Assembly: GCA_900537185.1 (NCBI GenBank)
Contig: LS999830.1
Location: 297,440-361,439, forward strand
Length of the DNA: 64,000 bases
Direction: 5' to 3'
Source of the DNA: Cytophagales bacterium Alg240-R148
GTDB taxonomy: Bacteria; Bacteroidota; Bacteroidia; Cytophagales; Cyclobacteriaceae
The position numbers were made by a program, and so were the translations under genes. Numbering within the stretch: position 1 is the stretch's first letter; the number at the start of each line of letters is the position of its first letter. Positions 1 to 64,000 of the stretch are shown here, piece by piece. The notes beneath the pieces were generated by a model. The model ran no database searches, was not told the DNA's origin, and worked only from the letters and a program-made list of their open reading frames with translations.

Positions 1-239
1 TATCACATAATTTCTTTTCATGGTATTCCTTACTGTAATTTGAATTTTTTGAACAATGTTGTTGTGTATAACTTTTAGGACTAGCTTTAAATCAAAAAAC
101 CTTCCTTGTTATATGCTTACTAAATTGAGTGGTACCCCTTGGTTATCCAATACAAAATTTGTGAACTGCTCTATACTTTAATGAATTACCCTAAAAACAA
201 TTCTAGATTACTTAAATTGCATTTAAAATTAGAACGCCA

Positions 240-1928
240 ATGAATTGGAGATTTTTGCTGGTCCTTGCGGTAGTGGCCCCTTTGTTTTTGATAAATTCTT
301 GCACAGAAACTCCGGTTTTTAAAGAAAACGAGACCTTGTTTAAAATTGGGGATCAAAAAGAATGGGCCAATAAACACTTCAACGATCAAGACTGGAACCA
401 AGGCAAACCCAAGATGGACGATGGCCAGGTTTTTTGGTTCAGAACGCCAATTGATATCTTGCAAAACAACGAAGACTCCAGCCCTTACGGCATTCGGTTA
501 GAGGTTTACGGTGAGTACGAGGTTTTTTGGGATGGTGTATTAATTGGGAAAAACGGAAACCCAGGCCAGGAAAAAAAGTACGGCCCAAAGGGAAAAATGT
601 GGACCACCCACAGTATTCCGAGTGCCCTAACTGAAAAGGGTCAACACATGCTTGCCATACGTGGGAGCCTTTATTGGTTTGCGGATCATGCAGGCATCTG
701 GAGTTTGGACATCAATTATTACGACAAATTAGTCACCAATCGTCTTATTGAAATAGCCTTTATGCATGTTTTGGCTGGTGCTTTTTTAATTGCCTCCTTC
801 TATTTTCTTTTTCTATTCTTGAGCAATAAAAAAGAATACCCAATGCTAATTTTTAGTGCCTGTTGTTTTCTTTTTTTTGTTTTAATAATCGCTGAATTTA
901 GCGAGGCCTACCTCCCTGTGCATTACAGCCAGCACCGGCTTCGTTTGCAGAGTATAGGTGTGCTAATGTTGGGGATTTCCTTTTTGATCCCGTTTTATTT
1001 TTCCATGCTTTTCCCCTTTCCTAAGCGCCAAATTTACACGACCCTATATGGAGCTGTTTTGTTGTTCATTTTCCTTATCAGGTATGATTTCTTTCTGTTA
1101 ACCGCCCGCTACATGGCAACGAGTATGTGGTTGTATGCTTTAGGAATGGTAGTTTATGCAGTATACAAAAAGAAGAAAGGGTCCATAACCATACTTTCTA
1201 CCCTGCTGCTTTGCGTAGCGATCAACTTAATTGCTACTTTTAACATTAGCTTTTATTCGGGGTTTGGTTTAATTTTATTGGGCATGTTTTATTTGCTATC
1301 CAATAGAATTAAAGAACAACGCCTGGCTTATGAAAAGTCTTTGGTGCAGTCTACCAGGTTGCGTTTAGAATTGCTAAAAAAAAATATTCAGCCACATTTT
1401 ATTATGAACACCCTTACCTCTTTGATAGATTGGGTGGAAGAGGCACCGGATAAAGGTGTTTTGTTCATTGAAGCTTTGGCCAAGGAGTTTGACCTTGTTA
1501 ATAGAATTGAAAATGAAAAATTGATACCGATAGAACAAGAAATAGCCCTCTGTAAAGCACATATTGAAATTATGGAATACAGAAAGGAGATCCATTACAC
1601 ATGGGAAGATGAAGGCATTGATGCCGGGCAAAAAATTCCACCCGCAATTCTACATACTTTATTAGAAAACGGAATCACCCACAGTTTGCCTTTGGTAGAT
1701 AATACCATAAAATTTAAATTGATTTTTGAATCGAACGCCCAATACGTTTGTTATACCTTTTTAACGTATGCCAACCGTGTTAGAGCCGTTCCGAGCAAGA
1801 TTCAAGATGGTACGGGTATCCAATACATAAAAGCCAGGTTGACGGAAAGTTACCAGTCCGAATGGGAGTTTAGTTCCGAACCAACTGATTATGGTTGGAA
1901 AAACATAGTTATACTATACATTCAATAA
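240..1928 (+). CDS. LytS/YehU-type membrane sensor histidine kinase, lipoprotein signal
   Basis: 562 aa. The N-terminus is a lipoprotein signal with lipobox LINSC at about residues 17-21. An extracytoplasmic domain of about 150 residues follows, then seven or so hydrophobic segments (about 175-370), an arrangement like 7TM-sensor kinases. The cytoplasmic part has a LytS-type phosphoacceptor motif QPHFIMNTL with His386 and an ATPase-like region with an N-box (LLENGITHS). It should autophosphorylate and pass phosphate to the LytTR regulator whose start lies one base after this stop. The ATPase G-boxes are degenerate (DGTGIQYIKARL), as is usual in this family. The ligand is unknown. Confidence 0.88.
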   Translation: MNWRFLLVLAVVAPLFLINSCTETPVFKENETLFKIGDQKEWANKHFNDQDWNQGKPKMDDGQVFWFRTPIDILQNNEDSSPYGIRLEVYGEYEVFWDGVLIGKNGNPGQEKKYGPKGKMWTTHSIPSALTEKGQHMLAIRGSLYWFADHAGIWSLDINYYDKLVTNRLIEIAFMHVLAGAFLIASFYFLFLFLSNKKEYPMLIFSACCFLFFVLIIAEFSEAYLPVHYSQHRLRLQSIGVLMLGISFLIPFYFSMLFPFPKRQIYTTLYGAVLLFIFLIRYDFFLLTARYMATSMWLYALGMVVYAVYKKKKGSITILSTLLLCVAINLIATFNISFYSGFGLILLGMFYLLSNRIKEQRLAYEKSLVQSTRLRLELLKKNIQPHFIMNTLTSLIDWVEEAPDKGVLFIEALAKEFDLVNRIENEKLIPIEQEIALCKAHIEIMEYRKEIHYTWEDEGIDAGQKIPPAILHTLLENGITHSLPLVDNTIKFKLIFESNAQYVCYTFLTYANRVRAVPSKIQDGTGIQYIKARLTESYQSEWEFSSEPTDYGWKNIVILYIQ

Positions 1929-1929
1929 G

Positions 1930-2628
1930 ATGCACTTATTAATTGTTGAGGATGAAGCCAGAATAGCCAAAAGAATTGAACGCATGGCCCGCGCAATTGT
2001 TGGAGAAGGTATGCGATCTCTTGTACACAAAGACAACCTCCAAGATGCACTGCATTATATCAAAGAGAATACTTTGGACCTCGTGCTTTTGGATTTAAAT
2101 CTAAACGGAGACAACGGTTTTGATTTGCTCACCACCGCTGTTTCCGAATCTTTTCATACCATAGTTGTTTCGGCGTATAAAGAGCAGGCCATTACGGCTT
2201 ATGAATATGGGGTTTTGGACTTTGTACCCAAGCCCTTCAACCAAGAAAGGTTGCAACTTGCTTTTAGCAGAGTTGGATCCAAAGAAAAACTAGAACCCAG
2301 CAAAGTCAAACATTTGGCCATTAAAAAAAGAGGACGCATTCATCTGATACCCATTGAAAAAGTATTGTATGCCAAAGGTGCAGGGGTGTACACCGAGCTT
2401 TATTTGACCGATGGCATCAAAGAACTACACGATAAATCTCTGGAAAAACTGGAGCAACTGCTGGCCCATTCTTTTGAAAGAATACACAAGTCGTATCTAG
2501 TTAAAATGTCGGAGGTAAAACAAGTGATTGTAGAAACTGGAAGTAAATACAAGGCAGAACTTAACAATGGCGAAATTATTCCAGTAGGAAGAACCAAGTA
2601 CAAAGACATAAAGTCCAAGTGGTTATAG
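1930..2628 (+). CDS. LytTR-family response regulator
   Basis: 232 aa. A receiver domain covers residues 1-120, with acidic residues at 7-9 (EDE), phosphoacceptor Asp55 in LVLLDLNLNG and a conserved Lys in PKPF. A LytTR DNA-binding domain covers about 135-232 (RIHLIPIEKVLYAKG; RIHKSYLVKM; IIPVGRTKYK). It is almost certainly the partner of the kinase just upstream, since the genes are one base apart. The last 55 coding bases plus 12 bases after the stop form one arm of a perfect 67-bp direct repeat; the other arm lies 7.3 kb away. Confidence 0.92.
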   Translation: MHLLIVEDEARIAKRIERMARAIVGEGMRSLVHKDNLQDALHYIKENTLDLVLLDLNLNGDNGFDLLTTAVSESFHTIVVSAYKEQAITAYEYGVLDFVPKPFNQERLQLAFSRVGSKEKLEPSKVKHLAIKKRGRIHLIPIEKVLYAKGAGVYTELYLTDGIKELHDKSLEKLEQLLAHSFERIHKSYLVKMSEVKQVIVETGSKYKAELNNGEIIPVGRTKYKDIKSKWL

Positions 2629-2640
2629 GCCATTAATTAT
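2574..2640 (+). repeat. 67-bp direct repeat, copy A (3' end of LytTR gene)
   Basis: Read directly from the sequence. These 67 bases recur without a mismatch at 9908-9974. The copy covers the last 18 codons of the LytTR regulator, its stop codon and 12 untranslated bases. Identity stops abruptly at both edges (base 2573 A versus C; base 2641 A versus T). Confidence 0.97.
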
Positions 2641-2649
2641 AATTCGGGG

Positions 2650-3354
2650 TTATTCAATAATTTGTATTTTTTGAGTCTTTGATAGACTGGGGCAACCATT
2701 TTGAGTAACGGTTGCAGTAACCTCGACTTCGCCAACAACTCCAAGTGGAACTAATGTTATAGTTGATTGGGTGTTGTTGTAAATAATTCGTTCATCTATG
2801 CGAACCATTGTGTTATCATTTGTAGTAAACTCCACTTGAATTCCATCAGATACTGGCTTTCCGTTATTAGACAATATGATATTAGCTGTACTCCTATCAG
2901 CTTTAGCCAAAGACATTTCCTTTGTACTTAAATCAAAATACAATAGGTTAGGACAAACTTCTGTAAATTGAAATAATTTGGTTGAAACCATGTTGTTAAG
3001 GTTTGCACTTAATAGAACTTTATCGTTTGGTTTTGAGCTTGATACAAGAATGAAACTAAAAGACTTTCTATTGGGCACCACATTCAATGTTTTAGATCCT
3101 TTTGTAAACTCTGAAGCTGGAAATTCTAATAACCCACCTGCAGAGGTGCTTATTACAACTTGCTGATTATCAGATAATAATCTTTGAAATTGTAAAGTTA
3201 CTATTACCCAAGAAACCCCATCTGCCTGAATAGAACTTGCATTGTTTTCGAACAGAAATTCCGGTTTTTTGCTTTGAGTCGTATCGAAGAGGTCTTTGCA
3301 TGAGGTTACTATTAACAAAATTGCGAGTAGTATGTTGATTACAAAATTTTTCAT
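2650..3354 (-). CDS. lipoprotein with bacterial Ig-like (invasin/Big_1-like) repeats
   Basis: 234 aa from the ATG at 3354. A longer reading to 3396 is possible but would put 14 residues before the signal peptide and overlap the upstream gene. The signal ends in a lipobox-like IVTSC near residue 20. Two beta-rich segments follow: one begins with IQADGVSWVIVTL, the typical opening of Big_1 domains, and the second has KPVSDGIQVEFTTND. It probably sits in the outer membrane or periplasm as an adhesive or structural module. It starts 7 bases after the stop of the 901-aa gene, so the two are likely one operon. Confidence 0.75.
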   Translation of the reverse strand: MKNFVINILLAILLIVTSCKDLFDTTQSKKPEFLFENNASSIQADGVSWVIVTLQFQRLLSDNQQVVISTSAGGLLEFPASEFTKGSKTLNVVPNRKSFSFILVSSSKPNDKVLLSANLNNMVSTKLFQFTEVCPNLLYFDLSTKEMSLAKADRSTANIILSNNGKPVSDGIQVEFTTNDNTMVRIDERIIYNNTQSTITLVPLGVVGEVEVTATVTQNGCPSLSKTQKIQIIE

Positions 3355-3361
3355 TTTAATT

Positions 3362-6067
3362 CTAGTTAAGTTTTCCTTCTGCTTTGATTTTTCCAACTAT
3401 ATTGCTAAAACTGAACCCAATACCAATATAAAATGGGCTTTGTCCTTTCACATTAAAATTATAACCCCCTGTGAAAAACAGTTGATTTTGCCATAATCCT
3501 ATTATGGGCCCTGCTCCTATTTCAAACGTTTCTTTTATATCAAAATCAAGAAACGAAACATTGATACCAAAAGATGGCTCCACCCATCTTAAAAATTTCT
3601 TAATTTTCTTTCCTCGAAAATCATTGTGATAGGTCCATATCAACGAAATTCCTGCTGTTGGTTTAAAATTTGATGGAGACTTGTCTACAGTTACAAGGTC
3701 TTCGTTAATCCTTTGAATCAAGAGAACAGATTCAGGTGTGTTTATGTGCCAGCCTGTTTTTTTTATAAGAAACTTTGCTGTGCTTAGTTCTACTCCTTGT
3801 TCCGCATCAGTTGTGTTTTCTTCAAAATTATACCACATCACTTTTATCTCAAGAACATCTCCATCTTTAGCCAAAGCTTTTTCTAAGTCAATTGTGGCAA
3901 ACAACATGCCGCTAAATATTTTTAACCCAGCTCTTAAGGCCACATCGTTTTGTATTTCACGGTATGTACTGGGGTCTTCGAGTCCTTTATAAATAACTCT
4001 TGTGATCTCAACTGGTTTTTCAGGATCAATTTTCTCCATGCCGTCAATTTTCATTTTCATATCATCGGTCAAAACGGCGTTTATTGCATGACTTAATTGG
4101 AGTATGGCATCATTGAGTATTTTTGTTCTAAAATTTATATTAGTATAATTTTTACCAAATATAATTTTCAGGTCCATACCTTCTCTTTTTAATTCATTTA
4201 AATTAAATTTTATGGTTTCATATAAATTTTCGAATTCAATTCCAGAAACTAAAGAGAGGTTTAAAAAGGCATCCATTGATTGTTTGCCAGAACTTCTGAA
4301 ATAATTCATGTATTTCAAACACAATTCAATGTTTTTAATATACCGTCGGTAGCTAGTGGTATTGTCATTGGTTATCATAAATTTTGGAGAAACAATACTC
4401 GAATCATTCTCTTTATTATATTCTTTTAAATTATTGATTAGCCTTGTGATTTGACTAAAAGTTAATTTATCATTCATTAATTTATTAAGGTCAATTGTTG
4501 TGAGGTGATTTTCAGCTAATCTGTTGGTATATGGCCAGATTAATGATTTAGATATTTTTTGTATTTCGATTAATTTTATACTGTCTAAACCCTTTTTTCT
4601 TTTTTCAATTTTCTGCATCAACTCACGTTGATCCAGAAAAGAACTTTGCCCTCTTGTTATTATGTTTTTTAGATCTAGAATGGTGTTATTACTTGTTTTT
4701 ATCTGAAAGTTGTTAATAATATTGATCAGAATAAGACTGTCAATTGTAGTCGTCAATGGTATTAATGAGGCCAATTTTTCATGAAGTTCTTGATCTAAAA
4801 AATCAGCAGGTATTTTGCTAGTATCCTGTAGCATTGAAAATTCACTAATTTTATCAACTAACGTCCTAATCTGTCCGTTCAATCTTTTTACAACAATTTG
4901 TTTAGGTTTGGTAAGGTCTGTTTGTTCTTTCTCTACAAAAAGTCCTTTTATTTTATTGTAATCATTCATCACTTTGTTTCCTTCAATCATTAGATTTAGA
5001 AAGTTATTGGCAATTTCTTTAATGGGTTTACTATTAACTCCGTAAGATTTTTTATCCTTTCCAATCAAGGTATAAGGGTTTACTTCTATGAGTTGGTCGT
5101 TGATGGTTGCAGCCAATGAAATATTCCCATAAAAATCTATATTTCTTGCGAGCATTTCATGGTCAAAACGAATTTCTAATGTAGTCTTTGTGTCCACTAC
5201 TTTTTGTTCCTGTACAGGGTAAAATTTTCTAATAAAACCAGGTTCAAATTGAGTGTCGAATGGAAATTTAGATTGTACGAGTTCATCTTGTTTATTCTTC
5301 AACCACCATATGGGTACAGAAGACTGATTTGCTTGCTGCTTTTCATAAATTGTAACATATTGCCTCGGTTCAATTTTTGCAGTTTTCTCTGCAACCCATG
5401 GGTTGTTAGAAGGCAACCCAATTGACCTTAAATAAATAATTTGGTTATTTTCTTTGCCTAGGAATTTAAGGCCGATTCCTTTTTCCATAAAAAGCAGGGG
5501 ACATATTTTATCTTTTAGTCTGTGTTCCCACTGCTCATCTTTATAGTCAGAAACGTTGTTATGAGCTTTCTTTAAAACATCAATTAACCTAACAAAAATT
5601 GCTCCATCAGTTTTGTTATTACCTATTAATGATTTTAATGCTATTTGATGGTTTTTACCATCAAAATTCAATGGAGATTCAATTTCCACATAATCATATT
5701 CTGACAATTGAAGGAATATACCTATATTAAACAGGCTGGGACAATCAATCACAGATTCGATTTCTCCATTCTCATTAATAAACATAGGAATTCGGCTTGT
5801 CATGTATTTTTGTCTTATAGTTGAAATTCCATTTGAGTTTTTAAACCATTCAGCAACTGGCCCTTTATTGTTAGGTTTAAAGTATAAAAAATGAATGTTT
5901 ATTTTTGAGGTTAAGGGCACTGTTTTTTGTATTTCAAGTTCGGTTTGAACGCCTTCTATATGGCCCAAATTCTTTAAAGGAATTGTATCATAATTGCTTT
6001 TTTTGTCTCCGGCTTGACACAAAACACATATTACAAGACAAAAGAAAAGAAATATTGAAGTTTTCAT
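3362..6067 (-). CDS. large exported protein of unknown function
   Basis: 901 aa. The signal peptide is about 20 residues (MKTSIFLFFCLVICVLCQAG). I do not recognise the protein. The middle (about 330-650) is rich in Lys, Asn and Ile, appears helical and has several heptad-like stretches. The last 80 or so residues alternate short aromatic/hydrophobic strands (FGINVSFLDF; GAGPIIGLWQ; FFTGGYNFNV; IGIGFSFSNI), like the final strands of an outer-membrane protein, although too few for a full barrel. The Ig-like lipoprotein gene follows at once. Plausibly the pair forms a cell-surface assembly, which is inference. Confidence 0.7.
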   Translation of the reverse strand: MKTSIFLFFCLVICVLCQAGDKKSNYDTIPLKNLGHIEGVQTELEIQKTVPLTSKINIHFLYFKPNNKGPVAEWFKNSNGISTIRQKYMTSRIPMFINENGEIESVIDCPSLFNIGIFLQLSEYDYVEIESPLNFDGKNHQIALKSLIGNNKTDGAIFVRLIDVLKKAHNNVSDYKDEQWEHRLKDKICPLLFMEKGIGLKFLGKENNQIIYLRSIGLPSNNPWVAEKTAKIEPRQYVTIYEKQQANQSSVPIWWLKNKQDELVQSKFPFDTQFEPGFIRKFYPVQEQKVVDTKTTLEIRFDHEMLARNIDFYGNISLAATINDQLIEVNPYTLIGKDKKSYGVNSKPIKEIANNFLNLMIEGNKVMNDYNKIKGLFVEKEQTDLTKPKQIVVKRLNGQIRTLVDKISEFSMLQDTSKIPADFLDQELHEKLASLIPLTTTIDSLILINIINNFQIKTSNNTILDLKNIITRGQSSFLDQRELMQKIEKRKKGLDSIKLIEIQKISKSLIWPYTNRLAENHLTTIDLNKLMNDKLTFSQITRLINNLKEYNKENDSSIVSPKFMITNDNTTSYRRYIKNIELCLKYMNYFRSSGKQSMDAFLNLSLVSGIEFENLYETIKFNLNELKREGMDLKIIFGKNYTNINFRTKILNDAILQLSHAINAVLTDDMKMKIDGMEKIDPEKPVEITRVIYKGLEDPSTYREIQNDVALRAGLKIFSGMLFATIDLEKALAKDGDVLEIKVMWYNFEENTTDAEQGVELSTAKFLIKKTGWHINTPESVLLIQRINEDLVTVDKSPSNFKPTAGISLIWTYHNDFRGKKIKKFLRWVEPSFGINVSFLDFDIKETFEIGAGPIIGLWQNQLFFTGGYNFNVKGQSPFYIGIGFSFSNIVGKIKAEGKLN

Positions 6068-6228
6068 GACAAGTATATTTAATATGAAGTTTCAGGTGTT
6101 TTCCTGATAACATTTCAAATATCCGAATCATAACTTTCTAAAAACATGGGGGTTATCCCATTTAGGGGTGGGTATTTTATGAAAATAAAAAGGGGTGAAT
6201 AAAGGGCAATACTTTGTGAAAAAGTAAA

Positions 6229-6891
6229 CTATAGGAGGTTAAAAAGTTGGTGCTTTAGAATAAAAAGTACCAAACCAGTTTTCGACTTAATAGAAAATTT
6301 TTCAAAAATTGACTCACGATAGCCGTCTACTGTGCGGTGTTGAACATTCATAATTCCCGCTATCTGTTCATATGTGTATTCATCTTCATGACATACAAGT
6401 TTCAAAAATTCTCTTTCTCTTAACGAAAGTTGGTCCAAGACTATTTCTTGTTCAGATTGTTTTTTGGGTTTAGACTCATTGCGCAATGAATATGTTAAGA
6501 ATTCATTGTGATAATAACCACAACGAAATATTTCATCTAGGGCTTCCTTCATAGTATTGGCTGTACAATTTTTCAGTAAATATCCTCTTGCCCCTAAACG
6601 AAATAATTTTAACATCCGCTCGTCGTCAGAATTTAAAGTAAGAATTAATACTGGCACTTCGCAACCTGCATCATTTAATTTACCCAAAGCTTCATCTCCG
6701 TCCATTATTGGCATAGTAAGGTCCATAATAATCAAATCTGGTTTGGTATTAAATGGCCAACTATTTACTAAATTGGCGCCATTATCAAACTGTTCCTTTA
6801 TTTGATACGGACCTATTTTTTCTATTAACGCCTTTAAACCATCTCTAACTACAACATGGTCATCAACCAGAATAATGTGTTTCTTTTCCAT
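6229..6891 (-). CDS. NarL/LuxR-type response regulator
   Basis: 220 aa from the ATG at 6891, which opens with the canonical KKHIILVDDH. A longer reading to 6966 would run inside the kinase gene. The receiver has Asp10/Asp11 and phosphoacceptor Asp57 (IIMDLTMP). The C-terminal LuxR helix-turn-helix reads LSLREREFLKLVC...YEQIAGIMNVQHRTVDGYRE. The start codon lies one base after the TGA of the kinase gene, so translation is probably coupled. It is the output half of a two-component pair that seems to belong to the block between the 67-bp repeats. Confidence 0.93.
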   Translation of the reverse strand: MEKKHIILVDDHVVVRDGLKALIEKIGPYQIKEQFDNGANLVNSWPFNTKPDLIIMDLTMPIMDGDEALGKLNDAGCEVPVLILTLNSDDERMLKLFRLGARGYLLKNCTANTMKEALDEIFRCGYYHNEFLTYSLRNESKPKKQSEQEIVLDQLSLREREFLKLVCHEDEYTYEQIAGIMNVQHRTVDGYRESIFEKFSIKSKTGLVLFILKHQLFNLL

Positions 6892-6892
6892 A

Positions 6893-7678
6893 TCAATTAT
6901 TAGATTCGTTGGTTTTTTTTGTAATTGTAATACTACTACCATCCCCCAATATTGATGTGATTTCACATTTCATCCCAATCAATTCAGTTCTTTTAAGTAT
7001 GTTTTGCAAACCAGATGCTTGAGCACTATTTAATATTTTTGTTGTTTCAAACCCTTTTCCGTCGTCTTCAAAAACAAGTTGGAAATTTGGTTCTGCACTG
7101 CAAGATATTTTTAACTTTGAAGCATTCGAATGCCGAAGAGCATTGGAAATTATTTCTTGGCTTATTCTAAACAAAATTAGTTCATTATTGGTGTCAACAA
7201 GGAGCCGATCTTGCTGCCTGACCCATTGTATTTCTAATTTTCTTAATCGCTTTAAACGTTCTACTTCTAGATCCATGGCAGCATAAAAGTCTAATTTTTC
7301 AAGGAAATCAGAATTCAGAGTCCTACTGAGTAATCTTAGCTGGTCTGATGTTTCCTGTAGGTACTGATCTATTGATGTTATGTGACCAATTAATTCTGGA
7401 TGATCTAATTTTTTATTTTCAATTTCTAGCCGCATACAAGTTAATAAATGTCCAACATTATCGTGAAGCTCTTGTGCAATATGCCGCTTTACTCCTTCAC
7501 TTAGCTCACTTTCTACTTTTCTCAATTCTTGTTCGTAATTTAAGTTGGCTTGTGTCAAAATAATCTCTTGTTTGGACCGCTGTTGCCCCACCATAAAAAA
7601 TGATATAATAACTCCTATAATTAAAATGAAAATGAGCAGGGTGGTAAGAATAATTGACAATACAATTTCATTTCCCAT
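6893..7678 (-). CDS. NarX/DesK-type sensor histidine kinase (HisKA_3)
   Basis: 261 aa. A single N-terminal membrane segment (about 5-29) is followed by a coiled coil, a HisKA_3 phosphoacceptor ELHDNVGHLL with His72, and an ATPase domain with N-box ISNALRHSNA and G1-box FEDDGKGFE. There is no periplasmic sensor domain, so input probably comes through the polytopic membrane protein encoded just upstream, whose gene overlaps this one by 11 bases. The partner is the downstream NarL-type regulator. Confidence 0.92.
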   Translation of the reverse strand: MGNEIVLSIILTTLLIFILIIGVIISFFMVGQQRSKQEIILTQANLNYEQELRKVESELSEGVKRHIAQELHDNVGHLLTCMRLEIENKKLDHPELIGHITSIDQYLQETSDQLRLLSRTLNSDFLEKLDFYAAMDLEVERLKRLRKLEIQWVRQQDRLLVDTNNELILFRISQEIISNALRHSNASKLKISCSAEPNFQLVFEDDGKGFETTKILNSAQASGLQNILKRTELIGMKCEITSILGDGSSITITKKTNESNN

Positions 7679-8354
7679 TATGTAAGGAGTTCAGTGATGT
7701 TTTTTGTTTTGAATATTTCCAGAAGCCAATTGCAACCATCAAATATCTCACATTTGTGAACAAGCCTGTAATTAACCTATATAAAAACTTGTTGACCTCT
7801 GGTGAGTTGGTCTGTAATGAGTTGAAAAATGCGATGTATGGAGTGATACAAGCAAAATAGAGTATGGTTCCTAGGCATATCCAAAACTCTGGCAAAATTG
7901 CCTGATTTCTCCTCTTCTCCACAATGATTAGGTACAAAATAATAATATAAGCAGTTACTATTGTTATGCCACCTATTAAGTAGGAATAACTTGCGAATTC
8001 AAAAAAACTGGCTGAAGATGTCTCATAGATAAATGAGAAAATACAACATGCAAATGCCAATACAATCAAATTCGTAATTCTTTTATTATTTGCATAAACA
8101 ACCGCTGCCCATAAAAGAATAAATAACTCTAAGGGCATATAAACATTATAAACCCATAGATTTTTCTTAACTAAGAATATGGGGTATATATCTTGACTTG
8201 CTTTAATTATATGGGATTCTACGTAGATGATTAAGTAAACCAACAACTGAAACAAATGAAGCAGATAAAACTTGCTAAAATACCTCGAAAAATATAGCCC
8301 AACACAACAGGCTATTAAAAATACGAATATTTCAATAAAAACATTAAAAAACAT
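7668..8354 (-). CDS. polytopic membrane protein, likely sensor subunit for the adjacent kinase
   Basis: 228 aa with about seven hydrophobic segments over nearly its whole length and almost no soluble domain. It overlaps the kinase start by 11 bases, making a three-gene unit with kinase and regulator. It resembles the protein encoded at 17635-18291 in length, topology and motifs: YNVYMPLE here and YNIYTPIE there, and a later FWICLGTILYFAC against FYWYLSGIICYAS. I do not recognise a named family. A membrane sensing role is inferred from the operon. Confidence 0.8.
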   Translation of the reverse strand: MFFNVFIEIFVFLIACCVGLYFSRYFSKFYLLHLFQLLVYLIIYVESHIIKASQDIYPIFLVKKNLWVYNVYMPLELFILLWAAVVYANNKRITNLIVLAFACCIFSFIYETSSASFFEFASYSYLIGGITIVTAYIIILYLIIVEKRRNQAILPEFWICLGTILYFACITPYIAFFNSLQTNSPEVNKFLYRLITGLFTNVRYLMVAIGFWKYSKQKTSLNSLHNGK

Positions 8355-8438
8355 ATTAAACTAGTAAATAACAGCGTCAATAAATATAAGAAATTTCATA
8401 TACAATTTGAATTTATTTACTAGTTTATATAGTGTATA

Positions 8439-9335
8439 CTATTTTGCTTTTTTGAATTTCACATCCTCGCCATCACAACTTGGGGGACACATGTTACCTA
8501 AGTTGGCAACATCTCCAGGTTCAATAGAATGGAGAAATTCATTGGTTTCCTTGTTTCCATTCGTATAATTAAACATTACAGTATGCCTATTTTTCAGTTT
8601 GACTAGACGGGTTGAGCCCTTTACTTGTAAAGATCCTACATCATAAACAATATCGTTCACTTCCTCTTTAAATTTGCATTCTTTTTCTAATTTTTTGTCG
8701 TTATAATTAACATGAAAAAGACAGAAAAACTCTTGAAATGGTATAATAATGCCTTTGATGTCCAGTTTGTCTGGATTGTATTTTCTAAGGTTTACGAACC
8801 AATTTCTAATTCTTATATGAACTTGGTATCGCAGTATTTTGTTTTGTGCTTGTGTATTGTCTATAGTGGTAAAATCTGTACCTCCGTTGTACAATAAAAA
8901 GTGGTCTGAATTTAATATTTGAACTTTTCCTTTTAAATATTCACCTTCGGTTTTTAGAATTTTTGTGAACCCAGTCTGCAACAAAATTTCAGATTTATTG
9001 TCTTTGTTTAATCCCATGTAAAACATTATAAATGTGACATATTTATCATTATGTCCAACCAAGTTTTGAACCATGGAATCAGTGCTTTTATGCAAGTCCC
9101 TAATACAGCTCATCTTTATCTTGTCAATTACATAATTGATTTTTTCTTTATTTGATAACTTGATTTTTTTGTAAAACCTTTTGTTGACTTTTTGCGCTTC
9201 TTCTTTACTTTTAAAAACAGCCTTCATGTTTAATTCTGGTTCGTTTTCAAAACGCTTAAGTTGAGCTTTACCCTTTTCAATTGAAAAACAAATGAATACA
9301 ATTAGAACGAGCATTAGTTTTTTTACGTTGTTCAT
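8439..9335 (-). CDS. exported protein of unknown function
   Basis: 298 aa from the ATG at 9335, which starts a clean signal peptide (MNNVKKLMLVLIVFICFS... ending near KGKAQ at about residue 25). The frame stays open to 9434, but the extra residues would bury the signal. The mature part is Lys/Asn rich with mixed helix and strand. It has two Cys near the C-terminus (MCPPSC) that could pair. I see no known domain. It is the last minus-strand gene in the repeat-bracketed block and lies 84 bases upstream of the membrane protein/kinase/regulator operon. Confidence 0.65.
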   Translation of the reverse strand: MNNVKKLMLVLIVFICFSIEKGKAQLKRFENEPELNMKAVFKSKEEAQKVNKRFYKKIKLSNKEKINYVIDKIKMSCIRDLHKSTDSMVQNLVGHNDKYVTFIMFYMGLNKDNKSEILLQTGFTKILKTEGEYLKGKVQILNSDHFLLYNGGTDFTTIDNTQAQNKILRYQVHIRIRNWFVNLRKYNPDKLDIKGIIIPFQEFFCLFHVNYNDKKLEKECKFKEEVNDIVYDVGSLQVKGSTRLVKLKNRHTVMFNYTNGNKETNEFLHSIEPGDVANLGNMCPPSCDGEDVKFKKAK

Positions 9336-9506
9336 GATCTTTTTATTTGAAGTTAGATCATTATTTTTTTTTGATAAAGGTGAGTTTATGTAATTAATAA
9401 GGTGAAAACCACCCTGGTGATTAGGGTAAAACACCTTGATTGGGTTTTGATATAAACCGTATATTTATAAACAATGACAATAAATTAGTCAATAAAACTC
9501 AAGATT

Positions 9507-9803
9507 TTGCATACCGCTTTTGACAACTCATTTTGGACTTTTGGACTTTTCGTATTCTTTTTAACATTTGTCCATGTGGTTATTTACTGCTTAGTGTTGT
9601 TTAGGATTATACTAGAATTGCACCAGCAATACTTTTACCTATTACTAATCCTATTATTGGCAAATGCTGTTTTTTTCACAGCCTGTTTGGTGTTTCTCAT
9701 TAAAGAACAAAACTTGTATATAATTATTTCATATGCATTAGAAATTGGCAGTAACTTGGTTTTATTGTTTATGCTTTTTAGGCTGAGGTTATTAAAATCT
9801 TAA
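9507..9803 (+). CDS. small membrane protein, unknown
   Basis: 98 aa with three strong hydrophobic segments (about 9-32, 42-65, 70-93) separated by short polar loops. The first codon is TTG; I see no in-frame ATG upstream before a stop, so the start is uncertain. It lies just before the decayed LytTR fragment. Function unknown; existence rests on length and the regular membrane pattern only. Confidence 0.45.
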   Translation: MHTAFDNSFWTFGLFVFFLTFVHVVIYCLVLFRIILELHQQYFYLLLILLLANAVFFTACLVFLIKEQNLYIIISYALEIGSNLVLLFMLFRLRLLKS

Positions 9804-9863
9804 CTCTATGATTTCAACACTAATAAAAAAATTAAAAAGTGCTGCATCAATAGGTTAATCCCT

Positions 9864-9962
9864 AGAGAATCTGGTAGTAAATACAGCCTTGGGCTAAACA
9901 ACAATACAATTATTCCAGTAGGAAGAACCAAGTACAAAGACATAAAGTCCAAGTGGTTATAG
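9864..9962 (+). pseudogene. decayed LytTR C-terminal fragment
   Basis: The in-frame translation ending at TAG 9962 gives about 33 residues matching the end of a LytTR domain: ESGSKYSLGLNNNT, then IIPVGRTKYKDIKSKWL. The upstream half differs from the regulator at 1930-2628 (ETGSKYKAELNNGE), while the last 18 codons are identical at DNA level. The frame is open back to 9804 but has no start and no more of the domain. It is therefore a remnant of a second LytTR gene or the scar of an integration or recombination event. Confidence 0.85.
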
Positions 9963-9974
9963 GCCATTAATTAT
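9908..9974 (+). repeat. 67-bp direct repeat, copy B
   Basis: Identical to 2574-2640 over all 67 bases, offset 7334 bp, same orientation. It includes the LytTR stop codon and 12 bases of untranslated sequence, so the identity cannot be explained by protein-level selection alone. Confidence 0.97.
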
Positions 9975-10008
9975 TGCGGTAGACTCCTTAATTGCTATTG
10001 AGGCAAAC

Positions 10009-10569
10009 TTACATTTCTTCTGCTTCCACTTCTTTTTTGGCTTTTCTAAGCAAGTCTTCTAAATCCCTTATGGTATCGTCCATTTGTCCTGCTAAAATAA
10101 CGGCACCAGGACCATTCTTTTTTAACAGGTCCTTTTTAAAGCGCAACAACCGCTCAATTTCTTCTCTGAAATTTTTATCAATTAATTGCAGGGCAGCTTT
10201 ACTGTTGTTTCCTTTTACTACTTTTGCTTCCTTTCCTAGGGCTTCACTTTTCTTTTTTAATTCGGCCAAGTCCTCTTCTAATTCCTCAATCAGGCGTTCT
10301 ATAATCTCCTCTTGTTCTTGGTTTCGATCGGGCCATTTTTGCATTTTTTCTAGAAGGGCCTTTTTATTTTTAATCTTTTCCTCAAGTAGGTCCATTCTAG
10401 CCATAAAACTCCCGAATTTCTTATTGAGAAGCTCAATTTTCTCTGCCTTTGCAAGAGCCAAATAAGACACCTGTTCTTGTTTCACTTCACAACCATACAT
10501 ACCGAACCCGAGCAGAAACAAGGCTAGTAAAATTTTAGATGAAGTTCTCAAAGTAAACTGTTTGGTCAT
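10009..10569 (-). CDS. coiled-coil lipoprotein
   Basis: 186 aa. The signal ends in GMYGC (Cys about residue 27), a lipobox. The remainder is almost entirely charged helix with heptad patterns (KKFGSFMARMDLLEEKIKNK; ERLIEELEEDLAELKKKSEA), so an elongated periplasmic or outer-membrane-anchored coiled coil is likely. No named family recognised. The overlapping plus-strand reading frame is a shadow of this low-complexity Glu/Lys coding sequence. Confidence 0.75.
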   Translation of the reverse strand: MTKQFTLRTSSKILLALFLLGFGMYGCEVKQEQVSYLALAKAEKIELLNKKFGSFMARMDLLEEKIKNKKALLEKMQKWPDRNQEQEEIIERLIEELEEDLAELKKKSEALGKEAKVVKGNNSKAALQLIDKNFREEIERLLRFKKDLLKKNGPGAVILAGQMDDTIRDLEDLLRKAKKEVEAEEM

Positions 10570-10748
10570 GGTTATAATTTATTCTATTTCAATTTCGATT
10601 AAGATCCTATTAATTTACTGAATAATCCTATTAAATGAAAGTGATTGGATAAGATAAACTGTTGAAAACCAAAGGTATTGTTTTTTCGAACGCACTTTTT
10701 CTGCATAATTCAAATAAGTACTATTGAATTGAGATTATGCCCATGAGT

Positions 10749-11249
10749 CTAATTATTTAAAATGAATTTATTTAGCGCCATTAGATAGTGTTTTTTTCTC
10801 TTTTGGAGCCAAAAATGTATTGCCAGCAAATGGGTAAATAAGAGCAGCAAACCGACAGACAAACCTTTTAAAAACTGGGTATCCAATATAAAAAACATAA
10901 CCATAGACAAAACAAGCAGCAATACCCAAACCATCTGACAAATAGAATATAACTTTTTGATTTTTAGTGACCTGTCGCATTCATTCTGAATGGTTTCTTT
11001 GGACGAAAGAGCATATCTAACTGTGATATTTTCCAAATATGTTTTTCTTGTAAATGCCAGAATACTTCCATATCCAACCAATACACTTATGAGCAGTCCC
11101 AATGGTATTAAAGTTGCTCGTAAAAAAATATCCTTTTGGTAAAAAACAAAATAAGCCACTAGCATCCATACAAGCCCGGTGTACAACATAATTTTACCTT
11201 GAAGCCTATCTCCATTTGTCCATTTTGATGCCTGTTCTATGAATTTCAT
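10749..11249 (-). CDS. four-helix membrane protein, unknown
   Basis: 166 aa. Hydrophobic segments at about 20-37, 46-68, 106-127 and 129-149, with a polar stretch of about 35 residues between the second and third. I recognise no catalytic motif or family. It stands alone, with 179 bases before the coiled-coil lipoprotein gene and a divergent VOC gene upstream. Confidence 0.65.
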   Translation of the reverse strand: MKFIEQASKWTNGDRLQGKIMLYTGLVWMLVAYFVFYQKDIFLRATLIPLGLLISVLVGYGSILAFTRKTYLENITVRYALSSKETIQNECDRSLKIKKLYSICQMVWVLLLVLSMVMFFILDTQFLKGLSVGLLLLFTHLLAIHFWLQKRKKHYLMALNKFILNN

Positions 11250-11391
11250 CGGTTATACTTATTGGCGGTGTTCCAATCGCTCTTTTAGATAAAATCTTAG
11301 TTTTTTATCTGTCCACTTAAGCTTTTACTATGAACAGATATACTCCCATTATTGTTTTGCATTTGTTGCTTTGGATAATTCTTTTGTGCCA

Positions 11392-11410
11392 CAACAAGTA
11401 AAACTTGTTG
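11392..11410. promoter_or_regulatory. perfect 19-bp palindrome, possible operator
   Basis: CAACAAGT-AAA-ACTTGTTG, 8-bp arms around a 3-base centre, in the 267-base gap between the divergent membrane-protein and VOC genes. No T-run follows on either strand, so a repressor-dimer site is as likely as a terminator. Regulator unknown. Confidence 0.35.
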
Positions 11411-11442
11411 CCGTGCTTAAGTGTCTATTTAAAAAGCGTTTG

Positions 11443-11450
11443 TAATTTTG
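11443..11450 (+). promoter_or_regulatory. Bacteroidota -7 element (TAATTTTG) upstream of VOC gene
   Basis: Matches TAnnTTTG, 66 bases before the VOC start and 33 bases after the palindrome. No convincing TTTG -33 box is at the expected distance, so the call is tentative. Confidence 0.35.
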
Positions 11451-11516
11451 AAAATCAACAGGAATTGAATATTCGGATAATTGTACTAACTTATATAAAA
11501 CACAAATAAAAGCAGT

Positions 11517-11879
11517 ATGGATTTAGGACAATTCTCTATAAGTCTGGCAGTTAAAGATATGGATGCCAGCCTCCAATTTTATCTCAACTTTGGATTTGAC
11601 ATCATAGATGGAGGCCATATGAACGAAGGTTTTCCGGATTCAGAAGCAACCAGTTGGCGCATCTTAAAAAGTGGAAATACAGTAATTGGTTTGTTTTATG
11701 GTATGTTCGAAGCCAATATTATGACTTTTAACCCTAAAGATGTTAGGGGCATACAACAACATCTAAAAAAAGAAGGTATTGCTTTGGTTAAAGAAGCAGA
11801 TGCAACTACCATTGGCCCGGAACATTGCATTGTAATGGATCCAGATGGGAATCAGATTATGCTGGACCAACACCAATAA
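11517..11879 (+). CDS. VOC-superfamily (glyoxalase/bleomycin-resistance fold) protein
   Basis: 120 aa, one complete pair of beta-alpha-beta-beta-beta modules. It opens with SISLAVKDMDASLQFYLNFG and ends with IVMDPDGNQIMLDQ, the usual signatures. The C-terminal metal-ligand position is Asp rather than Glu in MLDQ, so metal-dependent lyase activity is doubtful. The substrate cannot be told. It converges on the TPR kinase gene with only 9 bases between the two stops. Confidence 0.85.
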   Translation: MDLGQFSISLAVKDMDASLQFYLNFGFDIIDGGHMNEGFPDSEATSWRILKSGNTVIGLFYGMFEANIMTFNPKDVRGIQQHLKKEGIALVKEADATTIGPEHCIVMDPDGNQIMLDQHQ

Positions 11880-11888
11880 AATTGACCC

Positions 11889-14540
11889 TCAAGGGCTTGG
11901 TTGCATGGGTATTTTTAGTACCAAGGTGGTCAGCCCATTTTCATTGGAATGCACTTCAATACTGCCTTCAAGTTTATCGGTTGCTTTTTTTACTAGGTAG
12001 AGCCCTAAGCCATTGCCATGTGAATTGGCACTCCCTCTGTAAAACATTTCAAACATTTTTTCTTTTACTTGGTCGTCCAATACTTCACCAGAATTACACA
12101 TTTTAAGTTCCATAGTGTTCTTGTTTTCCTCCACCTGTATAACAATGTAGCCTCCCATTTCGTTGAAAAATATGGCATTTTCAAATAAGTTTTCTAAAAC
12201 GATCTCCAACAATTGCAAATGTACTTGTAGGTTTTGAACCACTGTAGAATGGATTTCTACTTTAATCGACTTTTCTTCCAATTGCCCATGGAACTTTTGA
12301 ACCAAAGTTTCTAATAAGCGGTTGATGGAAAACTCTGTCAATTCCATGTTTTCTGCTGCCACGGAAGTCATGGATTGCAATTTTCTTAACATTTGATCTA
12401 GGGCATCGGCATTGTCTTTTACTTTTTCAAAGAGAGAAAGAGCAGCTGGATCTTTAACAGTAACTTTTGCCACTTCGGCCAAACCTAAAAAAGTTGTCAA
12501 AGGCCTTCTAAAGTCGTGGGAGGATCGGTAAAAGAAGGTGTCTAGTTCTTGTAAGGCTTCTTTGAGCTCCTTCGTTCTTATGTCCACCTTTTTTTCCAAA
12601 CTTTCGTTTGTACTGGTTATTTTACTATTGGCAAGGGTTAATTCTTTAGATTGAGCCTGTATTGCTTCTTTTTGCACTTGAACTTCGTTGTTTAATCTTT
12701 TTAAGGTATCTCTGGATTTAGAAATTTTCTTATTGTAAAAATACAGGACTACCAAGAAAATAATAAAAATAAGAACCGTTGCTACCGTTAGCAGTATAAT
12801 AACCTGTTGCTGTGCAAGTTGTTCTTTTTGAGCTGCAAGTTTTTGCAATTGCAACTCCTTGTTTTTATTGAGTTGGATTATTTCATTTTCCTTTTCCTCC
12901 AGTTGGTACAAAGAGTTGAGTTGCAAAGATTTATTCAAACTTTCCTCTTTATAAATACTATCGGTTATATCTATATATTCTTTGTAGTATTGTGCTGCTT
13001 TTTCGAAATCATTCAGCTCCGAACTTACTTCTGCTAAAAACTTAGCATTCAGTTGTTTGTTAATAGGAGATCGAACACTATCCAATATATACCTCGCTTT
13101 TATTAAATAGTCTTGGCTTCTTTTAAGAAAACCCATTTTTTGGCTAATTTTCCCTAAGTAATTATACGAAATCACTCTTCCTAATGGATTATTTAATGTT
13201 TCTTCAATAACTAAAGCTTCCAACTGCAGCTCATAGGAGTCCTCTAATAGCCCTTGCGCTTCATAAACCAAAGCAGAATTAAATAATAAAACGGACTCAA
13301 ATCGTTGCCAGTCACGACCTTCGGTTAGTTCTAGTGCTTTATTAAAATTAAGCAGTGCTTTGGTATATTCTTTCCATTCCAGCGCTATGGTTCCATATAG
13401 ATTATACGCCCTTGCGATGCCTCTTGTATAATCAATCGCTTGATACAAGCGAAAAGCCCGTTGGGCATATTCCTCAGACAAGCCTTTGTTTTTCTCATAA
13501 TAATAAACCCAACTCAAATCGACATATATATCTGCTTCTTGTTTTTGGTTCATTAAACTTTTATTCAATTCCAAAGCTTCAAATAAAAGTTTACTTGCTT
13601 TGTCAAATTCCCCTAGCTCAGCATAAATTTTTCCAAGCGTATTGAGTATTAGAACATGGTACCGCTTAAAATTGTGTTGTTTTAGAATATCCAAAGATTG
13701 GTTCAAATGTTCAATTGATTGTAACAAAGCTCCTTTCTCGTACAGGACTTGCCCAAAATACAGCGTATAATACATTTCCAACTCTGGATTGTTGTAGTGG
13801 TCTGCTACTGCTTTGATCTTTGTAAGGTAAAACTCAGCACTATCGTATTGTCGTTTGTCTAAATATACCGTACCCAGCCCTCGCCAGGACTCCGCCATTA
13901 ACAAAGTGTCTTGTAGGGCAGTGCGCAGTTCTAAAGCTGCTAAAAAATTGGTAGATGCTGCGTTATAATTGGCTCTGGACAACCAAAACAACCCTAAGTT
14001 GTGGTAGGTAGATGACATCGCCAACCCAGGTTCTTGTCCTTTTAAACTAACGATTGATAAATCGTAGTAATGCAAAGCAGAATCGAAAGCACTTTGTACT
14101 CTGTGCAAATTCCCTATGCGGGTTAAGGTATACCCGGGGAAATCTCCTTTTACTTTGCCATCTAATGCCTTTAATGCTTTCCAGTAATATGTTTGTGCTT
14201 GAACATAATCTCCTTGGAAATAGTAATACAAACCCATATTGGTATTGCCCTGTGCCATTCCTTTTGCATCCCCCAAAGACTCGGCCAGTGCCAAACATTG
14301 TTGGGCATACTCCAGACCTATTTCAAAATCAAAGTCCCAATATTCTGCACCCAATTGGTACAATAAATCCACCTTTGCAGTATCATTGGTGCTTTCCTTC
14401 AATGCCTTCTTTAAGGAGTTGATTTTTGGTGTTTGCGCATTTACCCAGGGAAAAAGAAAAACTTTTCCTAAAACCAACACCAATAATATCCTCTGTAATC
14501 CTCTTCGCATCTCCATAAAACTACAAAATGAAACTATCAA
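11889..14540 (-). CDS. TPR-containing sensor histidine kinase
   Basis: 883 aa (ATGs at 14516 and 14510 are better-placed starts for the signal peptide ending near VNAQ). A periplasmic TPR array runs from about 40 to 520. A membrane helix follows (VIILLTVATVLIFIIFLVVL), then a coiled coil, phosphoacceptor His675 in SSHDFRRPLTTF and an ATPase domain (LFENAIFFNE; GNGLGLYLVKKA). This is the orphan TPR-kinase type common in Bacteroidota. The H-box reads HDFRRP instead of HELRTP. No response regulator is adjacent. The G1-box is eroded (MCNSGEV), which may affect nucleotide binding. Confidence 0.9.
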   Translation of the reverse strand: MIVSFCSFMEMRRGLQRILLVLVLGKVFLFPWVNAQTPKINSLKKALKESTNDTAKVDLLYQLGAEYWDFDFEIGLEYAQQCLALAESLGDAKGMAQGNTNMGLYYYFQGDYVQAQTYYWKALKALDGKVKGDFPGYTLTRIGNLHRVQSAFDSALHYYDLSIVSLKGQEPGLAMSSTYHNLGLFWLSRANYNAASTNFLAALELRTALQDTLLMAESWRGLGTVYLDKRQYDSAEFYLTKIKAVADHYNNPELEMYYTLYFGQVLYEKGALLQSIEHLNQSLDILKQHNFKRYHVLILNTLGKIYAELGEFDKASKLLFEALELNKSLMNQKQEADIYVDLSWVYYYEKNKGLSEEYAQRAFRLYQAIDYTRGIARAYNLYGTIALEWKEYTKALLNFNKALELTEGRDWQRFESVLLFNSALVYEAQGLLEDSYELQLEALVIEETLNNPLGRVISYNYLGKISQKMGFLKRSQDYLIKARYILDSVRSPINKQLNAKFLAEVSSELNDFEKAAQYYKEYIDITDSIYKEESLNKSLQLNSLYQLEEKENEIIQLNKNKELQLQKLAAQKEQLAQQQVIILLTVATVLIFIIFLVVLYFYNKKISKSRDTLKRLNNEVQVQKEAIQAQSKELTLANSKITSTNESLEKKVDIRTKELKEALQELDTFFYRSSHDFRRPLTTFLGLAEVAKVTVKDPAALSLFEKVKDNADALDQMLRKLQSMTSVAAENMELTEFSINRLLETLVQKFHGQLEEKSIKVEIHSTVVQNLQVHLQLLEIVLENLFENAIFFNEMGGYIVIQVEENKNTMELKMCNSGEVLDDQVKEKMFEMFYRGSANSHGNGLGLYLVKKATDKLEGSIEVHSNENGLTTLVLKIPMQPSP

Positions 14541-14640
14541 ACAATAACCGTCTGTAACATTTACACTCCGTTTAACCTTCTTGTTTTTAGTTGTTTATAA
14601 GATCACACTAAAAGTTGGCTTTAAATGTATTAAACCAAAG

Positions 14641-16356
14641 CTATCCGATAGCCATCTGCCTTTTTTTGAGATGTTCTTTGAAAAGTTGTGCAATCCCTAA
14701 CAATATTCTGGCCCAACCCACCGGGCCGGAGGCTATGCGAATACCCCATTGAATAACTGTTTTAACAAAATTCAGGGAAGGATAAACCGCACGAGCGTGC
14801 TCCTGCACTAAGGATGCATGTAAATTCATATCTTCCTGAGTAGGAATGGTTTTAAAACGGGTTATACCATCAAAATCAAAGTCAAAATCTGTATGTATGG
14901 TACTGCCAGTTGAAATGATGCGCTTGCCAAACACAAATTTCATTCCTTTGACAAAACTTTGAAAGGCTTCTTTGATTTCATTAAAAATAAATTCTACACT
15001 CTTTTTTAAGAGTCGTATTAACTTTTGAAACAATTTCACCAGTTTACTGAAGGTGTTTTTCGCCCACTTTAGAACCTTGGAAAACAGTTTGCCAATTCCT
15101 TTCTTGGCTTTGTACTGTCTAACGCGCTTTCGAGGGTGAATAATGGAATCTGTCTTGGTTAGGAGTTCCTCCTGAAGCAACGTTTCCATGCCGTTTCGTT
15201 TATCCTTTAAAGTTCGCGCTTGCGTTTGGCTATAACCATGCATTGGGTTTTGGTCCTCTAATACATAGTTATAAATCTCTGAAACAGAAGTGGTTTCCTC
15301 GGACTGAACAGAAGATTCCATCGGAATTAAATGTCCCGTCAATAGGTGTTGGATGTTGAGCATACATTGGTCCTTCTTTAAATTGAAAAGTATCTTTCCT
15401 AATTCCTTTTTACCAGCATCATCGTTGTTCAAAATGGTAAACAAAAGGTCTGTTAGTGCTTTTATGGATACCGGACCAAAATCGTGGTCCAACTTCCCTT
15501 GGTACAACCCCATGGTCCACAATTTCACTTGTAACATCCTTAAAAGGAATACGTTTTCCTTGGCTTCAATATAAAAGCCCACTTGTTTTTGTACCTTTTC
15601 GGCATTTCTTGATTCAATAAGGCGTTTACTGAGCGTGCCTATCGGATTAGATAAAAACGTACTTAAAAACTTGACTTTCTTCCGAATGGCACCACCTAAT
15701 TTTTTCAACTCGTTACGGGCTTCTTGTGAGCCTACAGGAAAGAACAAACACGAACCAAAAATTTGTTTGTTGAGGTGGGTAGATTGTAGGCAAAATGAGG
15801 AAAGCGCATGCTGGTTGGCCAATAAACCTGCAAAAGACAACCAATTGCCCTGGTATCCAATTCCTTTAGCTGCTGTTTCTAGTTGGCTACATAGTGCCTC
15901 GTCCAAACGCTGGCTAGGTTTTGTTGGTGCTAAATCGAAAATTCGGTATCGGTACAGCACCACCCTAGAAAGCAAACTGGTTTTACCCATTTGTACTTTT
16001 ACTATTTGAAACTCGTCGTCCAAGCCCAAAATTTCTTTTAACAAAGCAACTTCCTGTACAGATAAGCCTTGCGCCGCCATGGGTGCAACACCTTTTATGG
16101 AAGCAACTTCCTTTTGAATAGCCGCTAGGTTGCTGCTGTTGGTATCGGCTAAGGCCTCCTTTAATTCTCGTCTAAATTCAAGAATGCCTGTTTTCAATTC
16201 AACTGAATCTATCAAGCCATCTTCAAATGCAGCATCTGGTAAATAAGACAGATCCGATAACAACTGTACCGTTTCGGATTCGTCTTGTTTGTCAAAGGCC
16301 AATGCAAGTTGTTCTCGGACCTCTGGTTGGTCTATAACCTCCCATGAATCTATCAT
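14641..16356 (-). CDS. unrecognised 571-aa protein with PG-binding-like units and basic amphipathic C-terminus
   Basis: 571 aa without signal peptide, so probably cytoplasmic when made. Residues about 270-305 (LQVKLWTMGLYQGKLDHDFG) resemble a PG_binding_1 unit, and 131-163 (LYRYRIFDLAPTKPSQRLDE) looks like a weaker copy. Residues about 407-478 form a very basic, amphipathic helical stretch (KKGIGKLFSKVLKWAKNTFS). The tail 529-560 is hydrophobic (VKTVIQWGIRIASGPVGWAR). It is the last gene of a four-gene operon, overlapping the preceding gene by four bases (ATGA). A membrane-active or wall-directed effector is one reading. No homologue recognised. Confidence 0.75.
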   Translation of the reverse strand: MIDSWEVIDQPEVREQLALAFDKQDESETVQLLSDLSYLPDAAFEDGLIDSVELKTGILEFRRELKEALADTNSSNLAAIQKEVASIKGVAPMAAQGLSVQEVALLKEILGLDDEFQIVKVQMGKTSLLSRVVLYRYRIFDLAPTKPSQRLDEALCSQLETAAKGIGYQGNWLSFAGLLANQHALSSFCLQSTHLNKQIFGSCLFFPVGSQEARNELKKLGGAIRKKVKFLSTFLSNPIGTLSKRLIESRNAEKVQKQVGFYIEAKENVFLLRMLQVKLWTMGLYQGKLDHDFGPVSIKALTDLLFTILNNDDAGKKELGKILFNLKKDQCMLNIQHLLTGHLIPMESSVQSEETTSVSEIYNYVLEDQNPMHGYSQTQARTLKDKRNGMETLLQEELLTKTDSIIHPRKRVRQYKAKKGIGKLFSKVLKWAKNTFSKLVKLFQKLIRLLKKSVEFIFNEIKEAFQSFVKGMKFVFGKRIISTGSTIHTDFDFDFDGITRFKTIPTQEDMNLHASLVQEHARAVYPSLNFVKTVIQWGIRIASGPVGWARILLGIAQLFKEHLKKRQMAIG

Positions 16357-16595
16357 ATCTTCCTTTTAAACCAAGCCCATGCTTTTTTCAACAACAACAT
16401 GCCCTTTCTAATTCTGATGGCCAAATCCAAATTAGCGGGAAGGGCATCACTTGGCCCATCTTCTCTCAATTCAAATTGATCGTAAGGCAAAACAGATGCA
16501 TTTTCTACTTCATTTTCAAACCATTGCTCCAATTGTTTTATTTCAACAGGTGGTGGTGTTTGAGGCTTGAACTTAAACAAAGAAACTTGAGGCAT
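16353..16595 (-). CDS. small unrecognised protein of four-gene operon
   Basis: 80 aa. A Pro-rich start (KPQTPPPVEI), an acidic middle and a short basic/aromatic tail (LLLKKAWAWFKRKI) that could be a membrane-surface helix. The ATGA overlap with the 571-aa gene and the 8-base gap to the gene before support real co-translation. Possibly a partner or neutralising protein for the 571-aa product, which is inference from position only. Confidence 0.65.
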   Translation of the reverse strand: MPQVSLFKFKPQTPPPVEIKQLEQWFENEVENASVLPYDQFELREDGPSDALPANLDLAIRIRKGMLLLKKAWAWFKRKI

Positions 16596-16603
16596 GTTGG
16601 CAC

Positions 16604-16936
16604 TTAAGGTTTAACTACTTTTAACACAAAGTCAAAAAAGTCCTTCCTTGATTTTTGGGCCCCTTCTACCATGGCATTATGGCCTTCAATTAAATGTTTT
16701 TTATCCTCTCCTAAATCACTATTGAGATAGTTCATAGCATCTCCTTCTACTTCAAATCTTGAATAACCAACCAATGTAGAGCTTACTAGAGCAGCTTTAA
16801 TAGTTTTAAAAACTTCTTTCGGGTTGTTGTTGGTATTGGACAAATCAATTTGTGGGCCAGTAAAAGAAGCTACTTCCAATGTTGCTAAATCCTCTACTGC
16901 TGCGTTGATCTTTTCTTGTAATTTGGCTAAACTCAT
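16604..16936 (-). CDS. small unrecognised protein, paralogue of the next gene upstream
   Basis: 110 aa, predicted mostly helical, no signal peptide. It aligns without gaps to much of the 88-aa product of 16941-17207: AAVEDLATLE against TALEDIASLE, and FEVEGDAMNYLN against QEIEGDSMVHLN. It has an insertion of about 20 residues between these blocks. Both proteins end in a short hydrophobic helix (FFDFVLKVVK; ISQFIIECIK). The family is not one I can name. It starts 4 bases after the upstream stop. Confidence 0.7.
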   Translation of the reverse strand: MSLAKLQEKINAAVEDLATLEVASFTGPQIDLSNTNNNPKEVFKTIKAALVSSTLVGYSRFEVEGDAMNYLNSDLGEDKKHLIEGHNAMVEGAQKSRKDFFDFVLKVVKP

Positions 16937-16940
16937 ACTA

Positions 16941-17207
16941 TTAATTTTGTTTGATACATTCTATTATAAATTGAGAAATACCCGTTCTTGCCTCTGAAGA
17001 AGCAAGGAATATGGTATTAAAAAACTCCAATTGTTGGGCAGTAATGTTTTGTTGCGCATTGAGGTGGACCATACTATCTCCCTCTATTTCCTGCACTCTA
17101 TACAACAGTACGGCATTGGATTCTTCCAATACAACAGCATGTTCTAAACTGGCAATGTCTTCCAATGCAGTTTCTAGCTTGTCTTTGACGTCGTTAAAAA
17201 ATCCCAT
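16941..17207 (-). CDS. small unrecognised protein, first gene of four-gene operon
   Basis: 88 aa, helical, cytoplasmic. It shares an EGDxMxxLN core and an N-terminal ExLxxLE block with the 110-aa product of the next gene, so the two are paralogues by local duplication. It heads the minus-strand operon 88-110-80-571 aa, in which all gaps are 8 bases or less or are overlaps. Function unknown. Confidence 0.7.
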   Translation of the reverse strand: MGFFNDVKDKLETALEDIASLEHAVVLEESNAVLLYRVQEIEGDSMVHLNAQQNITAQQLEFFNTIFLASSEARTGISQFIIECIKQN

Positions 17208-17634
17208 TTTCCTATTCCAAATATTTTTTTAAGTAGGTGCAAGATTGCCAGAATTTCTGAACGTTCTGCTAAAAAATGAATTGGTATACCCAAATAATAC
17301 TGTTTTTTACTACGCAACTATATTAAGTTACTAAGGCAATCTAAATTATAATATTATACCAAACAAATTAATATAAATTAAAACATTCTCCTCGATATTT
17401 ACCACTCCTCCTACTTCAATTAATGGATAGGTTGCTAATTAAATTGCTTACCCATTAGATACCTGGTTATTGGTACATTTGTGTTACACATCTCACAAAC
17501 TAGGTTTAATACCTTTTTTTTCTTATTTTGTTATAAATTTGAATAAGTTTTTTCAATCGAATTTGAATTTAAGTTGGCATTAAATTGGTCCGGAGTGTTT
17601 TCTATTGATATAGAACATACGGTCTGAAATTACT
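17208..17634. other. AT-rich divergent intergenic region
   Basis: 427 bases between the four-gene operon (minus) and the membrane protein gene (plus). It has a 12-base self-complementary run TATAATATTATA at about 17347-17358 and a TAAATTTG element at 17534-17541 that could serve the plus-strand gene. No ORF, RNA gene or terminator can be supported. Confidence 0.6.
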
Positions 17635-18291
17635 ATGGATTGGCTTACAACACAAGGGAACATATCGATTTGGGTTATGGTATTACCAGTGGTACTGGGT
17701 TGCTTCTTTTTCAATAAGTTGGATTTTGATAGCAAACTCATTCTTGGGGTGGTGCTTATTGGGTTTTGCATCCAATTATTGCACTATGTTTTGCACCAAA
17801 AAGTAGTATTAAATTGGCTTTACAACATTTATACCCCTATTGAATTTGTAGCGTTGTGGTACTTGTTTAAAAAGAAATTGCTGAGCCTCCAACGAAGGAA
17901 TTTCATGGACATTTCGCTGTTAGTATTTGCGGTAATTTCAATAGGGTTGGTGCTGACATTTGGTCTCAACCAACGGTATTTATACGAATGGGCCATAGTT
18001 AAAAACATTGTACTGATTTACTGGGTTGCCTTGTGCCTATTTGAGTTCTATTTTACCAGTTATTTAAAAATCAACATCCAACAACCCTTTTATTGGTACC
18101 TCTCTGGCATTATCTGCTATGCCTCTTGTACCCTAGTTTTTTACTTAATGTGGTACCTGGTAAGGAAATACGCAACCCAAGACTTTTCAGGACTAGCCCT
18201 TTGTCATTTGGTTTTCAACACCATTTTATATTTGTTATTTGCCGTTGGTTTGTTTAAAAATTACCAGCACCCCACTCCCTTTCGGTTTTGA
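17635..18291 (+). CDS. polytopic membrane protein, paralogue of the kinase-linked protein at 7.7-8.4 kb
   Basis: 218 aa with about seven hydrophobic segments and no soluble domain. It shares the spaced motifs YNIYTPIE, FYWYLSGIICYAS and a C-terminal LLFAVGLFKNY with the kinase-linked membrane protein (YNVYMPLE; FWICLGTILYFAC; VAIGFWKYSK). Unlike that one it has no kinase neighbour; the next gene is glnS, 93 bases on. Possibly an orphan sensor. Family not named. Confidence 0.75.
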   Translation: MDWLTTQGNISIWVMVLPVVLGCFFFNKLDFDSKLILGVVLIGFCIQLLHYVLHQKVVLNWLYNIYTPIEFVALWYLFKKKLLSLQRRNFMDISLLVFAVISIGLVLTFGLNQRYLYEWAIVKNIVLIYWVALCLFEFYFTSYLKINIQQPFYWYLSGIICYASCTLVFYLMWYLVRKYATQDFSGLALCHLVFNTILYLLFAVGLFKNYQHPTPFRF

Positions 18292-18336
18292 AAGGGTAGG
18301 ATTTGATTTTTCTATAAATGGGATTTTGATTTCAAG

Positions 18337-18366
18337 TTGCAATTTTAAGCTTTTAAGCTAATTTTG
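18337..18366 (+). promoter_or_regulatory. Bacteroidota-type promoter for glnS
   Basis: TTG at 18337-18339, a 19-base spacer, then TAATTTTG at 18359-18366, matching TTTG-N19/20-TAnnTTTG. Transcription would begin about 10 bases before the ATG at 18385. Confidence 0.5.
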
Positions 18367-18384
18367 TATTTCAATTTTTGAAAC

Positions 18385-20415
18385 ATGACAGAAGCAAACG
18401 AATCTCTTAATTTTATTGAACAAATTATAGAGGATGATTTGGCCAATGGCCTAGATAAAAAACAACTCAGATTTCGATTTCCACCAGAACCAAATGGTTA
18501 TTTGCACATCGGGCATGCCGCTGCCATTTGTTTGAATTTTGGGCTTGGGCAAAAACACAGTGCACCAGTTAATTTGCGCTTTGACGACACCAACCCATCC
18601 AAAGAAGAACAGGAATATGTAGATGCAATTAGAAGAGACATCCAATGGTTGGGGTTTGAGTGGGATACAGAGTGTTATTCTTCTGATTATTTCCAACAAA
18701 TGTATGACTGGGCCATTCAATTAATTAAAAACGGAAAGGCCTATGTAGATGGGCAATCCTCTGAATTAATGGCAGAACAAAAAGGAACCCCTACCGCGCC
18801 GGGTAAAGACAGCCCACACAGAAATCAAAGTATTGAAAAAAACCTCGATTTGTTCGAAAGGATGAAAAGTGGCGCATTGGAAGAGGGTTCTTATGTTCTA
18901 AGGGCAAAAATTGATATGGGTTCTACGAATATGCTCATGCGAGATCCAATTATATATAGGATTATAAAAAAGGAACACCACAGAACGGGTGGCAATTGGT
19001 GCATTTACCCATTGTACGATTGGGCACATGGGGAGTCGGACTATATTGAACAAATATCACATTCTATTTGTACGTTGGAATTCAAACCACATCGGGAACT
19101 TTACGATTGGTTTTTAGATCAAATCTATGACAATAGCAATTTAAGGCCAAAACAAAGAGAGTTTGCGCGCAGGAATTTAAGTTATACCATTATGAGCAAA
19201 AGAAAATTGCTTGAATTGGTTCAAAATAAAACTGTACATGGCTGGGACGACCCTAGAATGCCTACAATTTCGGGTTTAAGAAGACGGGGGTATACACCAG
19301 AATCTATTACTAAATTCAGTGAAGTATCCGGTATTTCTAAGCGGGACAGTGTTACAGATGTATCTTTATTAGAATTTTGTATTCGGGAGGACTTAAACAA
19401 AACAGCCACCAGAGTGATGGGGGTATTGAATCCAGTTAAATTGGTACTGACCAATTATCCTGAAGGAAAAGTTGAAATGCTCCAGGCAGTTAACAACCCA
19501 GAAGATGCCGCTTCTGACACGCATGAAGTTCCTTTTTCGAAGGAGTTGCTGATAGAAAGAGAAGACTTTAAAGAAGAAGCCGGCAATAAATTTTTCCGCC
19601 TTACCATTGGCAACGAAGTTCGTTTAAAAAATGCTTATATCATTCAAGGAGAGTCGGTTGTGAAAGACGCTTCAGGCAACATAACAGAGATTCATTGTAC
19701 TTGTGACCTGGACTCTAAATCTGGCAGTGGAACGGAAGCAAGCACCCGGAAAGTAAAAGGAACTTTGCACTGGGTATCCAAACAACATGCTTTGCAGGCA
19801 GAAGTACGGGTGTACGACAGGTTATTTCTTGACGAAGCTCCAGACAGCCATGAAGAGAAAAGTTTTATGGACTTCATCAACCCAGCTTCTTTACAGGTTA
19901 TTAAAAATGCATATGTAGAACCTTTTTTAAAGGATGCCTCAGTGCAGGATAAATTCCAATTCCAGCGTTTGGGTTATTTCACATTGGATCTGGACAGCTC
20001 TAACCAACAACTCATCTTCAATAAAACTGTAGGTTTGCGAGATTCTTGGGGCAAACAAAACACCAAATCTGCTCCAAACAGTTCCAAACCTCCTGTTCAA
20101 AAAGGCATAGACCAAAAGAACCCTTTGAATGAAATAAAGAAAATTAGCAAGAAATACACCAACTTATCCGGTGATAAATTAAACACTGCACGCACCAACA
20201 TTGCAAAATTGGCAGAAGAAGTGTCTTTCGAAGATATTGAACCCTTGTTGGCTACTGCTGCAAAAAAAATAGGCACGCGCATTGGCGTAACAATTGCTTT
20301 GGGCGTTCTCTTAAAAAATGGGCAGCAAAGAACTGAGAACATCAATGCCTTTATTGAAAAAGCCGTTCAAGATGCTAACGAACTACTTAGTGAAGAAGCA
20401 AAATCCATACAATAA
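18385..20415 (+). CDS. glnS: glutaminyl-tRNA synthetase with C-terminal extension
   Basis: 676 aa. The class I signatures are clear: HIGH at 41-44 in PNGYLHIGHAAA and the KMSKS equivalent MSKRK at 270-274. The GlnRS-type beta-barrel anticodon-binding domains follow to about residue 560 (TLHWVSKQHALQAEVRVYDR). It charges tRNA-Gln with glutamine in the cytosol. About 110 extra residues after a Pro/Lys linker form a helical appendage beyond the usual length of about 550. GlnRS with an appended tRNA-binding YqeY-like domain is known from Bacteroidota and Deinococcus; this tail is in the right place, but I could not confirm the match by eye. Confidence 0.95.
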   Translation: MTEANESLNFIEQIIEDDLANGLDKKQLRFRFPPEPNGYLHIGHAAAICLNFGLGQKHSAPVNLRFDDTNPSKEEQEYVDAIRRDIQWLGFEWDTECYSSDYFQQMYDWAIQLIKNGKAYVDGQSSELMAEQKGTPTAPGKDSPHRNQSIEKNLDLFERMKSGALEEGSYVLRAKIDMGSTNMLMRDPIIYRIIKKEHHRTGGNWCIYPLYDWAHGESDYIEQISHSICTLEFKPHRELYDWFLDQIYDNSNLRPKQREFARRNLSYTIMSKRKLLELVQNKTVHGWDDPRMPTISGLRRRGYTPESITKFSEVSGISKRDSVTDVSLLEFCIREDLNKTATRVMGVLNPVKLVLTNYPEGKVEMLQAVNNPEDAASDTHEVPFSKELLIEREDFKEEAGNKFFRLTIGNEVRLKNAYIIQGESVVKDASGNITEIHCTCDLDSKSGSGTEASTRKVKGTLHWVSKQHALQAEVRVYDRLFLDEAPDSHEEKSFMDFINPASLQVIKNAYVEPFLKDASVQDKFQFQRLGYFTLDLDSSNQQLIFNKTVGLRDSWGKQNTKSAPNSSKPPVQKGIDQKNPLNEIKKISKKYTNLSGDKLNTARTNIAKLAEEVSFEDIEPLLATAAKKIGTRIGVTIALGVLLKNGQQRTENINAFIEKAVQDANELLSEEAKSIQ

Positions 20416-20423
20416 TTGATTTA

Positions 20424-20458
20424 AAAGGACCATACACTACAACGTGTTTTGGTCCTTT
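20424..20458. terminator. hairpin between convergent glnS and kinase genes
   Basis: AAAGGACCA (20424-20432) and TGGTCCTTT (20450-20458), a 9-bp perfect stem with a 17-base loop. The right arm reaches into the last codons of the convergent kinase gene. T-tracts are short, so it is a weak candidate. Confidence 0.45.
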
Positions 20459-22491
20459 GGGAATTTTAATTCAAAACTGGTTCCAATGTTTAACTGACTC
20501 TTGACGCTAATAGAACCTTTGTTGGTATTAACAAAATCTTGTACAAGCGTGAGTCCCAAACCAGTTCCCTTCTCCCCCTTCGTTCCGGAGGTCACATATT
20601 GGTTGTCCATTTCAAAAAGCTGTGTTAAAGCTTCTGGACCTATCCCTACGCCATCGTCTTGCACTGTAACTACGGTCCAAGTATCGCCTTGCACGGCGTT
20701 TAACTTTACGCTTCCGCCTACCGGTGTAAACTTAAGGGCATTGCTGGTTAAATTGCGTAAAATGGCCATTAAGCTGTTTTTATCCGCCCAAACTTGCGAA
20801 CCTGCAGCGGACAAATTTACCAACTCTATGTTCTTGGATATCGCATGGGACCGCAATACCTCTATGGTCTCATTTATGCACTTGTGCATATCCAGAAGCT
20901 CCGGATTGTAAAGCATTTTACCTTCTTCTTTTAATGCCCAGGAAAATAAATTATCTAGTAAATTGGTAAGTTGGTCGCTTGCATATTTAAGGTGGCCTAA
21001 CATTTCCTGAAGTTCTTGGTCCTTTTGTGCACCGTACTTTTCATTCAAATGAAGTTTAATGAGGTTGAACATACCAAAAAAGGTATTGATTGGGGCCCTT
21101 AAATCGTGGGATATAATGGAGAAAAACCTCGATTTGGATTGATTTAATTTTTCTAGTTTGTCTTTATGCTGGCTAATTTCCAAATTGTTGGTGGTCAACC
21201 AATGGTTCGCCTTCTTTTTTAACTGGTAATACCGAAATAATATAAAAACAATTACTAATAGTATACCCGCACCGGCAATGGCCATATACTGAATCATTTT
21301 TTCTTTTTTAAGCGCCTCACTAATAAGCAACTTTTCTTTTTCATTGGATAATTCTGTTGCTATTCTTTCTTTTTCAAACTTATACTCCGCCTCCAATAAA
21401 GTCAATTTTCTAATTTGTGCCTCATTTCTTAATGTATCAGATAACGTTTTGTGCTTTTTTTGTGCCTGAAAGGCCGATTTGTAATTGCCCAGTGCATATT
21501 CTACCTCCGCCAACATATTGTACCCTTCCATTTCAATGGATTTTAATTGGGCCTGATTCGCGATTTTTATGGCCTCCTGGACATGTGCTTTTGATTTTAG
21601 CCATTGCTCTTGAAGGAAATAAGCTCCTGCGACCCCCATAAGTGGATAAACAGAGGATGCCTGGTCTCCTATTTCGCGGTATATCTGCAGCGCCTTTTGG
21701 TAGTATTCCATTCCTTTGGCATGTTCTTTCAAATGATCCGAATACAAAACGCCAATGTTGTGGTAATTGCGGGCAACATCACTTTTGTTTCCAAGTTCCA
21801 GATTTATTTCCAAACATTGGTTGTAATAGTTCAAGGCACTAGAGTAATCCGATTGTGCCAATAACACAATACCGATGTTGTTGTAACTGACAGCCAATTG
21901 TCTTAGATCGTTGCTGGCTTTTCTAATTTCAAGTCCTTTGGTATAATATTCTAATGCCCTTTCATAGTCTTTTAATGTATAATACAAGACGCCTATGTTG
22001 TTAAAACTAGAGGCAACTCTTGGTTGGTCCTTTAGCGCCTCCCGCAATTGCAGCGCTACTAAGTGGTGTTCTAAAGCCGCAGTAAATTTCCCTATATTGC
22101 GATTGGCATCTCCCAAGCCATTGTGGGCATTGGCTTGTCCCTTTTCATATTGTGCACTATCTGACAATGCCAACACGGTTTCAAAAAGTTCTATTGCTCG
22201 TTGGTTATGACCAAAGGTCATGGTTACCCAACCAATGGCGTAGTAGGCATCGGCCAATCCTTCATTGTATTGAATTTTTTGGGCCAAGTCTATAGCTTGG
22301 CGGGTATATTCTGCGGTCTTTACGGAATCGAAAGTGAGGTATTTAAACGCTAGTTGGTTGTAGGTATCTACTTTTTCCTTAGCAGTAATATTTTCAGAAA
22401 GATGTTGGTGTAGGGAGTCCAAGGCTGGTGTTTGGGCCTGTAGGGAAGTAACAAAAAAGAACAATACTATTGTAACCAATTGTTTTATCAT
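20437..22491 (-). CDS. TPR-containing sensor histidine kinase
   Basis: 684 aa from the ATG at 22491, which starts the signal peptide (MIKQLVTIVLFFFVTSLQAQ). The frame extends to 22551, but that adds 20 residues before the signal. TPR repeats fill about 25-370 (LGDANRNIGKFTAALEHHLV; YNNIGIVLLAQSDYSSALNY). A membrane helix lies near 400-420, then a coiled coil, phosphoacceptor His462 in IISHDLRAPINTF and a complete ATPase domain (LTSNALKFTP; DDGVGIG; GTGLGLTLV). No response regulator is adjacent. All catalytic boxes look intact, unlike the TPR kinase at 11.9-14.5 kb. Confidence 0.93.
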   Translation of the reverse strand: MIKQLVTIVLFFFVTSLQAQTPALDSLHQHLSENITAKEKVDTYNQLAFKYLTFDSVKTAEYTRQAIDLAQKIQYNEGLADAYYAIGWVTMTFGHNQRAIELFETVLALSDSAQYEKGQANAHNGLGDANRNIGKFTAALEHHLVALQLREALKDQPRVASSFNNIGVLYYTLKDYERALEYYTKGLEIRKASNDLRQLAVSYNNIGIVLLAQSDYSSALNYYNQCLEINLELGNKSDVARNYHNIGVLYSDHLKEHAKGMEYYQKALQIYREIGDQASSVYPLMGVAGAYFLQEQWLKSKAHVQEAIKIANQAQLKSIEMEGYNMLAEVEYALGNYKSAFQAQKKHKTLSDTLRNEAQIRKLTLLEAEYKFEKERIATELSNEKEKLLISEALKKEKMIQYMAIAGAGILLVIVFILFRYYQLKKKANHWLTTNNLEISQHKDKLEKLNQSKSRFFSIISHDLRAPINTFFGMFNLIKLHLNEKYGAQKDQELQEMLGHLKYASDQLTNLLDNLFSWALKEEGKMLYNPELLDMHKCINETIEVLRSHAISKNIELVNLSAAGSQVWADKNSLMAILRNLTSNALKFTPVGGSVKLNAVQGDTWTVVTVQDDGVGIGPEALTQLFEMDNQYVTSGTKGEKGTGLGLTLVQDFVNTNKGSISVKSQLNIGTSFELKFPKDQNTL

Positions 22492-22755
22492 AGAGCAAGT
22501 TGTTGGTATGCACACAAACCTCCAATCACTCCTCCGTTTATTGCCAAACAATTATTTACAAATGATCTTCAGTATACCCATTGGCCTTCTTACTAGATTA
22601 TAGACCACGAGTTATACAATATATAAAATATTTATGCCTTTATGTTCAATTTCACCACTATTTCACCACTTGAACCTTCCCTTTGTATTGCACAATTATT
22701 ATAGTATAGCAATGTGATATTATAATATTCCGTACTTATTTTTGGCGCATGCCAC

Positions 22756-24198
22756 TTAAACCACACGGGCACCAACCTCTCGAATCACCTCCAATAAGTA
22801 ATCGGTACTGGCCTTGGTTTTGCGGTGGTTGATAAAACACGCCCGCAATACAAAAGTACCATTTAACGAAGTACTCGTAATGAATACTCTGCCATCTCTT
22901 TCTAATGCTGGTACCAATTGTTTGTTAAGAGCCGTTATGGCTGCAGCATCCTTTAAACCATTTGTAAATCGAAAACAACTAATTGCTAAATCAGATGCTG
23001 CAACCAATTCAAAATCAGAAGAATCTGTAATTTTATTATTTAAATACTTCGTTAAATCAATGTCTTTTTGGATCATAGATTTAATTCTAGTGAGTCCATA
23101 AGCTTTGATACTCATCCATACTTTAAGAGACTTTGCACTCCTAGACAATAAAAAGTGATGCTCATTGAATTCTAATCTACCTTTTTCTACTTCCAGGGAT
23201 TTATCCAAGTAGGTGGCTTGTTTGAAATAGGTTTTTTTAAGGTTCGACCAATTTTTAACCAGCAAACAGCCAACTTCAAAGGGCTGGTAAAGCCATTTAT
23301 GAAAGTCGAGTGCTACAGAGTCTGCATGTTCAATTCCTTCGTACAAACCTTTAAGCGATTCAAGAGAAGATGCCAGACCGCCATATGCACCATCTATGTG
23401 CAGCCATAACCCATACTTTTTTGCCATTGTTGACAATGCTTTTAAATCATCAATGGCGCCAGTATTAACCGTACCTGCGTTACCAATTATACAGAATGGT
23501 TTACAGCCATCACTTATGTCGGCTTCAATTTGGTATTCTAAAGCTTCCAAATCGATTTTGAATTGATTATCCACTGCAATATGTCTTAATTGGTTGTTGC
23601 CAATACCCAACAATTGTACACTTTTATCTACACTATTATGCGTTTCACTAGAACAATAGACCGTCATTGGGGCCATTCCAAACAATCCTTTATTTCTGAT
23701 GTCGTATTTCTCAAAAAACACGTTTCTGGCTACGGTTAACCCATCCAGATTGGCTGAAGAACCACTTGACCCTAGAAACCCACCTACGTCTTTGCCAAAC
23801 CCAATCATTTCAGATGCCCATTGTACTACCCTTTTGTCTATTTCTGTAATGGCAGGTGCCAAATGCCATTTGGCAACATTTTGGTTGATAGTTGCAGCCA
23901 ATTTTTCGGCAATAATACCTACTTGGTTGCCTCCAGCCATAACATATCCATACATATTGGCACCCAAGTTTCCTGTAGCTGTTTGGATAATTTTCTCATC
24001 TACTTCCTTAAGCAAAATATCTACTGGCATGCCGTGGTTGGGAATTGGCTCATCGAACCAACCTTCGATAACCGATTGCCCTTTGTGGTGGAAACCTTTT
24101 TTCAAGGCAATTCCTTCAAATTGTTGGAGCACCAGTTCGCTCGATTGGTTTAACAAGGCTTCAAATTCTGCTGTATTAAAATCCAAAGATTCTTCCAT
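22756..24198 (-). CDS. PLP-dependent group II amino-acid decarboxylase
   Basis: 480 aa, the usual length for this family (aromatic-L-amino-acid/tyrosine/glutamate decarboxylases). The PLP-binding Lys301 sits in ALDFHKWLYQPFEVG, and the upstream HIDGAYGG supplies the Asp that contacts the pyridine nitrogen. It would decarboxylate an amino acid to an amine in the cytosol. The substrate cannot be decided from sequence, though the fold subgroup is nearer the aromatic/tyrosine type. It is 40 bases downstream of the membrane cyclase gene on the same strand, so the two may be cotranscribed. Confidence 0.9.
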   Translation of the reverse strand: MEESLDFNTAEFEALLNQSSELVLQQFEGIALKKGFHHKGQSVIEGWFDEPIPNHGMPVDILLKEVDEKIIQTATGNLGANMYGYVMAGGNQVGIIAEKLAATINQNVAKWHLAPAITEIDKRVVQWASEMIGFGKDVGGFLGSSGSSANLDGLTVARNVFFEKYDIRNKGLFGMAPMTVYCSSETHNSVDKSVQLLGIGNNQLRHIAVDNQFKIDLEALEYQIEADISDGCKPFCIIGNAGTVNTGAIDDLKALSTMAKKYGLWLHIDGAYGGLASSLESLKGLYEGIEHADSVALDFHKWLYQPFEVGCLLVKNWSNLKKTYFKQATYLDKSLEVEKGRLEFNEHHFLLSRSAKSLKVWMSIKAYGLTRIKSMIQKDIDLTKYLNNKITDSSDFELVAASDLAISCFRFTNGLKDAAAITALNKQLVPALERDGRVFITSTSLNGTFVLRACFINHRKTKASTDYLLEVIREVGARVV

Positions 24199-24238
24199 AC
24201 TACTATTGTTTATCTATAAGGCCGTTAATAAATGAATA

Positions 24239-25288
24239 TCATTCTATCTCTGATACTGCATGTACCAGCACCTCTTTTCCTTTTCCCTTTAATGGTACTT
24301 GTCCTATGGTTTCAAATTCGAACCCGCTTGTTTCCAATTGCTCTTTAAGGAAGTTCGATACTAAAAACTCTTTTTCGTATTGGTTGCACACGCCCTGAAT
24401 GCGTGCCGCGGTATTAATGGTATCCCCATGGTAGGCTATTTCCTTCTTATACTTGCCTACTTCTGTAACTGTTACCGTGCCAGCATGCAAACCTGCCTTA
24501 AAAAAAGGAAGAACCCCATAATTCTGTACGTAGTAAGCTTTTTTTTCAAGTAAAACAGCTTTAAACATGAAAAAAGACGCCAAACAATTGTTGTTTTTCA
24601 ACCCATTTTTGAAGCTCCAACTCAATATCACTTCATCGCCTACATATTGGTACACTTCTGCACGGTAGTCGACCACAATCCCCAAATCATTAAAACAATC
24701 TTGTAACAATTTACTGTATTGTATGTGGCCCAGTTTTTCTGCCAAAGAAGTAGAAGCCTGTAAATCTAGGAACATAAAAATACGCTCTTCTTCTCTAGGC
24801 GTATAAAACTTGCCCCTTAAAACTTTCAACAAATTCCCTTCCCCCAACATCAGATTCACTTGCCTTAAAATAACCAGAAAAAAATCGAGTACCAATATAT
24901 AGGTATAGATGGCTGCACTACCAGGTTCTATTAAAAAAACAAAAAAGTTAATGGATATTCCAAACAAAAAAATCACCATTAAATAAGACAAACCAACCAA
25001 AACAAATAGAAAAGCCACCGAATATAAAAAACGATAAAGCGTTAGTTTGTATATGGGAACACGCTGGTAGTACCGTTCTTCCATAACTATTTGTGCTATT
25101 CCCGCAATAGATCCAAAGGCCGGTCCGAAAGTGAAAGCCACTAGAATGGATTTCCATAATTCAAACTGAACTGCACCTTCCTCTATTGTACCCACGCCAC
25201 GTATGATGCTCATAAAAACAAAACCCAAAGTCCAGCCAATACTGAAATCTCGGATTATTTTCCATCTTCGAAAAACTTTGCTTTTCAT
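24239..25288 (-). CDS. membrane-anchored class III adenylate/guanylate cyclase
   Basis: 349 aa. About five hydrophobic segments span residues 15-150. A class III catalytic domain follows at about 165-345. The first metal Asp is visible in FMFLDLQASTSLAEKLG and the second in YQYVGDEVILSW. The motif HAGTVTVTEVG and a transition-state Asn/Arg pair (GDTINTAARIQ) are also present, so it should be active. Whether ATP or GTP is used cannot be settled by eye. It would produce a cyclic nucleotide in response to a membrane signal. It sits between a DUF2911 gene with a strong terminator and the decarboxylase gene. Confidence 0.88.
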   Translation of the reverse strand: MKSKVFRRWKIIRDFSIGWTLGFVFMSIIRGVGTIEEGAVQFELWKSILVAFTFGPAFGSIAGIAQIVMEERYYQRVPIYKLTLYRFLYSVAFLFVLVGLSYLMVIFLFGISINFFVFLIEPGSAAIYTYILVLDFFLVILRQVNLMLGEGNLLKVLRGKFYTPREEERIFMFLDLQASTSLAEKLGHIQYSKLLQDCFNDLGIVVDYRAEVYQYVGDEVILSWSFKNGLKNNNCLASFFMFKAVLLEKKAYYVQNYGVLPFFKAGLHAGTVTVTEVGKYKKEIAYHGDTINTAARIQGVCNQYEKEFLVSNFLKEQLETSGFEFETIGQVPLKGKGKEVLVHAVSEIE

Positions 25289-25354
25289 TTGTTCAAAACA
25301 ACTATAACCATTATTGGGTATTGAAAATTCTCCGTTTAATAAAAAAACGAGAAA

Positions 25355-25378
25355 AACCTGAAGTAGCAGCTTCAGGTT
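25355..25378 (-). terminator. rho-independent terminator after DUF2911 gene
   Basis: Perfect 9-bp stem (AACCTGAAG / CTTCAGGTT) with a 6-base loop. On the minus strand it is followed by TTTCTCGTTTTTTT, the classic terminator form. Confidence 0.85.
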
Positions 25379-25380
25379 AT

Positions 25381-25413
25381 GGAAGAAAAGGCAGTAAAAA
25401 GGCCTTTTCTTCC
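25381..25413 (-). terminator. second hairpin, tandem with the terminator
   Basis: Perfect 12-bp stem (GGAAGAAAAGGC / GCCTTTTCTTCC), 9-base loop, 6 bases after the DUF2911 stop and just before the hairpin at 25355-25378. No T-run of its own; it probably reinforces termination or protects the mRNA 3' end. Confidence 0.65.
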
Positions 25414-25418
25414 CTGTC

Positions 25419-25967
25419 CTATTTTTTCGTTATTGGAATGGTCACTCGGGTATCGTCCCAATGAATGGACATATTCACTGTTCCATCAGATTCCAAGAAA
25501 TTGATTGTTAATTGCTCCATAATTTCTTTAGTAGTTTCTACCGGAACTTGAACAGTAGCTACGTCAGTGGCTTTGTCAGGTGCAAAAGCACCCCAATACC
25601 CTACTGCTGAGTTCAAAGTCACACTCCATTCGGTTGCTCCTGGAACTGCATACAAACTATACCGACCAGCAGGAACTGCAGTTGTACCGAATTGAATATC
25701 TCTAGAAAATTCTATTTCAGTAGCATCATTGGCCCCAACTCTCCAGTATTCTCCATTGGGTAATAATGCTCCTTCAGATGCTTCCCCAAAAATGTTTCTT
25801 TCTTTTTTAAAGGGTTGACAATAGGCAACTAATATGTCCAAATCATCTCCAGCGTAAATAGTTTCTTTAAATGGAGAATGGGATTTTGTATTCAACAATG
25901 CATAGCCAACATAGCCAATAGCAAACAATACAATTACAGCGATACCAATAAATATTTTCTTTTTCAT
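25419..25967 (-). CDS. DUF2911 family protein, membrane-anchored
   Basis: 182 aa. An N-terminal hydrophobic anchor (about 5-24) is followed by a DUF2911 domain: VAYCQPFKKERNIFG, LLPNGEYWRVGANDATEIEF, VPAGRYSLYAVPG, WSVTLNS. The family is widespread in Bacteroidota and has no established function. Here it lies outside the membrane by topology. It is 42 bases downstream of the big permease stop on the same strand and ends in two hairpins. Confidence 0.9.
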   Translation of the reverse strand: MKKKIFIGIAVIVLFAIGYVGYALLNTKSHSPFKETIYAGDDLDILVAYCQPFKKERNIFGEASEGALLPNGEYWRVGANDATEIEFSRDIQFGTTAVPAGRYSLYAVPGATEWSVTLNSAVGYWGAFAPDKATDVATVQVPVETTKEIMEQLTINFLESDGTVNMSIHWDDTRVTIPITKK

Positions 25968-26009
25968 AGCAGTTGATTTTTTATACAGCTAAAAATAGTC
26001 AAAATATAT

Positions 26010-28634
26010 TTATTCAGCCTGCAAACCTTTAACCGGATTGGATTGAAATACTTTTTTAACTTGGGTAGCCACAACCAGTAATAGCACTACAACCAACACA
26101 ACCAATGCCATCAAAATACCAGAATAATCCAAAGGCATGGGATAGGCAAAAAGCATGTCCAGGTAAGCTTTTGAAACGATATAGCTCATTGGGCCTCCAA
26201 CTAACAAAGCTATGGTGGTTAACCACACATATTCTTTCAATATATTGGAGGACAAATGTTGTAACCCTGCTCCCAGTGTTTTGCGAATACTAAATTCTTT
26301 TGTCCTTCCTGAAACGTTCAACGAAACCAAACCATATAAGCCCATACCAGCTAAAAATACTGCAACAACAGCAATAATTGCATTGAAGTCTTTGGCTTTT
26401 TGAATCATTTCAAAAAAGACTCCCCATGTTTCTGTCTGATGTCCTCCATAAAACGGCAATTCTGGGTTTTGTTTCAGCCATTCTTTCTTCAACAAAGACA
26501 AGGCCTTTTGTTCGCTGCCCTTTTCAGTTCGTAGGACAATATAGTCAAACTTTGTTTCCTCGGTCAGTTGCATTACCATAGGTTCGATTGTATTAAAAAA
26601 GTTGTGAAAATGAAAATCTTTCACCACTCCAATTACCTCGTATTTCACATTTTGGATGGTCAACAATGCGCCAATTGGATTTTTGAGTTGTAGGTTTTCA
26701 ACCGCTTTTTCATTGAGCACCAACGCCTGTTTGTCACTTTCTTTTTTATCAATAAAAGAACGGCCCGCTACCAATTCAAAATTTAGCGTTTCTATGTAAT
26801 TGGGGCCTACCGACATACTCGAAACCTCGTATTGAATTGAATTATGGCTCAACACCAATGCATCAAGTGTTAACCCTACATGCTCTTTTGCCCCTACCAC
26901 AGTTTGGATACTTGGGTGTTTTTCCAATGCAATTTTTAAGTTTTCGAACGACTTCGTTTTTTGCAGTGCACTGTACAATAATTGATCTGGTTGATATCCC
27001 CATTGTTTTTGAGATTGATAGGCGTTGTTTTGGGCAACTACAATCCCAACCGCAATGGTGGTACAGGCCAGCACCAATTGTACGCCTAAAAATGCTTTGG
27101 TTACTAAGTTGTTTTTACCGAATTTTTGGGCCCCTCTAAAAATTGAAACCGTGTCAAATTTAGAGATGTAAAAGGCTGGATATATACCGGACAACAATCC
27201 GGTGGCTAACAATATGCTTGTTATAAACAACCAAAAGTCTGAAGACATAGTGTTTAATTCTAAATCCCATCCAGTGAAACCAATAAACCATGGTAAAAAT
27301 AAAAATATACCCATTCCTACACCCAAGAGCATCGCAAAAGAGGTAGTGACCATATTCTCCAGTAAAAACTGAACAATAACCTGTCTTTTATTAGCGCCAA
27401 TAACCTTGCGTACTCCAATCTCTTTTAAACGTTTGGATGCCGTTACAATGGCTATATTGATATAGTTTAAGCAAGCCAATGCCAACATTAACAATGCTAT
27501 TACTGGCAGCCCTATTCTACCCTCTAAATTGTCATCATAAGAAATGTCATTTTTTATTCTTCCTGAAACCTTATGCAAATCTGCTAATTTTTCAAATTCA
27601 AATGAATGGATGGACCAATCTGGCTGTGCCTTATTTTGTGCCATCCTATACCCTTCCATAGACTGTTTTATTTGAGGTATTTGATTTATGTCGTCTACTT
27701 GAATAAGTGTAGCACTAACAAAAGCACCCCAATCGTCATCTGAAAACTCTGGTAATGCCGTTTTTAGATTTTCGTAATGCACTAAAAAATCAAATGCAAT
27801 GGCATGGGCTTTTGGGAAGGGAGCAGCCACTCCTACCACAGTAAATTCCTTTTTGTTATTCTCCCCAAAAATTACTGTAACCAGTTCTCCAATAGGGTTG
27901 TTTTCCCCAAAATATTTGATACCCATGGCATGGCTTAAAACAATGCTATTGAGATCTTCTAGACCTTTTTTATTTCCCTTGGCCATTGGAAAAGTAAAGA
28001 AGTCTAAAAAATTTGGATCTACGTAGCGCAACTGTTCATTAAAAACCACATCTCGAAACTTAATTATCACTGGTCCGTCGTCTACCCTACAAACTTGTTT
28101 CACTTGTGGCATGTCTTGGGCCATTAAGGCGCCTAGTGGCCTTGGTGTTCGTCCGTTTTGTTCTAAGTCACCATCTCTGTTAATATAGGTGGTAGCCAAA
28201 TAAACTTCCTCTTTTTTAGTATGAAATTGGTCAATGCTGTTGTCCCAAGCTAAAAAAACATAAACCAACAAACAGATACCAATGGCAACTGCCAACCCAA
28301 AAACATTGATGAAGGAGGTCAATGGGTTTTTGAATAAGGAACGCGTTGAAGTTTTGAAATAATTTTTAAGCATTACCCAATGGAGAATGCTCCGCAACGA
28401 AGTTTTGGGTTTTACATTCCACAACTCTTCTTTGGCCACAGGTTCAATACTACCAAATTCCTCTACTGCCTGTTCGAAAGCTATTTTTTCTGATACGCCC
28501 TCTGCAACCAATTCTTCCATATGGTCCCGAAGATGAAGCTCCATTTCTCTTATGCTCCCATCGTCGTAAAAAGGATGTTTTCTAAACTGTTTCAACCACG
28601 CCTTGATGGCTTTATCTGAATTAAAGTCGGTCAT
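26010..28634 (-). CDS. FtsX/MacB-type ABC permease with N-terminal prefix domain
   Basis: 874 aa. Residues 1-75 form a soluble helical permease-prefix domain (IREMELHLRDHMEELVAEGV). Two FtsX-type halves follow, each with a MacB-like periplasmic domain. The first half has TM helices near 110-135 and 375-490, the second near 515-540 and 755-860. The motif ASKRLKEIGVRKVIGANKRQ marks the coupling helix of the first half and GRTKEFSIRKTLGAGLQHL that of the second. It should act with a LolD/MacB-type ATPase, but none is encoded in the window. Its start overlaps the stop of the PadR gene by one base, so the PadR protein likely controls it. Confidence 0.92.
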   Translation of the reverse strand: MTDFNSDKAIKAWLKQFRKHPFYDDGSIREMELHLRDHMEELVAEGVSEKIAFEQAVEEFGSIEPVAKEELWNVKPKTSLRSILHWVMLKNYFKTSTRSLFKNPLTSFINVFGLAVAIGICLLVYVFLAWDNSIDQFHTKKEEVYLATTYINRDGDLEQNGRTPRPLGALMAQDMPQVKQVCRVDDGPVIIKFRDVVFNEQLRYVDPNFLDFFTFPMAKGNKKGLEDLNSIVLSHAMGIKYFGENNPIGELVTVIFGENNKKEFTVVGVAAPFPKAHAIAFDFLVHYENLKTALPEFSDDDWGAFVSATLIQVDDINQIPQIKQSMEGYRMAQNKAQPDWSIHSFEFEKLADLHKVSGRIKNDISYDDNLEGRIGLPVIALLMLALACLNYINIAIVTASKRLKEIGVRKVIGANKRQVIVQFLLENMVTTSFAMLLGVGMGIFLFLPWFIGFTGWDLELNTMSSDFWLFITSILLATGLLSGIYPAFYISKFDTVSIFRGAQKFGKNNLVTKAFLGVQLVLACTTIAVGIVVAQNNAYQSQKQWGYQPDQLLYSALQKTKSFENLKIALEKHPSIQTVVGAKEHVGLTLDALVLSHNSIQYEVSSMSVGPNYIETLNFELVAGRSFIDKKESDKQALVLNEKAVENLQLKNPIGALLTIQNVKYEVIGVVKDFHFHNFFNTIEPMVMQLTEETKFDYIVLRTEKGSEQKALSLLKKEWLKQNPELPFYGGHQTETWGVFFEMIQKAKDFNAIIAVVAVFLAGMGLYGLVSLNVSGRTKEFSIRKTLGAGLQHLSSNILKEYVWLTTIALLVGGPMSYIVSKAYLDMLFAYPMPLDYSGILMALVVLVVVLLLVVATQVKKVFQSNPVKGLQAE

Positions 28635-28972
28635 TATTGTATCTCCGTTTTAGGTTCCCATATTTGATTTAGAACAGAATTAACTTGTGCCCACTGGCTT
28701 TGTTCCTGATGCAACGCCTCTTTGCCCAATGTTGTAATTTCATAGTATTTTCTGGGCCTTGTTTCATTTTTCAAACTCCAAGAAGACTCTATCCAACCGT
28801 CTTTTTCCATTTTGTGCAGCACCGGATACAGCATTCCATCCGAGTATTGCATCTTTCCTCCAGACAATTCTTTGATTTTCTTAATGATTAAATAGCCATA
28901 ACTACTCCCCTGTTTAAGAATACCCAATATTATGGGTTTGGTGGAAGCGGCTGTTAAAGTTTTTGATATCAT
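28634..28972 (-). CDS. PadR-family transcriptional regulator
   Basis: 112 aa, a single winged helix typical of the short PadR subfamily: ILGILKQGSSYGYLIIKKIKELSGGKM, then DGMLYPVLHKMEKDGWIESSW and RPRKYYEITTLGKEAL. It likely represses its own operon with the downstream permease. An 18-bp palindrome lies 23 bases upstream of its start. The inducing ligand is unknown. Confidence 0.95.
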   Translation of the reverse strand: MISKTLTAASTKPIILGILKQGSSYGYLIIKKIKELSGGKMQYSDGMLYPVLHKMEKDGWIESSWSLKNETRPRKYYEITTLGKEALHQEQSQWAQVNSVLNQIWEPKTEIQ

Positions 28973-28994
28973 AATGGGTGAATTTACCTAACAC

Positions 28995-29012
28995 ATTCTA
29001 TATACATAGAAT
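28995..29012. promoter_or_regulatory. 18-bp palindrome, candidate PadR operator
   Basis: ATTCTAT-ATAC-ATAGAAT, 7-bp perfect arms, 23 bases upstream of the PadR start. Position and symmetry fit PadR autoregulation. Confidence 0.5.
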
Positions 29013-29359
29013 TACAAAGTATAACGATTGTTCTAGGTAATTGGTTGTCCTGTGCCTACCTTTTTTGCATAGAAAATTTAAAAAACCCTTTATACTGATG
29101 ACTTTTAAAGGTTTTGAGAAAAATAAAACAGGAGATTTTAATTACTCTGTAATCAGAATTTGGAGATGGGATAGAAAAGGAAAAAGGTTGTTCCCGTTCC
29201 AACCAGCTTTTGCCTACAACATACATTTCGGTTGCAGCAAAGACTTAGGTAAAGGAATTATATGGAGGGAAACTACAAAAAAATCGAAAAGAAACTGAAA
29301 TAGGTAGAAAACGGGAGCTGGTTGACTGTATCCACCACTTGGCCAACTCCCATTGTATC
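29013..29359. other. intergenic region between the two PadR-permease units
   Basis: About 350 bases. An 85-codon plus-strand reading frame (29041-29298) lies here, but it has no recognisable domain, signal or start context and I do not count it as a gene. The only supported element is the hairpin at 29313-29351. Confidence 0.55.
29313..29351 (-). terminator. hairpin after the second permease gene
   Basis: GGGAGCTGG (29313-29321) with CCAACTCCC (29343-29351), 9 positions with one mismatch. On the minus strand it is followed by GTTTTCT. It sits 9 bases past the permease stop. Confidence 0.5.
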
Positions 29360-31948
29360 TTATTCCGTTCTTAAGCCTTCTACTACATTGGATTTATTGG
29401 TCTTTCTTACCTGAGACAGAACAGTTGCTACTAGTACTACAACAAGCAACAAAACAGCAAAAAGGACGCTATAAAGACTCATTGGAACGTGGTAGGTATA
29501 AACCGAATTAAAGAAAAAGTCTATCAGGAAATAACTTAATGGACCTCCAACTCCTAGAGCTAGAACAAACAAAACGACATATTGCCTAACAATATTATTG
29601 GCCAAATTACTCGATTTTGCTCCCAACAATTTCCGAATGCTGAATTCCTTTACCCTACCCGATACATTCAGCGTGATTAGACCATACAATCCTAGACCAG
29701 CCAACACCACAGCAATCATAGCAATCACATTCCAAAAAACAGCATGATTGCCTATCTCTTCAAAATAATTGCCCCAAACACCATCTTGGTGCCCACCCTG
29801 AAAAGGAATTTCTGGATATAATGTGGCCCATTGGGTTTGTAAATTCCTATATACCTCCATTTCTTTTCCACCTGTCACTTTTAAACTGAGATGCAATACT
29901 TCATGGTCTTGAGCCAGTCGAAAAATGGTTGGCTCTATGTTGCTAAAAAAACTATACATATGAAAATCTTCTACTACCCCAACTATTTGGTAGTCCATGC
30001 TGTCTATTTTATAAACTGCACCTATTGGATTGCCCACCTTGGTGTTTTCTACAAACTTTCTATTTACAACTATACTATTCCGATCTGCAGTAGAGTTTTC
30101 AATAAAAAAACGCCCTTCCATCAATTTCAAATCCAGCACCTCTTTATAAGCCGCATTGGCCTTAATTTCATTTACCTCGTACACCTTTGTGCCTTTTTTA
30201 ACGATGGCGTTGCCATGATTTTTACCAATGTGCTGCACAGAACCGGCAATGGAACCTACATTTGGATTGGAAGACATCGCTGCTTTCATCTGTTCATATG
30301 CATGCTGGTTGTGTACTTTTATGTACAATGCTCCATTGGGTTGGTACCCCCAACTTCTATTGATCAAATAATTGCTGTTTAATGTGAACATGACAGCGCA
30401 TACAATAGTAATGCACGAAAGCACCAATTGAAAACCCAAAATCACTTTGGTTATCATATTGTTTTTTCCAAATCTTATTTGCCCTTTGAATATGGATACG
30501 ATATGAAATCTAGAGATATAAAAAGCTGGGTAAAGACCCGATGCCAAACCAGTAAACAACAACACTGCCCCTAAAAATAAAAATAAGTTGGGGTCTAAAA
30601 TGTTAAACCCCATTTTAAAATGATTCAATTGTTCAAAACCGGGGATAAACACCTGGGAGCCTAATAAAAACCCTATTAACAGCGCTATGGATGTAACCAG
30701 CATATTTTCAGTCAAAAATTGCACAACAACCAACTGTTTGTTGGCACCAATTGCCTTTCTAACGGCTATTTCCTTTAATCTTTTGGCTGCTGTAACAATG
30801 GCAATGTTGATGTAATTGAAACAAGCTAGGGCCAACATAAAACAAGCAATTATGCTTAAAATAATGGTGGATTTGTGATTGGACTCGTAGCCACCGTAGG
30901 TTATGTGGTTTCTAATCTGGCCCGCATTTTCATATAGTGTTTCGATCGATTCAAAATCAAATGCACTAATCGCCCAGTCTTTGTCTGCCTTGTTTTGAAA
31001 GTCCATATATTTGTCCATCCCTTCTTTTATAGCCAAGACTTCTTTAGGGTCATTTACTTCAATTAAAGTGGCCTTAATAAATTGCGCCCAATCGTTCAAA
31101 TTCAATTCTGGGCGTGCCAATTTAATATTTTCAAAGTTGATAAGACAATCAAACTCGATGGCAGAAGCATCTGGGAATTTTTCAACTACTCCAGTAACTT
31201 TAAATGCTTTGCCTTCTTTTTCATCAAACTTTATTAAAACTTCTTCCCCCATTGGATTCTCATGTCCAAAGTATTTTATGGCCATTTCTTGGCTTAAAAT
31301 AATGCTATTGGGGTCACGGAGAGACCCTGGATTGCCAATGACCAAAGGGAAGGTAAACATGTCTAAGAATGAAGGGTCTACGAGCCGCACTTGCTCGTGG
31401 AATACATTATCTTCAAATTTAACCACAACGGATTTATCCTCTAATCGGCAAACTCTTTTGATTTGATCGAAGTCGGACTGTATGGCTTCCCCTAAAGGCG
31501 CTGGTGCCATTCCAAATTTTTGATCTGCACCATCTCTATTGGCCACAAACGTGCTTAGAAAAACGACCTTTTTATTGGTATGGTGCTGGTCTATGGTTTT
31601 GTACCATTTGCCGAAGCCATAGACCAAAACGCAAATCCCTATGGCCATGGAAAGGCCAAAAAGGTTGATAAATGAGCTCAATGGATTTTTCATTAAGCTT
31701 CGATATGAAGTTTTATAGTAGTTGTTGAACATAATTATTGTTGAGTTATTTTGAGTGTTTTTCCAGGCGTATGGTTGAAAACAACGCAGTACATCCCAAA
31801 CATAAAGCCATTTGGCTTTGTTGGGGCCATAGTGCTCCAAATTGTCATAAAACAATTCTTGAAGATCTCCTTCAAGTTCCTCGTACCTATTTTTTTTGCA
31901 GTACAATTTAAAAAATCGTTGCGCTGCTTTTGGAGGTTTTTGTTCCAT
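29360..31948 (-). CDS. FtsX/MacB-type ABC permease with type 2 prefix domain
   Basis: 862 aa from the ATG at 31948. A TTG two codons upstream abuts the PadR stop and is less likely. Residues 1-65 are a prefix domain of the other type (PKAAQRFFKLYCKKNRYEEL; ELFYDNLEHYGPNKAKWLYV). Two FtsX-type halves follow, with coupling-helix motifs AAKRLKEIAVRKAIGANKQL and GRVKEFSIRKLLGAKSSNL. It is closely related to the permease at 26.0-28.6 kb, with many shared stretches such as ALACFNYINIAIVTA, but the prefix domain differs. No ATPase is nearby. It is cotranscribed with the PadR gene. Confidence 0.92.
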   Translation of the reverse strand: MEQKPPKAAQRFFKLYCKKNRYEELEGDLQELFYDNLEHYGPNKAKWLYVWDVLRCFQPYAWKNTQNNSTIIMFNNYYKTSYRSLMKNPLSSFINLFGLSMAIGICVLVYGFGKWYKTIDQHHTNKKVVFLSTFVANRDGADQKFGMAPAPLGEAIQSDFDQIKRVCRLEDKSVVVKFEDNVFHEQVRLVDPSFLDMFTFPLVIGNPGSLRDPNSIILSQEMAIKYFGHENPMGEEVLIKFDEKEGKAFKVTGVVEKFPDASAIEFDCLINFENIKLARPELNLNDWAQFIKATLIEVNDPKEVLAIKEGMDKYMDFQNKADKDWAISAFDFESIETLYENAGQIRNHITYGGYESNHKSTIILSIIACFMLALACFNYINIAIVTAAKRLKEIAVRKAIGANKQLVVVQFLTENMLVTSIALLIGFLLGSQVFIPGFEQLNHFKMGFNILDPNLFLFLGAVLLFTGLASGLYPAFYISRFHIVSIFKGQIRFGKNNMITKVILGFQLVLSCITIVCAVMFTLNSNYLINRSWGYQPNGALYIKVHNQHAYEQMKAAMSSNPNVGSIAGSVQHIGKNHGNAIVKKGTKVYEVNEIKANAAYKEVLDLKLMEGRFFIENSTADRNSIVVNRKFVENTKVGNPIGAVYKIDSMDYQIVGVVEDFHMYSFFSNIEPTIFRLAQDHEVLHLSLKVTGGKEMEVYRNLQTQWATLYPEIPFQGGHQDGVWGNYFEEIGNHAVFWNVIAMIAVVLAGLGLYGLITLNVSGRVKEFSIRKLLGAKSSNLANNIVRQYVVLFVLALGVGGPLSYFLIDFFFNSVYTYHVPMSLYSVLFAVLLLVVVLVATVLSQVRKTNKSNVVEGLRTE

Positions 31949-31954
31949 CGTCAA

Positions 31955-32293
31955 TTATATAAAATCCCATTTAAACGCCAGGTCTGGTATTTTGTTTCTT
32001 AGAGAATTGCGCAATTCTATAGATTCGTCTAGTGTTTTTTTACCTATGGGGGTGATATTGAACAACCGCTTGCGCTTGCCTCCCCTTTTGGATTCTGGAT
32101 CTCCCATTCTAGATTTAAGCATGCCCTTGTTTTCCAATCGATAAAGTGATTTGTGGACTGCACTTACATTGACTGCCCTTCCGGATTGTTCTGAAATTTC
32201 CTTTGTAATGGCTACTGCATAGGCATCGTCATACAATACACCAACCGTTAAAAGTACTAGTTCTTCGAATTCTCCTATGTTGTCCCTACTCAT
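31955..32293 (-). CDS. PadR-family transcriptional regulator
   Basis: 112 aa. The winged helix reads EFEELVLLTVGVLYDDAYAVAI, then HKSLYRLENKGMLKSRMGDP and RKRLFNITPIGKKTLDES. It has the same length as the other PadR protein here but clearly diverged sequence. Its stop is 6 bases before the ATG of the permease it probably represses. Two near-identical 17-base repeats exactly 40 bases apart lie upstream of its start. Confidence 0.94.
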   Translation of the reverse strand: MSRDNIGEFEELVLLTVGVLYDDAYAVAITKEISEQSGRAVNVSAVHKSLYRLENKGMLKSRMGDPESKRGGKRKRLFNITPIGKKTLDESIELRNSLRNKIPDLAFKWDFI

Positions 32294-32307
32294 GGTTATA
32301 TTATTTC

Positions 32308-32364
32308 CTTTTGTCTGTAATATACGGGACTTCCTTTATAAAGTTTACTTTTGTCTATAAAATA
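32308..32364. promoter_or_regulatory. pair of 17-bp direct repeats, candidate PadR sites
   Basis: CTTTTGTCTGTAATATA (32308-32324) and CTTTTGTCTATAAAATA (32348-32364), 15 of 17 identical, period exactly 40 bases (about four helical turns). They lie 15-71 bases upstream of the PadR start and in the gap to the divergent propeller kinase, so either gene could be controlled. Confidence 0.45.
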
Positions 32365-32502
32365 AAAGATCGTCTGCCTCCCACTACCCAAACTCTGCCA
32401 ATCTACTGGCCCTTTCTTTTCTAGAAAAAAGGCGCAAAAATTGGCTATTTCAACGATTCCTTTTAAATTACATAGCGCTGTTTAAAATGGATTTGGAGGT
32501 AC

Positions 32503-35500
32503 ATGTTATTTAAATTACGGCTAGTAGTTTTGTTGTTATCAATTATTTGTTCTCTCAGAGCACATGGACAAGACATTGTATTCCAATCCCAATTGCGAGC
32601 CATAGACAATTTCTCCCTTAAAAAGTGGTCCATCGAAGATGGGCTACCGCAAAACACCATTACCGATATACACCAAACCCGAGATGGGTATTTATGGGTG
32701 ACCACTTTTGGCGGTTTGGTCCGCTTTGATGGACGGTATTTTACAAATTTTAACATTGGCAATTCAAAAGGGCTTGTTAGCAACCGCTCCATTCAGCTAT
32801 TTGAGGACCACAACAACAGGCTTTGGGTTTTGCACGAAAATTTTGGAGCTTCTATATTCCAAAACGATTCTTTTATTGAAAATTCTATTCTGCAAGAATT
32901 GGCAAATGAAGATGTTAGAAGTGTGGTAAACACAAAAAACGGTAAGATTTGGATTGGAACAGCCAAAAACCTTTATATAGAGGAAGAAGATTCCATTTCT
33001 TTATTTGCTAAAGACTTGTTCATCAACAAACTGATCAACATAGGGAATAATAAAATTGCAGTAGTGGCGGGTGAAATTGGATACGACCAACGCGAACTTT
33101 TTCTCACAAGTGGGAATAAAATTCAAAAAATAGGGACTTTTCCTAAAACATGTAAATTTTTCCAAGGGGCAAGCGATTCCGAACTTTGGATCACTTCGAA
33201 AAACAGATTATACCGACAAAGTTTGAAAAACATCCACCATAGGGATACCTTAAATTTGGATATTCAAAACCTTGTTATTTTAAATGTTTTTACGAGCAAA
33301 GAAGGCAATGTTTGGCTCAGTACCACCAATGGCGCATACCGCTACCCTCCTTTCACAGCAACCAACCAGCATACCATTTCCCAATTCGATGTACATGTAT
33401 TGGAGAACAACACCATCCGAAATGTTTTTGAAGACAAAGCGCACAACATTTGGATTGGAACAGAGGGCAACGGGCTCTATTATATGAAAAACCGCCCCAT
33501 AAATCGTTTTGAAATGCCACAAGCAACCCACTACAAAGGGTTTGATCCTATTGCAACAGATGGGCACGGCGGCATGTGGGTAGGGTCGCCATGTGAACTA
33601 TTGTTTCACTATCGCAATGGAACGTTTAAAACAATCCCCACTCCAAAAGGATGCATAGGAGCATTGGTTTATGACCCTAAGAATGACCGGGTCCTTATCA
33701 GCATAAGCAACAAGGTTTACAGCATCCAAAACGAAACATTTGAACTGTTGTTTCAATCTGATGTGGTAGGATATGAAAACCAAATTAAATCCTTATTTAT
33801 TAGCTCTAAAGACGAAATATGGATGGGTACCGTTGGCAATGGAATTTTAAAGTATGCACAAGGAAAAGTAAACAAAGTCCTGCCGAAGGAAGTTGTAAAA
33901 GGAAGGATTTACACCATCGTAGAAAGAAAAAATGGGGACATACTATTTGGTAGCGACAATGGAATTATTCAATATAACCCAGAAGGGATAAATTTAATAA
34001 ATGTGCAGAATGGCTTATCACCGGGAGCCATTCGCTCCATTTACGAAGACAAAGACGCTGTTTTATGGGTGGGATCTTATGGAGGAGGAATGTCAAGGAT
34101 AAAGAAGGATAGTATTTTTGTTTACGATGATGGCAATGGGTTAAAAGAAAATGTAGTGTCAAGAATTCATGAAGACCAACAGAACAGGTTGTGGATTCTT
34201 GGCAACCTTGGCCTTTATGCCATTGACAAAAGCAACCTTAACGACTATGCCAAACGCAGTACATCTAGAATTGAAACCATATCTTTTGGCACCAACGAAG
34301 GTATGACGGAAGGCAATGGTGCTGGAGTGGTAACTACCACCTCGGACGGATTAACTTGGTGGCCTACTATCAATGGCATTGCCGCCATTGATGTAGACAA
34401 ATTTTTACCTGAAAAGTCAGGTCAATTGGTCAAAATAGCATCTGTTCAAATCCAAAACCAACGTCTGGACTCCATCCCATTCGAATTGGTTCTAAATTCG
34501 GAACAGAGAGATTTCCAGGTATCTTATACTTCTCTTAATTTTACCGCCCCTGAAAAGGTCCAATACAAACACAAGTTGTTGGGTTATGATGCTGTATGGA
34601 TTTACGACGGCACAAAAACGGACATCAATTATACCAATTTGCCTCCTGGTGCGTATACACTCTTAATTTATGCAGCCAACCAATATGGTATATGGGGAGA
34701 TGTACCGCTCTCTTTGAATATTTTAATAAAACCCAAATACTATGAAATTACTTGGATAAGAAACCTTTCATTGGTTGTACTATTCGCCATGTTGTTAACC
34801 TTTTATAAATGGAGGACCAGCAATCTAAAAAGAAGAAGAAAAGAGTTGGAGGCTTTGACTTTGGAACTTTCTAGTTCCAACAAAGAACTGGCCCAATACA
34901 ATACCAAACTGGAACAGTTCACTTTCATCACAGCACATAATTTCCGAGGGCCAATTGCTCGATTGTTGGGTTTGACTCACGTTTTTAAATTAAACGGTTC
35001 CGACAATACCGAAAATTTAAAAATAATAGACCACATCATGGAATCCTCCCAAGAACTGGATCAAATAATTACAGATCTAAACATGGTGCTTGAATTGCGA
35101 TCTGGTAAAGAACAAAACATAGAACCGGTGCTCTTAAGTGATAAATTGGAGGAAGCAAAAAAAATGCTGGCCACCAAAATAGAATTTTCCAAAGCTACCA
35201 TACAAACCAATTTGAATAATAAAAACTACGTAGATTCTATTGGCCCTTATATTGGCAGTATATTCTTTAATTTATTGAGCAATGCTATAAAATACAAACA
35301 CCCAGATAGACCACCAGTAGTTAAGGTGCATTCCTCTTTAGAAGTGGATATGGTAAAAATCACCTTTGAAGACAATGGCTTGGGTATGGATATTGAAGCG
35401 CATGCCGATAAACTTTTCAAATTATACAACCGCTTTCATGACCATGTACAAGGGAAAGGTATGGGGTTGTACTTAATAAAAACACAAGCAGAATTGCTTG

Positions 35501-35604
35501 GTGGTTATGTTAGAGTAGAAAGCAAAGTTGGGCAAGGAACCTCGTTTTTTGTATATATCAAGAAATCTTTAAGAGAAGGTATTGTATCTGATAAAATGGA
35601 GTAA
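32503..35604 (+). CDS. two-component propeller (Reg_prop/Y_Y_Y) histidine kinase
   Basis: 1033 aa. The signal peptide ends near HGQD. Fourteen or so propeller repeats of the Reg_prop type fill about 35-640 (TRDGYLWVTTFGGLVRFDG; DKAHNIWIGTEGNGLYYMK; DKDAVLWVGSYGGGMSRIK). A Y_Y_Y domain follows (NLPPGAYTLLIYAANQYGIW), then a membrane helix near 753-772, a coiled coil, phosphoacceptor His812 in FITAHNFRGPIARL and an ATPase domain (NLLSNAIKYKHPD; FEDNGLGMD; GKGMGLYLIK). Unlike classic HTCS sensors it has no receiver or AraC domain fused. The H-box is HNFRGP. The ligand is unknown. It is divergent from the PadR gene. Confidence 0.93.
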   Translation: MLFKLRLVVLLLSIICSLRAHGQDIVFQSQLRAIDNFSLKKWSIEDGLPQNTITDIHQTRDGYLWVTTFGGLVRFDGRYFTNFNIGNSKGLVSNRSIQLFEDHNNRLWVLHENFGASIFQNDSFIENSILQELANEDVRSVVNTKNGKIWIGTAKNLYIEEEDSISLFAKDLFINKLINIGNNKIAVVAGEIGYDQRELFLTSGNKIQKIGTFPKTCKFFQGASDSELWITSKNRLYRQSLKNIHHRDTLNLDIQNLVILNVFTSKEGNVWLSTTNGAYRYPPFTATNQHTISQFDVHVLENNTIRNVFEDKAHNIWIGTEGNGLYYMKNRPINRFEMPQATHYKGFDPIATDGHGGMWVGSPCELLFHYRNGTFKTIPTPKGCIGALVYDPKNDRVLISISNKVYSIQNETFELLFQSDVVGYENQIKSLFISSKDEIWMGTVGNGILKYAQGKVNKVLPKEVVKGRIYTIVERKNGDILFGSDNGIIQYNPEGINLINVQNGLSPGAIRSIYEDKDAVLWVGSYGGGMSRIKKDSIFVYDDGNGLKENVVSRIHEDQQNRLWILGNLGLYAIDKSNLNDYAKRSTSRIETISFGTNEGMTEGNGAGVVTTTSDGLTWWPTINGIAAIDVDKFLPEKSGQLVKIASVQIQNQRLDSIPFELVLNSEQRDFQVSYTSLNFTAPEKVQYKHKLLGYDAVWIYDGTKTDINYTNLPPGAYTLLIYAANQYGIWGDVPLSLNILIKPKYYEITWIRNLSLVVLFAMLLTFYKWRTSNLKRRRKELEALTLELSSSNKELAQYNTKLEQFTFITAHNFRGPIARLLGLTHVFKLNGSDNTENLKIIDHIMESSQELDQIITDLNMVLELRSGKEQNIEPVLLSDKLEEAKKMLATKIEFSKATIQTNLNNKNYVDSIGPYIGSIFFNLLSNAIKYKHPDRPPVVKVHSSLEVDMVKITFEDNGLGMDIEAHADKLFKLYNRFHDHVQGKGMGLYLIKTQAELLGGYVRVESKVGQGTSFFVYIKKSLREGIVSDKME

Positions 35605-35609
35605 TATTA

Positions 35610-35642
35610 GGCCCCTTTTGTTGGATAATATCAAAAGGGGCC
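35610..35642. terminator. bidirectional terminator hairpin
   Basis: Perfect 11-bp stem GGCCCCTTTTG / CAAAAGGGGCC with an 11-base loop, in the 48-base gap between the convergent kinase and permease genes. Confidence 0.75.
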
Positions 35643-35652
35643 TGTTATTCCC

Positions 35653-38019
35653 TTATTCATCTCTAAGCGCATCCACTGGATTGGCCATGATCACCTTATA
35701 GATTTGTGTTGAAACTGTTGCTAAGGCAATTCCGAATATTATAAAAGTAGAAACTACAAAAGGTGCAGCTGTTAGTGGCATGTGGTATTCGTAAATTTCT
35801 GTAAACAACATGCTCACCATAAAATAACTGATTGGAATTCCTATTATGCAAGCAATGGAAATCAACCAGATGTATTGTTTGTTTATACCATTAAATATTG
35901 GATAAACTCCAGCGCCCAATACTTTTCTGATGCTAAACTCTTTCATTCTGGCAGCCACGTTAATAGAAACCAAACCAAACAGCCCCATGCAAGACAAGAT
36001 AATGGCTAGTACTGCGGTAAAACCCATGATTCTACCATGTCCTTTTAATTGTTGGAAGTAACGCTCAAACACTTGGTCTTGGAAAAAACCGGTATATGGA
36101 GAGTCCGGTACGTGCTCTTTCCACAAAGCCTTAGCCTGTTCTTCTGTAGAGTTTATTCCTCCTTTTTTTACTTTTAGAGATAAAAAATTATAATCTTCTT
36201 CTTTGGCCATAGCAAAATAGGCCGGTTCAATTTTGTTATCAAAATTGTAGTAATGAAAATCTTCTACTACGCCAATTACATTGTACTGTATGGTGTCATG
36301 GCTGAATTTTTGATTCAAGGCATCCTCCCACCCCATATTCCTTACAAATGTTTCGTTCACGACAACATTTTCATCTAGGTCTGTACTTCTCCCTTGTTCA
36401 AACAGCCTTCCTTTTTTTAGACGAATGTCAAATGTTTCCAGGTAATTGTGGCCTACTCGCAAGCGCCTTGTTTCAAATTTGTTGTCATGAATTTCTATCA
36501 CGCTCATCCCTGCGGACTTCCCTAAGTGGTTTGCAGAACCTGCCAAACTGGCTATGTTAGAGTTTTGACTAAACGCGTCGAACATCAATTTATAGGCTTG
36601 TTCATCTGCTACTGGTATAACAAGTGTTTGTGCTTGGTTGTACCCCCAGTCTCGGGTTTTTTGGTATTCTGCATTCTGAGAAAATGTAATTCCAAATACA
36701 ATGGTGATAATGGAAAGAACAAACTGAAATGTCAAAAATACTTTGGTGAAAACATTTTTTCTAGCAATGGTCTGTTTCCCTCGCAAAATACTCACTGGGC
36801 TAAAAGAAGAAACATATAAGGAAGGATAAGCACCTGAACCTACCCCTGTTATCAACAGCAATAAGGTCATGAACAGCCATGCATTAATATTCTCATAAAA
36901 ATTTAGTTCTAAGCCTATATCAAATTGGTCGTTGAACCAAGGACCAAATAAAGTTCTAGCCCAAATTGCTCCTAAAATCAAAGCAAAAAAGCATATAATC
37001 AGATTTTCACCTATGAACTGAAAAATCAATTGAAAACGGGTTCCACCTATTACTTTTCTGATCCCTATTTCTTTAAGCCGTTTGGAGGCAGTAGAGATTG
37101 AAATATTGATGTAGTTAAAACAAGCCAATGCCATCATAAAGCCTGCAATGGTTAGTAATACCATTCTCCCAGTTGGGTCATCCCCTCCAGATATATCCCC
37201 ACTTATCGCATGAGAATTCAAAGACAAGGTAGTCATTGGCTCAAAAGTATAGGACTTTGCTGGCCAGTCTTCATCCGCCTGGTTTTGAATTTGGATATAT
37301 TTATCCATATTCGAACTGATGTATGCAATATCATCGGGGTTGTTTAATTGAATGAAGGTCGCGCCAATAAAATCCGTCCAATCATTTCGATCTTCCTTTT
37401 CGTAAATACTAAATTTCTTTTCAAAATTAATAAGCACCCCAAAAGCAAAACTGGCTGATTTAGGGAATTTTTTCGCAACACCTCCTACTACAAACGATTC
37501 TTTTTTATCATTGGCAACGATCTCCAACACTTGGCCCAATGCCTTTTCTTTGCCAAAATACTTTTCGGCCATTTTTTTACTAATGATGACTTTGGAAGGA
37601 TCTTCCAATGCCTTAGGATCCCCTTCTTCTAAGGGAAAAGTAAAAACTTCCAGAAAGGCAGGATCGGCAAAACGAACGTATTCATTGAATATATTATCGC
37701 CATTTTTAATTACAACATTGCTGCCATCAATACGCACCAAGTGTTTAATTTGTGGAAAATCTTCCAACAACATTTCTCCAATGGGAGCTGGAGAATCGCC
37801 CCAAACTTGTTCTGCACCATTCCTTGAAATGGTGTTTTTTAATAAAAAAGTACTTGCTCTATTTTCATGAAAGGTATCTTGGTTGTAAGCAAAATCAACA
37901 AAAACATATACTACCAAGCTGCAACCGATGGCCAAAGAAAGTCCAAAAATATTGATAAATGTTGTAAGTTTGTTTTTGCGAAGAGAGCGCAACGCAGTTT
38001 TGATAAAATTTTTGACCAT
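35653..38019 (-). CDS. FtsX/MacB-type ABC permease without prefix domain
   Basis: 788 aa, beginning directly with the first coupling region and membrane helix (MVKNFIKTALRSLRKNKLTT). It has two FtsX-type halves with MacB-like periplasmic domains. Coupling-helix motifs are ASKRLKEIGIRKVIGGTRFQ and ARMKEFSIRKVLGAGVYPI. It lacks the soluble prefix of the other two permeases, and no PadR gene precedes it. A perfect palindrome lies 28 bases upstream of its start. No ATPase is encoded nearby. Confidence 0.92.
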   Translation of the reverse strand: MVKNFIKTALRSLRKNKLTTFINIFGLSLAIGCSLVVYVFVDFAYNQDTFHENRASTFLLKNTISRNGAEQVWGDSPAPIGEMLLEDFPQIKHLVRIDGSNVVIKNGDNIFNEYVRFADPAFLEVFTFPLEEGDPKALEDPSKVIISKKMAEKYFGKEKALGQVLEIVANDKKESFVVGGVAKKFPKSASFAFGVLINFEKKFSIYEKEDRNDWTDFIGATFIQLNNPDDIAYISSNMDKYIQIQNQADEDWPAKSYTFEPMTTLSLNSHAISGDISGGDDPTGRMVLLTIAGFMMALACFNYINISISTASKRLKEIGIRKVIGGTRFQLIFQFIGENLIICFFALILGAIWARTLFGPWFNDQFDIGLELNFYENINAWLFMTLLLLITGVGSGAYPSLYVSSFSPVSILRGKQTIARKNVFTKVFLTFQFVLSIITIVFGITFSQNAEYQKTRDWGYNQAQTLVIPVADEQAYKLMFDAFSQNSNIASLAGSANHLGKSAGMSVIEIHDNKFETRRLRVGHNYLETFDIRLKKGRLFEQGRSTDLDENVVVNETFVRNMGWEDALNQKFSHDTIQYNVIGVVEDFHYYNFDNKIEPAYFAMAKEEDYNFLSLKVKKGGINSTEEQAKALWKEHVPDSPYTGFFQDQVFERYFQQLKGHGRIMGFTAVLAIILSCMGLFGLVSINVAARMKEFSIRKVLGAGVYPIFNGINKQYIWLISIACIIGIPISYFMVSMLFTEIYEYHMPLTAAPFVVSTFIIFGIALATVSTQIYKVIMANPVDALRDE

Positions 38020-38047
38020 AGCATAGAGTTTTTGTTGTTCTCCTATT

Positions 38048-38064
38048 AGACTAAATATTAGTCT
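38048..38064. promoter_or_regulatory. 17-bp palindrome upstream of permease, possible operator
   Basis: AGACTAA-ATA-TTAGTCT, perfect 7-bp arms, 28 bases before the permease start. Its arm shares a TAGAC-like core with the minus-strand reading of the repeats at 32308-32364 (TATAGACAAAAG), so control in trans by a PadR protein is conceivable. Confidence 0.45.
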
Positions 38065-38152
38065 GAAAGGTTGCGTGCGGACTTCAGGTTTTTTTAATAA
38101 AAATTCAATTGTTATCTAATATTGCCTATAACTAGCTGTAAATCAAATTGAA

Positions 38153-39133
38153 ATGAACAAGTATTTGAAAATATTTCTTCTGGTTTTGACGCTTATAATT
38201 GTGTCGTTGGTAGTAGCACTATGGTACCTACAAAACAACAATTCTCCAATTACCAATGGAGCAGTAACCTACAATGTCGCGTATAAAAAGGGGCTTCATC
38301 TAGATGTGTACCATCCATACCAATCCCAACAAAGTGCTTCTCCTACGGTTGTTTTCTTTCATGGTGGTGGTTGGATTGGCGGCACCAAAGAAGCTATTAA
38401 TCTCAATCGGTTTCACACCGTGGTAGACCAACTAAGGCTTGCAGGGTACACCATTCTTAGTGTACAGTACACTTTAGCCGGGCACAAAACCTCCCCCTTC
38501 CCAAATTGTATAGAGGATGGACAAGCAGTATTTGGTTGGATAAAAGCCAATGCCGCACAATACAATTTGGACCTCCATCAGGTCGGTGTTTTTGGAGAAT
38601 CTGCTGGGGCCCATATTGCTATGATGTTGGCTTACGACAGGAAATTCAAAATAGCTAATGAAAATGGAATGGATATCCAATATGTAGTAGATGTATATGG
38701 TCCGTCCGATCTTCAATTACTAACCCAAGCTCCAATGTTAGACTCTTTGAACTACCTTCTACACCAACTGCCTGAAAAGTTGCAATCAAGTTTGGAACCA
38801 AGCCAATATATTTTTGGGTTTGATCCATTAGAAGACAGTGTCAAAACGGCTGAATTTATCCAGCAATACTCTCCTCTAACCTATGTTTCTGATCAGGCTC
38901 CAGCTACATTAATTGTTCATGGCACTGAAGACGCATTGGTTACTATAGAACATAGCATCCGTTTAAAAGACAAATTGAGTGCTTTGAATGTGGTATATGA
39001 CACTTTGTTTATTCCCAACACCGGCCATATTTTCAAAGACATAGAAAACCTAGATAAACAACACATGGAAACCAAGATTATTGAATTCATTCAAAAACAA
39101 ACCCCACCCCCATCCATTTTAAAAAATCAATAA
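38153..39133 (+). CDS. alpha/beta-hydrolase esterase, membrane-anchored or exported
   Basis: 326 aa. An N-terminal hydrophobic helix (about 5-26) acts as anchor or signal. The oxyanion motif HGGGW is at 70-74 and the nucleophile elbow GESAGAH places Ser150. HGTEDALV near 286 supplies the Asp and NTGHIF near 304 the His, so the triad is complete. It belongs with BD-FAE/hormone-sensitive-lipase-like carboxylesterases; the substrate is unknown. It leads a same-strand run with the AraC-type regulator, transporter and aldo-keto reductase. Confidence 0.88.
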   Translation: MNKYLKIFLLVLTLIIVSLVVALWYLQNNNSPITNGAVTYNVAYKKGLHLDVYHPYQSQQSASPTVVFFHGGGWIGGTKEAINLNRFHTVVDQLRLAGYTILSVQYTLAGHKTSPFPNCIEDGQAVFGWIKANAAQYNLDLHQVGVFGESAGAHIAMMLAYDRKFKIANENGMDIQYVVDVYGPSDLQLLTQAPMLDSLNYLLHQLPEKLQSSLEPSQYIFGFDPLEDSVKTAEFIQQYSPLTYVSDQAPATLIVHGTEDALVTIEHSIRLKDKLSALNVVYDTLFIPNTGHIFKDIENLDKQHMETKIIEFIQKQTPPPSILKNQ

Positions 39134-39181
39134 CCCCAATATTATCAACCTTATGGTTGGTTGTTTCGTATTTTAAATACT

Positions 39182-40192
39182 ATGGAGACTCGGGATATTT
39201 TCTTGGTTTTTAGTGCCATGGGTGCCTTCCAAAGCTTCTATCTGGCTCTAGAAATGTTCCAACAAAAAGACAAACACAGAACTTCTTCTGTGTTGTTGTC
39301 TATGTTGTTTTTTTTCTTGGGCATTAGAGTGCTCAAATCAACTTTATTTATTTACACCAGCAGCCATTTTGAGTGGTTGTTTAATATTGGATTTGCAGCG
39401 CAATTGGCAGCAGGGCCCTTGTTTCTTTTATACGTATTAAGTTCTGTTTTCAAGGCACGATGGAAGCCAGTAAATTGGTTACATTTTGCTCCTGTCACTT
39501 TTGTTTTATTGGGCCTTTTTAATTTGACTGTAAATAACTTCTGGTACGCCGGTGGCTACAAAATATTGCTTGTCCATTCTATGGTCTATGTTATTGTTGC
39601 TTTTGGGTATATTTTAAAATCCACTTCAGACAACAGAATTACCGCCCTATGGCACTATTTGCTCACAGGGCTGGTATTCACTTTTTTCCTTTCTTACTTT
39701 TTGAACTACTTTTATCATTGGGTCCCATATAATTACGCCCCAATAATATTTGTAGGGTTCATTCAACTAATTAGCGTTTTTTGGCTGCTTCACAAAGGTC
39801 AAATTGGATCATCGGTGCTTGGTAAATACAAAAATGTTAATTTGTCTAAAGATAGACTGGAACATTATAGAGTTAAAATTGAGGCGCATTATCAAACAAA
39901 AAGCCCATTTTTGGAGAGTGATTTTTCATTGTCCAAATTAGCGGACTCCATACAAGTTCCTAAATATTTGCTTTCGGTAATTTTCAGTAGTTCCTTTCAT
40001 ATGAGTTTTGCAGACTATACCAACTACAAAAGAATAGAATTGGCCAAAAAGCATTTAAAAACCAACCCCCAACAAACCATTGCCAGTGTTGCCTACGACT
40101 GCGGTTTTAATTCTTTATCTGTTTTTAACAATTCCTTTAAAAAATTTACCCATACCACCCCTTCTGAGTTCAAGAAAAAACTGAAGTATTAA
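39182..40192 (+). CDS. AraC-family regulator with N-terminal membrane domain
   Basis: 336 aa from the ATG at 39182 (a TTG at 39161 is in frame but less likely). About seven membrane helices fill residues 1-210. The C-terminal AraC domain has two helix-turn-helix units (FSLSKLADSIQVPKYLLSVI; IASVAYDCGFNSLSVFNNSF) ending in TTPSEFKKKL. This is the one-component membrane AraC type frequent in Bacteroidota. Input would be a membrane or extracellular cue, and the likely targets are its own operon. Confidence 0.92.
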   Translation: METRDIFLVFSAMGAFQSFYLALEMFQQKDKHRTSSVLLSMLFFFLGIRVLKSTLFIYTSSHFEWLFNIGFAAQLAAGPLFLLYVLSSVFKARWKPVNWLHFAPVTFVLLGLFNLTVNNFWYAGGYKILLVHSMVYVIVAFGYILKSTSDNRITALWHYLLTGLVFTFFLSYFLNYFYHWVPYNYAPIIFVGFIQLISVFWLLHKGQIGSSVLGKYKNVNLSKDRLEHYRVKIEAHYQTKSPFLESDFSLSKLADSIQVPKYLLSVIFSSSFHMSFADYTNYKRIELAKKHLKTNPQQTIASVAYDCGFNSLSVFNNSFKKFTHTTPSEFKKKLKY

Positions 40193-40224
40193 TTAAACTG
40201 GTATACTTTTTAATAAAACCAACA

Positions 40225-41376
40225 GTGTTTAATTATAATTTTGAAGACATTCCCCAAATGGTATCGAATGCAACCAAAATTACTTTGTCCAGTTTTTTTC
40301 TTATGGCCGCCCTACAAATATGCAGGGCCATTAAAGACATAACCGCATTGCGTTGCGATTTAAACACCATGCATTGGCTGATGCTTTTAGTGGTGGCTTG
40401 TAGTTGGTTTATCCCTTTCACTTTTAAGTTGATGGGGGTAAAAAACAAACTTTTGGCCTACTCTATTGTTTTGGTATTTGCCCTTTACTTTGGGATTCAA
40501 AAAGGGGTTTCCACCACTATTGCCTCTTTGTGTTATGTTTTAACAAGCAGTTCTTTGTTGCTTATGATTTCTCAGTACTGGATCCGATGCATCCCTTTGG
40601 TGCAACAAGGTTCTGTTAGTATGCAATATTCTAAAACAGTTTTAATGGGCATGTTGGGAAGTTTACTGGGACCATTTTTAATATTAATTTCCTTCCACCA
40701 ACACTACTTGTTGCTTTCATTTGTTGTCTTCTTTCTTTTGGTGGTAAACTATTTAACTTATAAAAAACAACCAACAGACGCCCAACCTATAAGTCATTCT
40801 ACCCTTTCCATCCTTTCAATAAAAGGAAACAAAACCCTTTTTTATATGGCCACATTTATATTGTTGTACGCCAGTACCGCAACGTTTTTATACTTTTTTC
40901 AGTTGGAGGCTGTGGCCCGAACCCATCAGAACCAACTCCTTATTTTTGGCATAAGAGATGGAATTGTTGCAATAGTTACTATTGTAGTCTACTTACAAAT
41001 GAAACATCTAAACCTAAAAACACCCGTTTCCTGGAGTGCGTTGCCTTTTATTTCTTTGTTTTTATTTGTGCTAGTTGGCTTTTTACCACAATTGACCATA
41101 ATTATTGGTTCGATAGTCTTTTTTAGGGCTGGAAACTTTATTTTCACCAAACCCCAAAAAGAGCTACAATATTATAAAAACCCTTCACTTATCCCCTACA
41201 GACCCTATTTAGATGCCAGCATTTATCGTTTGGGCGACCTTCTTGGCGTTTGCATGTTCACCACCTTAAAATATTTTAAAGGCAACCAGGCTGGGATGGC
41301 ATTTATGATGCTTCCATTAGTTCTATTGTGGTATGTTATAAGCAGACAAATTGATATATTTAATAAACAAGTATGA
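40225..41376 (+). CDS. MFS-like transporter related to Npt1/Npt2 nucleotide translocases
   Basis: 383 aa, about 11-12 hydrophobic segments. The first codon is GTG; ATG at 40258 is an alternative. Three places recall the ATP/ADP-translocase (Npt) family: AALQICRAIKDITALR at the N-terminus; FILLYASTATFLYFFQLEAV in mid-protein; and FTKPQKELQYY with YLDASIYRLGDLLGV near the C-terminus. It is shorter than obligate-parasite translocases (about 500 aa). In free-living Bacteroidota such homologues have no proven substrate. It overlaps the next gene by four bases (ATGA). Confidence 0.72.
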   Translation: MFNYNFEDIPQMVSNATKITLSSFFLMAALQICRAIKDITALRCDLNTMHWLMLLVVACSWFIPFTFKLMGVKNKLLAYSIVLVFALYFGIQKGVSTTIASLCYVLTSSSLLLMISQYWIRCIPLVQQGSVSMQYSKTVLMGMLGSLLGPFLILISFHQHYLLLSFVVFFLLVVNYLTYKKQPTDAQPISHSTLSILSIKGNKTLFYMATFILLYASTATFLYFFQLEAVARTHQNQLLIFGIRDGIVAIVTIVVYLQMKHLNLKTPVSWSALPFISLFLFVLVGFLPQLTIIIGSIVFFRAGNFIFTKPQKELQYYKNPSLIPYRPYLDASIYRLGDLLGVCMFTTLKYFKGNQAGMAFMMLPLVLLWYVISRQIDIFNKQV

Positions 41377-42290
41377 AACGTAGAGAAAATATAAAAACAT
41401 TGCTGGCAATGGGGCTTTTATCTTCTTTTGATTGGGCGCGTTTATTGGCTATGGATTTAAAAAACATCCAAACGCGAATTATACCTAGTTCTAAAGAGGC
41501 ATTGCCAGTTATTGGAGTAGGTACTTGGCAAACTTTTGATGTAGGCTTGGGTGCTCCAGAATTGCCCCAGTTGAAAGAAGTACTCCGTTTGTTGCTGGAA
41601 AAAGGTGGTAAAGTAATAGACTCTTCTCCAATGTACGGACGTTCTGAACAGGTAATAGGGCACTTAACTTCAGAAGAAATAGTTTCAAAGCAATTGTTTA
41701 TGGCCAGCAAAGTTTGGGTTTCCGGGAAAGATCAGGGCATTGTACAAATGAACGAGTCGATGAAAAAAATGGGCAGAACCAAAATGGAATTAATGCAAGT
41801 ACACAACCTTCTAGATTGGAAAACGCATTTGACCACCTTGCGGAATTGGAAAAGTTCGGGTAAAATTAAATATTTAGGGATTACCCACTACCACCATTCG
41901 GCTTATTCCAAGATCGAACAACTTTTGAAAAATGAACCACTGGATTTTTTACAAATTAACTATTCCATCTTGGAAAGAGAGGCTTCGGACCGCATCTTAC
42001 CCCTGGCACAGGAAAAAGGTGTAGCAGTACTCAACAACCGACCTTTTGGTGGTGGCGGTTTGTTTTCTAAAGTAAAAAACACAGCGGTGCCAGCATGGGC
42101 TAAGGAATTTGATTGTACTTCTTGGGGACAATTTTTCTTAAAATTCAATTTATCCCACCCAGCAATCACCTGTGCCATACCTGGCACTTCCAAACCCAAA
42201 CACATGGTCGACAACCTAGGTGCGGGCTACGGCCTTTTACCTACAGAAAGGCATAGACAAAAAATGATTCAGTTTATTGACCAATTATAA
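41373..42290 (+). CDS. aldo/keto reductase with Tat-like leader
   Basis: 305 aa. The leader MKRRENIKTLLAMGLL has paired arginines before a hydrophobic run, suggesting Tat export, though the exact consensus is imperfect. The catalytic tetrad is visible: Asp83, Tyr88 (DSSPMYGRSE), Lys113 (ASKVWV) and His144 (VHNLLDW). It would reduce a carbonyl with NAD(P)H; substrate unknown. It is translationally coupled to the transporter gene and converges on a cupin gene with a 6-base overlap. Confidence 0.9.
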   Translation: MKRRENIKTLLAMGLLSSFDWARLLAMDLKNIQTRIIPSSKEALPVIGVGTWQTFDVGLGAPELPQLKEVLRLLLEKGGKVIDSSPMYGRSEQVIGHLTSEEIVSKQLFMASKVWVSGKDQGIVQMNESMKKMGRTKMELMQVHNLLDWKTHLTTLRNWKSSGKIKYLGITHYHHSAYSKIEQLLKNEPLDFLQINYSILEREASDRILPLAQEKGVAVLNNRPFGGGGLFSKVKNTAVPAWAKEFDCTSWGQFFLKFNLSHPAITCAIPGTSKPKHMVDNLGAGYGLLPTERHRQKMIQFIDQL

Positions 42291-42665
42291 ATCTCCTAGT
42301 TGCTCTTCAATACTTTTAGTTATTTTGGAGTCGACAGTGCCAGTATGTTGGGTTGTTTTGGTTTCTATAAGTAAGATGTGGCATTCTTCTTTAGAAGACA
42401 CTCGGTGGTTGACTCCCTTTTCCACCACAAACAGATCCCCTTGGCGCAAAGTAGTGGCCGGTTGGTCTTCCACCTCCATGAGCAAAGCTCCTTTTATTAT
42501 ATAGAACAACTCGTCTTCGTTTTCATGGTTGTGCCAGGGAATATCCTCTCCTTTAATTTTCGCTAGTTTTACGAATTCATTGTTCACTTCCGCGATTACC
42601 TTTGGTGAAAAATACGCAGAGATACCTGAGTAGAGTTTGTGCAGTTCCAGCTTTTTGTTTTTCAT
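42285..42665 (-). CDS. small cupin-domain protein
   Basis: 126 aa, single cupin barrel. Motif 1 is PWHNHENEDELFYIIKG with two His and a Glu as metal ligands; motif 2 is VEKGVNHRVSSKEECHILLI with the final His. It matches the small mannose-6-phosphate-isomerase-like cupins. The enzymatic role is unknown. The stop overlaps the convergent aldo-keto reductase stop region by 6 bases. Confidence 0.88.
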   Translation of the reverse strand: MKNKKLELHKLYSGISAYFSPKVIAEVNNEFVKLAKIKGEDIPWHNHENEDELFYIIKGALLMEVEDQPATTLRQGDLFVVEKGVNHRVSSKEECHILLIETKTTQHTGTVDSKITKSIEEQLGDL

Positions 42666-42686
42666 AATTCAAAATACGGAAAGCGG

Positions 42687-42715
42687 TTGGGATTAGTTTA
42701 AAAATTATAAATTTG
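42687..42715 (+). promoter_or_regulatory. Bacteroidota-type promoter for radical SAM gene
   Basis: TTG (42687-42689), an 18-base spacer and TAAATTTG (42708-42715), 29 bases before the ATG at 42745. Confidence 0.5.
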
Positions 42716-42744
42716 TTTGTTCAATAAAACGCAAATTAAGAAAC

Positions 42745-43629
42745 ATGTTTCCAATTCAATACGATGAGCCAGTATTTAGGCCACCGAGTGAAGGCAATTC
42801 ACTCATCCTACAAATAACAATAGGCTGCTCCTATAACGAATGTTCTTTTTGTGAAATGTACACCTCTAAACAATTCAAACCCAGACAACAAACCGATATA
42901 TTTAAGGACATAGAGGCATTTTATCCTTATGCCGATCAAATACAAAAAGTCTTTTTAGCAGATGGTGATCCAATGGTACTTTCTAATAAACGTTTGGTTC
43001 CAATACTGCAAAAACTAAAATTACAATTTCCGAACCTAAGAAGGGTTTCGGCCTATGCTACTCCTGCCAACTTGAACAAAAAGACCTTAGAAGAATTGTT
43101 AGAACTAAAAATGAATGGACTCAGCTTGGTATATGTAGGCATAGAATCTGGAGACAATGCTGTACTGCAACTAATCAAGAAGGGAGAATCCTATGACTCC
43201 ATTGTTTCTGGTTTGAATAAGTCCAAACAAGCTGGTATGGATGCTTCCGTAATGGTTATCAAAGGGGTTGGTGGGAGAAAAAACAGCCGCGAACATGCTA
43301 TTGAGTCGGCCAAAGTTTTAAACGCAACCCAGCCAAAATTCGCCTCTACCTTGGTGCTAATGACACACAAAGGTATGGAGCATTACACCAACAGACTGGA
43401 TGGTAGTTTTGAACCCATGGAAGAATCCGAACAATTTCAAGAATTAAAAACCTTTGTGGAACACCTCCAACTAGAACACACCATATTCCGTTCTGATCAC
43501 GCCTCCAATAGATTGGTCCTTAAAGGAACACTGGGCAAAGACAAAACAAAATTTATAAGGCAAATTGAAGAGGCCATCCAACATCCTAATAAAAACAACT
43601 TAAGGCCTGATGCGTATAGAGGCTATTAA
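42745..43629 (+). CDS. radical SAM protein
   Basis: 294 aa. The iron-sulfur motif is GCSYNECSFCEMY with Cys28, Cys33 and Cys36, a Cx4Cx2C spacing seen in a subgroup of Elp3/HemN-like radical SAM proteins. The SAM-binding region (ADGDPMVLS) and VYVGIESGDNAVLQLIKKGE follow. No auxiliary cluster is visible. Related proteins are common in anaerobic and facultative bacteria, but their reaction is unassigned. It stands alone, 40 bases before the AraC-permease fusion. Confidence 0.9.
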   Translation: MFPIQYDEPVFRPPSEGNSLILQITIGCSYNECSFCEMYTSKQFKPRQQTDIFKDIEAFYPYADQIQKVFLADGDPMVLSNKRLVPILQKLKLQFPNLRRVSAYATPANLNKKTLEELLELKMNGLSLVYVGIESGDNAVLQLIKKGESYDSIVSGLNKSKQAGMDASVMVIKGVGGRKNSREHAIESAKVLNATQPKFASTLVLMTHKGMEHYTNRLDGSFEPMEESEQFQELKTFVEHLQLEHTIFRSDHASNRLVLKGTLGKDKTKFIRQIEEAIQHPNKNNLRPDAYRGY

Positions 43630-43669
43630 TTCTTTGGATGGTTGTTAAATTATTCGCTATTTTCACACA

Positions 43670-46600
43670 ATGGAAAGTTGGATGGGTTTGCCGTGGGCAC
43701 TGATGTTGTATACTGGTGTTATTGCGCTTAGCGCGATGGTGTTATTGCCGTCGTTCAAAAGCAAATACCCCCTTTTCAGATGGTTTGGTGCTTACTTTTT
43801 ATGCAATGTCTTGGCATACCCTGTGCTTATTGGGTTGGATAGTCCTGTTGCTGGTTTTCTTTTGACTGTTTTAGCTGCGCTACTATTGTTTAGAATAAGC
43901 AGTACTTACATTTCACAAAAAACAAGATTACCATGGACCTCCTATCTACCTGGAGCCCTTGTTTTATTGCTCTTAGCAGCAAGTACTACTTTTCTTGAAA
44001 ATTCTCCTTTGTTGCAATGGTTTGCTGCTAGTGCTTGTACCTTATATTACACAGTTAAAGGCTGGCTTAATTTACTGGGGGAAGCTAAAGAAAGAGGCAT
44101 TCAATGGCGAAGCCCAGGCAAAAAACTGCAATGGTTTAGAATATTCTATGCGCTTGCGTTGGGCCAACAGGGCTTGTTGTTGGTCTACTACTTTATCCCT
44201 TCTCCACTTTATTTTTTAATGATGGAGGTCCTGATTCTGTGGTTCACGGTACATGAAATAGTCCAAAGCTCCGACTTTTTCTTGCCTCGAACGTCCGTTG
44301 TAAAATATAAAAAGTCTTCTTTAACACCAGAGATAAAAATAGACCTTTTAATGAAACTAGATATTTTATTAAAAGAAAAGAAAGTTTATAAAAAGGAAAG
44401 CCTAACCCTGCAAGAAGTTGCTAAAATGGTAGCAACTACCAGCCACCACTTGTCTCAAGTAATCAATGAAAACAAAGGAGTTGGCTTTCAGAAGTTGTTG
44501 TCCAAATACAGAATAAACGAGGCCAAAGAAATATTAAGTCAAGAAAAAAACAATGCATTAAAAATCGAGCACGTTGCAACGGATGTTGGATATAATTCAA
44601 AATCTGCGTTTAATGCCGCCTTTAAAAAACATACAGGCCAAACTCCTTCCGAATTTAGAGAGCAAACAGTAGTGCGATCTTATAAGATCACACAACTAGC
44701 CGATAAACCAGAACCATCGCACTACAAAATAACACCACCTTCAGGAAATGTTATACACAAAAAACAATTTCTGACTATGTTATTTAATTTTTTCACCGTC
44801 TTCAAAAGGATCCTCCTAAAGCACAAAGTAGTGGCCCTTATAAATATTGTTGGGATTACAGTTGGCCTTAGCTGTATTTTATTGATGGCACCCTATGTTG
44901 CCGATCAACTGGGTTACGACACAGAACTACCTCAATCTGAGCAATTGTACAGAATCACCTATTACGATGGGAGTAACTTCCAGTCTACAACATCCCATTT
45001 GCTCAGTTACGCCGTTGCCGAGCAATTTGACAATGTTACAGCAGCCACCAGTATTTCTCCTTTATCAGGAAAGGGACAATTGGCCCAAAACCATGTGCTA
45101 GCCAATTCTACAAAAAGCATTCAAAATAAAGAATCCGGTATTTTGATGGTCGATTCTACCTTTTTAGATGTATTCCAATTGGATGTAATTGCTGGGGATC
45201 CAAAAGCTTTGTACAGCCCTTGGAACTTGGTAATCACAGAAACCATGGCAAACAAATATTTCCCAGATACCACAGCCATTGGTCAAGAAATGTTAATGGA
45301 CGAGATGCCAATTCCAATAGCAGCCGTAGTGGCGGATATGCCGAGAAAATCCCACTTCCATTTTAACGCTTTGTTTTCTTATGTTACAATAAAAACCATT
45401 GGGCCTGACAACCCGATTTTTAATTGGGACAGCTTTGAACATTATAATTACCTCAAAATTAAGGGCGATGCTACCAATATAAAAACAGGTCTAAAAGACT
45501 TAATTTACCCACATTTAAAATGGAGTTCAGAAGATTTAGCTTCTCTACAGTCTGGAAATAAGTATTTTGATTTACAGCCTATATCGGACATCCACCTCTA
45601 TTCCAACGCTGCTGATGAGTTAGAAGAGAACAGCAGCATCCACCATTTATATATGGTTGTTTCAATCCTGTTGCTTTTGTTAGTTACCGTTGGGGTCAAT
45701 TATATCAACCTATCTGCTGCCATGGCATCGGATAGATCAAAAGAAACTGGAGTGCGTAGAACTTTTGGTGCGAGTCCATTCAGTATTTTCACCCAGCATT
45801 ATTTAGAAACCACGCTCTATTGTTTGTTGTCCTTTCTTTTGGCTTATGGGTTGGTTTTGACTTTGTACCCGATTTTCAATGAAGTGATGGCTTTTAATTA
45901 TGGACCAAAAGATTTTATAAGTGCAACGGTAGTAGGTACTGGATTTCTATTGGTGGTGGTGCTAAGCATAACATCCAGCGCTTTTCCATTTATTGTTCAG
46001 TTCAACAACAGCGAAAGCATTCATTTTGACCTCAAAAATAATACGGTTCTTATTTACCGCAACTTCCTGATTGTAGCACAATTTGGCATATCCATATTAT
46101 TACTTGTAGGTGCTTTTGGTATTTACGAACAAATTAACTTTGTTAAAAACAAGCCATTGGGGTACGAAAAAAATGGGATCTTGTCTTTCGATATACCCAA
46201 GAGTGTTGAGTTTGGAGGAATAGAAATTGCCAAACTAGAACAGCTTCATTTGTTATTTAAACAGAATATGCCTGGAACAACCACTGCCACAACCTCTTCT
46301 TTACCAGGCGGAACCATTGAATACTCCATTGTTTCTAACCCTGCCAAAGATTGGAAGCAAGTGGAAACCGAGCACCTTTTTATCGATAGCAGCTTTTTGC
46401 AAACCATGAACATTGCAATGGTCAATGCCCATCGATTGGGATTACAACAGACCACTAATGATGTGGTTTACATCAACCAGTATTTAGCCAATTTGATTGG
46501 TAAGGAGGCACTCCATTCTACTATTAATATTAACTTCATGGGCCGTGATTATACCAAGACTATTGTTGGAGTAGTTGCAGATTTTCATTTTCATTCTTTG

Positions 46601-47182
46601 CATAGGCCCATTGGACCTATGGTTTTAGAATTAAAACCAGCTATGATCAACAAATTTGTGGTTCGATTGAACAGTTCCAACCTGCACGACCAATTGGTTC
46701 TAGTAGAAAGTATGTACAAAAAAGTATACCCCAACATGGACTTTGAATATACATTTTTAGACCAGCATTTGGCCTATCAATATGCTTCAGAACAAAGAAC
46801 TTTTAAAATTTTAACCATTTTAAGCATTGTAACCTTGCTCTTGTCCAGTTTGGGCTTATTTGCCAACGCCATGTCTATTCTAAGAGAAAAAACCAAAGAA
46901 TTGGGTGTTCGGAAAATATTAGGAGCCAGTCAATGGTCCATTATCCAACTGGTTTTATTTCGGTTCTTAAAATTAATCGGACTCTCTTTGTTGTTGTTTT
47001 TGCCTCTGGGATATTGGTTAACCAAAGATTGGTTAAGCTATTATAGCTACCAAGCTCCCCTATCCATTACCACCTATTTATTGGCCGCATTAATAGTTGT
47101 TCTAGTCGCACTATTGTCCATCGCTCATGTAGTTGTAAAAAGCGGAAGGTCCAATCCTATACAAGCCTTAAAATCAGAATAA
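43670..47182 (+). CDS. fusion: membrane AraC-type regulator joined to FtsX/MacB-type permease
   Basis: 1170 aa in one uninterrupted frame. Residues 1-210 carry about seven membrane helices. Residues 240-333 are a complete AraC domain (LTLQEVAKMVATTSHHLSQV; HVATDVGYNSKSAFNAAFKK; GQTPSEFRE). After a short linker, residues 370-1170 are an entire two-half permease (MLFNFFTVFKRILLKHKVVA; coupling helices ASDRSKETGVRRTFGASPFS and EKTKELGVRKILGASQWS) with MacB-like periplasmic domains. Met370 (ATG at 44777) could allow separate initiation of the permease. Alternatively this is a recent loss of the stop between two adjacent genes. No ATPase is nearby. Confidence 0.88.
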   Translation: MESWMGLPWALMLYTGVIALSAMVLLPSFKSKYPLFRWFGAYFLCNVLAYPVLIGLDSPVAGFLLTVLAALLLFRISSTYISQKTRLPWTSYLPGALVLLLLAASTTFLENSPLLQWFAASACTLYYTVKGWLNLLGEAKERGIQWRSPGKKLQWFRIFYALALGQQGLLLVYYFIPSPLYFLMMEVLILWFTVHEIVQSSDFFLPRTSVVKYKKSSLTPEIKIDLLMKLDILLKEKKVYKKESLTLQEVAKMVATTSHHLSQVINENKGVGFQKLLSKYRINEAKEILSQEKNNALKIEHVATDVGYNSKSAFNAAFKKHTGQTPSEFREQTVVRSYKITQLADKPEPSHYKITPPSGNVIHKKQFLTMLFNFFTVFKRILLKHKVVALINIVGITVGLSCILLMAPYVADQLGYDTELPQSEQLYRITYYDGSNFQSTTSHLLSYAVAEQFDNVTAATSISPLSGKGQLAQNHVLANSTKSIQNKESGILMVDSTFLDVFQLDVIAGDPKALYSPWNLVITETMANKYFPDTTAIGQEMLMDEMPIPIAAVVADMPRKSHFHFNALFSYVTIKTIGPDNPIFNWDSFEHYNYLKIKGDATNIKTGLKDLIYPHLKWSSEDLASLQSGNKYFDLQPISDIHLYSNAADELEENSSIHHLYMVVSILLLLLVTVGVNYINLSAAMASDRSKETGVRRTFGASPFSIFTQHYLETTLYCLLSFLLAYGLVLTLYPIFNEVMAFNYGPKDFISATVVGTGFLLVVVLSITSSAFPFIVQFNNSESIHFDLKNNTVLIYRNFLIVAQFGISILLLVGAFGIYEQINFVKNKPLGYEKNGILSFDIPKSVEFGGIEIAKLEQLHLLFKQNMPGTTTATTSSLPGGTIEYSIVSNPAKDWKQVETEHLFIDSSFLQTMNIAMVNAHRLGLQQTTNDVVYINQYLANLIGKEALHSTININFMGRDYTKTIVGVVADFHFHSLHRPIGPMVLELKPAMINKFVVRLNSSNLHDQLVLVESMYKKVYPNMDFEYTFLDQHLAYQYASEQRTFKILTILSIVTLLLSSLGLFANAMSILREKTKELGVRKILGASQWSIIQLVLFRFLKLIGLSLLLFLPLGYWLTKDWLSYYSYQAPLSITTYLLAALIVVLVALLSIAHVVVKSGRSNPIQALKSE

Positions 47183-47331
47183 TAGCTTTAATTTCTCTTT
47201 TTTAATGATAGAACTAATGAATAAACAATTATTACTTATATAACTGTATGGCAGAGATTTAAGAAAAATTAAATACCATCTTTTTATCTTCCTAATTAAC
47301 AAGGTTCAATAAGTAAAAAAAGCCAAGGTAA

Positions 47332-47364
47332 TTGGTATGTAGCATTAACATTTGCTTAATTTTG
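47332..47364 (+). promoter_or_regulatory. possible Bacteroidota-type promoter
   Basis: TTG at 47332-47334 and TAATTTTG at 47357-47364, with a 22-base spacer that is slightly long. It lies about 70 bases before the ATG at 47436. Confidence 0.35.
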
Positions 47365-47435
47365 TTATATTGTATCCGACAGACATTATTATGAAATGTT
47401 TTGCAATGTGTAGTGGAAGATTATCTTAATTATTA

Positions 47436-48311
47436 ATGACATTTAAAACCAATCCCATAGCCAACCAGTTAAGTCCTAAAGATTTTAGGATCTATAAAAT
47501 TTTCAATATCATGTTGTTGATTACTATGGTAATTACAACAAGCTTTGCAGTTTTTTTAATGAGCCTTGGCTCTTATAGTTCTGTTGCAATTTGTATTGGC
47601 GAAGTTTTTGTTTTTGCTTTGATGTATCAGTTTCACTTAAAAGGACATTTTAACCTTACCCGTTACTTGTTTTTTTTGTTTGCCATTCTGATGCAAATGT
47701 ATGGAAGTTTGTTTCATGGTGAGAACGGTGGGTTTGATTTTCTTTTTTTGGTTACGTGTTTAACCCCAATACTTTTTTTCGAAAAAAAGAAACATTATTG
47801 GTCGTTGTTTTTCATAAGTCTGTGTGCGTTTGTAAGTGTAAAGCTGTTATACAATGTAGTGGAGCCGGAAATGCCATTGGAAACAAGAACTGCAGTGCCC
47901 TATTACATGAACATAGCCATAAGCGTCACCTTTACCTACTTGGGATTCATTTTGTTCAAAAATGAGCACTTGAAATACGAAGAAGAATTACAGGTGCAAA
48001 AACAAAGAATCAAAGAGCAAAATGCTGCTTTAAACAATGTGAAGGAGCAATTAGAAAACCTATTGCAAGTGCGGTCCGCACAAATTCAAGAACAGAATGA
48101 AGATTTCGTTAAATACGCATTTCTTAATTCCCACAAAGTACGAAGCCCTCTAGCGAGAATTATGGGGCTCATAAACTTATCAAAGTATGAAGATTTTGAC
48201 GAAGAAGAGAAAAGACAGTATTACTTTGATGAAATGAAACTCAATGCCGAAGAGTTAGATGAAATATTAAAAGAGATCAACGTGCTCCTGGACAATAATA
48301 CCAACAACTGA
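47436..48311 (+). CDS. membrane protein with histidine-kinase dimerisation helix but no ATPase domain
   Basis: 291 aa. Five or six membrane helices lie in residues 20-185 (a 5-6TM sensor-like block), then a coiled coil (LQVQKQRIKEQNAALNNV), then a HisKA-like four-helix segment with His233 in FLNSHKVRSPLARIMGL. The protein stops at residue 291 without N-, G1- or G2-boxes. The next frame after the stop encodes no ATPase remnant; the VOC gene follows. It could be phosphorylated by another kinase or act as a decoy or dimer partner. Confidence 0.85.
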   Translation: MTFKTNPIANQLSPKDFRIYKIFNIMLLITMVITTSFAVFLMSLGSYSSVAICIGEVFVFALMYQFHLKGHFNLTRYLFFLFAILMQMYGSLFHGENGGFDFLFLVTCLTPILFFEKKKHYWSLFFISLCAFVSVKLLYNVVEPEMPLETRTAVPYYMNIAISVTFTYLGFILFKNEHLKYEEELQVQKQRIKEQNAALNNVKEQLENLLQVRSAQIQEQNEDFVKYAFLNSHKVRSPLARIMGLINLSKYEDFDEEEKRQYYFDEMKLNAEELDEILKEINVLLDNNTNN

Positions 48312-48396
48312 TATTTATAAATTATCTTTTGATAACCTTTATCTATTGTTTTTCTTATTGACTGCAGATCAATTTTTATACTTTGAAACAAAAAGT

Positions 48397-48774
48397 ATGA
48401 AACTCAATCAAATTACTGTTCCATCTTTGGATTTAGACAAAGCCCTTGTATTCTACGAAAAGATGGGATTTGAACTTATTGTAAAAGCTTTGCCGCATTA
48501 CCTACGGTTTATTTGTCCAGATGGTGTCGCTACTTTTTCTGTTCACTTGGTGGACGATTTACCAGGCAAAAACGGGGTAATGGTTTATTTTGAATCGGAT
48601 CATTTGGACGAATTGGTTGCGCAGTTAACCCAAAAAGAATTTATTTTTGATCTTTTACCCACAGACCAAAGTTGGTTGTGGCGGGAAGCTCGGTTGCGCG
48701 ATCCTGACGGCAATCTTCTCGTCTTGTACCATGGAGGTGAAAATAGAACCAACCCACCTTGGCGAGTTAAATAA
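48397..48774 (+). CDS. VOC-superfamily protein
   Basis: 125 aa from the ATG at 48397. An upstream TTG in frame would add 17 residues that do not fit the fold. It opens with LNQITVPSLDLDKALVFYEKMGFELIV and ends with REARLRDPDGNLLVLYHGG, the typical module pair. The expected metal-site residues are only partly present (His or Glu at the N-terminal site is replaced by Gln in LNQITV). Possible lyase, dioxygenase or binding protein; substrate unknown. Confidence 0.85.
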   Translation: MKLNQITVPSLDLDKALVFYEKMGFELIVKALPHYLRFICPDGVATFSVHLVDDLPGKNGVMVYFESDHLDELVAQLTQKEFIFDLLPTDQSWLWREARLRDPDGNLLVLYHGGENRTNPPWRVK

Positions 48775-48795
48775 TAAATTGTCCTTTCGATCCGA

Positions 48796-49143
48796 TTACT
48801 TTTCTTCGAAATTTTGGTCTTTCTCTACCGCTCCAAATTCTTGGACTTTGTTAGCTGTAGAAGAACCTGTACCCTGAGATTTCCTTATGTATTTTTTACA
48901 TAGGACATACACCATATAACAAAACAATAGGCCTGGAATAAAGGAAACAACTTCTACAAGTGTCAATGATATTTCTGTAAAAACAAAGGCATCCAATAAC
49001 TCAATGACCACCACAAATGTTATAGTTCCAAAGTAGTAGGATACTACTCCAATGCATGCCAAACCCCAGGCCTGCCAACCCTTCCCCTGAACTAAGTTAT
49101 AAAACCATCTGCCTATAAAGAAAATAAATAACAATCCAACCAT
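48796..49143 (-). CDS. small membrane protein, unknown
   Basis: 115 aa. Hydrophobic segments at about 1-17, 25-50 and 60-82, then a charged, Ser/Gly-rich cytoplasmic tail (KSQGTGSSTANKVQEFGAVE). No family recognised. The stop lies 21 bases past the convergent VOC stop. Confidence 0.6.
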   Translation of the reverse strand: MVGLLFIFFIGRWFYNLVQGKGWQAWGLACIGVVSYYFGTITFVVVIELLDAFVFTEISLTLVEVVSFIPGLLFCYMVYVLCKKYIRKSQGTGSSTANKVQEFGAVEKDQNFEEK

Positions 49144-49220
49144 AGGGCAATTATAGTAAAAAAAAGAAGCAAATGAAGCAGACGTTTGGTAAATGCTATT
49201 CCAGTATTAAAGAAAAAACA

Positions 49221-49314
49221 AACACCGGCGCTGCAGAATCATCGTTTATGTTTCTGAATTAGTGGCTTTAATTGGGGTTAATTCTTTAGGAGATTACCCT
49301 AATCCGCCGGTGTT
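49221..49314 (-). terminator. long-loop terminator after GH3 gene
   Basis: AACACCGGCG (49221-49230) and CGCCGGTGTT (49305-49314): a perfect 10-bp stem enclosing 74 bases. On the minus strand it is followed by TGTTTTTTCTTT. It starts 12 bases past the GH3 stop; the loop may fold further. Confidence 0.6.
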
Positions 49315-49326
49315 GCTACTCTGAAC

Positions 49327-51495
49327 CTAGTCTATAGTGATTTTAATCTTTTTAAATATATGGTTGGAAGCATTGCCTACATACACCCAATAGGCTCCCT
49401 TTTCAACTTCCATGCTTTTGGTTTTAACATCGTAATAAGTAAAGGAATCGGTATTCAAATGGATGTTTACTTTTTGCTCCTCCCCTTTATTTAAATGTAT
49501 CTTTTTATATCCTTTTAACTCCTTTGTTGCCCTTTCGACGGCCGATTTGTGTTTGCCAATGTATATTTGAACCACCTCTGCCCCAGCCACAAGGCCGGTA
49601 TTTTTAATGTGAAAGGAAATGCTCATTGGTTCCTTTTTGGAATACTTGGTCTTGTCTACCTTTATTTGATCTACTTCAAATTGAGTGTAACTCAAACCAT
49701 GTCCAAAAGCGAAAGCTGGTTCTATATTTTTGGTGTCGTGCCAGCGGTACCCTACCAATATCCCTTCTTTGTATTCTTGGTTAATGCTGTCACCAGGATA
49801 CGACATTGCTCCAAAGGAATGGGCTGCATTGTCGGTTAACTTTTTAGGGAAACTGAATGGAAGTTTGCCGGAAGGATTAATATCACCTGCAATCACATCG
49901 GCCATGGCTGTTCCTGACATACTTCCTAAATACCACGCCTGTATCAGTCCTTTAACATCGCCCAACCAAGGTGTTTCTACCGCATTTCCACTGACCAAAA
50001 CCACTCCTAAATTGGAGTTTGCCTTGCTTAATTCCCTTAAGAGCGCTGACTGGCCAAATGGTAGTTGGTACTCCAGTCTATCGCCACCTTCACAATCTTG
50101 AAAATGATTTTTATTCAACCCACCAAAAAACAATACAACATCCGCCTTTTCAGCCAAATGAATTGCTTCTTTTTTTAAAGAATCGGCATTGTATGGTGAA
50201 GGAACTTCCTTCCCATACGCAGCCGGTCCTGATCCATACCCCAGTGTATGGACAACGGTAGCATTTTTAAAGCGCTTTTGAATACCCTCCAAAGGCGATA
50301 TTTCAAACTGAGGTTTGAGCTCGGAAGAGCCCCCTCCTTTGGTCATCGCTCTGGTGGCGTTTTCGCCAATAACCGCAATGGTTATTGGTCTTGTAGCATC
50401 AAGAGGAAAGAAGTTGTCATCATTCTTCATCAGGACTATGCCTTCCTGGGCGACTTTGCGCGCTACTTCGTGGTGGTCTTTAGTGTTTACTCTTCCAAGG
50501 GGTCTGTTTTCGGATAAACTGGTGCGATAAATTAACCTTAAAATACGCTTTACTTTATCGTCTAAAACAGATTCTTTTATTTCACCCTTTATAATTTTTT
50601 CTTTAAAAGCACTGGCCAAGTAATAATTGTCATAAGCATTGGTTTCAGAATAAGTCAACCCATTGGTTCCAGTTCCCATTTCAATATCCAAACCATACAA
50701 CGCTGCTTCTTCGGTATCGTGGGCACCGCCCCAATCTGTTACCACCACCCCATCAAATGCCCAATCCTTTTTCAGGATCTCGTTCAACAACAGTTGGTGG
50801 TGACAACAATGTTGCCCTCTAAACTGATTATAAGCCCCCATTATGGACCAAACTTGTCCTTCTACAACCGCCGCTTTAAAAGCAGGCAAATAAATTTCGT
50901 GCAAAGCCCTATCGCCCACATTTACATTGATGTGCCCCCTCCAAAGTTCTTGGTTGTTCAGGGCATAGTGTTTTACACAAGCAGCTACTCCATTTTCTTG
51001 TACGCCTTTTATATACGGGACAACCAATTGAGAAGCCAAATAAGGGTCTTCTCCCATGTACTCAAAATTTCTTCCATTTAACGGGGTTCGATAAATATTG
51101 ACTCCGGGCCCTAACAAAATGTCCTTTTTTCTATACCGGGCTTCTTCTCCAATGGCCCTACCATATTGGTAAGACAATTCCTGGTTAAAAGTGGCCGCCA
51201 AACAAGTAAGTGCAGGAAATGCCGTTATAGAATCATTGGTCCAACCAGCATACTTCCAGCTGTCCCATTCTATTTCTGCCCGCACTCCGTGGGGTCCATC
51301 GGACATCCAAATTTCTGGAATTCCAAGCCGTGCAACTCCTGGCGAACTGAACTTGGACTGTGCATGGACCATTGCTATTTTTTCATCCAAAGACAACTGG
51401 GCCAATACACTGTCTAAAAACACAGTGCTTTTTTCTTGCCCTATTGTAAAAAAAGGTAGCAACAAGCCAAAAATAACAGTCCATATTTTGTTCAT
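49327..51495 (-). CDS. exported GH3-family beta-glycosidase
   Basis: 722 aa from the ATG at 51495, which opens the signal peptide (MNKIWTVIFGLLLPFFTIGQ). A longer frame to 51531 would bury it. Domain order: (beta/alpha)8 barrel, alpha/beta sandwich, then a C-terminal FnIII-like domain. The nucleophile is Asp254 in FDGVVVTDWGGAHD. The barrel motif KHYALNNQE and the sandwich motif ENATRAMTKGGGSS match the family. It probably acts in the periplasm or at the surface on beta-glucosides or related oligosaccharides. No polysaccharide-utilisation SusC/SusD pair is adjacent. Confidence 0.95.
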   Translation of the reverse strand: MNKIWTVIFGLLLPFFTIGQEKSTVFLDSVLAQLSLDEKIAMVHAQSKFSSPGVARLGIPEIWMSDGPHGVRAEIEWDSWKYAGWTNDSITAFPALTCLAATFNQELSYQYGRAIGEEARYRKKDILLGPGVNIYRTPLNGRNFEYMGEDPYLASQLVVPYIKGVQENGVAACVKHYALNNQELWRGHINVNVGDRALHEIYLPAFKAAVVEGQVWSIMGAYNQFRGQHCCHHQLLLNEILKKDWAFDGVVVTDWGGAHDTEEAALYGLDIEMGTGTNGLTYSETNAYDNYYLASAFKEKIIKGEIKESVLDDKVKRILRLIYRTSLSENRPLGRVNTKDHHEVARKVAQEGIVLMKNDDNFFPLDATRPITIAVIGENATRAMTKGGGSSELKPQFEISPLEGIQKRFKNATVVHTLGYGSGPAAYGKEVPSPYNADSLKKEAIHLAEKADVVLFFGGLNKNHFQDCEGGDRLEYQLPFGQSALLRELSKANSNLGVVLVSGNAVETPWLGDVKGLIQAWYLGSMSGTAMADVIAGDINPSGKLPFSFPKKLTDNAAHSFGAMSYPGDSINQEYKEGILVGYRWHDTKNIEPAFAFGHGLSYTQFEVDQIKVDKTKYSKKEPMSISFHIKNTGLVAGAEVVQIYIGKHKSAVERATKELKGYKKIHLNKGEEQKVNIHLNTDSFTYYDVKTKSMEVEKGAYWVYVGNASNHIFKKIKITID

Positions 51496-51737
51496 CCGAA
51501 TTTGTTTGTTTTGCAATTCATTCAACGCCATAAATGTAGTAGCTTGCCATCGGTTTAAGGCACGGCAATTGTACCAAACAAGGTAGACATTTTATGCAAT
51601 ACGCTGTTATTTATGGAGACTCTAGCACTTACTACCTTAAAAATCAATTCGTTACAAAATAATGTTACTTTTTTTTGAAAATGACTTATGGAAATGACGA
51701 CTTTTATACATCCTTCTAAAAACAAACTCATTTTGAT

Positions 51738-54700
51738 ATGAAGTTATCGGTCAAGATTACATTTTTTATGGTTTTTCTGGCGTTGCAGTTACACGCACAG
51801 CGTTACGATTATAATGGTGCCTGGAAAAAGGTGCATCAGCTAGAAATAAAAGGACTTCATAAGTCCGCACATTCTTCGGTAGAGGCTTTGTACACGAAAG
51901 CACAAAAAGATAAAAATGGCGTTCAGAAGATTAAAGCGCTGTTGTATCTTTCCAAATTTACCACCCTCCTAGAAGAAGAAAGTGAAATAAAAGTTATAGA
52001 CATATTAAAGGGAGAAATTAAGGCGGCCAAAAGCCCGGATAAAGAAGTACTACAAAACATTTTAGCAAATACTTATTGGCAATACTTTAAAGCCAATCGA
52101 TGGCGATTTTACAATAGAACAGAGTTAGAAGAACAACCCGAACACAGCGATTTTCGATACTGGGATGCTGCAACATTGTTCAAAACGGTCCAATTGCATT
52201 TTCAAGCTTCATTTCAAAACAACAAAACAACTAAAAAAACACCATTAGAAAATTACAACTTAATTCTTGACCAAGCACGTAATTCAAAAGACAGAAGGCC
52301 AACACTATACGATTTCCTAATCCATAGCGCCTTGGACTTTTATAAAACACCAGACTCTAGAATGAACCATCCACAGAATCAGTTTACAATGGATGATCCT
52401 CGTTACTACGAATTGTTTTTTGATGGCTTTGACATTGCCAAGGACTCTTTCTCTACCGAATACAATGCCTTGTTGTTGTTCCAACAAATAGAATCACATT
52501 ATACCACTACCAACAATTTGGAAGGGCTTATATCTACTGAATTAGAAAGGTTAAAATTTGTACACCAAAATGCTTATAGAATTAGAGACAACAACAAATA
52601 TTTAGAAGCGCTTACCAACATCCAAAATAAATACCCCAATGAATCGGTAACAGCCGAAGTAGTTTTTGAAAAAGCGAATTTCTTATATCAAAACGCCCAT
52701 ATTGGAAGCTTTGTTACTGGCCAAAATAGAATAAAAGCATTGGCCATATGCAATACCATATTAGAGAAATACCCAGAGAGTTTTGGAGCAGAACAAAGCC
52801 TTGTATTAAAACGGAAGATCGAAAGTATCCAACTCAACACTGAAATAGAAGAGATTATTCCTACCAATCAACATGCAAGGGTCAAACTAAACTATACGGG
52901 AATAGATAAAATATTTAATGCAATATACCCAATTGGCTACAGTGCCCAACAACAATTTTTAGCTACCGAATACGACTCTGTTAAACTGAGCTTGTTGCAA
53001 CAAATTAAACCCATTAAATCTTGGTCGACAGAAATGGTGGGGGAAACGGATTACTTCACCCATAGTACAGAAATAGTATTGCCTCCATTAACCGCCGGAC
53101 AATATCTACTAGTGCAAAAAGTTAACGCTACGGAACCAAATGCTGCCGATTTATATACCCATACTGCATTCCAGGTTTCAGATCTTGCCCTATTGTACAA
53201 TGAAAATGATGGTGCCTACAAACATTTTCAGGTTATCAACAGGAACAACGGCCAACCAGTTGCAGGAGTTGCCCTTTCCATTACAAGCCTGGACGACAAC
53301 CGGCCATTGGAAACCACTATCACCACCGATGAAAATGGAAGGACACAACCAAAGCTCGATTATAACTACATAAGAACCAAGGTAGTAGGGTTATTCCAAG
53401 GAGACACCATCAATTTCTCTAATCAATACCTAAGCAAACAATACAGCGGAGCCAAAACAGATCCAATGATTGTGAAACCCTTTTTATTTTCGGATCGGGC
53501 CATATACCGGCCTGGCCAAGAAGTACATTTTAAAGGAATATTGATACAAAGACAAGGGATACGCTCTTCTGTTGTACCCAACGAATATGTAGAAGTTTAT
53601 TTGGAAAATGTAAATGGAGAAGAGATTGGGAATATGCGGTTAAAATCGAATGCGTACGGCTCTTTTAGTGGTAAATTCGTGCTTCCTACCTCAGGACTAA
53701 CCGGCCGGTTTTCTTTGCATGTGGAGGAAGATAACGAACAAAATAGTGCTTTCTACGACCAGGAAATGGATAGCTTTTATAGCAACTCACTTTCCTTTGT
53801 GGTGGAAGAATACAAAAGACCAAAATTTGAAGTTGTTATAACGCCAACTACCCAAACTTTTGCATTGAACGATACGGTTAGCGTAAAAGGTGTTGCTACT
53901 GCCTATGCAGGAAGCGCCATTAGCCAGGCCAATGTCGTTTACAAAGTGTTTCGAAAAGTCCGGTACCCCGACTGGTATTATTGGCACCGGCGCTATTACC
54001 GTGAGTCCGAAGGTATGGAAATTACACATGGCACTACTAAAACAGATGACAAAGGTGGTTATGTTATCGATTTTGCTGCTTTACCAGACCTTTCAGTGGA
54101 CAAAACCGAACAACCAATCTTTGAATACCAGGTTTCAGTAGATGTTACGGACATCAATGGCGAAACCCGCTCGGCTACAACCGTAGTAAAAATTGGTTAC
54201 CATACCATGACCGCGCAAATTGAAACAGCAGCAGAATGGGCAGTAGAGCAAAGAAAACAAACGATTGCTATCCATTTAAAAAATCTCAATGGGCAGCCTG
54301 TAGAGGGAAAAGGGAAAATTAAAATATTCAAAAAAACAGGAAATTCAGAAGTAAAAAGAAACCGCCCATGGGAGGCCCCAAGCCACCCAGTTTTAGATTC
54401 CGCCACTTTTAACAAGCTTTTCCCCAACGACTATTATGGCACTGAAACTGAAGCAGTGCACAAAGAATTGGTATGGGCAAGCAACTTTAACTCGCTCGAT
54501 GGCACCGAACTACAAGCCAATATCAAAACCTGGGCCCCGGGAGATTACGAAATAGAATTCGCTACAACCGATTCTATAGGCAACTTGGTAGAAGCCAAAT
54601 CCAAGTTAAAAATTACTGACAGCAAAAGTACCAAGCCCAGTTCCAAGCATATTTTTCAAATTAGCACCAACCAGACTTTGTACCAACCTGGGGATAAAGC

Positions 54701-57700
54701 GGTCATCTCCCTTTCCACTGCCCTACCCGACCTATATGTAACCATAGCTTTTAAGCAGAAGCACAAAATCGTTAGGCGAGAGATTATTCATTTGCAAAAT
54801 GAAAAGAAAAATATTGCATTTTCACTTTCAAATACCGACTACCCTGGCGTAGCCGTTTTTTACCATTTATCTGGTTTGAATCGATTTGAAAGTGGCTCAA
54901 AAGTGCTACAGGTAGCTTTGCCTGAAAAAAAACTCTCAATAGAGACCATCACATTCAGAGATAAAATACAACCAGGAAAAAAAGAAAGCTGGAAATTCAA
55001 ACTTAAGGGTGCATCAAAAGATGCAGTTATGGGAGAAATATTGGCGAGCATGTACGATGCCTCCTTAGACCAATTCACCCCACACCAATGGCAATACAAC
55101 TTTACACCTAGGGACTATTACTACGCCCACAACACCGTAAGAAGTAATGGCAGTTTTGGTAAAAATCATGGCAGAACAGTAAACAGTAGATTTTTCAATG
55201 GCCCAATACCAGTTTTCAAATACGACCAATTGAATTGGTTTGGTTTTAATTTAGCTGGAGGTCGTTACAGCCAAAGATATTATTTGAACCAGATCAAGTT
55301 AGACGCCTCTTATCCTAAAATCACAAAACAGGTTAATACAAAAGTTAAAAAGGGACAAGTACAAGGATACATAACAGACCAAGATGGCACCCCCCTCCAA
55401 GAAGTAAGCATCCAAATTACTGGGAACAAACGGAACTACCAAGTAAACGACAATGGCTATTTCTCCATAAAAGTGGACCGCAAGGACACCCTTCAATTCA
55501 GTAGAAGTGGTTATGTTACCATAAAATATGTTGTAGAAGAACATTCATTTCTGGATGTAAACATGGTGCTAGAGTCTAACGTTTTAGAGGAAGTTTTAAT
55601 AACTGCTCAAGATTATTTCAAAAGTAAAAATAACTTGGCTAATTCAGTATCGCGAACTAGTCGTAAAGAACTAAGCCTAGATTTGGAGGTAGAAGAAGAT
55701 GTTGATCTAGCATTTTCGGTTTTAGAAGAAGAAAATGTTGCTCTAGAGGGCAAGGTAGCTGGAATAGCAGCCGAAGCTGCACCTGGTACAGCAGATAAAA
55801 CCATTATTAGAGGCAACAGCAGTTTAGGGGCCAATAAAAACATACTTTATGTAGTAGATGGTGAAATAGTGGACAATTTTGAATTGGAAAAAGAAGCCAT
55901 TCATTCCATAAAAGTGTTAAAAGGAACAGAGGCCGTTACGCTTTATGGTGTTAAAGCGGCCAATGGGGTTATAATCATACAGACTAAAAAAGCGCAGGCA
56001 GCTTTAAACCAATTGCTAGCCTCGGTAAAAGCAAGAAGTGATTTTAAAGAAACCGCGTTCTTTTTTCCTCATATACAAAGTGACCCAGCAGGCAATTTTG
56101 AATTCAGCTTTGAAACGCCAGAATCTTTAACCCAATGGAAATTACAATTGCTGGGACATACCAAATCCATATATGCAGGTTATACCCAACTCAGTACGGT
56201 TACCCAAAAGAATTTGATGGTAATTCCTAATGTGCCTCGATTTTTAAGAGAAGGAGATGGAATTGTTATTTCGACCAAAATAAGTAATTTATTGGGACAA
56301 CCTTTGAATGGAAATGCGGCCCTGCTTTTGACCGATCCAATAACTGGAGCGTCGTTGGATGTAAAATTTGAAATTAATTCTTCTCCGCAAGAATTTAATG
56401 TACAAGCCAAGGGCAACACCGAGGTGCAATGGAAGCTTCAAGTACCACAAGGAGTAGATGCCGTTCAATATAAAATTGTAGCAGTAGCTGGCAACCACAG
56501 CGATGGGGAGCAAAACTATTTGCCCGTTTTAAAAAATACTGCATTAGTAACAGAAGCTTTGCCCATCTTCCTTTCAGGATCTGGTAGCAAAAAATACAAC
56601 TTTGTAAACTTGCAAAACACCCAATCAACTACTTTGCAACACCAAGGCCTGAGTTTAGAATTTACTGGCAACCCTATTTGGAATGTTATTAAATCCATGC
56701 CCTATTTAATGGAATTTCCACATGAATGTTCTGAACAAACCTTTGCTAGGTATTACAGCAATGTTTTAGTGCACCACATCCAAAACAAACACCCCGAAAT
56801 CACAAAATTGATAGAAGGCTGGGCAGCCTCTGGCCAATTGATAAGCCCGTTAGAAAAAAACGAGGCCTTTAAATCTATGTTAATTCAAGAGACTCCCTGG
56901 TTGCGCAATGCACAATCTGAAACCGAAAAGCAACAATTACTAGCTTCTTTGTTTGATATGGACCGCGTGGCAGAGCAACGGGCCAATAGTGCCGAAAAGC
57001 TGCTTGCCATGCAATTGCCTGATGGTGGATTTCCTTGGTTCAAAGGAAGTGGAAGGTCCAATAGGTACATTACCTTGCACATAGTTGCTACTTACAACCG
57101 CTTAAAAAAATTAGGGGTATACGCAGAAAATGACTCTGAGTTAGAAGGTGCCGTCCACAAAGCCTTGGGTTATTTAGACAATGAGTTGGTAGGCCAGTAC
57201 CAAAAACTGTTAAAACAAGTTGAGCAATATAAAAAGAACAGCAAAGACAAGAATGAAGCAAAACAAAGAGCGGTAGAATTTATGAACGCGGTGCACCTAT
57301 CTGAAAGCATCATTGAACATTTAACGCTCATCCAAGATTACAACAGAAATAAAAAGGATAGTGTATTTCTAGAAGCCTTGGCTTATTACGAAGAACAAGG
57401 TCAAACCAAGTGGATGGATTTAAGCCTGTCTTCTAAAGCAAAATTAGGACTGTATTTTGATTCAAAAGGAAAAGATGCCACTGCGCAGGCCATCATGAAC
57501 GCCTTGTACGAGAACAGCATCACTAATGAGGAGATGGGTATGTATTGGAAAGAAAACCAATCCGGGTATGGCTGGTACCAATCTAAAGTTGAAGTGCAAG
57601 CAGATCTGTTGCGGGCTTTTATGAAAGTAAAAATAAAATCCATCTCTACCTCGGAACAGCAAAATTGCACCAACAACATGGTGCTTTGGTTGATGCGTCA

Positions 57701-58424
57701 AAAACAAAGCAACCAGTGGAACACCACCAAAGCTACCACAGCCGCCATTAGTGCTATTTTGGAACAAGATTTAAAAATAAGCGATGGTCCCATTACCATT
57801 AATTTAGGAAAAGAGGAAGTAGAATTAAACGCTAGCAACGCACAAGAAAAAGGGCTCAATTACATTCAAAAAACTTGGGATAAATCAGAGGTAAATGCTT
57901 CAATGGGCAGCATTGAAATAAAAAAGACTGGCGAAGGGGTCGCTTGGGGTGCTGTTTATTGGCAGTATTTTGAACAACTAGATAAAATAAAGGCATCTAC
58001 CTCAGCCCTACAAATCCACAAGTCCTTTTATGTAGTAAAGAATACAACTTCAGGTGAGAAATTAATTCCTATTGATACCAAAAACCCAGTTGCACTAGGC
58101 GACAAAATAAGAGTTCGTATTCAAATAAAAACGGATAGGGATATGGAGTTTATTCATTTAAAAGACATGCGGGCAGCTGGGTTCGAACCAATAGACGTCT
58201 TGTCTGTTTACAAATGGCAAGATGCTTTGGGGTATTACCAAAGCACAAAAGACGCTAGTACCCATTTCTTTTTTGACATTATCAGAAAAGGCAATTACGT
58301 TTTAGAATACGATCTAAGAGCCAACAATAGTGGCGATTTTTCTAATGGAATTTCCAACATTGAAAGCATGTATGCTCCTGAATTTAGAAGTCAAAGTGCT
58401 GGAGAACGGGTGATAATAAAATAA
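51738..58424 (+). CDS. alpha-2-macroglobulin family protein with SusC-like carboxypeptidase-regulatory and plug domains
   Basis: 2228 aa. The signal ends near LHAQR. A helical N-terminal region is followed by macroglobulin domains, including an MG2-type unit near 580 (SDRAIYRPGQEVHFKGILIQ). At about 1207-1280 a CarboxypepD_reg-like unit appears (VQGYITDQDGTPLQEVSIQI). At about 1320-1430 a TonB-plug-like unit follows (IIRGNSSLGANKNILYVVDG; EAVTLYGVKAANGVIIIQTK), as at the start of SusC. After these come the A2M domain and the thioester site Cys1664 (FPHECSEQTFARYY, CxEQ intact) with its helical toroid. It is periplasmic or outer-membrane exposed, probably trapping proteases or other proteins. 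Confidence 0.92.
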   Translation: MKLSVKITFFMVFLALQLHAQRYDYNGAWKKVHQLEIKGLHKSAHSSVEALYTKAQKDKNGVQKIKALLYLSKFTTLLEEESEIKVIDILKGEIKAAKSPDKEVLQNILANTYWQYFKANRWRFYNRTELEEQPEHSDFRYWDAATLFKTVQLHFQASFQNNKTTKKTPLENYNLILDQARNSKDRRPTLYDFLIHSALDFYKTPDSRMNHPQNQFTMDDPRYYELFFDGFDIAKDSFSTEYNALLLFQQIESHYTTTNNLEGLISTELERLKFVHQNAYRIRDNNKYLEALTNIQNKYPNESVTAEVVFEKANFLYQNAHIGSFVTGQNRIKALAICNTILEKYPESFGAEQSLVLKRKIESIQLNTEIEEIIPTNQHARVKLNYTGIDKIFNAIYPIGYSAQQQFLATEYDSVKLSLLQQIKPIKSWSTEMVGETDYFTHSTEIVLPPLTAGQYLLVQKVNATEPNAADLYTHTAFQVSDLALLYNENDGAYKHFQVINRNNGQPVAGVALSITSLDDNRPLETTITTDENGRTQPKLDYNYIRTKVVGLFQGDTINFSNQYLSKQYSGAKTDPMIVKPFLFSDRAIYRPGQEVHFKGILIQRQGIRSSVVPNEYVEVYLENVNGEEIGNMRLKSNAYGSFSGKFVLPTSGLTGRFSLHVEEDNEQNSAFYDQEMDSFYSNSLSFVVEEYKRPKFEVVITPTTQTFALNDTVSVKGVATAYAGSAISQANVVYKVFRKVRYPDWYYWHRRYYRESEGMEITHGTTKTDDKGGYVIDFAALPDLSVDKTEQPIFEYQVSVDVTDINGETRSATTVVKIGYHTMTAQIETAAEWAVEQRKQTIAIHLKNLNGQPVEGKGKIKIFKKTGNSEVKRNRPWEAPSHPVLDSATFNKLFPNDYYGTETEAVHKELVWASNFNSLDGTELQANIKTWAPGDYEIEFATTDSIGNLVEAKSKLKITDSKSTKPSSKHIFQISTNQTLYQPGDKAVISLSTALPDLYVTIAFKQKHKIVRREIIHLQNEKKNIAFSLSNTDYPGVAVFYHLSGLNRFESGSKVLQVALPEKKLSIETITFRDKIQPGKKESWKFKLKGASKDAVMGEILASMYDASLDQFTPHQWQYNFTPRDYYYAHNTVRSNGSFGKNHGRTVNSRFFNGPIPVFKYDQLNWFGFNLAGGRYSQRYYLNQIKLDASYPKITKQVNTKVKKGQVQGYITDQDGTPLQEVSIQITGNKRNYQVNDNGYFSIKVDRKDTLQFSRSGYVTIKYVVEEHSFLDVNMVLESNVLEEVLITAQDYFKSKNNLANSVSRTSRKELSLDLEVEEDVDLAFSVLEEENVALEGKVAGIAAEAAPGTADKTIIRGNSSLGANKNILYVVDGEIVDNFELEKEAIHSIKVLKGTEAVTLYGVKAANGVIIIQTKKAQAALNQLLASVKARSDFKETAFFFPHIQSDPAGNFEFSFETPESLTQWKLQLLGHTKSIYAGYTQLSTVTQKNLMVIPNVPRFLREGDGIVISTKISNLLGQPLNGNAALLLTDPITGASLDVKFEINSSPQEFNVQAKGNTEVQWKLQVPQGVDAVQYKIVAVAGNHSDGEQNYLPVLKNTALVTEALPIFLSGSGSKKYNFVNLQNTQSTTLQHQGLSLEFTGNPIWNVIKSMPYLMEFPHECSEQTFARYYSNVLVHHIQNKHPEITKLIEGWAASGQLISPLEKNEAFKSMLIQETPWLRNAQSETEKQQLLASLFDMDRVAEQRANSAEKLLAMQLPDGGFPWFKGSGRSNRYITLHIVATYNRLKKLGVYAENDSELEGAVHKALGYLDNELVGQYQKLLKQVEQYKKNSKDKNEAKQRAVEFMNAVHLSESIIEHLTLIQDYNRNKKDSVFLEALAYYEEQGQTKWMDLSLSSKAKLGLYFDSKGKDATAQAIMNALYENSITNEEMGMYWKENQSGYGWYQSKVEVQADLLRAFMKVKIKSISTSEQQNCTNNMVLWLMRQKQSNQWNTTKATTAAISAILEQDLKISDGPITINLGKEEVELNASNAQEKGLNYIQKTWDKSEVNASMGSIEIKKTGEGVAWGAVYWQYFEQLDKIKASTSALQIHKSFYVVKNTTSGEKLIPIDTKNPVALGDKIRVRIQIKTDRDMEFIHLKDMRAAGFEPIDVLSVYKWQDALGYYQSTKDASTHFFFDIIRKGNYVLEYDLRANNSGDFSNGISNIESMYAPEFRSQSAGERVIIK

Positions 58425-58430
58425 ATTGAA

Positions 58431-58470
58431 ACAACAGGATGGCCAACCATTGCGCAAGCCATCCTGTTGT
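58431..58470 (+). terminator. rho-independent terminator after alpha-2-macroglobulin gene
   Basis: Perfect 13-bp stem ACAACAGGATGGC / GCCATCCTGTTGT with a 14-base loop, followed by TTTT, 7 bases past the stop. Confidence 0.85.
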
Positions 58471-58646
58471 TTTTACACGAATTGAACCATATGAAGTTCC
58501 ATAAGCAATATATGAAAAGGCGTGCTCCTGCCCCACCACCAAGTGTTGTATAAGAACGACTGATTCCACCTTTGTTTTTAGGCCCAACTTGGGATTCCTT
58601 ACCATATAGTTTTGGATGGTATTGTTAATTTAATTCTATTTGTGTC

Positions 58647-59102
58647 ATGAAGGTTTTAAAAGCGCACCATTGTGAATTGTGTCAATTGCGAGAATATGAT
58701 GTTCAAGTAGGAACCCATTGTTCTTTAACCCATCAGCCTCCAGAATTCGGTCTAAAATGCAGCAATATTGATTTCCAAGAATTTATTTTACAGCGGTATG
58801 AGGCCCTCAACCAAAATCAAGTAATTTTCAAAAACCGCAGCATTCGAATTTATACTTTGGGCATACTCAAGATATTTATTGGGTTGGCTCTATTACTAAT
58901 TGGGTTTACAATTTTTTTATTGATCAATAATATTATCCTTTTGTTGTTGTTGGATATGCCCCTAGCCGCTACAGGTGTTGGATTGATCTACAAATCTTAT
59001 GACGAAATGGTAGTGTTCAGACAAAAACAAAACGTTGCTGTTGCAAAATTTTCTAGGTTGCACCACCTATTGGCGCTTTACCAATACCGACCCAACCAAT
59101 AA
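58647..59102 (+). CDS. membrane protein with N-terminal Cys/His cluster
   Basis: 151 aa. The first 45 residues hold four Cys and several His (HHCELCQLREYDVQVGTHCS; LKCSNID), a likely zinc-binding unit. Two membrane helices follow (about 72-94 and 96-117), then a basic tail. I do not recognise the family. It stands alone, converging on the PhnB-like gene with 18 bases between the stops. Confidence 0.65.
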   Translation: MKVLKAHHCELCQLREYDVQVGTHCSLTHQPPEFGLKCSNIDFQEFILQRYEALNQNQVIFKNRSIRIYTLGILKIFIGLALLLIGFTIFLLINNIILLLLLDMPLAATGVGLIYKSYDEMVVFRQKQNVAVAKFSRLHHLLALYQYRPNQ

Positions 59103-59120
59103 AATGCATTGGAAAATGTT

Positions 59121-59549
59121 TTATTCCGGTTTGTATCCCACCATCCAGCCGACTCCAAATTGATCGATACAATTCCCAAAATAATCGCCCCAAAAAGTAT
59201 CTTGCATAGGCATTATCACTTTACCATTGTTGGATAGTCCAGAAAAATAGAGGTCCGCTTTTTCTTTGTTATCGGTACTTAGTGAAATAGAAAAATTGTT
59301 TCCTTGGTGGAACTCAGCTGCCCACTGGCCACCAGTATCGCTGCCCATTAAAACCGTTTCAGCGCTAATGGGCAAAGAGATATGCATGATCCGATCTTTT
59401 TCTTCTTCTGGAAAATCAAACCCTTGTTCTTTCGGCATGGCAGAATACCTTCCTACATGTGCAAATTCTCCTCCCAAAACAGCTTTGTAATGTTCAAAAG
59501 CTTCTAAACAATTGCCGTTAAAAGTTAGGTAAACGTTGATGGTAGACAT
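59121..59549 (-). CDS. PhnB-like VOC-superfamily protein
   Basis: 142 aa. The signatures of the PhnB/3-demethylubiquinone-methyltransferase-like group are clear: INVYLTFNGNCLEAFEHYKAV, IMHISLPISAETVLMGSD, and the ending MPMQDTFWGDYFGNCIDQFG. These proteins have no settled enzymatic role. It lies 12 bases beyond the stop of the cyclase-TPR gene on the same strand, so it may be in the MFS/cyclase operon. Confidence 0.9.
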   Translation of the reverse strand: MSTINVYLTFNGNCLEAFEHYKAVLGGEFAHVGRYSAMPKEQGFDFPEEEKDRIMHISLPISAETVLMGSDTGGQWAAEFHQGNNFSISLSTDNKEKADLYFSGLSNNGKVIMPMQDTFWGDYFGNCIDQFGVGWMVGYKPE

Positions 59550-59561
59550 AGTAGCGTTGTA

Positions 59562-61493
59562 TCAAGTTAAATTCAATTTTTTTGTTAAATTTTTAAATCT
59601 AGGATCCTTTTGCAACGGCTTCCAAATGGGACTTACCTTCAAAAAAACTATCGATCCCAACCGTTCTTCAAAACACTTATAAAGGTACTCAAAAGCTTGG
59701 TCATATTTTTTTAGGCCAGTGTAAATAATGGCAAAATCATAACTTACGGCATCAGCGCTATTTTGAAGCTTTTCTAAATATTCTAATGCTTTGTCTGTAT
59801 TCCCTTGCAGGGCATAGGCATAGGCAATCTGAGTAAAGGGCTGCACTGCATGAGAAGATTCATCGCCCAATGAAATAAATATTTCTAAAGCTGTGTCATA
59901 GGCACCTTGCATCAAATAGGTCCATCCCTTAAATTCTTTTGCAGCCAAAAATTGAGGGTCTTGGTTCAGTATTTCATCGTATAAAACATGGGCTTTGTCA
60001 AACTGTCCATCAAAGTAATAAATATCCGCTAATGTTCTTATAGAAGTAATGGAAATGGGATCTATCGCATGTGCTTTTTCAGCAGATTGAATGGACGCCT
60101 TCAAATCTCCTTTAATAGAATAGTGCAAAGCAAAAAGTAAATGTGCTTCAGGGGCATTTGGATTGATTTCAATGGCCTTATGTATATAATACTCCCCCTT
60201 GTCCCAATCCCAATCATTGAAGTATTCCATAAAAGACATAGCCAAGTAGGCATCTGTGCTGTTAGGATCCAACTCGATCGATTTAGTTGCGAAAATACGG
60301 GCCTTTTTGGCCGCTTGCACTGGGTCCATAAAACCTGTTGAAGACAACAAAGTATAACATTTGGCCATTGCGGCATAGGTAGGAACATAACCAGGTGCCT
60401 CGGCAATCGCTTTTTCAAAATGTTTAACAGCCAACAATGCATTGGCAGGAGTCCATTTATTATAATAATACAGCCCCAACAAATAAGCGTTGTAGGCTAT
60501 TAAATTATCTGTAGGATAGGCCACAAGCGGTGTAGACTGTTCTTTCAAAGAAAGTTTGGTCCTTAACTTTAAGGCTATGGTTTGTGATATTTCATCCTGA
60601 ACTGCAAATATATCCTCTAAATTTCGATCAAAATTTTCCGACCATATATGGAAACCATCTACGCCATTGATCAACTGTGCGGTAATTCTCACTTTATTAC
60701 CTGCTTTTCTAACACTTCCTTCTAATACCGATTGTACATTGAGCAGCTGGGCTATTGTCCTTACATCTTGGTTTTTCCCTTTGAATGTAAAGGAAGACGT
60801 TCTGGAAGTAACACGAAGGCCTTCTACTCGGGTAAAAGCATTGATTAATTCTTCCGTAATACCATCGCTAAAATATTCATTGTCTGCATCACTGCTCAAG
60901 TTAACAAATGGCATTACCGCAATGCTCTTGAAGGATTCTTTAACTTTTCCTTTTAAATCCTGTGGCCGAGGCACCACCAAACCATCGTTGACAATGGCAT
61001 ACACTTCCACCACATCGCTTACGTTTTTTAATTCAAACTTGCCCATGGACAACGCTTTATAGGTAGGGTGGTTCTTAATTTCATCAAAGACTTTTCCAGA
61101 AATCATTACAGATCCTTTTATAGCCAAAGATTCAATTCTTGAAGCAACGTTCACACCATCTCCAAATGCCCCTTCGTCGTCCAATACTACGTCTCCCAAA
61201 TGGATGCCAATTTTCAAAGGAACTACAGGTTCTTGCAGAGATTGCAACTGAATTCTCATAGCACAATTAACCGCTTCCACCGCACTCTCAAAGACGTTGA
61301 GCGAACCATCTCCATAAAATTGAATAACTTGACCATTGTGCCGTTCTACCTCTGCCTGCAATAACGCCCGGTGTTGGTCCCGCAAAAGTTTTGTCTGTGG
61401 CTCGTCTTCTTGCATCATAGCAGTATAACCCACTATATCGGCAAAGAGTATGGCGGCTAACTTACGCTGTTTGTTTGTCTTGGTCGTTGTCAA
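59562..61493 (-). CDS. class III cyclase fused to FlgO-like domain and TPR array
   Basis: 643 aa, soluble. Residues about 10-170 are a class III cyclase domain with both metal aspartates (LFADIVGYTAMMQ; YGDGSLNVFES) and the motif IGIHLGDVVLDDEGAFGDGV with NVASRIE. Residues about 190-310 resemble the FlgO/TolB-like unit often fused to such cyclases (SIAVMPFVNLSSDADNEYFS; VQSVLEGSVRKAGNKVRITA). TPR repeats run to the end. The first codon is TTG, overlapping the MFS stop as TTGA; this start is favoured because the cyclase core begins 10 residues later and the next ATG is inside it. Confidence 0.9.
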   Translation of the reverse strand: MTTTKTNKQRKLAAILFADIVGYTAMMQEDEPQTKLLRDQHRALLQAEVERHNGQVIQFYGDGSLNVFESAVEAVNCAMRIQLQSLQEPVVPLKIGIHLGDVVLDDEGAFGDGVNVASRIESLAIKGSVMISGKVFDEIKNHPTYKALSMGKFELKNVSDVVEVYAIVNDGLVVPRPQDLKGKVKESFKSIAVMPFVNLSSDADNEYFSDGITEELINAFTRVEGLRVTSRTSSFTFKGKNQDVRTIAQLLNVQSVLEGSVRKAGNKVRITAQLINGVDGFHIWSENFDRNLEDIFAVQDEISQTIALKLRTKLSLKEQSTPLVAYPTDNLIAYNAYLLGLYYYNKWTPANALLAVKHFEKAIAEAPGYVPTYAAMAKCYTLLSSTGFMDPVQAAKKARIFATKSIELDPNSTDAYLAMSFMEYFNDWDWDKGEYYIHKAIEINPNAPEAHLLFALHYSIKGDLKASIQSAEKAHAIDPISITSIRTLADIYYFDGQFDKAHVLYDEILNQDPQFLAAKEFKGWTYLMQGAYDTALEIFISLGDESSHAVQPFTQIAYAYALQGNTDKALEYLEKLQNSADAVSYDFAIIYTGLKKYDQAFEYLYKCFEERLGSIVFLKVSPIWKPLQKDPRFKNLTKKLNLT

Positions 61494-63052
61494 TTTTTAC
61501 TTGTTTTATTTCTTATGGTTACAAAAGCCAAAACGCCACCCATCGCACATAAAATGGCAGCCAACCCAACCACTTTATTAAAAGCTTTCACAAAACTATT
61601 TTGGTATATACCCTTCACTTGTTGGGCTGCCGATTCCTTTAAGGATGCTGGAACCTTTGCCCCAATAAATTGGTACGTCTCCATTTCAATTTCGGTTGTA
61701 ATATTGGGTGAAAGTCCAATTTTATTGGTTGCCTCAAGAACACTGCTCCTATATAGATTCAATGCCATTACACCAAACACCGCTATGGCCAATACGCCTG
61801 CTGTTCTGGCAACCGCATTGTTCACACCCGAAGCCACTCCAGAATATTTTTCACCAACCGCCCCCATCACCGCGGCCGTTAAAGGCGCCACCGTTGTACC
61901 CAAGCCTATGCCTATAGCCAGTAAACCAATAAAAAAAGTACTCCAATATTGGCTGGGCCCAGTGGTAATGCCAATAGTGGTGAAAAAATAAAAACCCAAA
62001 CTAGTAACGAGTGGTCCTATTGTTAAGGGCAAACGAACACCATTTTTATCCGCAAATTTTCCCGAAATAGGAGATAAAATGGCTACGGATAGGATGATGG
62101 GCAGCATGGACAACCCAGCGCCTAATTCAGAATACCCTTGAATGTTGATTAAATTTAATGGCAAAAAGAAAATGGTTCCACCCAAAGCAGCATAAACAAA
62201 TAAGGTCATGGTATTGCCACCGCTAAAAACACTAGATTCAAATAAATGAAGGGGAACCATAGGGTTGGTTTTATTCTTTTGCACCCAAATAAAAGCCAGC
62301 AAGGCCAAAACACCTGCAACCAAGGCCAATTGAATGTACTTGTTGTCGAAACCCCATTCAGCAGATTCAACCAGCCCAAAAGTAATCCCGGCTAAGCCTA
62401 AAGTTACTAAAACAGCTCCTATTATATCCAGTTTACCTGCTTCTGGATTTTTTGTTTCTGGTATTCTTAATAAAAACACTGTAAATACTATTATACTCAG
62501 TGGAATGTTTAAAAAGAAAATAGTACGCCACCACCCCATACCGGCCAACCAGCCCCCTAAAACAGGTCCTAACACCCCTGTAATTGCACTAAATGTAGAC
62601 CACAACCCAATGGCTCTTCCTCTATTGTTTTCACTAAATTGAGCGCTTAAAATGGATAAACTTCCTGGAGTCAACAGCGCCCCACCTATTCCTTGAAAAC
62701 CTCTAGAAACGATCAACTGCATCGGTGTTTGAGACAACCCACATACCAAAGAAGACAGCGAAAATACCAGCAAGCCAATTAGGAATACCTTATTCCTACC
62801 GTACAAATCTCCCATTGCACCCCCCACCAGTAAAAGGGAAGAGAGAAACAGTGCGTAGCCATTAATCACCCATATTAATTGTGTTCCCGAAATCCCCAGA
62901 TCCTTTTGTAATGCAGACAAAGCCACGTTCAAAGCTGTGCTATCAATAAAAACCAAACTTGAGGCTAATATTGTAGCCACCAAGGTCCATTTTTGTGTTG
63001 TTGTAAACTGGGTTGCAGATGCTGCCAATGTCTTTTGAAATTGGTTGATCAA
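61490..63052 (-). CDS. DHA2-family (EmrB/QacA-type) MFS drug-efflux transporter
   Basis: 520 aa with 14 predicted membrane helices. The family motifs are visible: LDSTALNVAL-type motif D1 as FIDSTALNVALSALQKDLG, motif A GDLYGRNKVFLIG, motif B RGFQGIGGALLTPGSL and motif C ITGVLGPVLGGWLA. It would export hydrophobic compounds by proton antiport. It is translationally coupled (4-base overlap) to the cyclase-TPR gene downstream, which is an unusual partner for an efflux pump. No membrane-fusion protein gene is adjacent. Confidence 0.93.
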   Translation of the reverse strand: MINQFQKTLAASATQFTTTQKWTLVATILASSLVFIDSTALNVALSALQKDLGISGTQLIWVINGYALFLSSLLLVGGAMGDLYGRNKVFLIGLLVFSLSSLVCGLSQTPMQLIVSRGFQGIGGALLTPGSLSILSAQFSENNRGRAIGLWSTFSAITGVLGPVLGGWLAGMGWWRTIFFLNIPLSIIVFTVFLLRIPETKNPEAGKLDIIGAVLVTLGLAGITFGLVESAEWGFDNKYIQLALVAGVLALLAFIWVQKNKTNPMVPLHLFESSVFSGGNTMTLFVYAALGGTIFFLPLNLINIQGYSELGAGLSMLPIILSVAILSPISGKFADKNGVRLPLTIGPLVTSLGFYFFTTIGITTGPSQYWSTFFIGLLAIGIGLGTTVAPLTAAVMGAVGEKYSGVASGVNNAVARTAGVLAIAVFGVMALNLYRSSVLEATNKIGLSPNITTEIEMETYQFIGAKVPASLKESAAQQVKGIYQNSFVKAFNKVVGLAAILCAMGGVLAFVTIRNKTSKN

Positions 63053-63120
63053 AAAGATCGTAAATTATTATGGCATTCCCTTTATATATTTTTTATAAAT
63101 TCCCGAATTTTATTACAATG

Positions 63121-64000
63121 TTAATTGCTAGGTGTTTTGCTTTTTAATTCCTCCATTTGGTTCATAAAAGCATCAGAAAAAACATATTGTTTTTTGTTTT
63201 GAATTGCAGATGATTGGTACAACTCTATAAAACCAATGGGATCATTGTAAGTCTGAACCAAGGTATCCAGGCCATAAACCTGTTGAATTAAAAGCGCCAT
63301 GTACAACCCATTGGGGTGTCCTCCAAATTTCAAAAACCCATTAAATTGTTCTTCACTTTGTTTGAAGTCCAATTGTTTAGAAGCAACAGATAAAGAGTCC
63401 AACGCCTTTAATTTTTCCCCGGTGCTGAAAAAGGTCGCATTATACAGGTCTATTACTGCTTCGGGGTATAGCCCATTTGCAGTTATTGGGGGCAATGGTT
63501 TATCAATTAAATCTGCTAGGCCTTCTTGGTGCAATTTGTTTATTTGTTGAAAGACAGGGTCTTTTATAGAAGGCGTTTTTAAATTCCGGTAATTGTGGTG
63601 GTATTCATGGGCAATTAGCTGCATTATTTCTTGGTATTCTAGGTGCATAATAGTATTCAAATCAAGTACAATGGCATTGCCGATCACTTTCCCGTCTGGG
63701 TCCGCACATAAGATGGATACTTCGAACAATTTATCTCGCCCCCCATTGTTAGCAGGAATAAAAGTTTGGGCAATAGAATCCGCTCCTTTAAAAATGGATT
63801 GAAAATCAGTATCCCTTAAAAAGGACTTTGCCAAATCCATATTTTCGTTGATTGCATTAAAATTGTTAAAAACAAGAAACTCCATCATATTGGAATTTAA
63901 AGGGATTGGCAGTTGAAGTAAGCTATCCAATTGGCTTTTGTTTTTAGGATTAAAAACAAGGTCCATACAACGCATAACCTGTTCTTTTTTATAGGAAGAA
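63121..64000 (-). CDS. DUF5700-like putative zinc peptidase (5' end outside the window)
   Basis: Partial gene. The frame stays open through base 64000, so the ATG at 63975 need not be the true start and a signal peptide is probably missing from view. The visible 290 or so residues carry a zinc-protease motif LIAHEYHHNYRN (HEYHH). They also have the family-like stretches VIGNAIVLDLNT and KLHQEGLADLIDKP, whose Glu may be the third metal ligand. The substrate is unknown. It lies 68 bases upstream of the MFS gene on the same strand. Confidence 0.75.
   Translation of the reverse strand, partial: SSYKKEQVMRCMDLVFNPKNKSQLDSLLQLPIPLNSNMMEFLVFNNFNAINENMDLAKSFLRDTDFQSIFKGADSIAQTFIPANNGGRDKLFEVSILCADPDGKVIGNAIVLDLNTIMHLEYQEIMQLIAHEYHHNYRNLKTPSIKDPVFQQINKLHQEGLADLIDKPLPPITANGLYPEAVIDLYNATFFSTGEKLKALDSLSVASKQLDFKQSEEQFNGFLKFGGHPNGLYMALLIQQVYGLDTLVQTYNDPIGFIELYQSSAIQNKKQYVFSDAFMNQMEELKSKTPSN

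Follow-up and report, generated by a model that had tools for sequence, protein, structure and literature searches.

In the window, a stretch of 64,000 nucleotides from Cytophagales bacterium Alg240-R148, one gene encodes both a membrane AraC regulator and a complete permease of the MacB/FtsX type. The gene occupies positions 43670..47182 of the forward strand, and in the open reading frame list and the translation it is a single uninterrupted frame of 1170 codons. The joining of the two proteins in one frame had been noticed in a sequence-only reading and is borne out by the ORF, the Pfam matches and the fold. By sequence comparison, the fusion, its conservation in relatives, the preserved start codon of the permease and selection on the bases before that codon are established. 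The best explanation, to which we give about an even chance, is a self-regulating orphan ABC permease in which a portable module, made up of a seven-helix membrane sensor, an AraC DNA-binding domain and a fixed-length linker, is fused in frame at the start codon of a permease with the YbbP/BceB fold. The architecture is a conserved, expanded and modular combination of known parts. A published description of an AraC-FtsX/MacB chain was not found in the open-access literature. In bacteria, the regulator linked to a transporter is often a separate protein; here a single, widely kept chain contains both, and the transporter may carry its own gene switch.

All features of the gene lie on the forward strand. 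The N-terminal part contains seven predicted membrane helices (residues 9–199; 43694..44266), which appear in AlphaFold2 models of both the whole chain and the module alone. The AraC-type DNA-binding domain follows (residues 220–334; 44327..44671). It has the two helix-turn-helix (HTH) motifs of the AraC/XylS family, with an HTH_18 match at residues 251–332 (E 2.6e-18). The linker (residues 335–369; 44672..44776) is predicted to be disordered, with pLDDT below 50 at residues 334–362. The remainder of the chain is a complete, duplicated permease (residues 370–1170; 44777..47179) with a MacB_PCD match at residues 390–577 (E 9.9e-14) and FtsX matches in two stretches (1.5e-18). Each of these Pfam matches is above its curated cut-off.

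The permease shows the features of a Type VII (MacB/FtsX-fold) permease, namely FtsX, periplasmic core domains and conserved coupling-helix motifs. The first motif, SDRSKETGVRRTFGAS (residues 687–702; 45728..45775), has invariant R689, E692, G694 and G700; by analogy with YbbP, from which the role is taken, it is the expected ATPase contact. The second motif, REKTKELGVRKILGAS (residues 1072–1087; 46883..46930), has invariant R1081, K1082, G1085 and A1086. The permease resembles ADOP-like orphan permeases in being duplicated and in having no adjoining ATPase gene, and its match to the ADOP subfamily model TIGR03434 (170.7 bits) does not reach the curated cut-off of 622.3 bits. Permease prefix domains 1 and 2 (NF038403/404) are absent from the fused protein among the 25 families listed. 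Rfam gives no match at 42–49 kb of the window.

The AlphaFold2 model of the whole chain, built on 21 relatives, has a mean pLDDT of 77 and a pTM of 0.55. The regulator module modelled alone (pLDDT 81, most blocks 77–93) resembles its counterpart in the whole-chain model. Eight long helices span the membrane in the permease part of the model, which also has two periplasmic domains. In a structure search, its best match is YbbP (9ge6, Z 24.2); BceB (8s5g, Z 21.7), LolE and MacB are also among the matches. The best match of the HTH part is the C-terminal domain of AraT (6swi, Z 15.6, with an rmsd of 2.4 across 111 residues). For the membrane part, the similarity is to a GPCR-like 7TM bundle at Z 13–15, a range in which helical bundles match by chance. 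The predicted topology, in which seven helices lead to a cytoplasmic HTH and then to a permease with a cytoplasmic N-terminus, allows a tethered regulator.

The same unbroken chain, with the same domain order and length, is present in at least 24 of 295 family genomes from 11 genera. This count is a lower bound because two candidates per genome were scored, and one family copy (G241) is truncated where its contig ends. Across an alignment of 21 family members, identity to the window protein is 27–37%, and the HTH keeps approximately 20 invariant residues. In g87, a Spirosoma-like genus, the module is present in 6 of 36 genomes, in a single copy per genome; five of these copies are intact fusions, and the sixth (G537) is degenerate. 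This genus is taken as Spirosoma from its approximately 80% DNA identity to a named Spirosoma plasmid. A related fusion on a Spirosoma plasmid has a broken frame. In a class-wide sample, the fusion is also present in a more distant genus, g103, where it occurs in 76 of 149 genomes. Several g103 genomes contain at least 13 copies, 13 being the number scored. Some copies lie in tandem, and fused and plain permeases also occur together in mixed arrays. Among the g103 fusions at L233, L234 and L238, some adjoin genes for a TonB-dependent receptor, FecR or a phosphodiesterase and others do not. A contig search gave one HTH-only relative, from Flammeovirga. A 1184-residue frame in G804 and frames of 1000–1008 residues in L177 and L179 are not AraC fusions.

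The window's own genome contains approximately 43 related permeases, and in a whole-genome search this one alone is fused. Both halves of the fused protein sit on a branch several times longer than those of their relatives. An accidental fusion or a sequencing error in one genome would be compatible with the single copy and the long branch, but it is extremely improbable given the number of family and g103 genomes with fusions and the invariant HTH residues. The conserved, unbroken full-length relatives in 11 genera rule out a sequencing error or lost stop, and the situation raised in the sequence-only reading, of one exception among relatives with two separate genes, is not what the genomes contain. 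A second permease of the same genome (L002) is also long-branched, and the lineage may evolve fast.

Within the window, the regulator had been likened to the membrane AraC gene at 39.2–40.2 kb. In the whole-genome search this likeness extends to the DNA-binding half (residues 208–332, 29% identity) but not to the membrane part, which is unaligned. The permease had been likened to three permeases at 26–38 kb. These share its fold but are only distant paralogues (23–25% identity), and two of the three bear a different N-terminal domain, the prefix of PadR-tied permeases. The prefix domain is found in the permeases at 26.0–28.6 and 29.4–32.0 kb. The intervals 26010–28972 and 29360–32293 each contain a PadR gene paired with a prefix permease. 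Elsewhere in the same genome (C1; L162, 2518–6074), an unfused membrane AraC gene precedes a permease gene by 71 bp, both on the same strand.

An ATPase gene (ABC_tran) is absent from the window, and approximately a dozen ATPases of LolD/MacB size are encoded elsewhere in the genome. The next gene has a HisKA match that is below the cut-off. A partner histidine kinase and response regulator, as in a BceAB-type module, are absent; the regulator within the chain is of the AraC type. The genes beside the fusion differ from genus to genus, and no conserved target gene adjoins it.

In the phylogenetic trees, the fused permeases of the window's clade form one group (support 98/95), as do their AraC parts (100/100). 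On this phylogenetic evidence, the window's clade arose from one fusion. The Spirosoma AraC modules form a separate group, and a single origin of the window's and the Spirosoma modules is rejected (p 0.0045). In four Spirosoma-like fusions, the AraC parts are 81–88% identical and the permeases 38–42% identical, and a tree that keeps these permeases together is rejected (p 1e-54). The DNA shared by the Spirosoma-like fusions covers up to approximately 330 bp of upstream sequence, the AraC part and the linker, and is found at unrelated loci. Two adjacent genes in G1597 (L232, G1597:C1:404000-420000; 2128–5577 and 5715–9191) encode regulators that are 99% identical and permeases that are 36% identical. 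In this tandem pair, DNA identity is close to 100% between approximately -80 and +1062, the position of the permease Met codon, and drops abruptly beyond it. The opposite pattern is seen in other pairs, whose permeases are 82% and AraC parts 52% identical. By these sequence comparisons, the halves have been swapped as modules in g103 and the Spirosoma-like genomes, with the start codon of the permease itself as the joint. The swapped halves are natural chimaeras that can show which of the two determines the signal.

In the window's clade, the two halves diverge together (correlation 0.76). The HTH and the permease are 132 residues apart in the window protein, and most of the 26 distant g103 fusions have this spacing. 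It is possible, at a little short of even confidence, that a Bacteroidota cassette consisting of promoter-proximal DNA, the seven-helix AraC sensor, the linker and the internal start signal has been spliced exactly onto the start codons of different ABC permeases. Each would have become a self-regulated gene with two products, and the transporters would have diversified by half-swapping.

The codon at the joint, Met370 (ATG; 44777..44779), is by sequence comparison the old start of the permease. It had been raised as a possible second start, and its invariance, its context score and a synonymous A excess before it favour a probable working internal start. Met370 is invariant in all 21 family and all 26 g103 fusions. 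Between V335 and F374, in the linker region, it is the only residue that is invariant in the 21 family members. None of the other Met residues of the permease is invariant, and they are shared in 26% of pairwise comparisons. Conservation of Met370 is insufficient by itself as proof of an internal start because a Met is likewise retained where the permease part begins in PadR-linked prefix permeases (28 of 31); the synonymous bias carries the case.

An A-rich putative translation-start signal lies 5' of Met370 (44753..44776). The frequency of A is 0.65–0.96 at positions -16 to -12 and 0.65 at -6 and -3. Initiation in Bacteroidota does not rely on a Shine-Dalgarno sequence, and adenines at -3, -6 and approximately -11 to -14 are favourable (Baez 2019, PMC6847099). 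With a start-context score trained on the starts of other genes at the same loci, Met370 scores 2.3 and the real starts of unfused permeases 2.2; the 525 other internal Met codons score -3.1, and Met370 of the window protein exceeds all of them. The excess of A at third bases has its whole-gene peak at residues 362–368 (z 6.6, and z 5.6 in a thinned set of 14 members with less than 60% identity; the z values are inflated because the sequences are related). Lys codons near Met370 are AAA in 26 of 26 cases, versus 65% elsewhere. This bias toward A at synonymous sites argues for selection on the DNA rather than on the protein. The g103 fusions also have an A excess before the permease Met (z 4.2), and the six Spirosoma-like fusions show no clear signal (z 1.0).

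The PadR-linked prefix permeases have an A excess as well (z 4.7). Since they share both the Met and the A excess, the start signal is not special to the fusion, and permeases with an added N-terminal part may in general have dual starts. The retention of the signal in prefix permeases would also fit a relic of the ancestral permease start that is now out of use. This reading is unlikely: the clade is only 27–37% identical to the window protein, yet the Met is universal and the synonymous sites before it are biased toward A. The start signals make two protein products from the one gene probable. Translation of one mRNA would yield the full regulator-permease when it begins at the first ATG and a permease without the regulator when it begins at Met370, and the internal start suggests a simple route to tethered and free transporter from one message.

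In the preferred reading, of a self-regulating orphan permease, the DNA-binding domain would stay at the inner face of the membrane and control a nearby promoter, most likely its own. The fused gene itself is the most likely constant target because the neighbouring genes are unconserved, and self-regulation is regarded as moderately likely. The signal would be either a ligand recognised by the seven helices or the operating state of the attached permease, and the cell would thereby make more transporter on demand; transport state as the signal is rather doubtful. The ATPase would be supplied from elsewhere in the genome.

The sequence-only reading had suggested that a DNA-binding domain tethered to a transporter would couple transport state to transcription, as in BceAB-type flux sensing. 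The permanent tether of the DNA-binding domain to a whole permease holds up, since the order of domains is conserved and the predicted topology is compatible with it. By analogy, flux sensing is plausible because the permease shares the fold of YbbP and BceB and a cytoplasmic location is predicted for the DNA-binding domain. The idea is complicated by Met370, which may yield much regulator-free permease. In its full form, in which ATP-driven permease movement would act directly on the AraC domain, flux sensing would agree with the fold, with the tether and with BceAB, in which signalling to the partner kinase BceS tracks transporter activity and is proportional to transport (PMC7038271). This full form is unlikely. 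The model defines no contact between regulator and permease (pTM 0.55; linker pLDDT below 50), free permease is probably made as well, and the free swapping of modules in g103 and the Spirosoma-like genomes disfavours a finely tuned coupling between the halves. Direct control of transcription by transport state would, in such a chain, be testable with a single gene.

The seven-helix AraC part may instead act on its own as a one-component receptor that responds to an outside ligand. Its fusion to the permease would then give only co-expression and co-localisation, and the state of the permease would be irrelevant to transcription. The regulator need not be tuned to one transporter, because the same module is found on very different permeases in other lineages, some as little as 36% alike. 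The predicted disorder of the linker and the unfused membrane AraC genes that are common across the order, including the one 71 bp upstream of a permease gene, also point this way. Mere co-expression would already be given by an operon, however, and both the nearly constant linker length across distant lineages and the joint divergence of the halves in the window's clade are odd under it. The independent receptor is a serious but minority possibility, and self-regulation by the fused chain remains the preferred reading.

Several known systems resemble parts of this arrangement. BceAB-BceS/BceR shares the permease fold and a transporter that is physically tied to gene regulation. It differs in having a separate histidine kinase and response regulator, whereas here the AraC domain is in the same chain and there is no kinase. 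BceAB also has one periplasmic domain, and the fused permease has two, without an ATPase gene alongside. The comparison with BceAB is apt as an analogy in the way of working and not as membership. E. coli YbbAP, a Type VII ABC transporter, likewise has a duplicated single-chain permease with two periplasmic domains. However, YbbP has ten helices including a linking pair (PMC12646458), versus eight in the model of the fused permease, and it works with YbbA and TesA and has no regulator.

The PadR-linked prefix permeases (NF038403/NF038404) are alike in that a duplicated permease carries an extra N-terminal part linked to a regulator, as well as in the signals at the permease start. Their regulator is a separate PadR gene, and their prefix is short and lacks a DNA-binding domain. 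One-component regulators of the CadC/ToxR type and unfused membrane AraC proteins also have a membrane-tethered DNA-binding domain. CadC reads a transporter, LysP (PMC5936718), but the two are separate proteins, unlike the single chain found here.

In the upstream regions of the window's clade, no common operator is found in the form of shared dyads, repeats or 11-mers. A TATTTTC box lies just 5' of the first ATG (43658..43664), and comparison within the subclade marks it as a possible promoter element that may give a leaderless message. Of 10 subclade genes, 7 have the pattern TA(N1-2)TTT no more than 24 nt from the start, versus 20 of 171 other genes. An inverted repeat, TGTCC(A/G)-N4-TGGACAAGAT, is present in L167, L168, L170 and L171 with one copy per genome and is a candidate operator, in the form TGTCCA-N4-TGGACA for the Spirosoma-like module. 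It lies approximately 160–190 bp upstream of the AraC start in L167 and farther upstream in L171. The repeat is retained even next to a module that is only approximately 41% identical.
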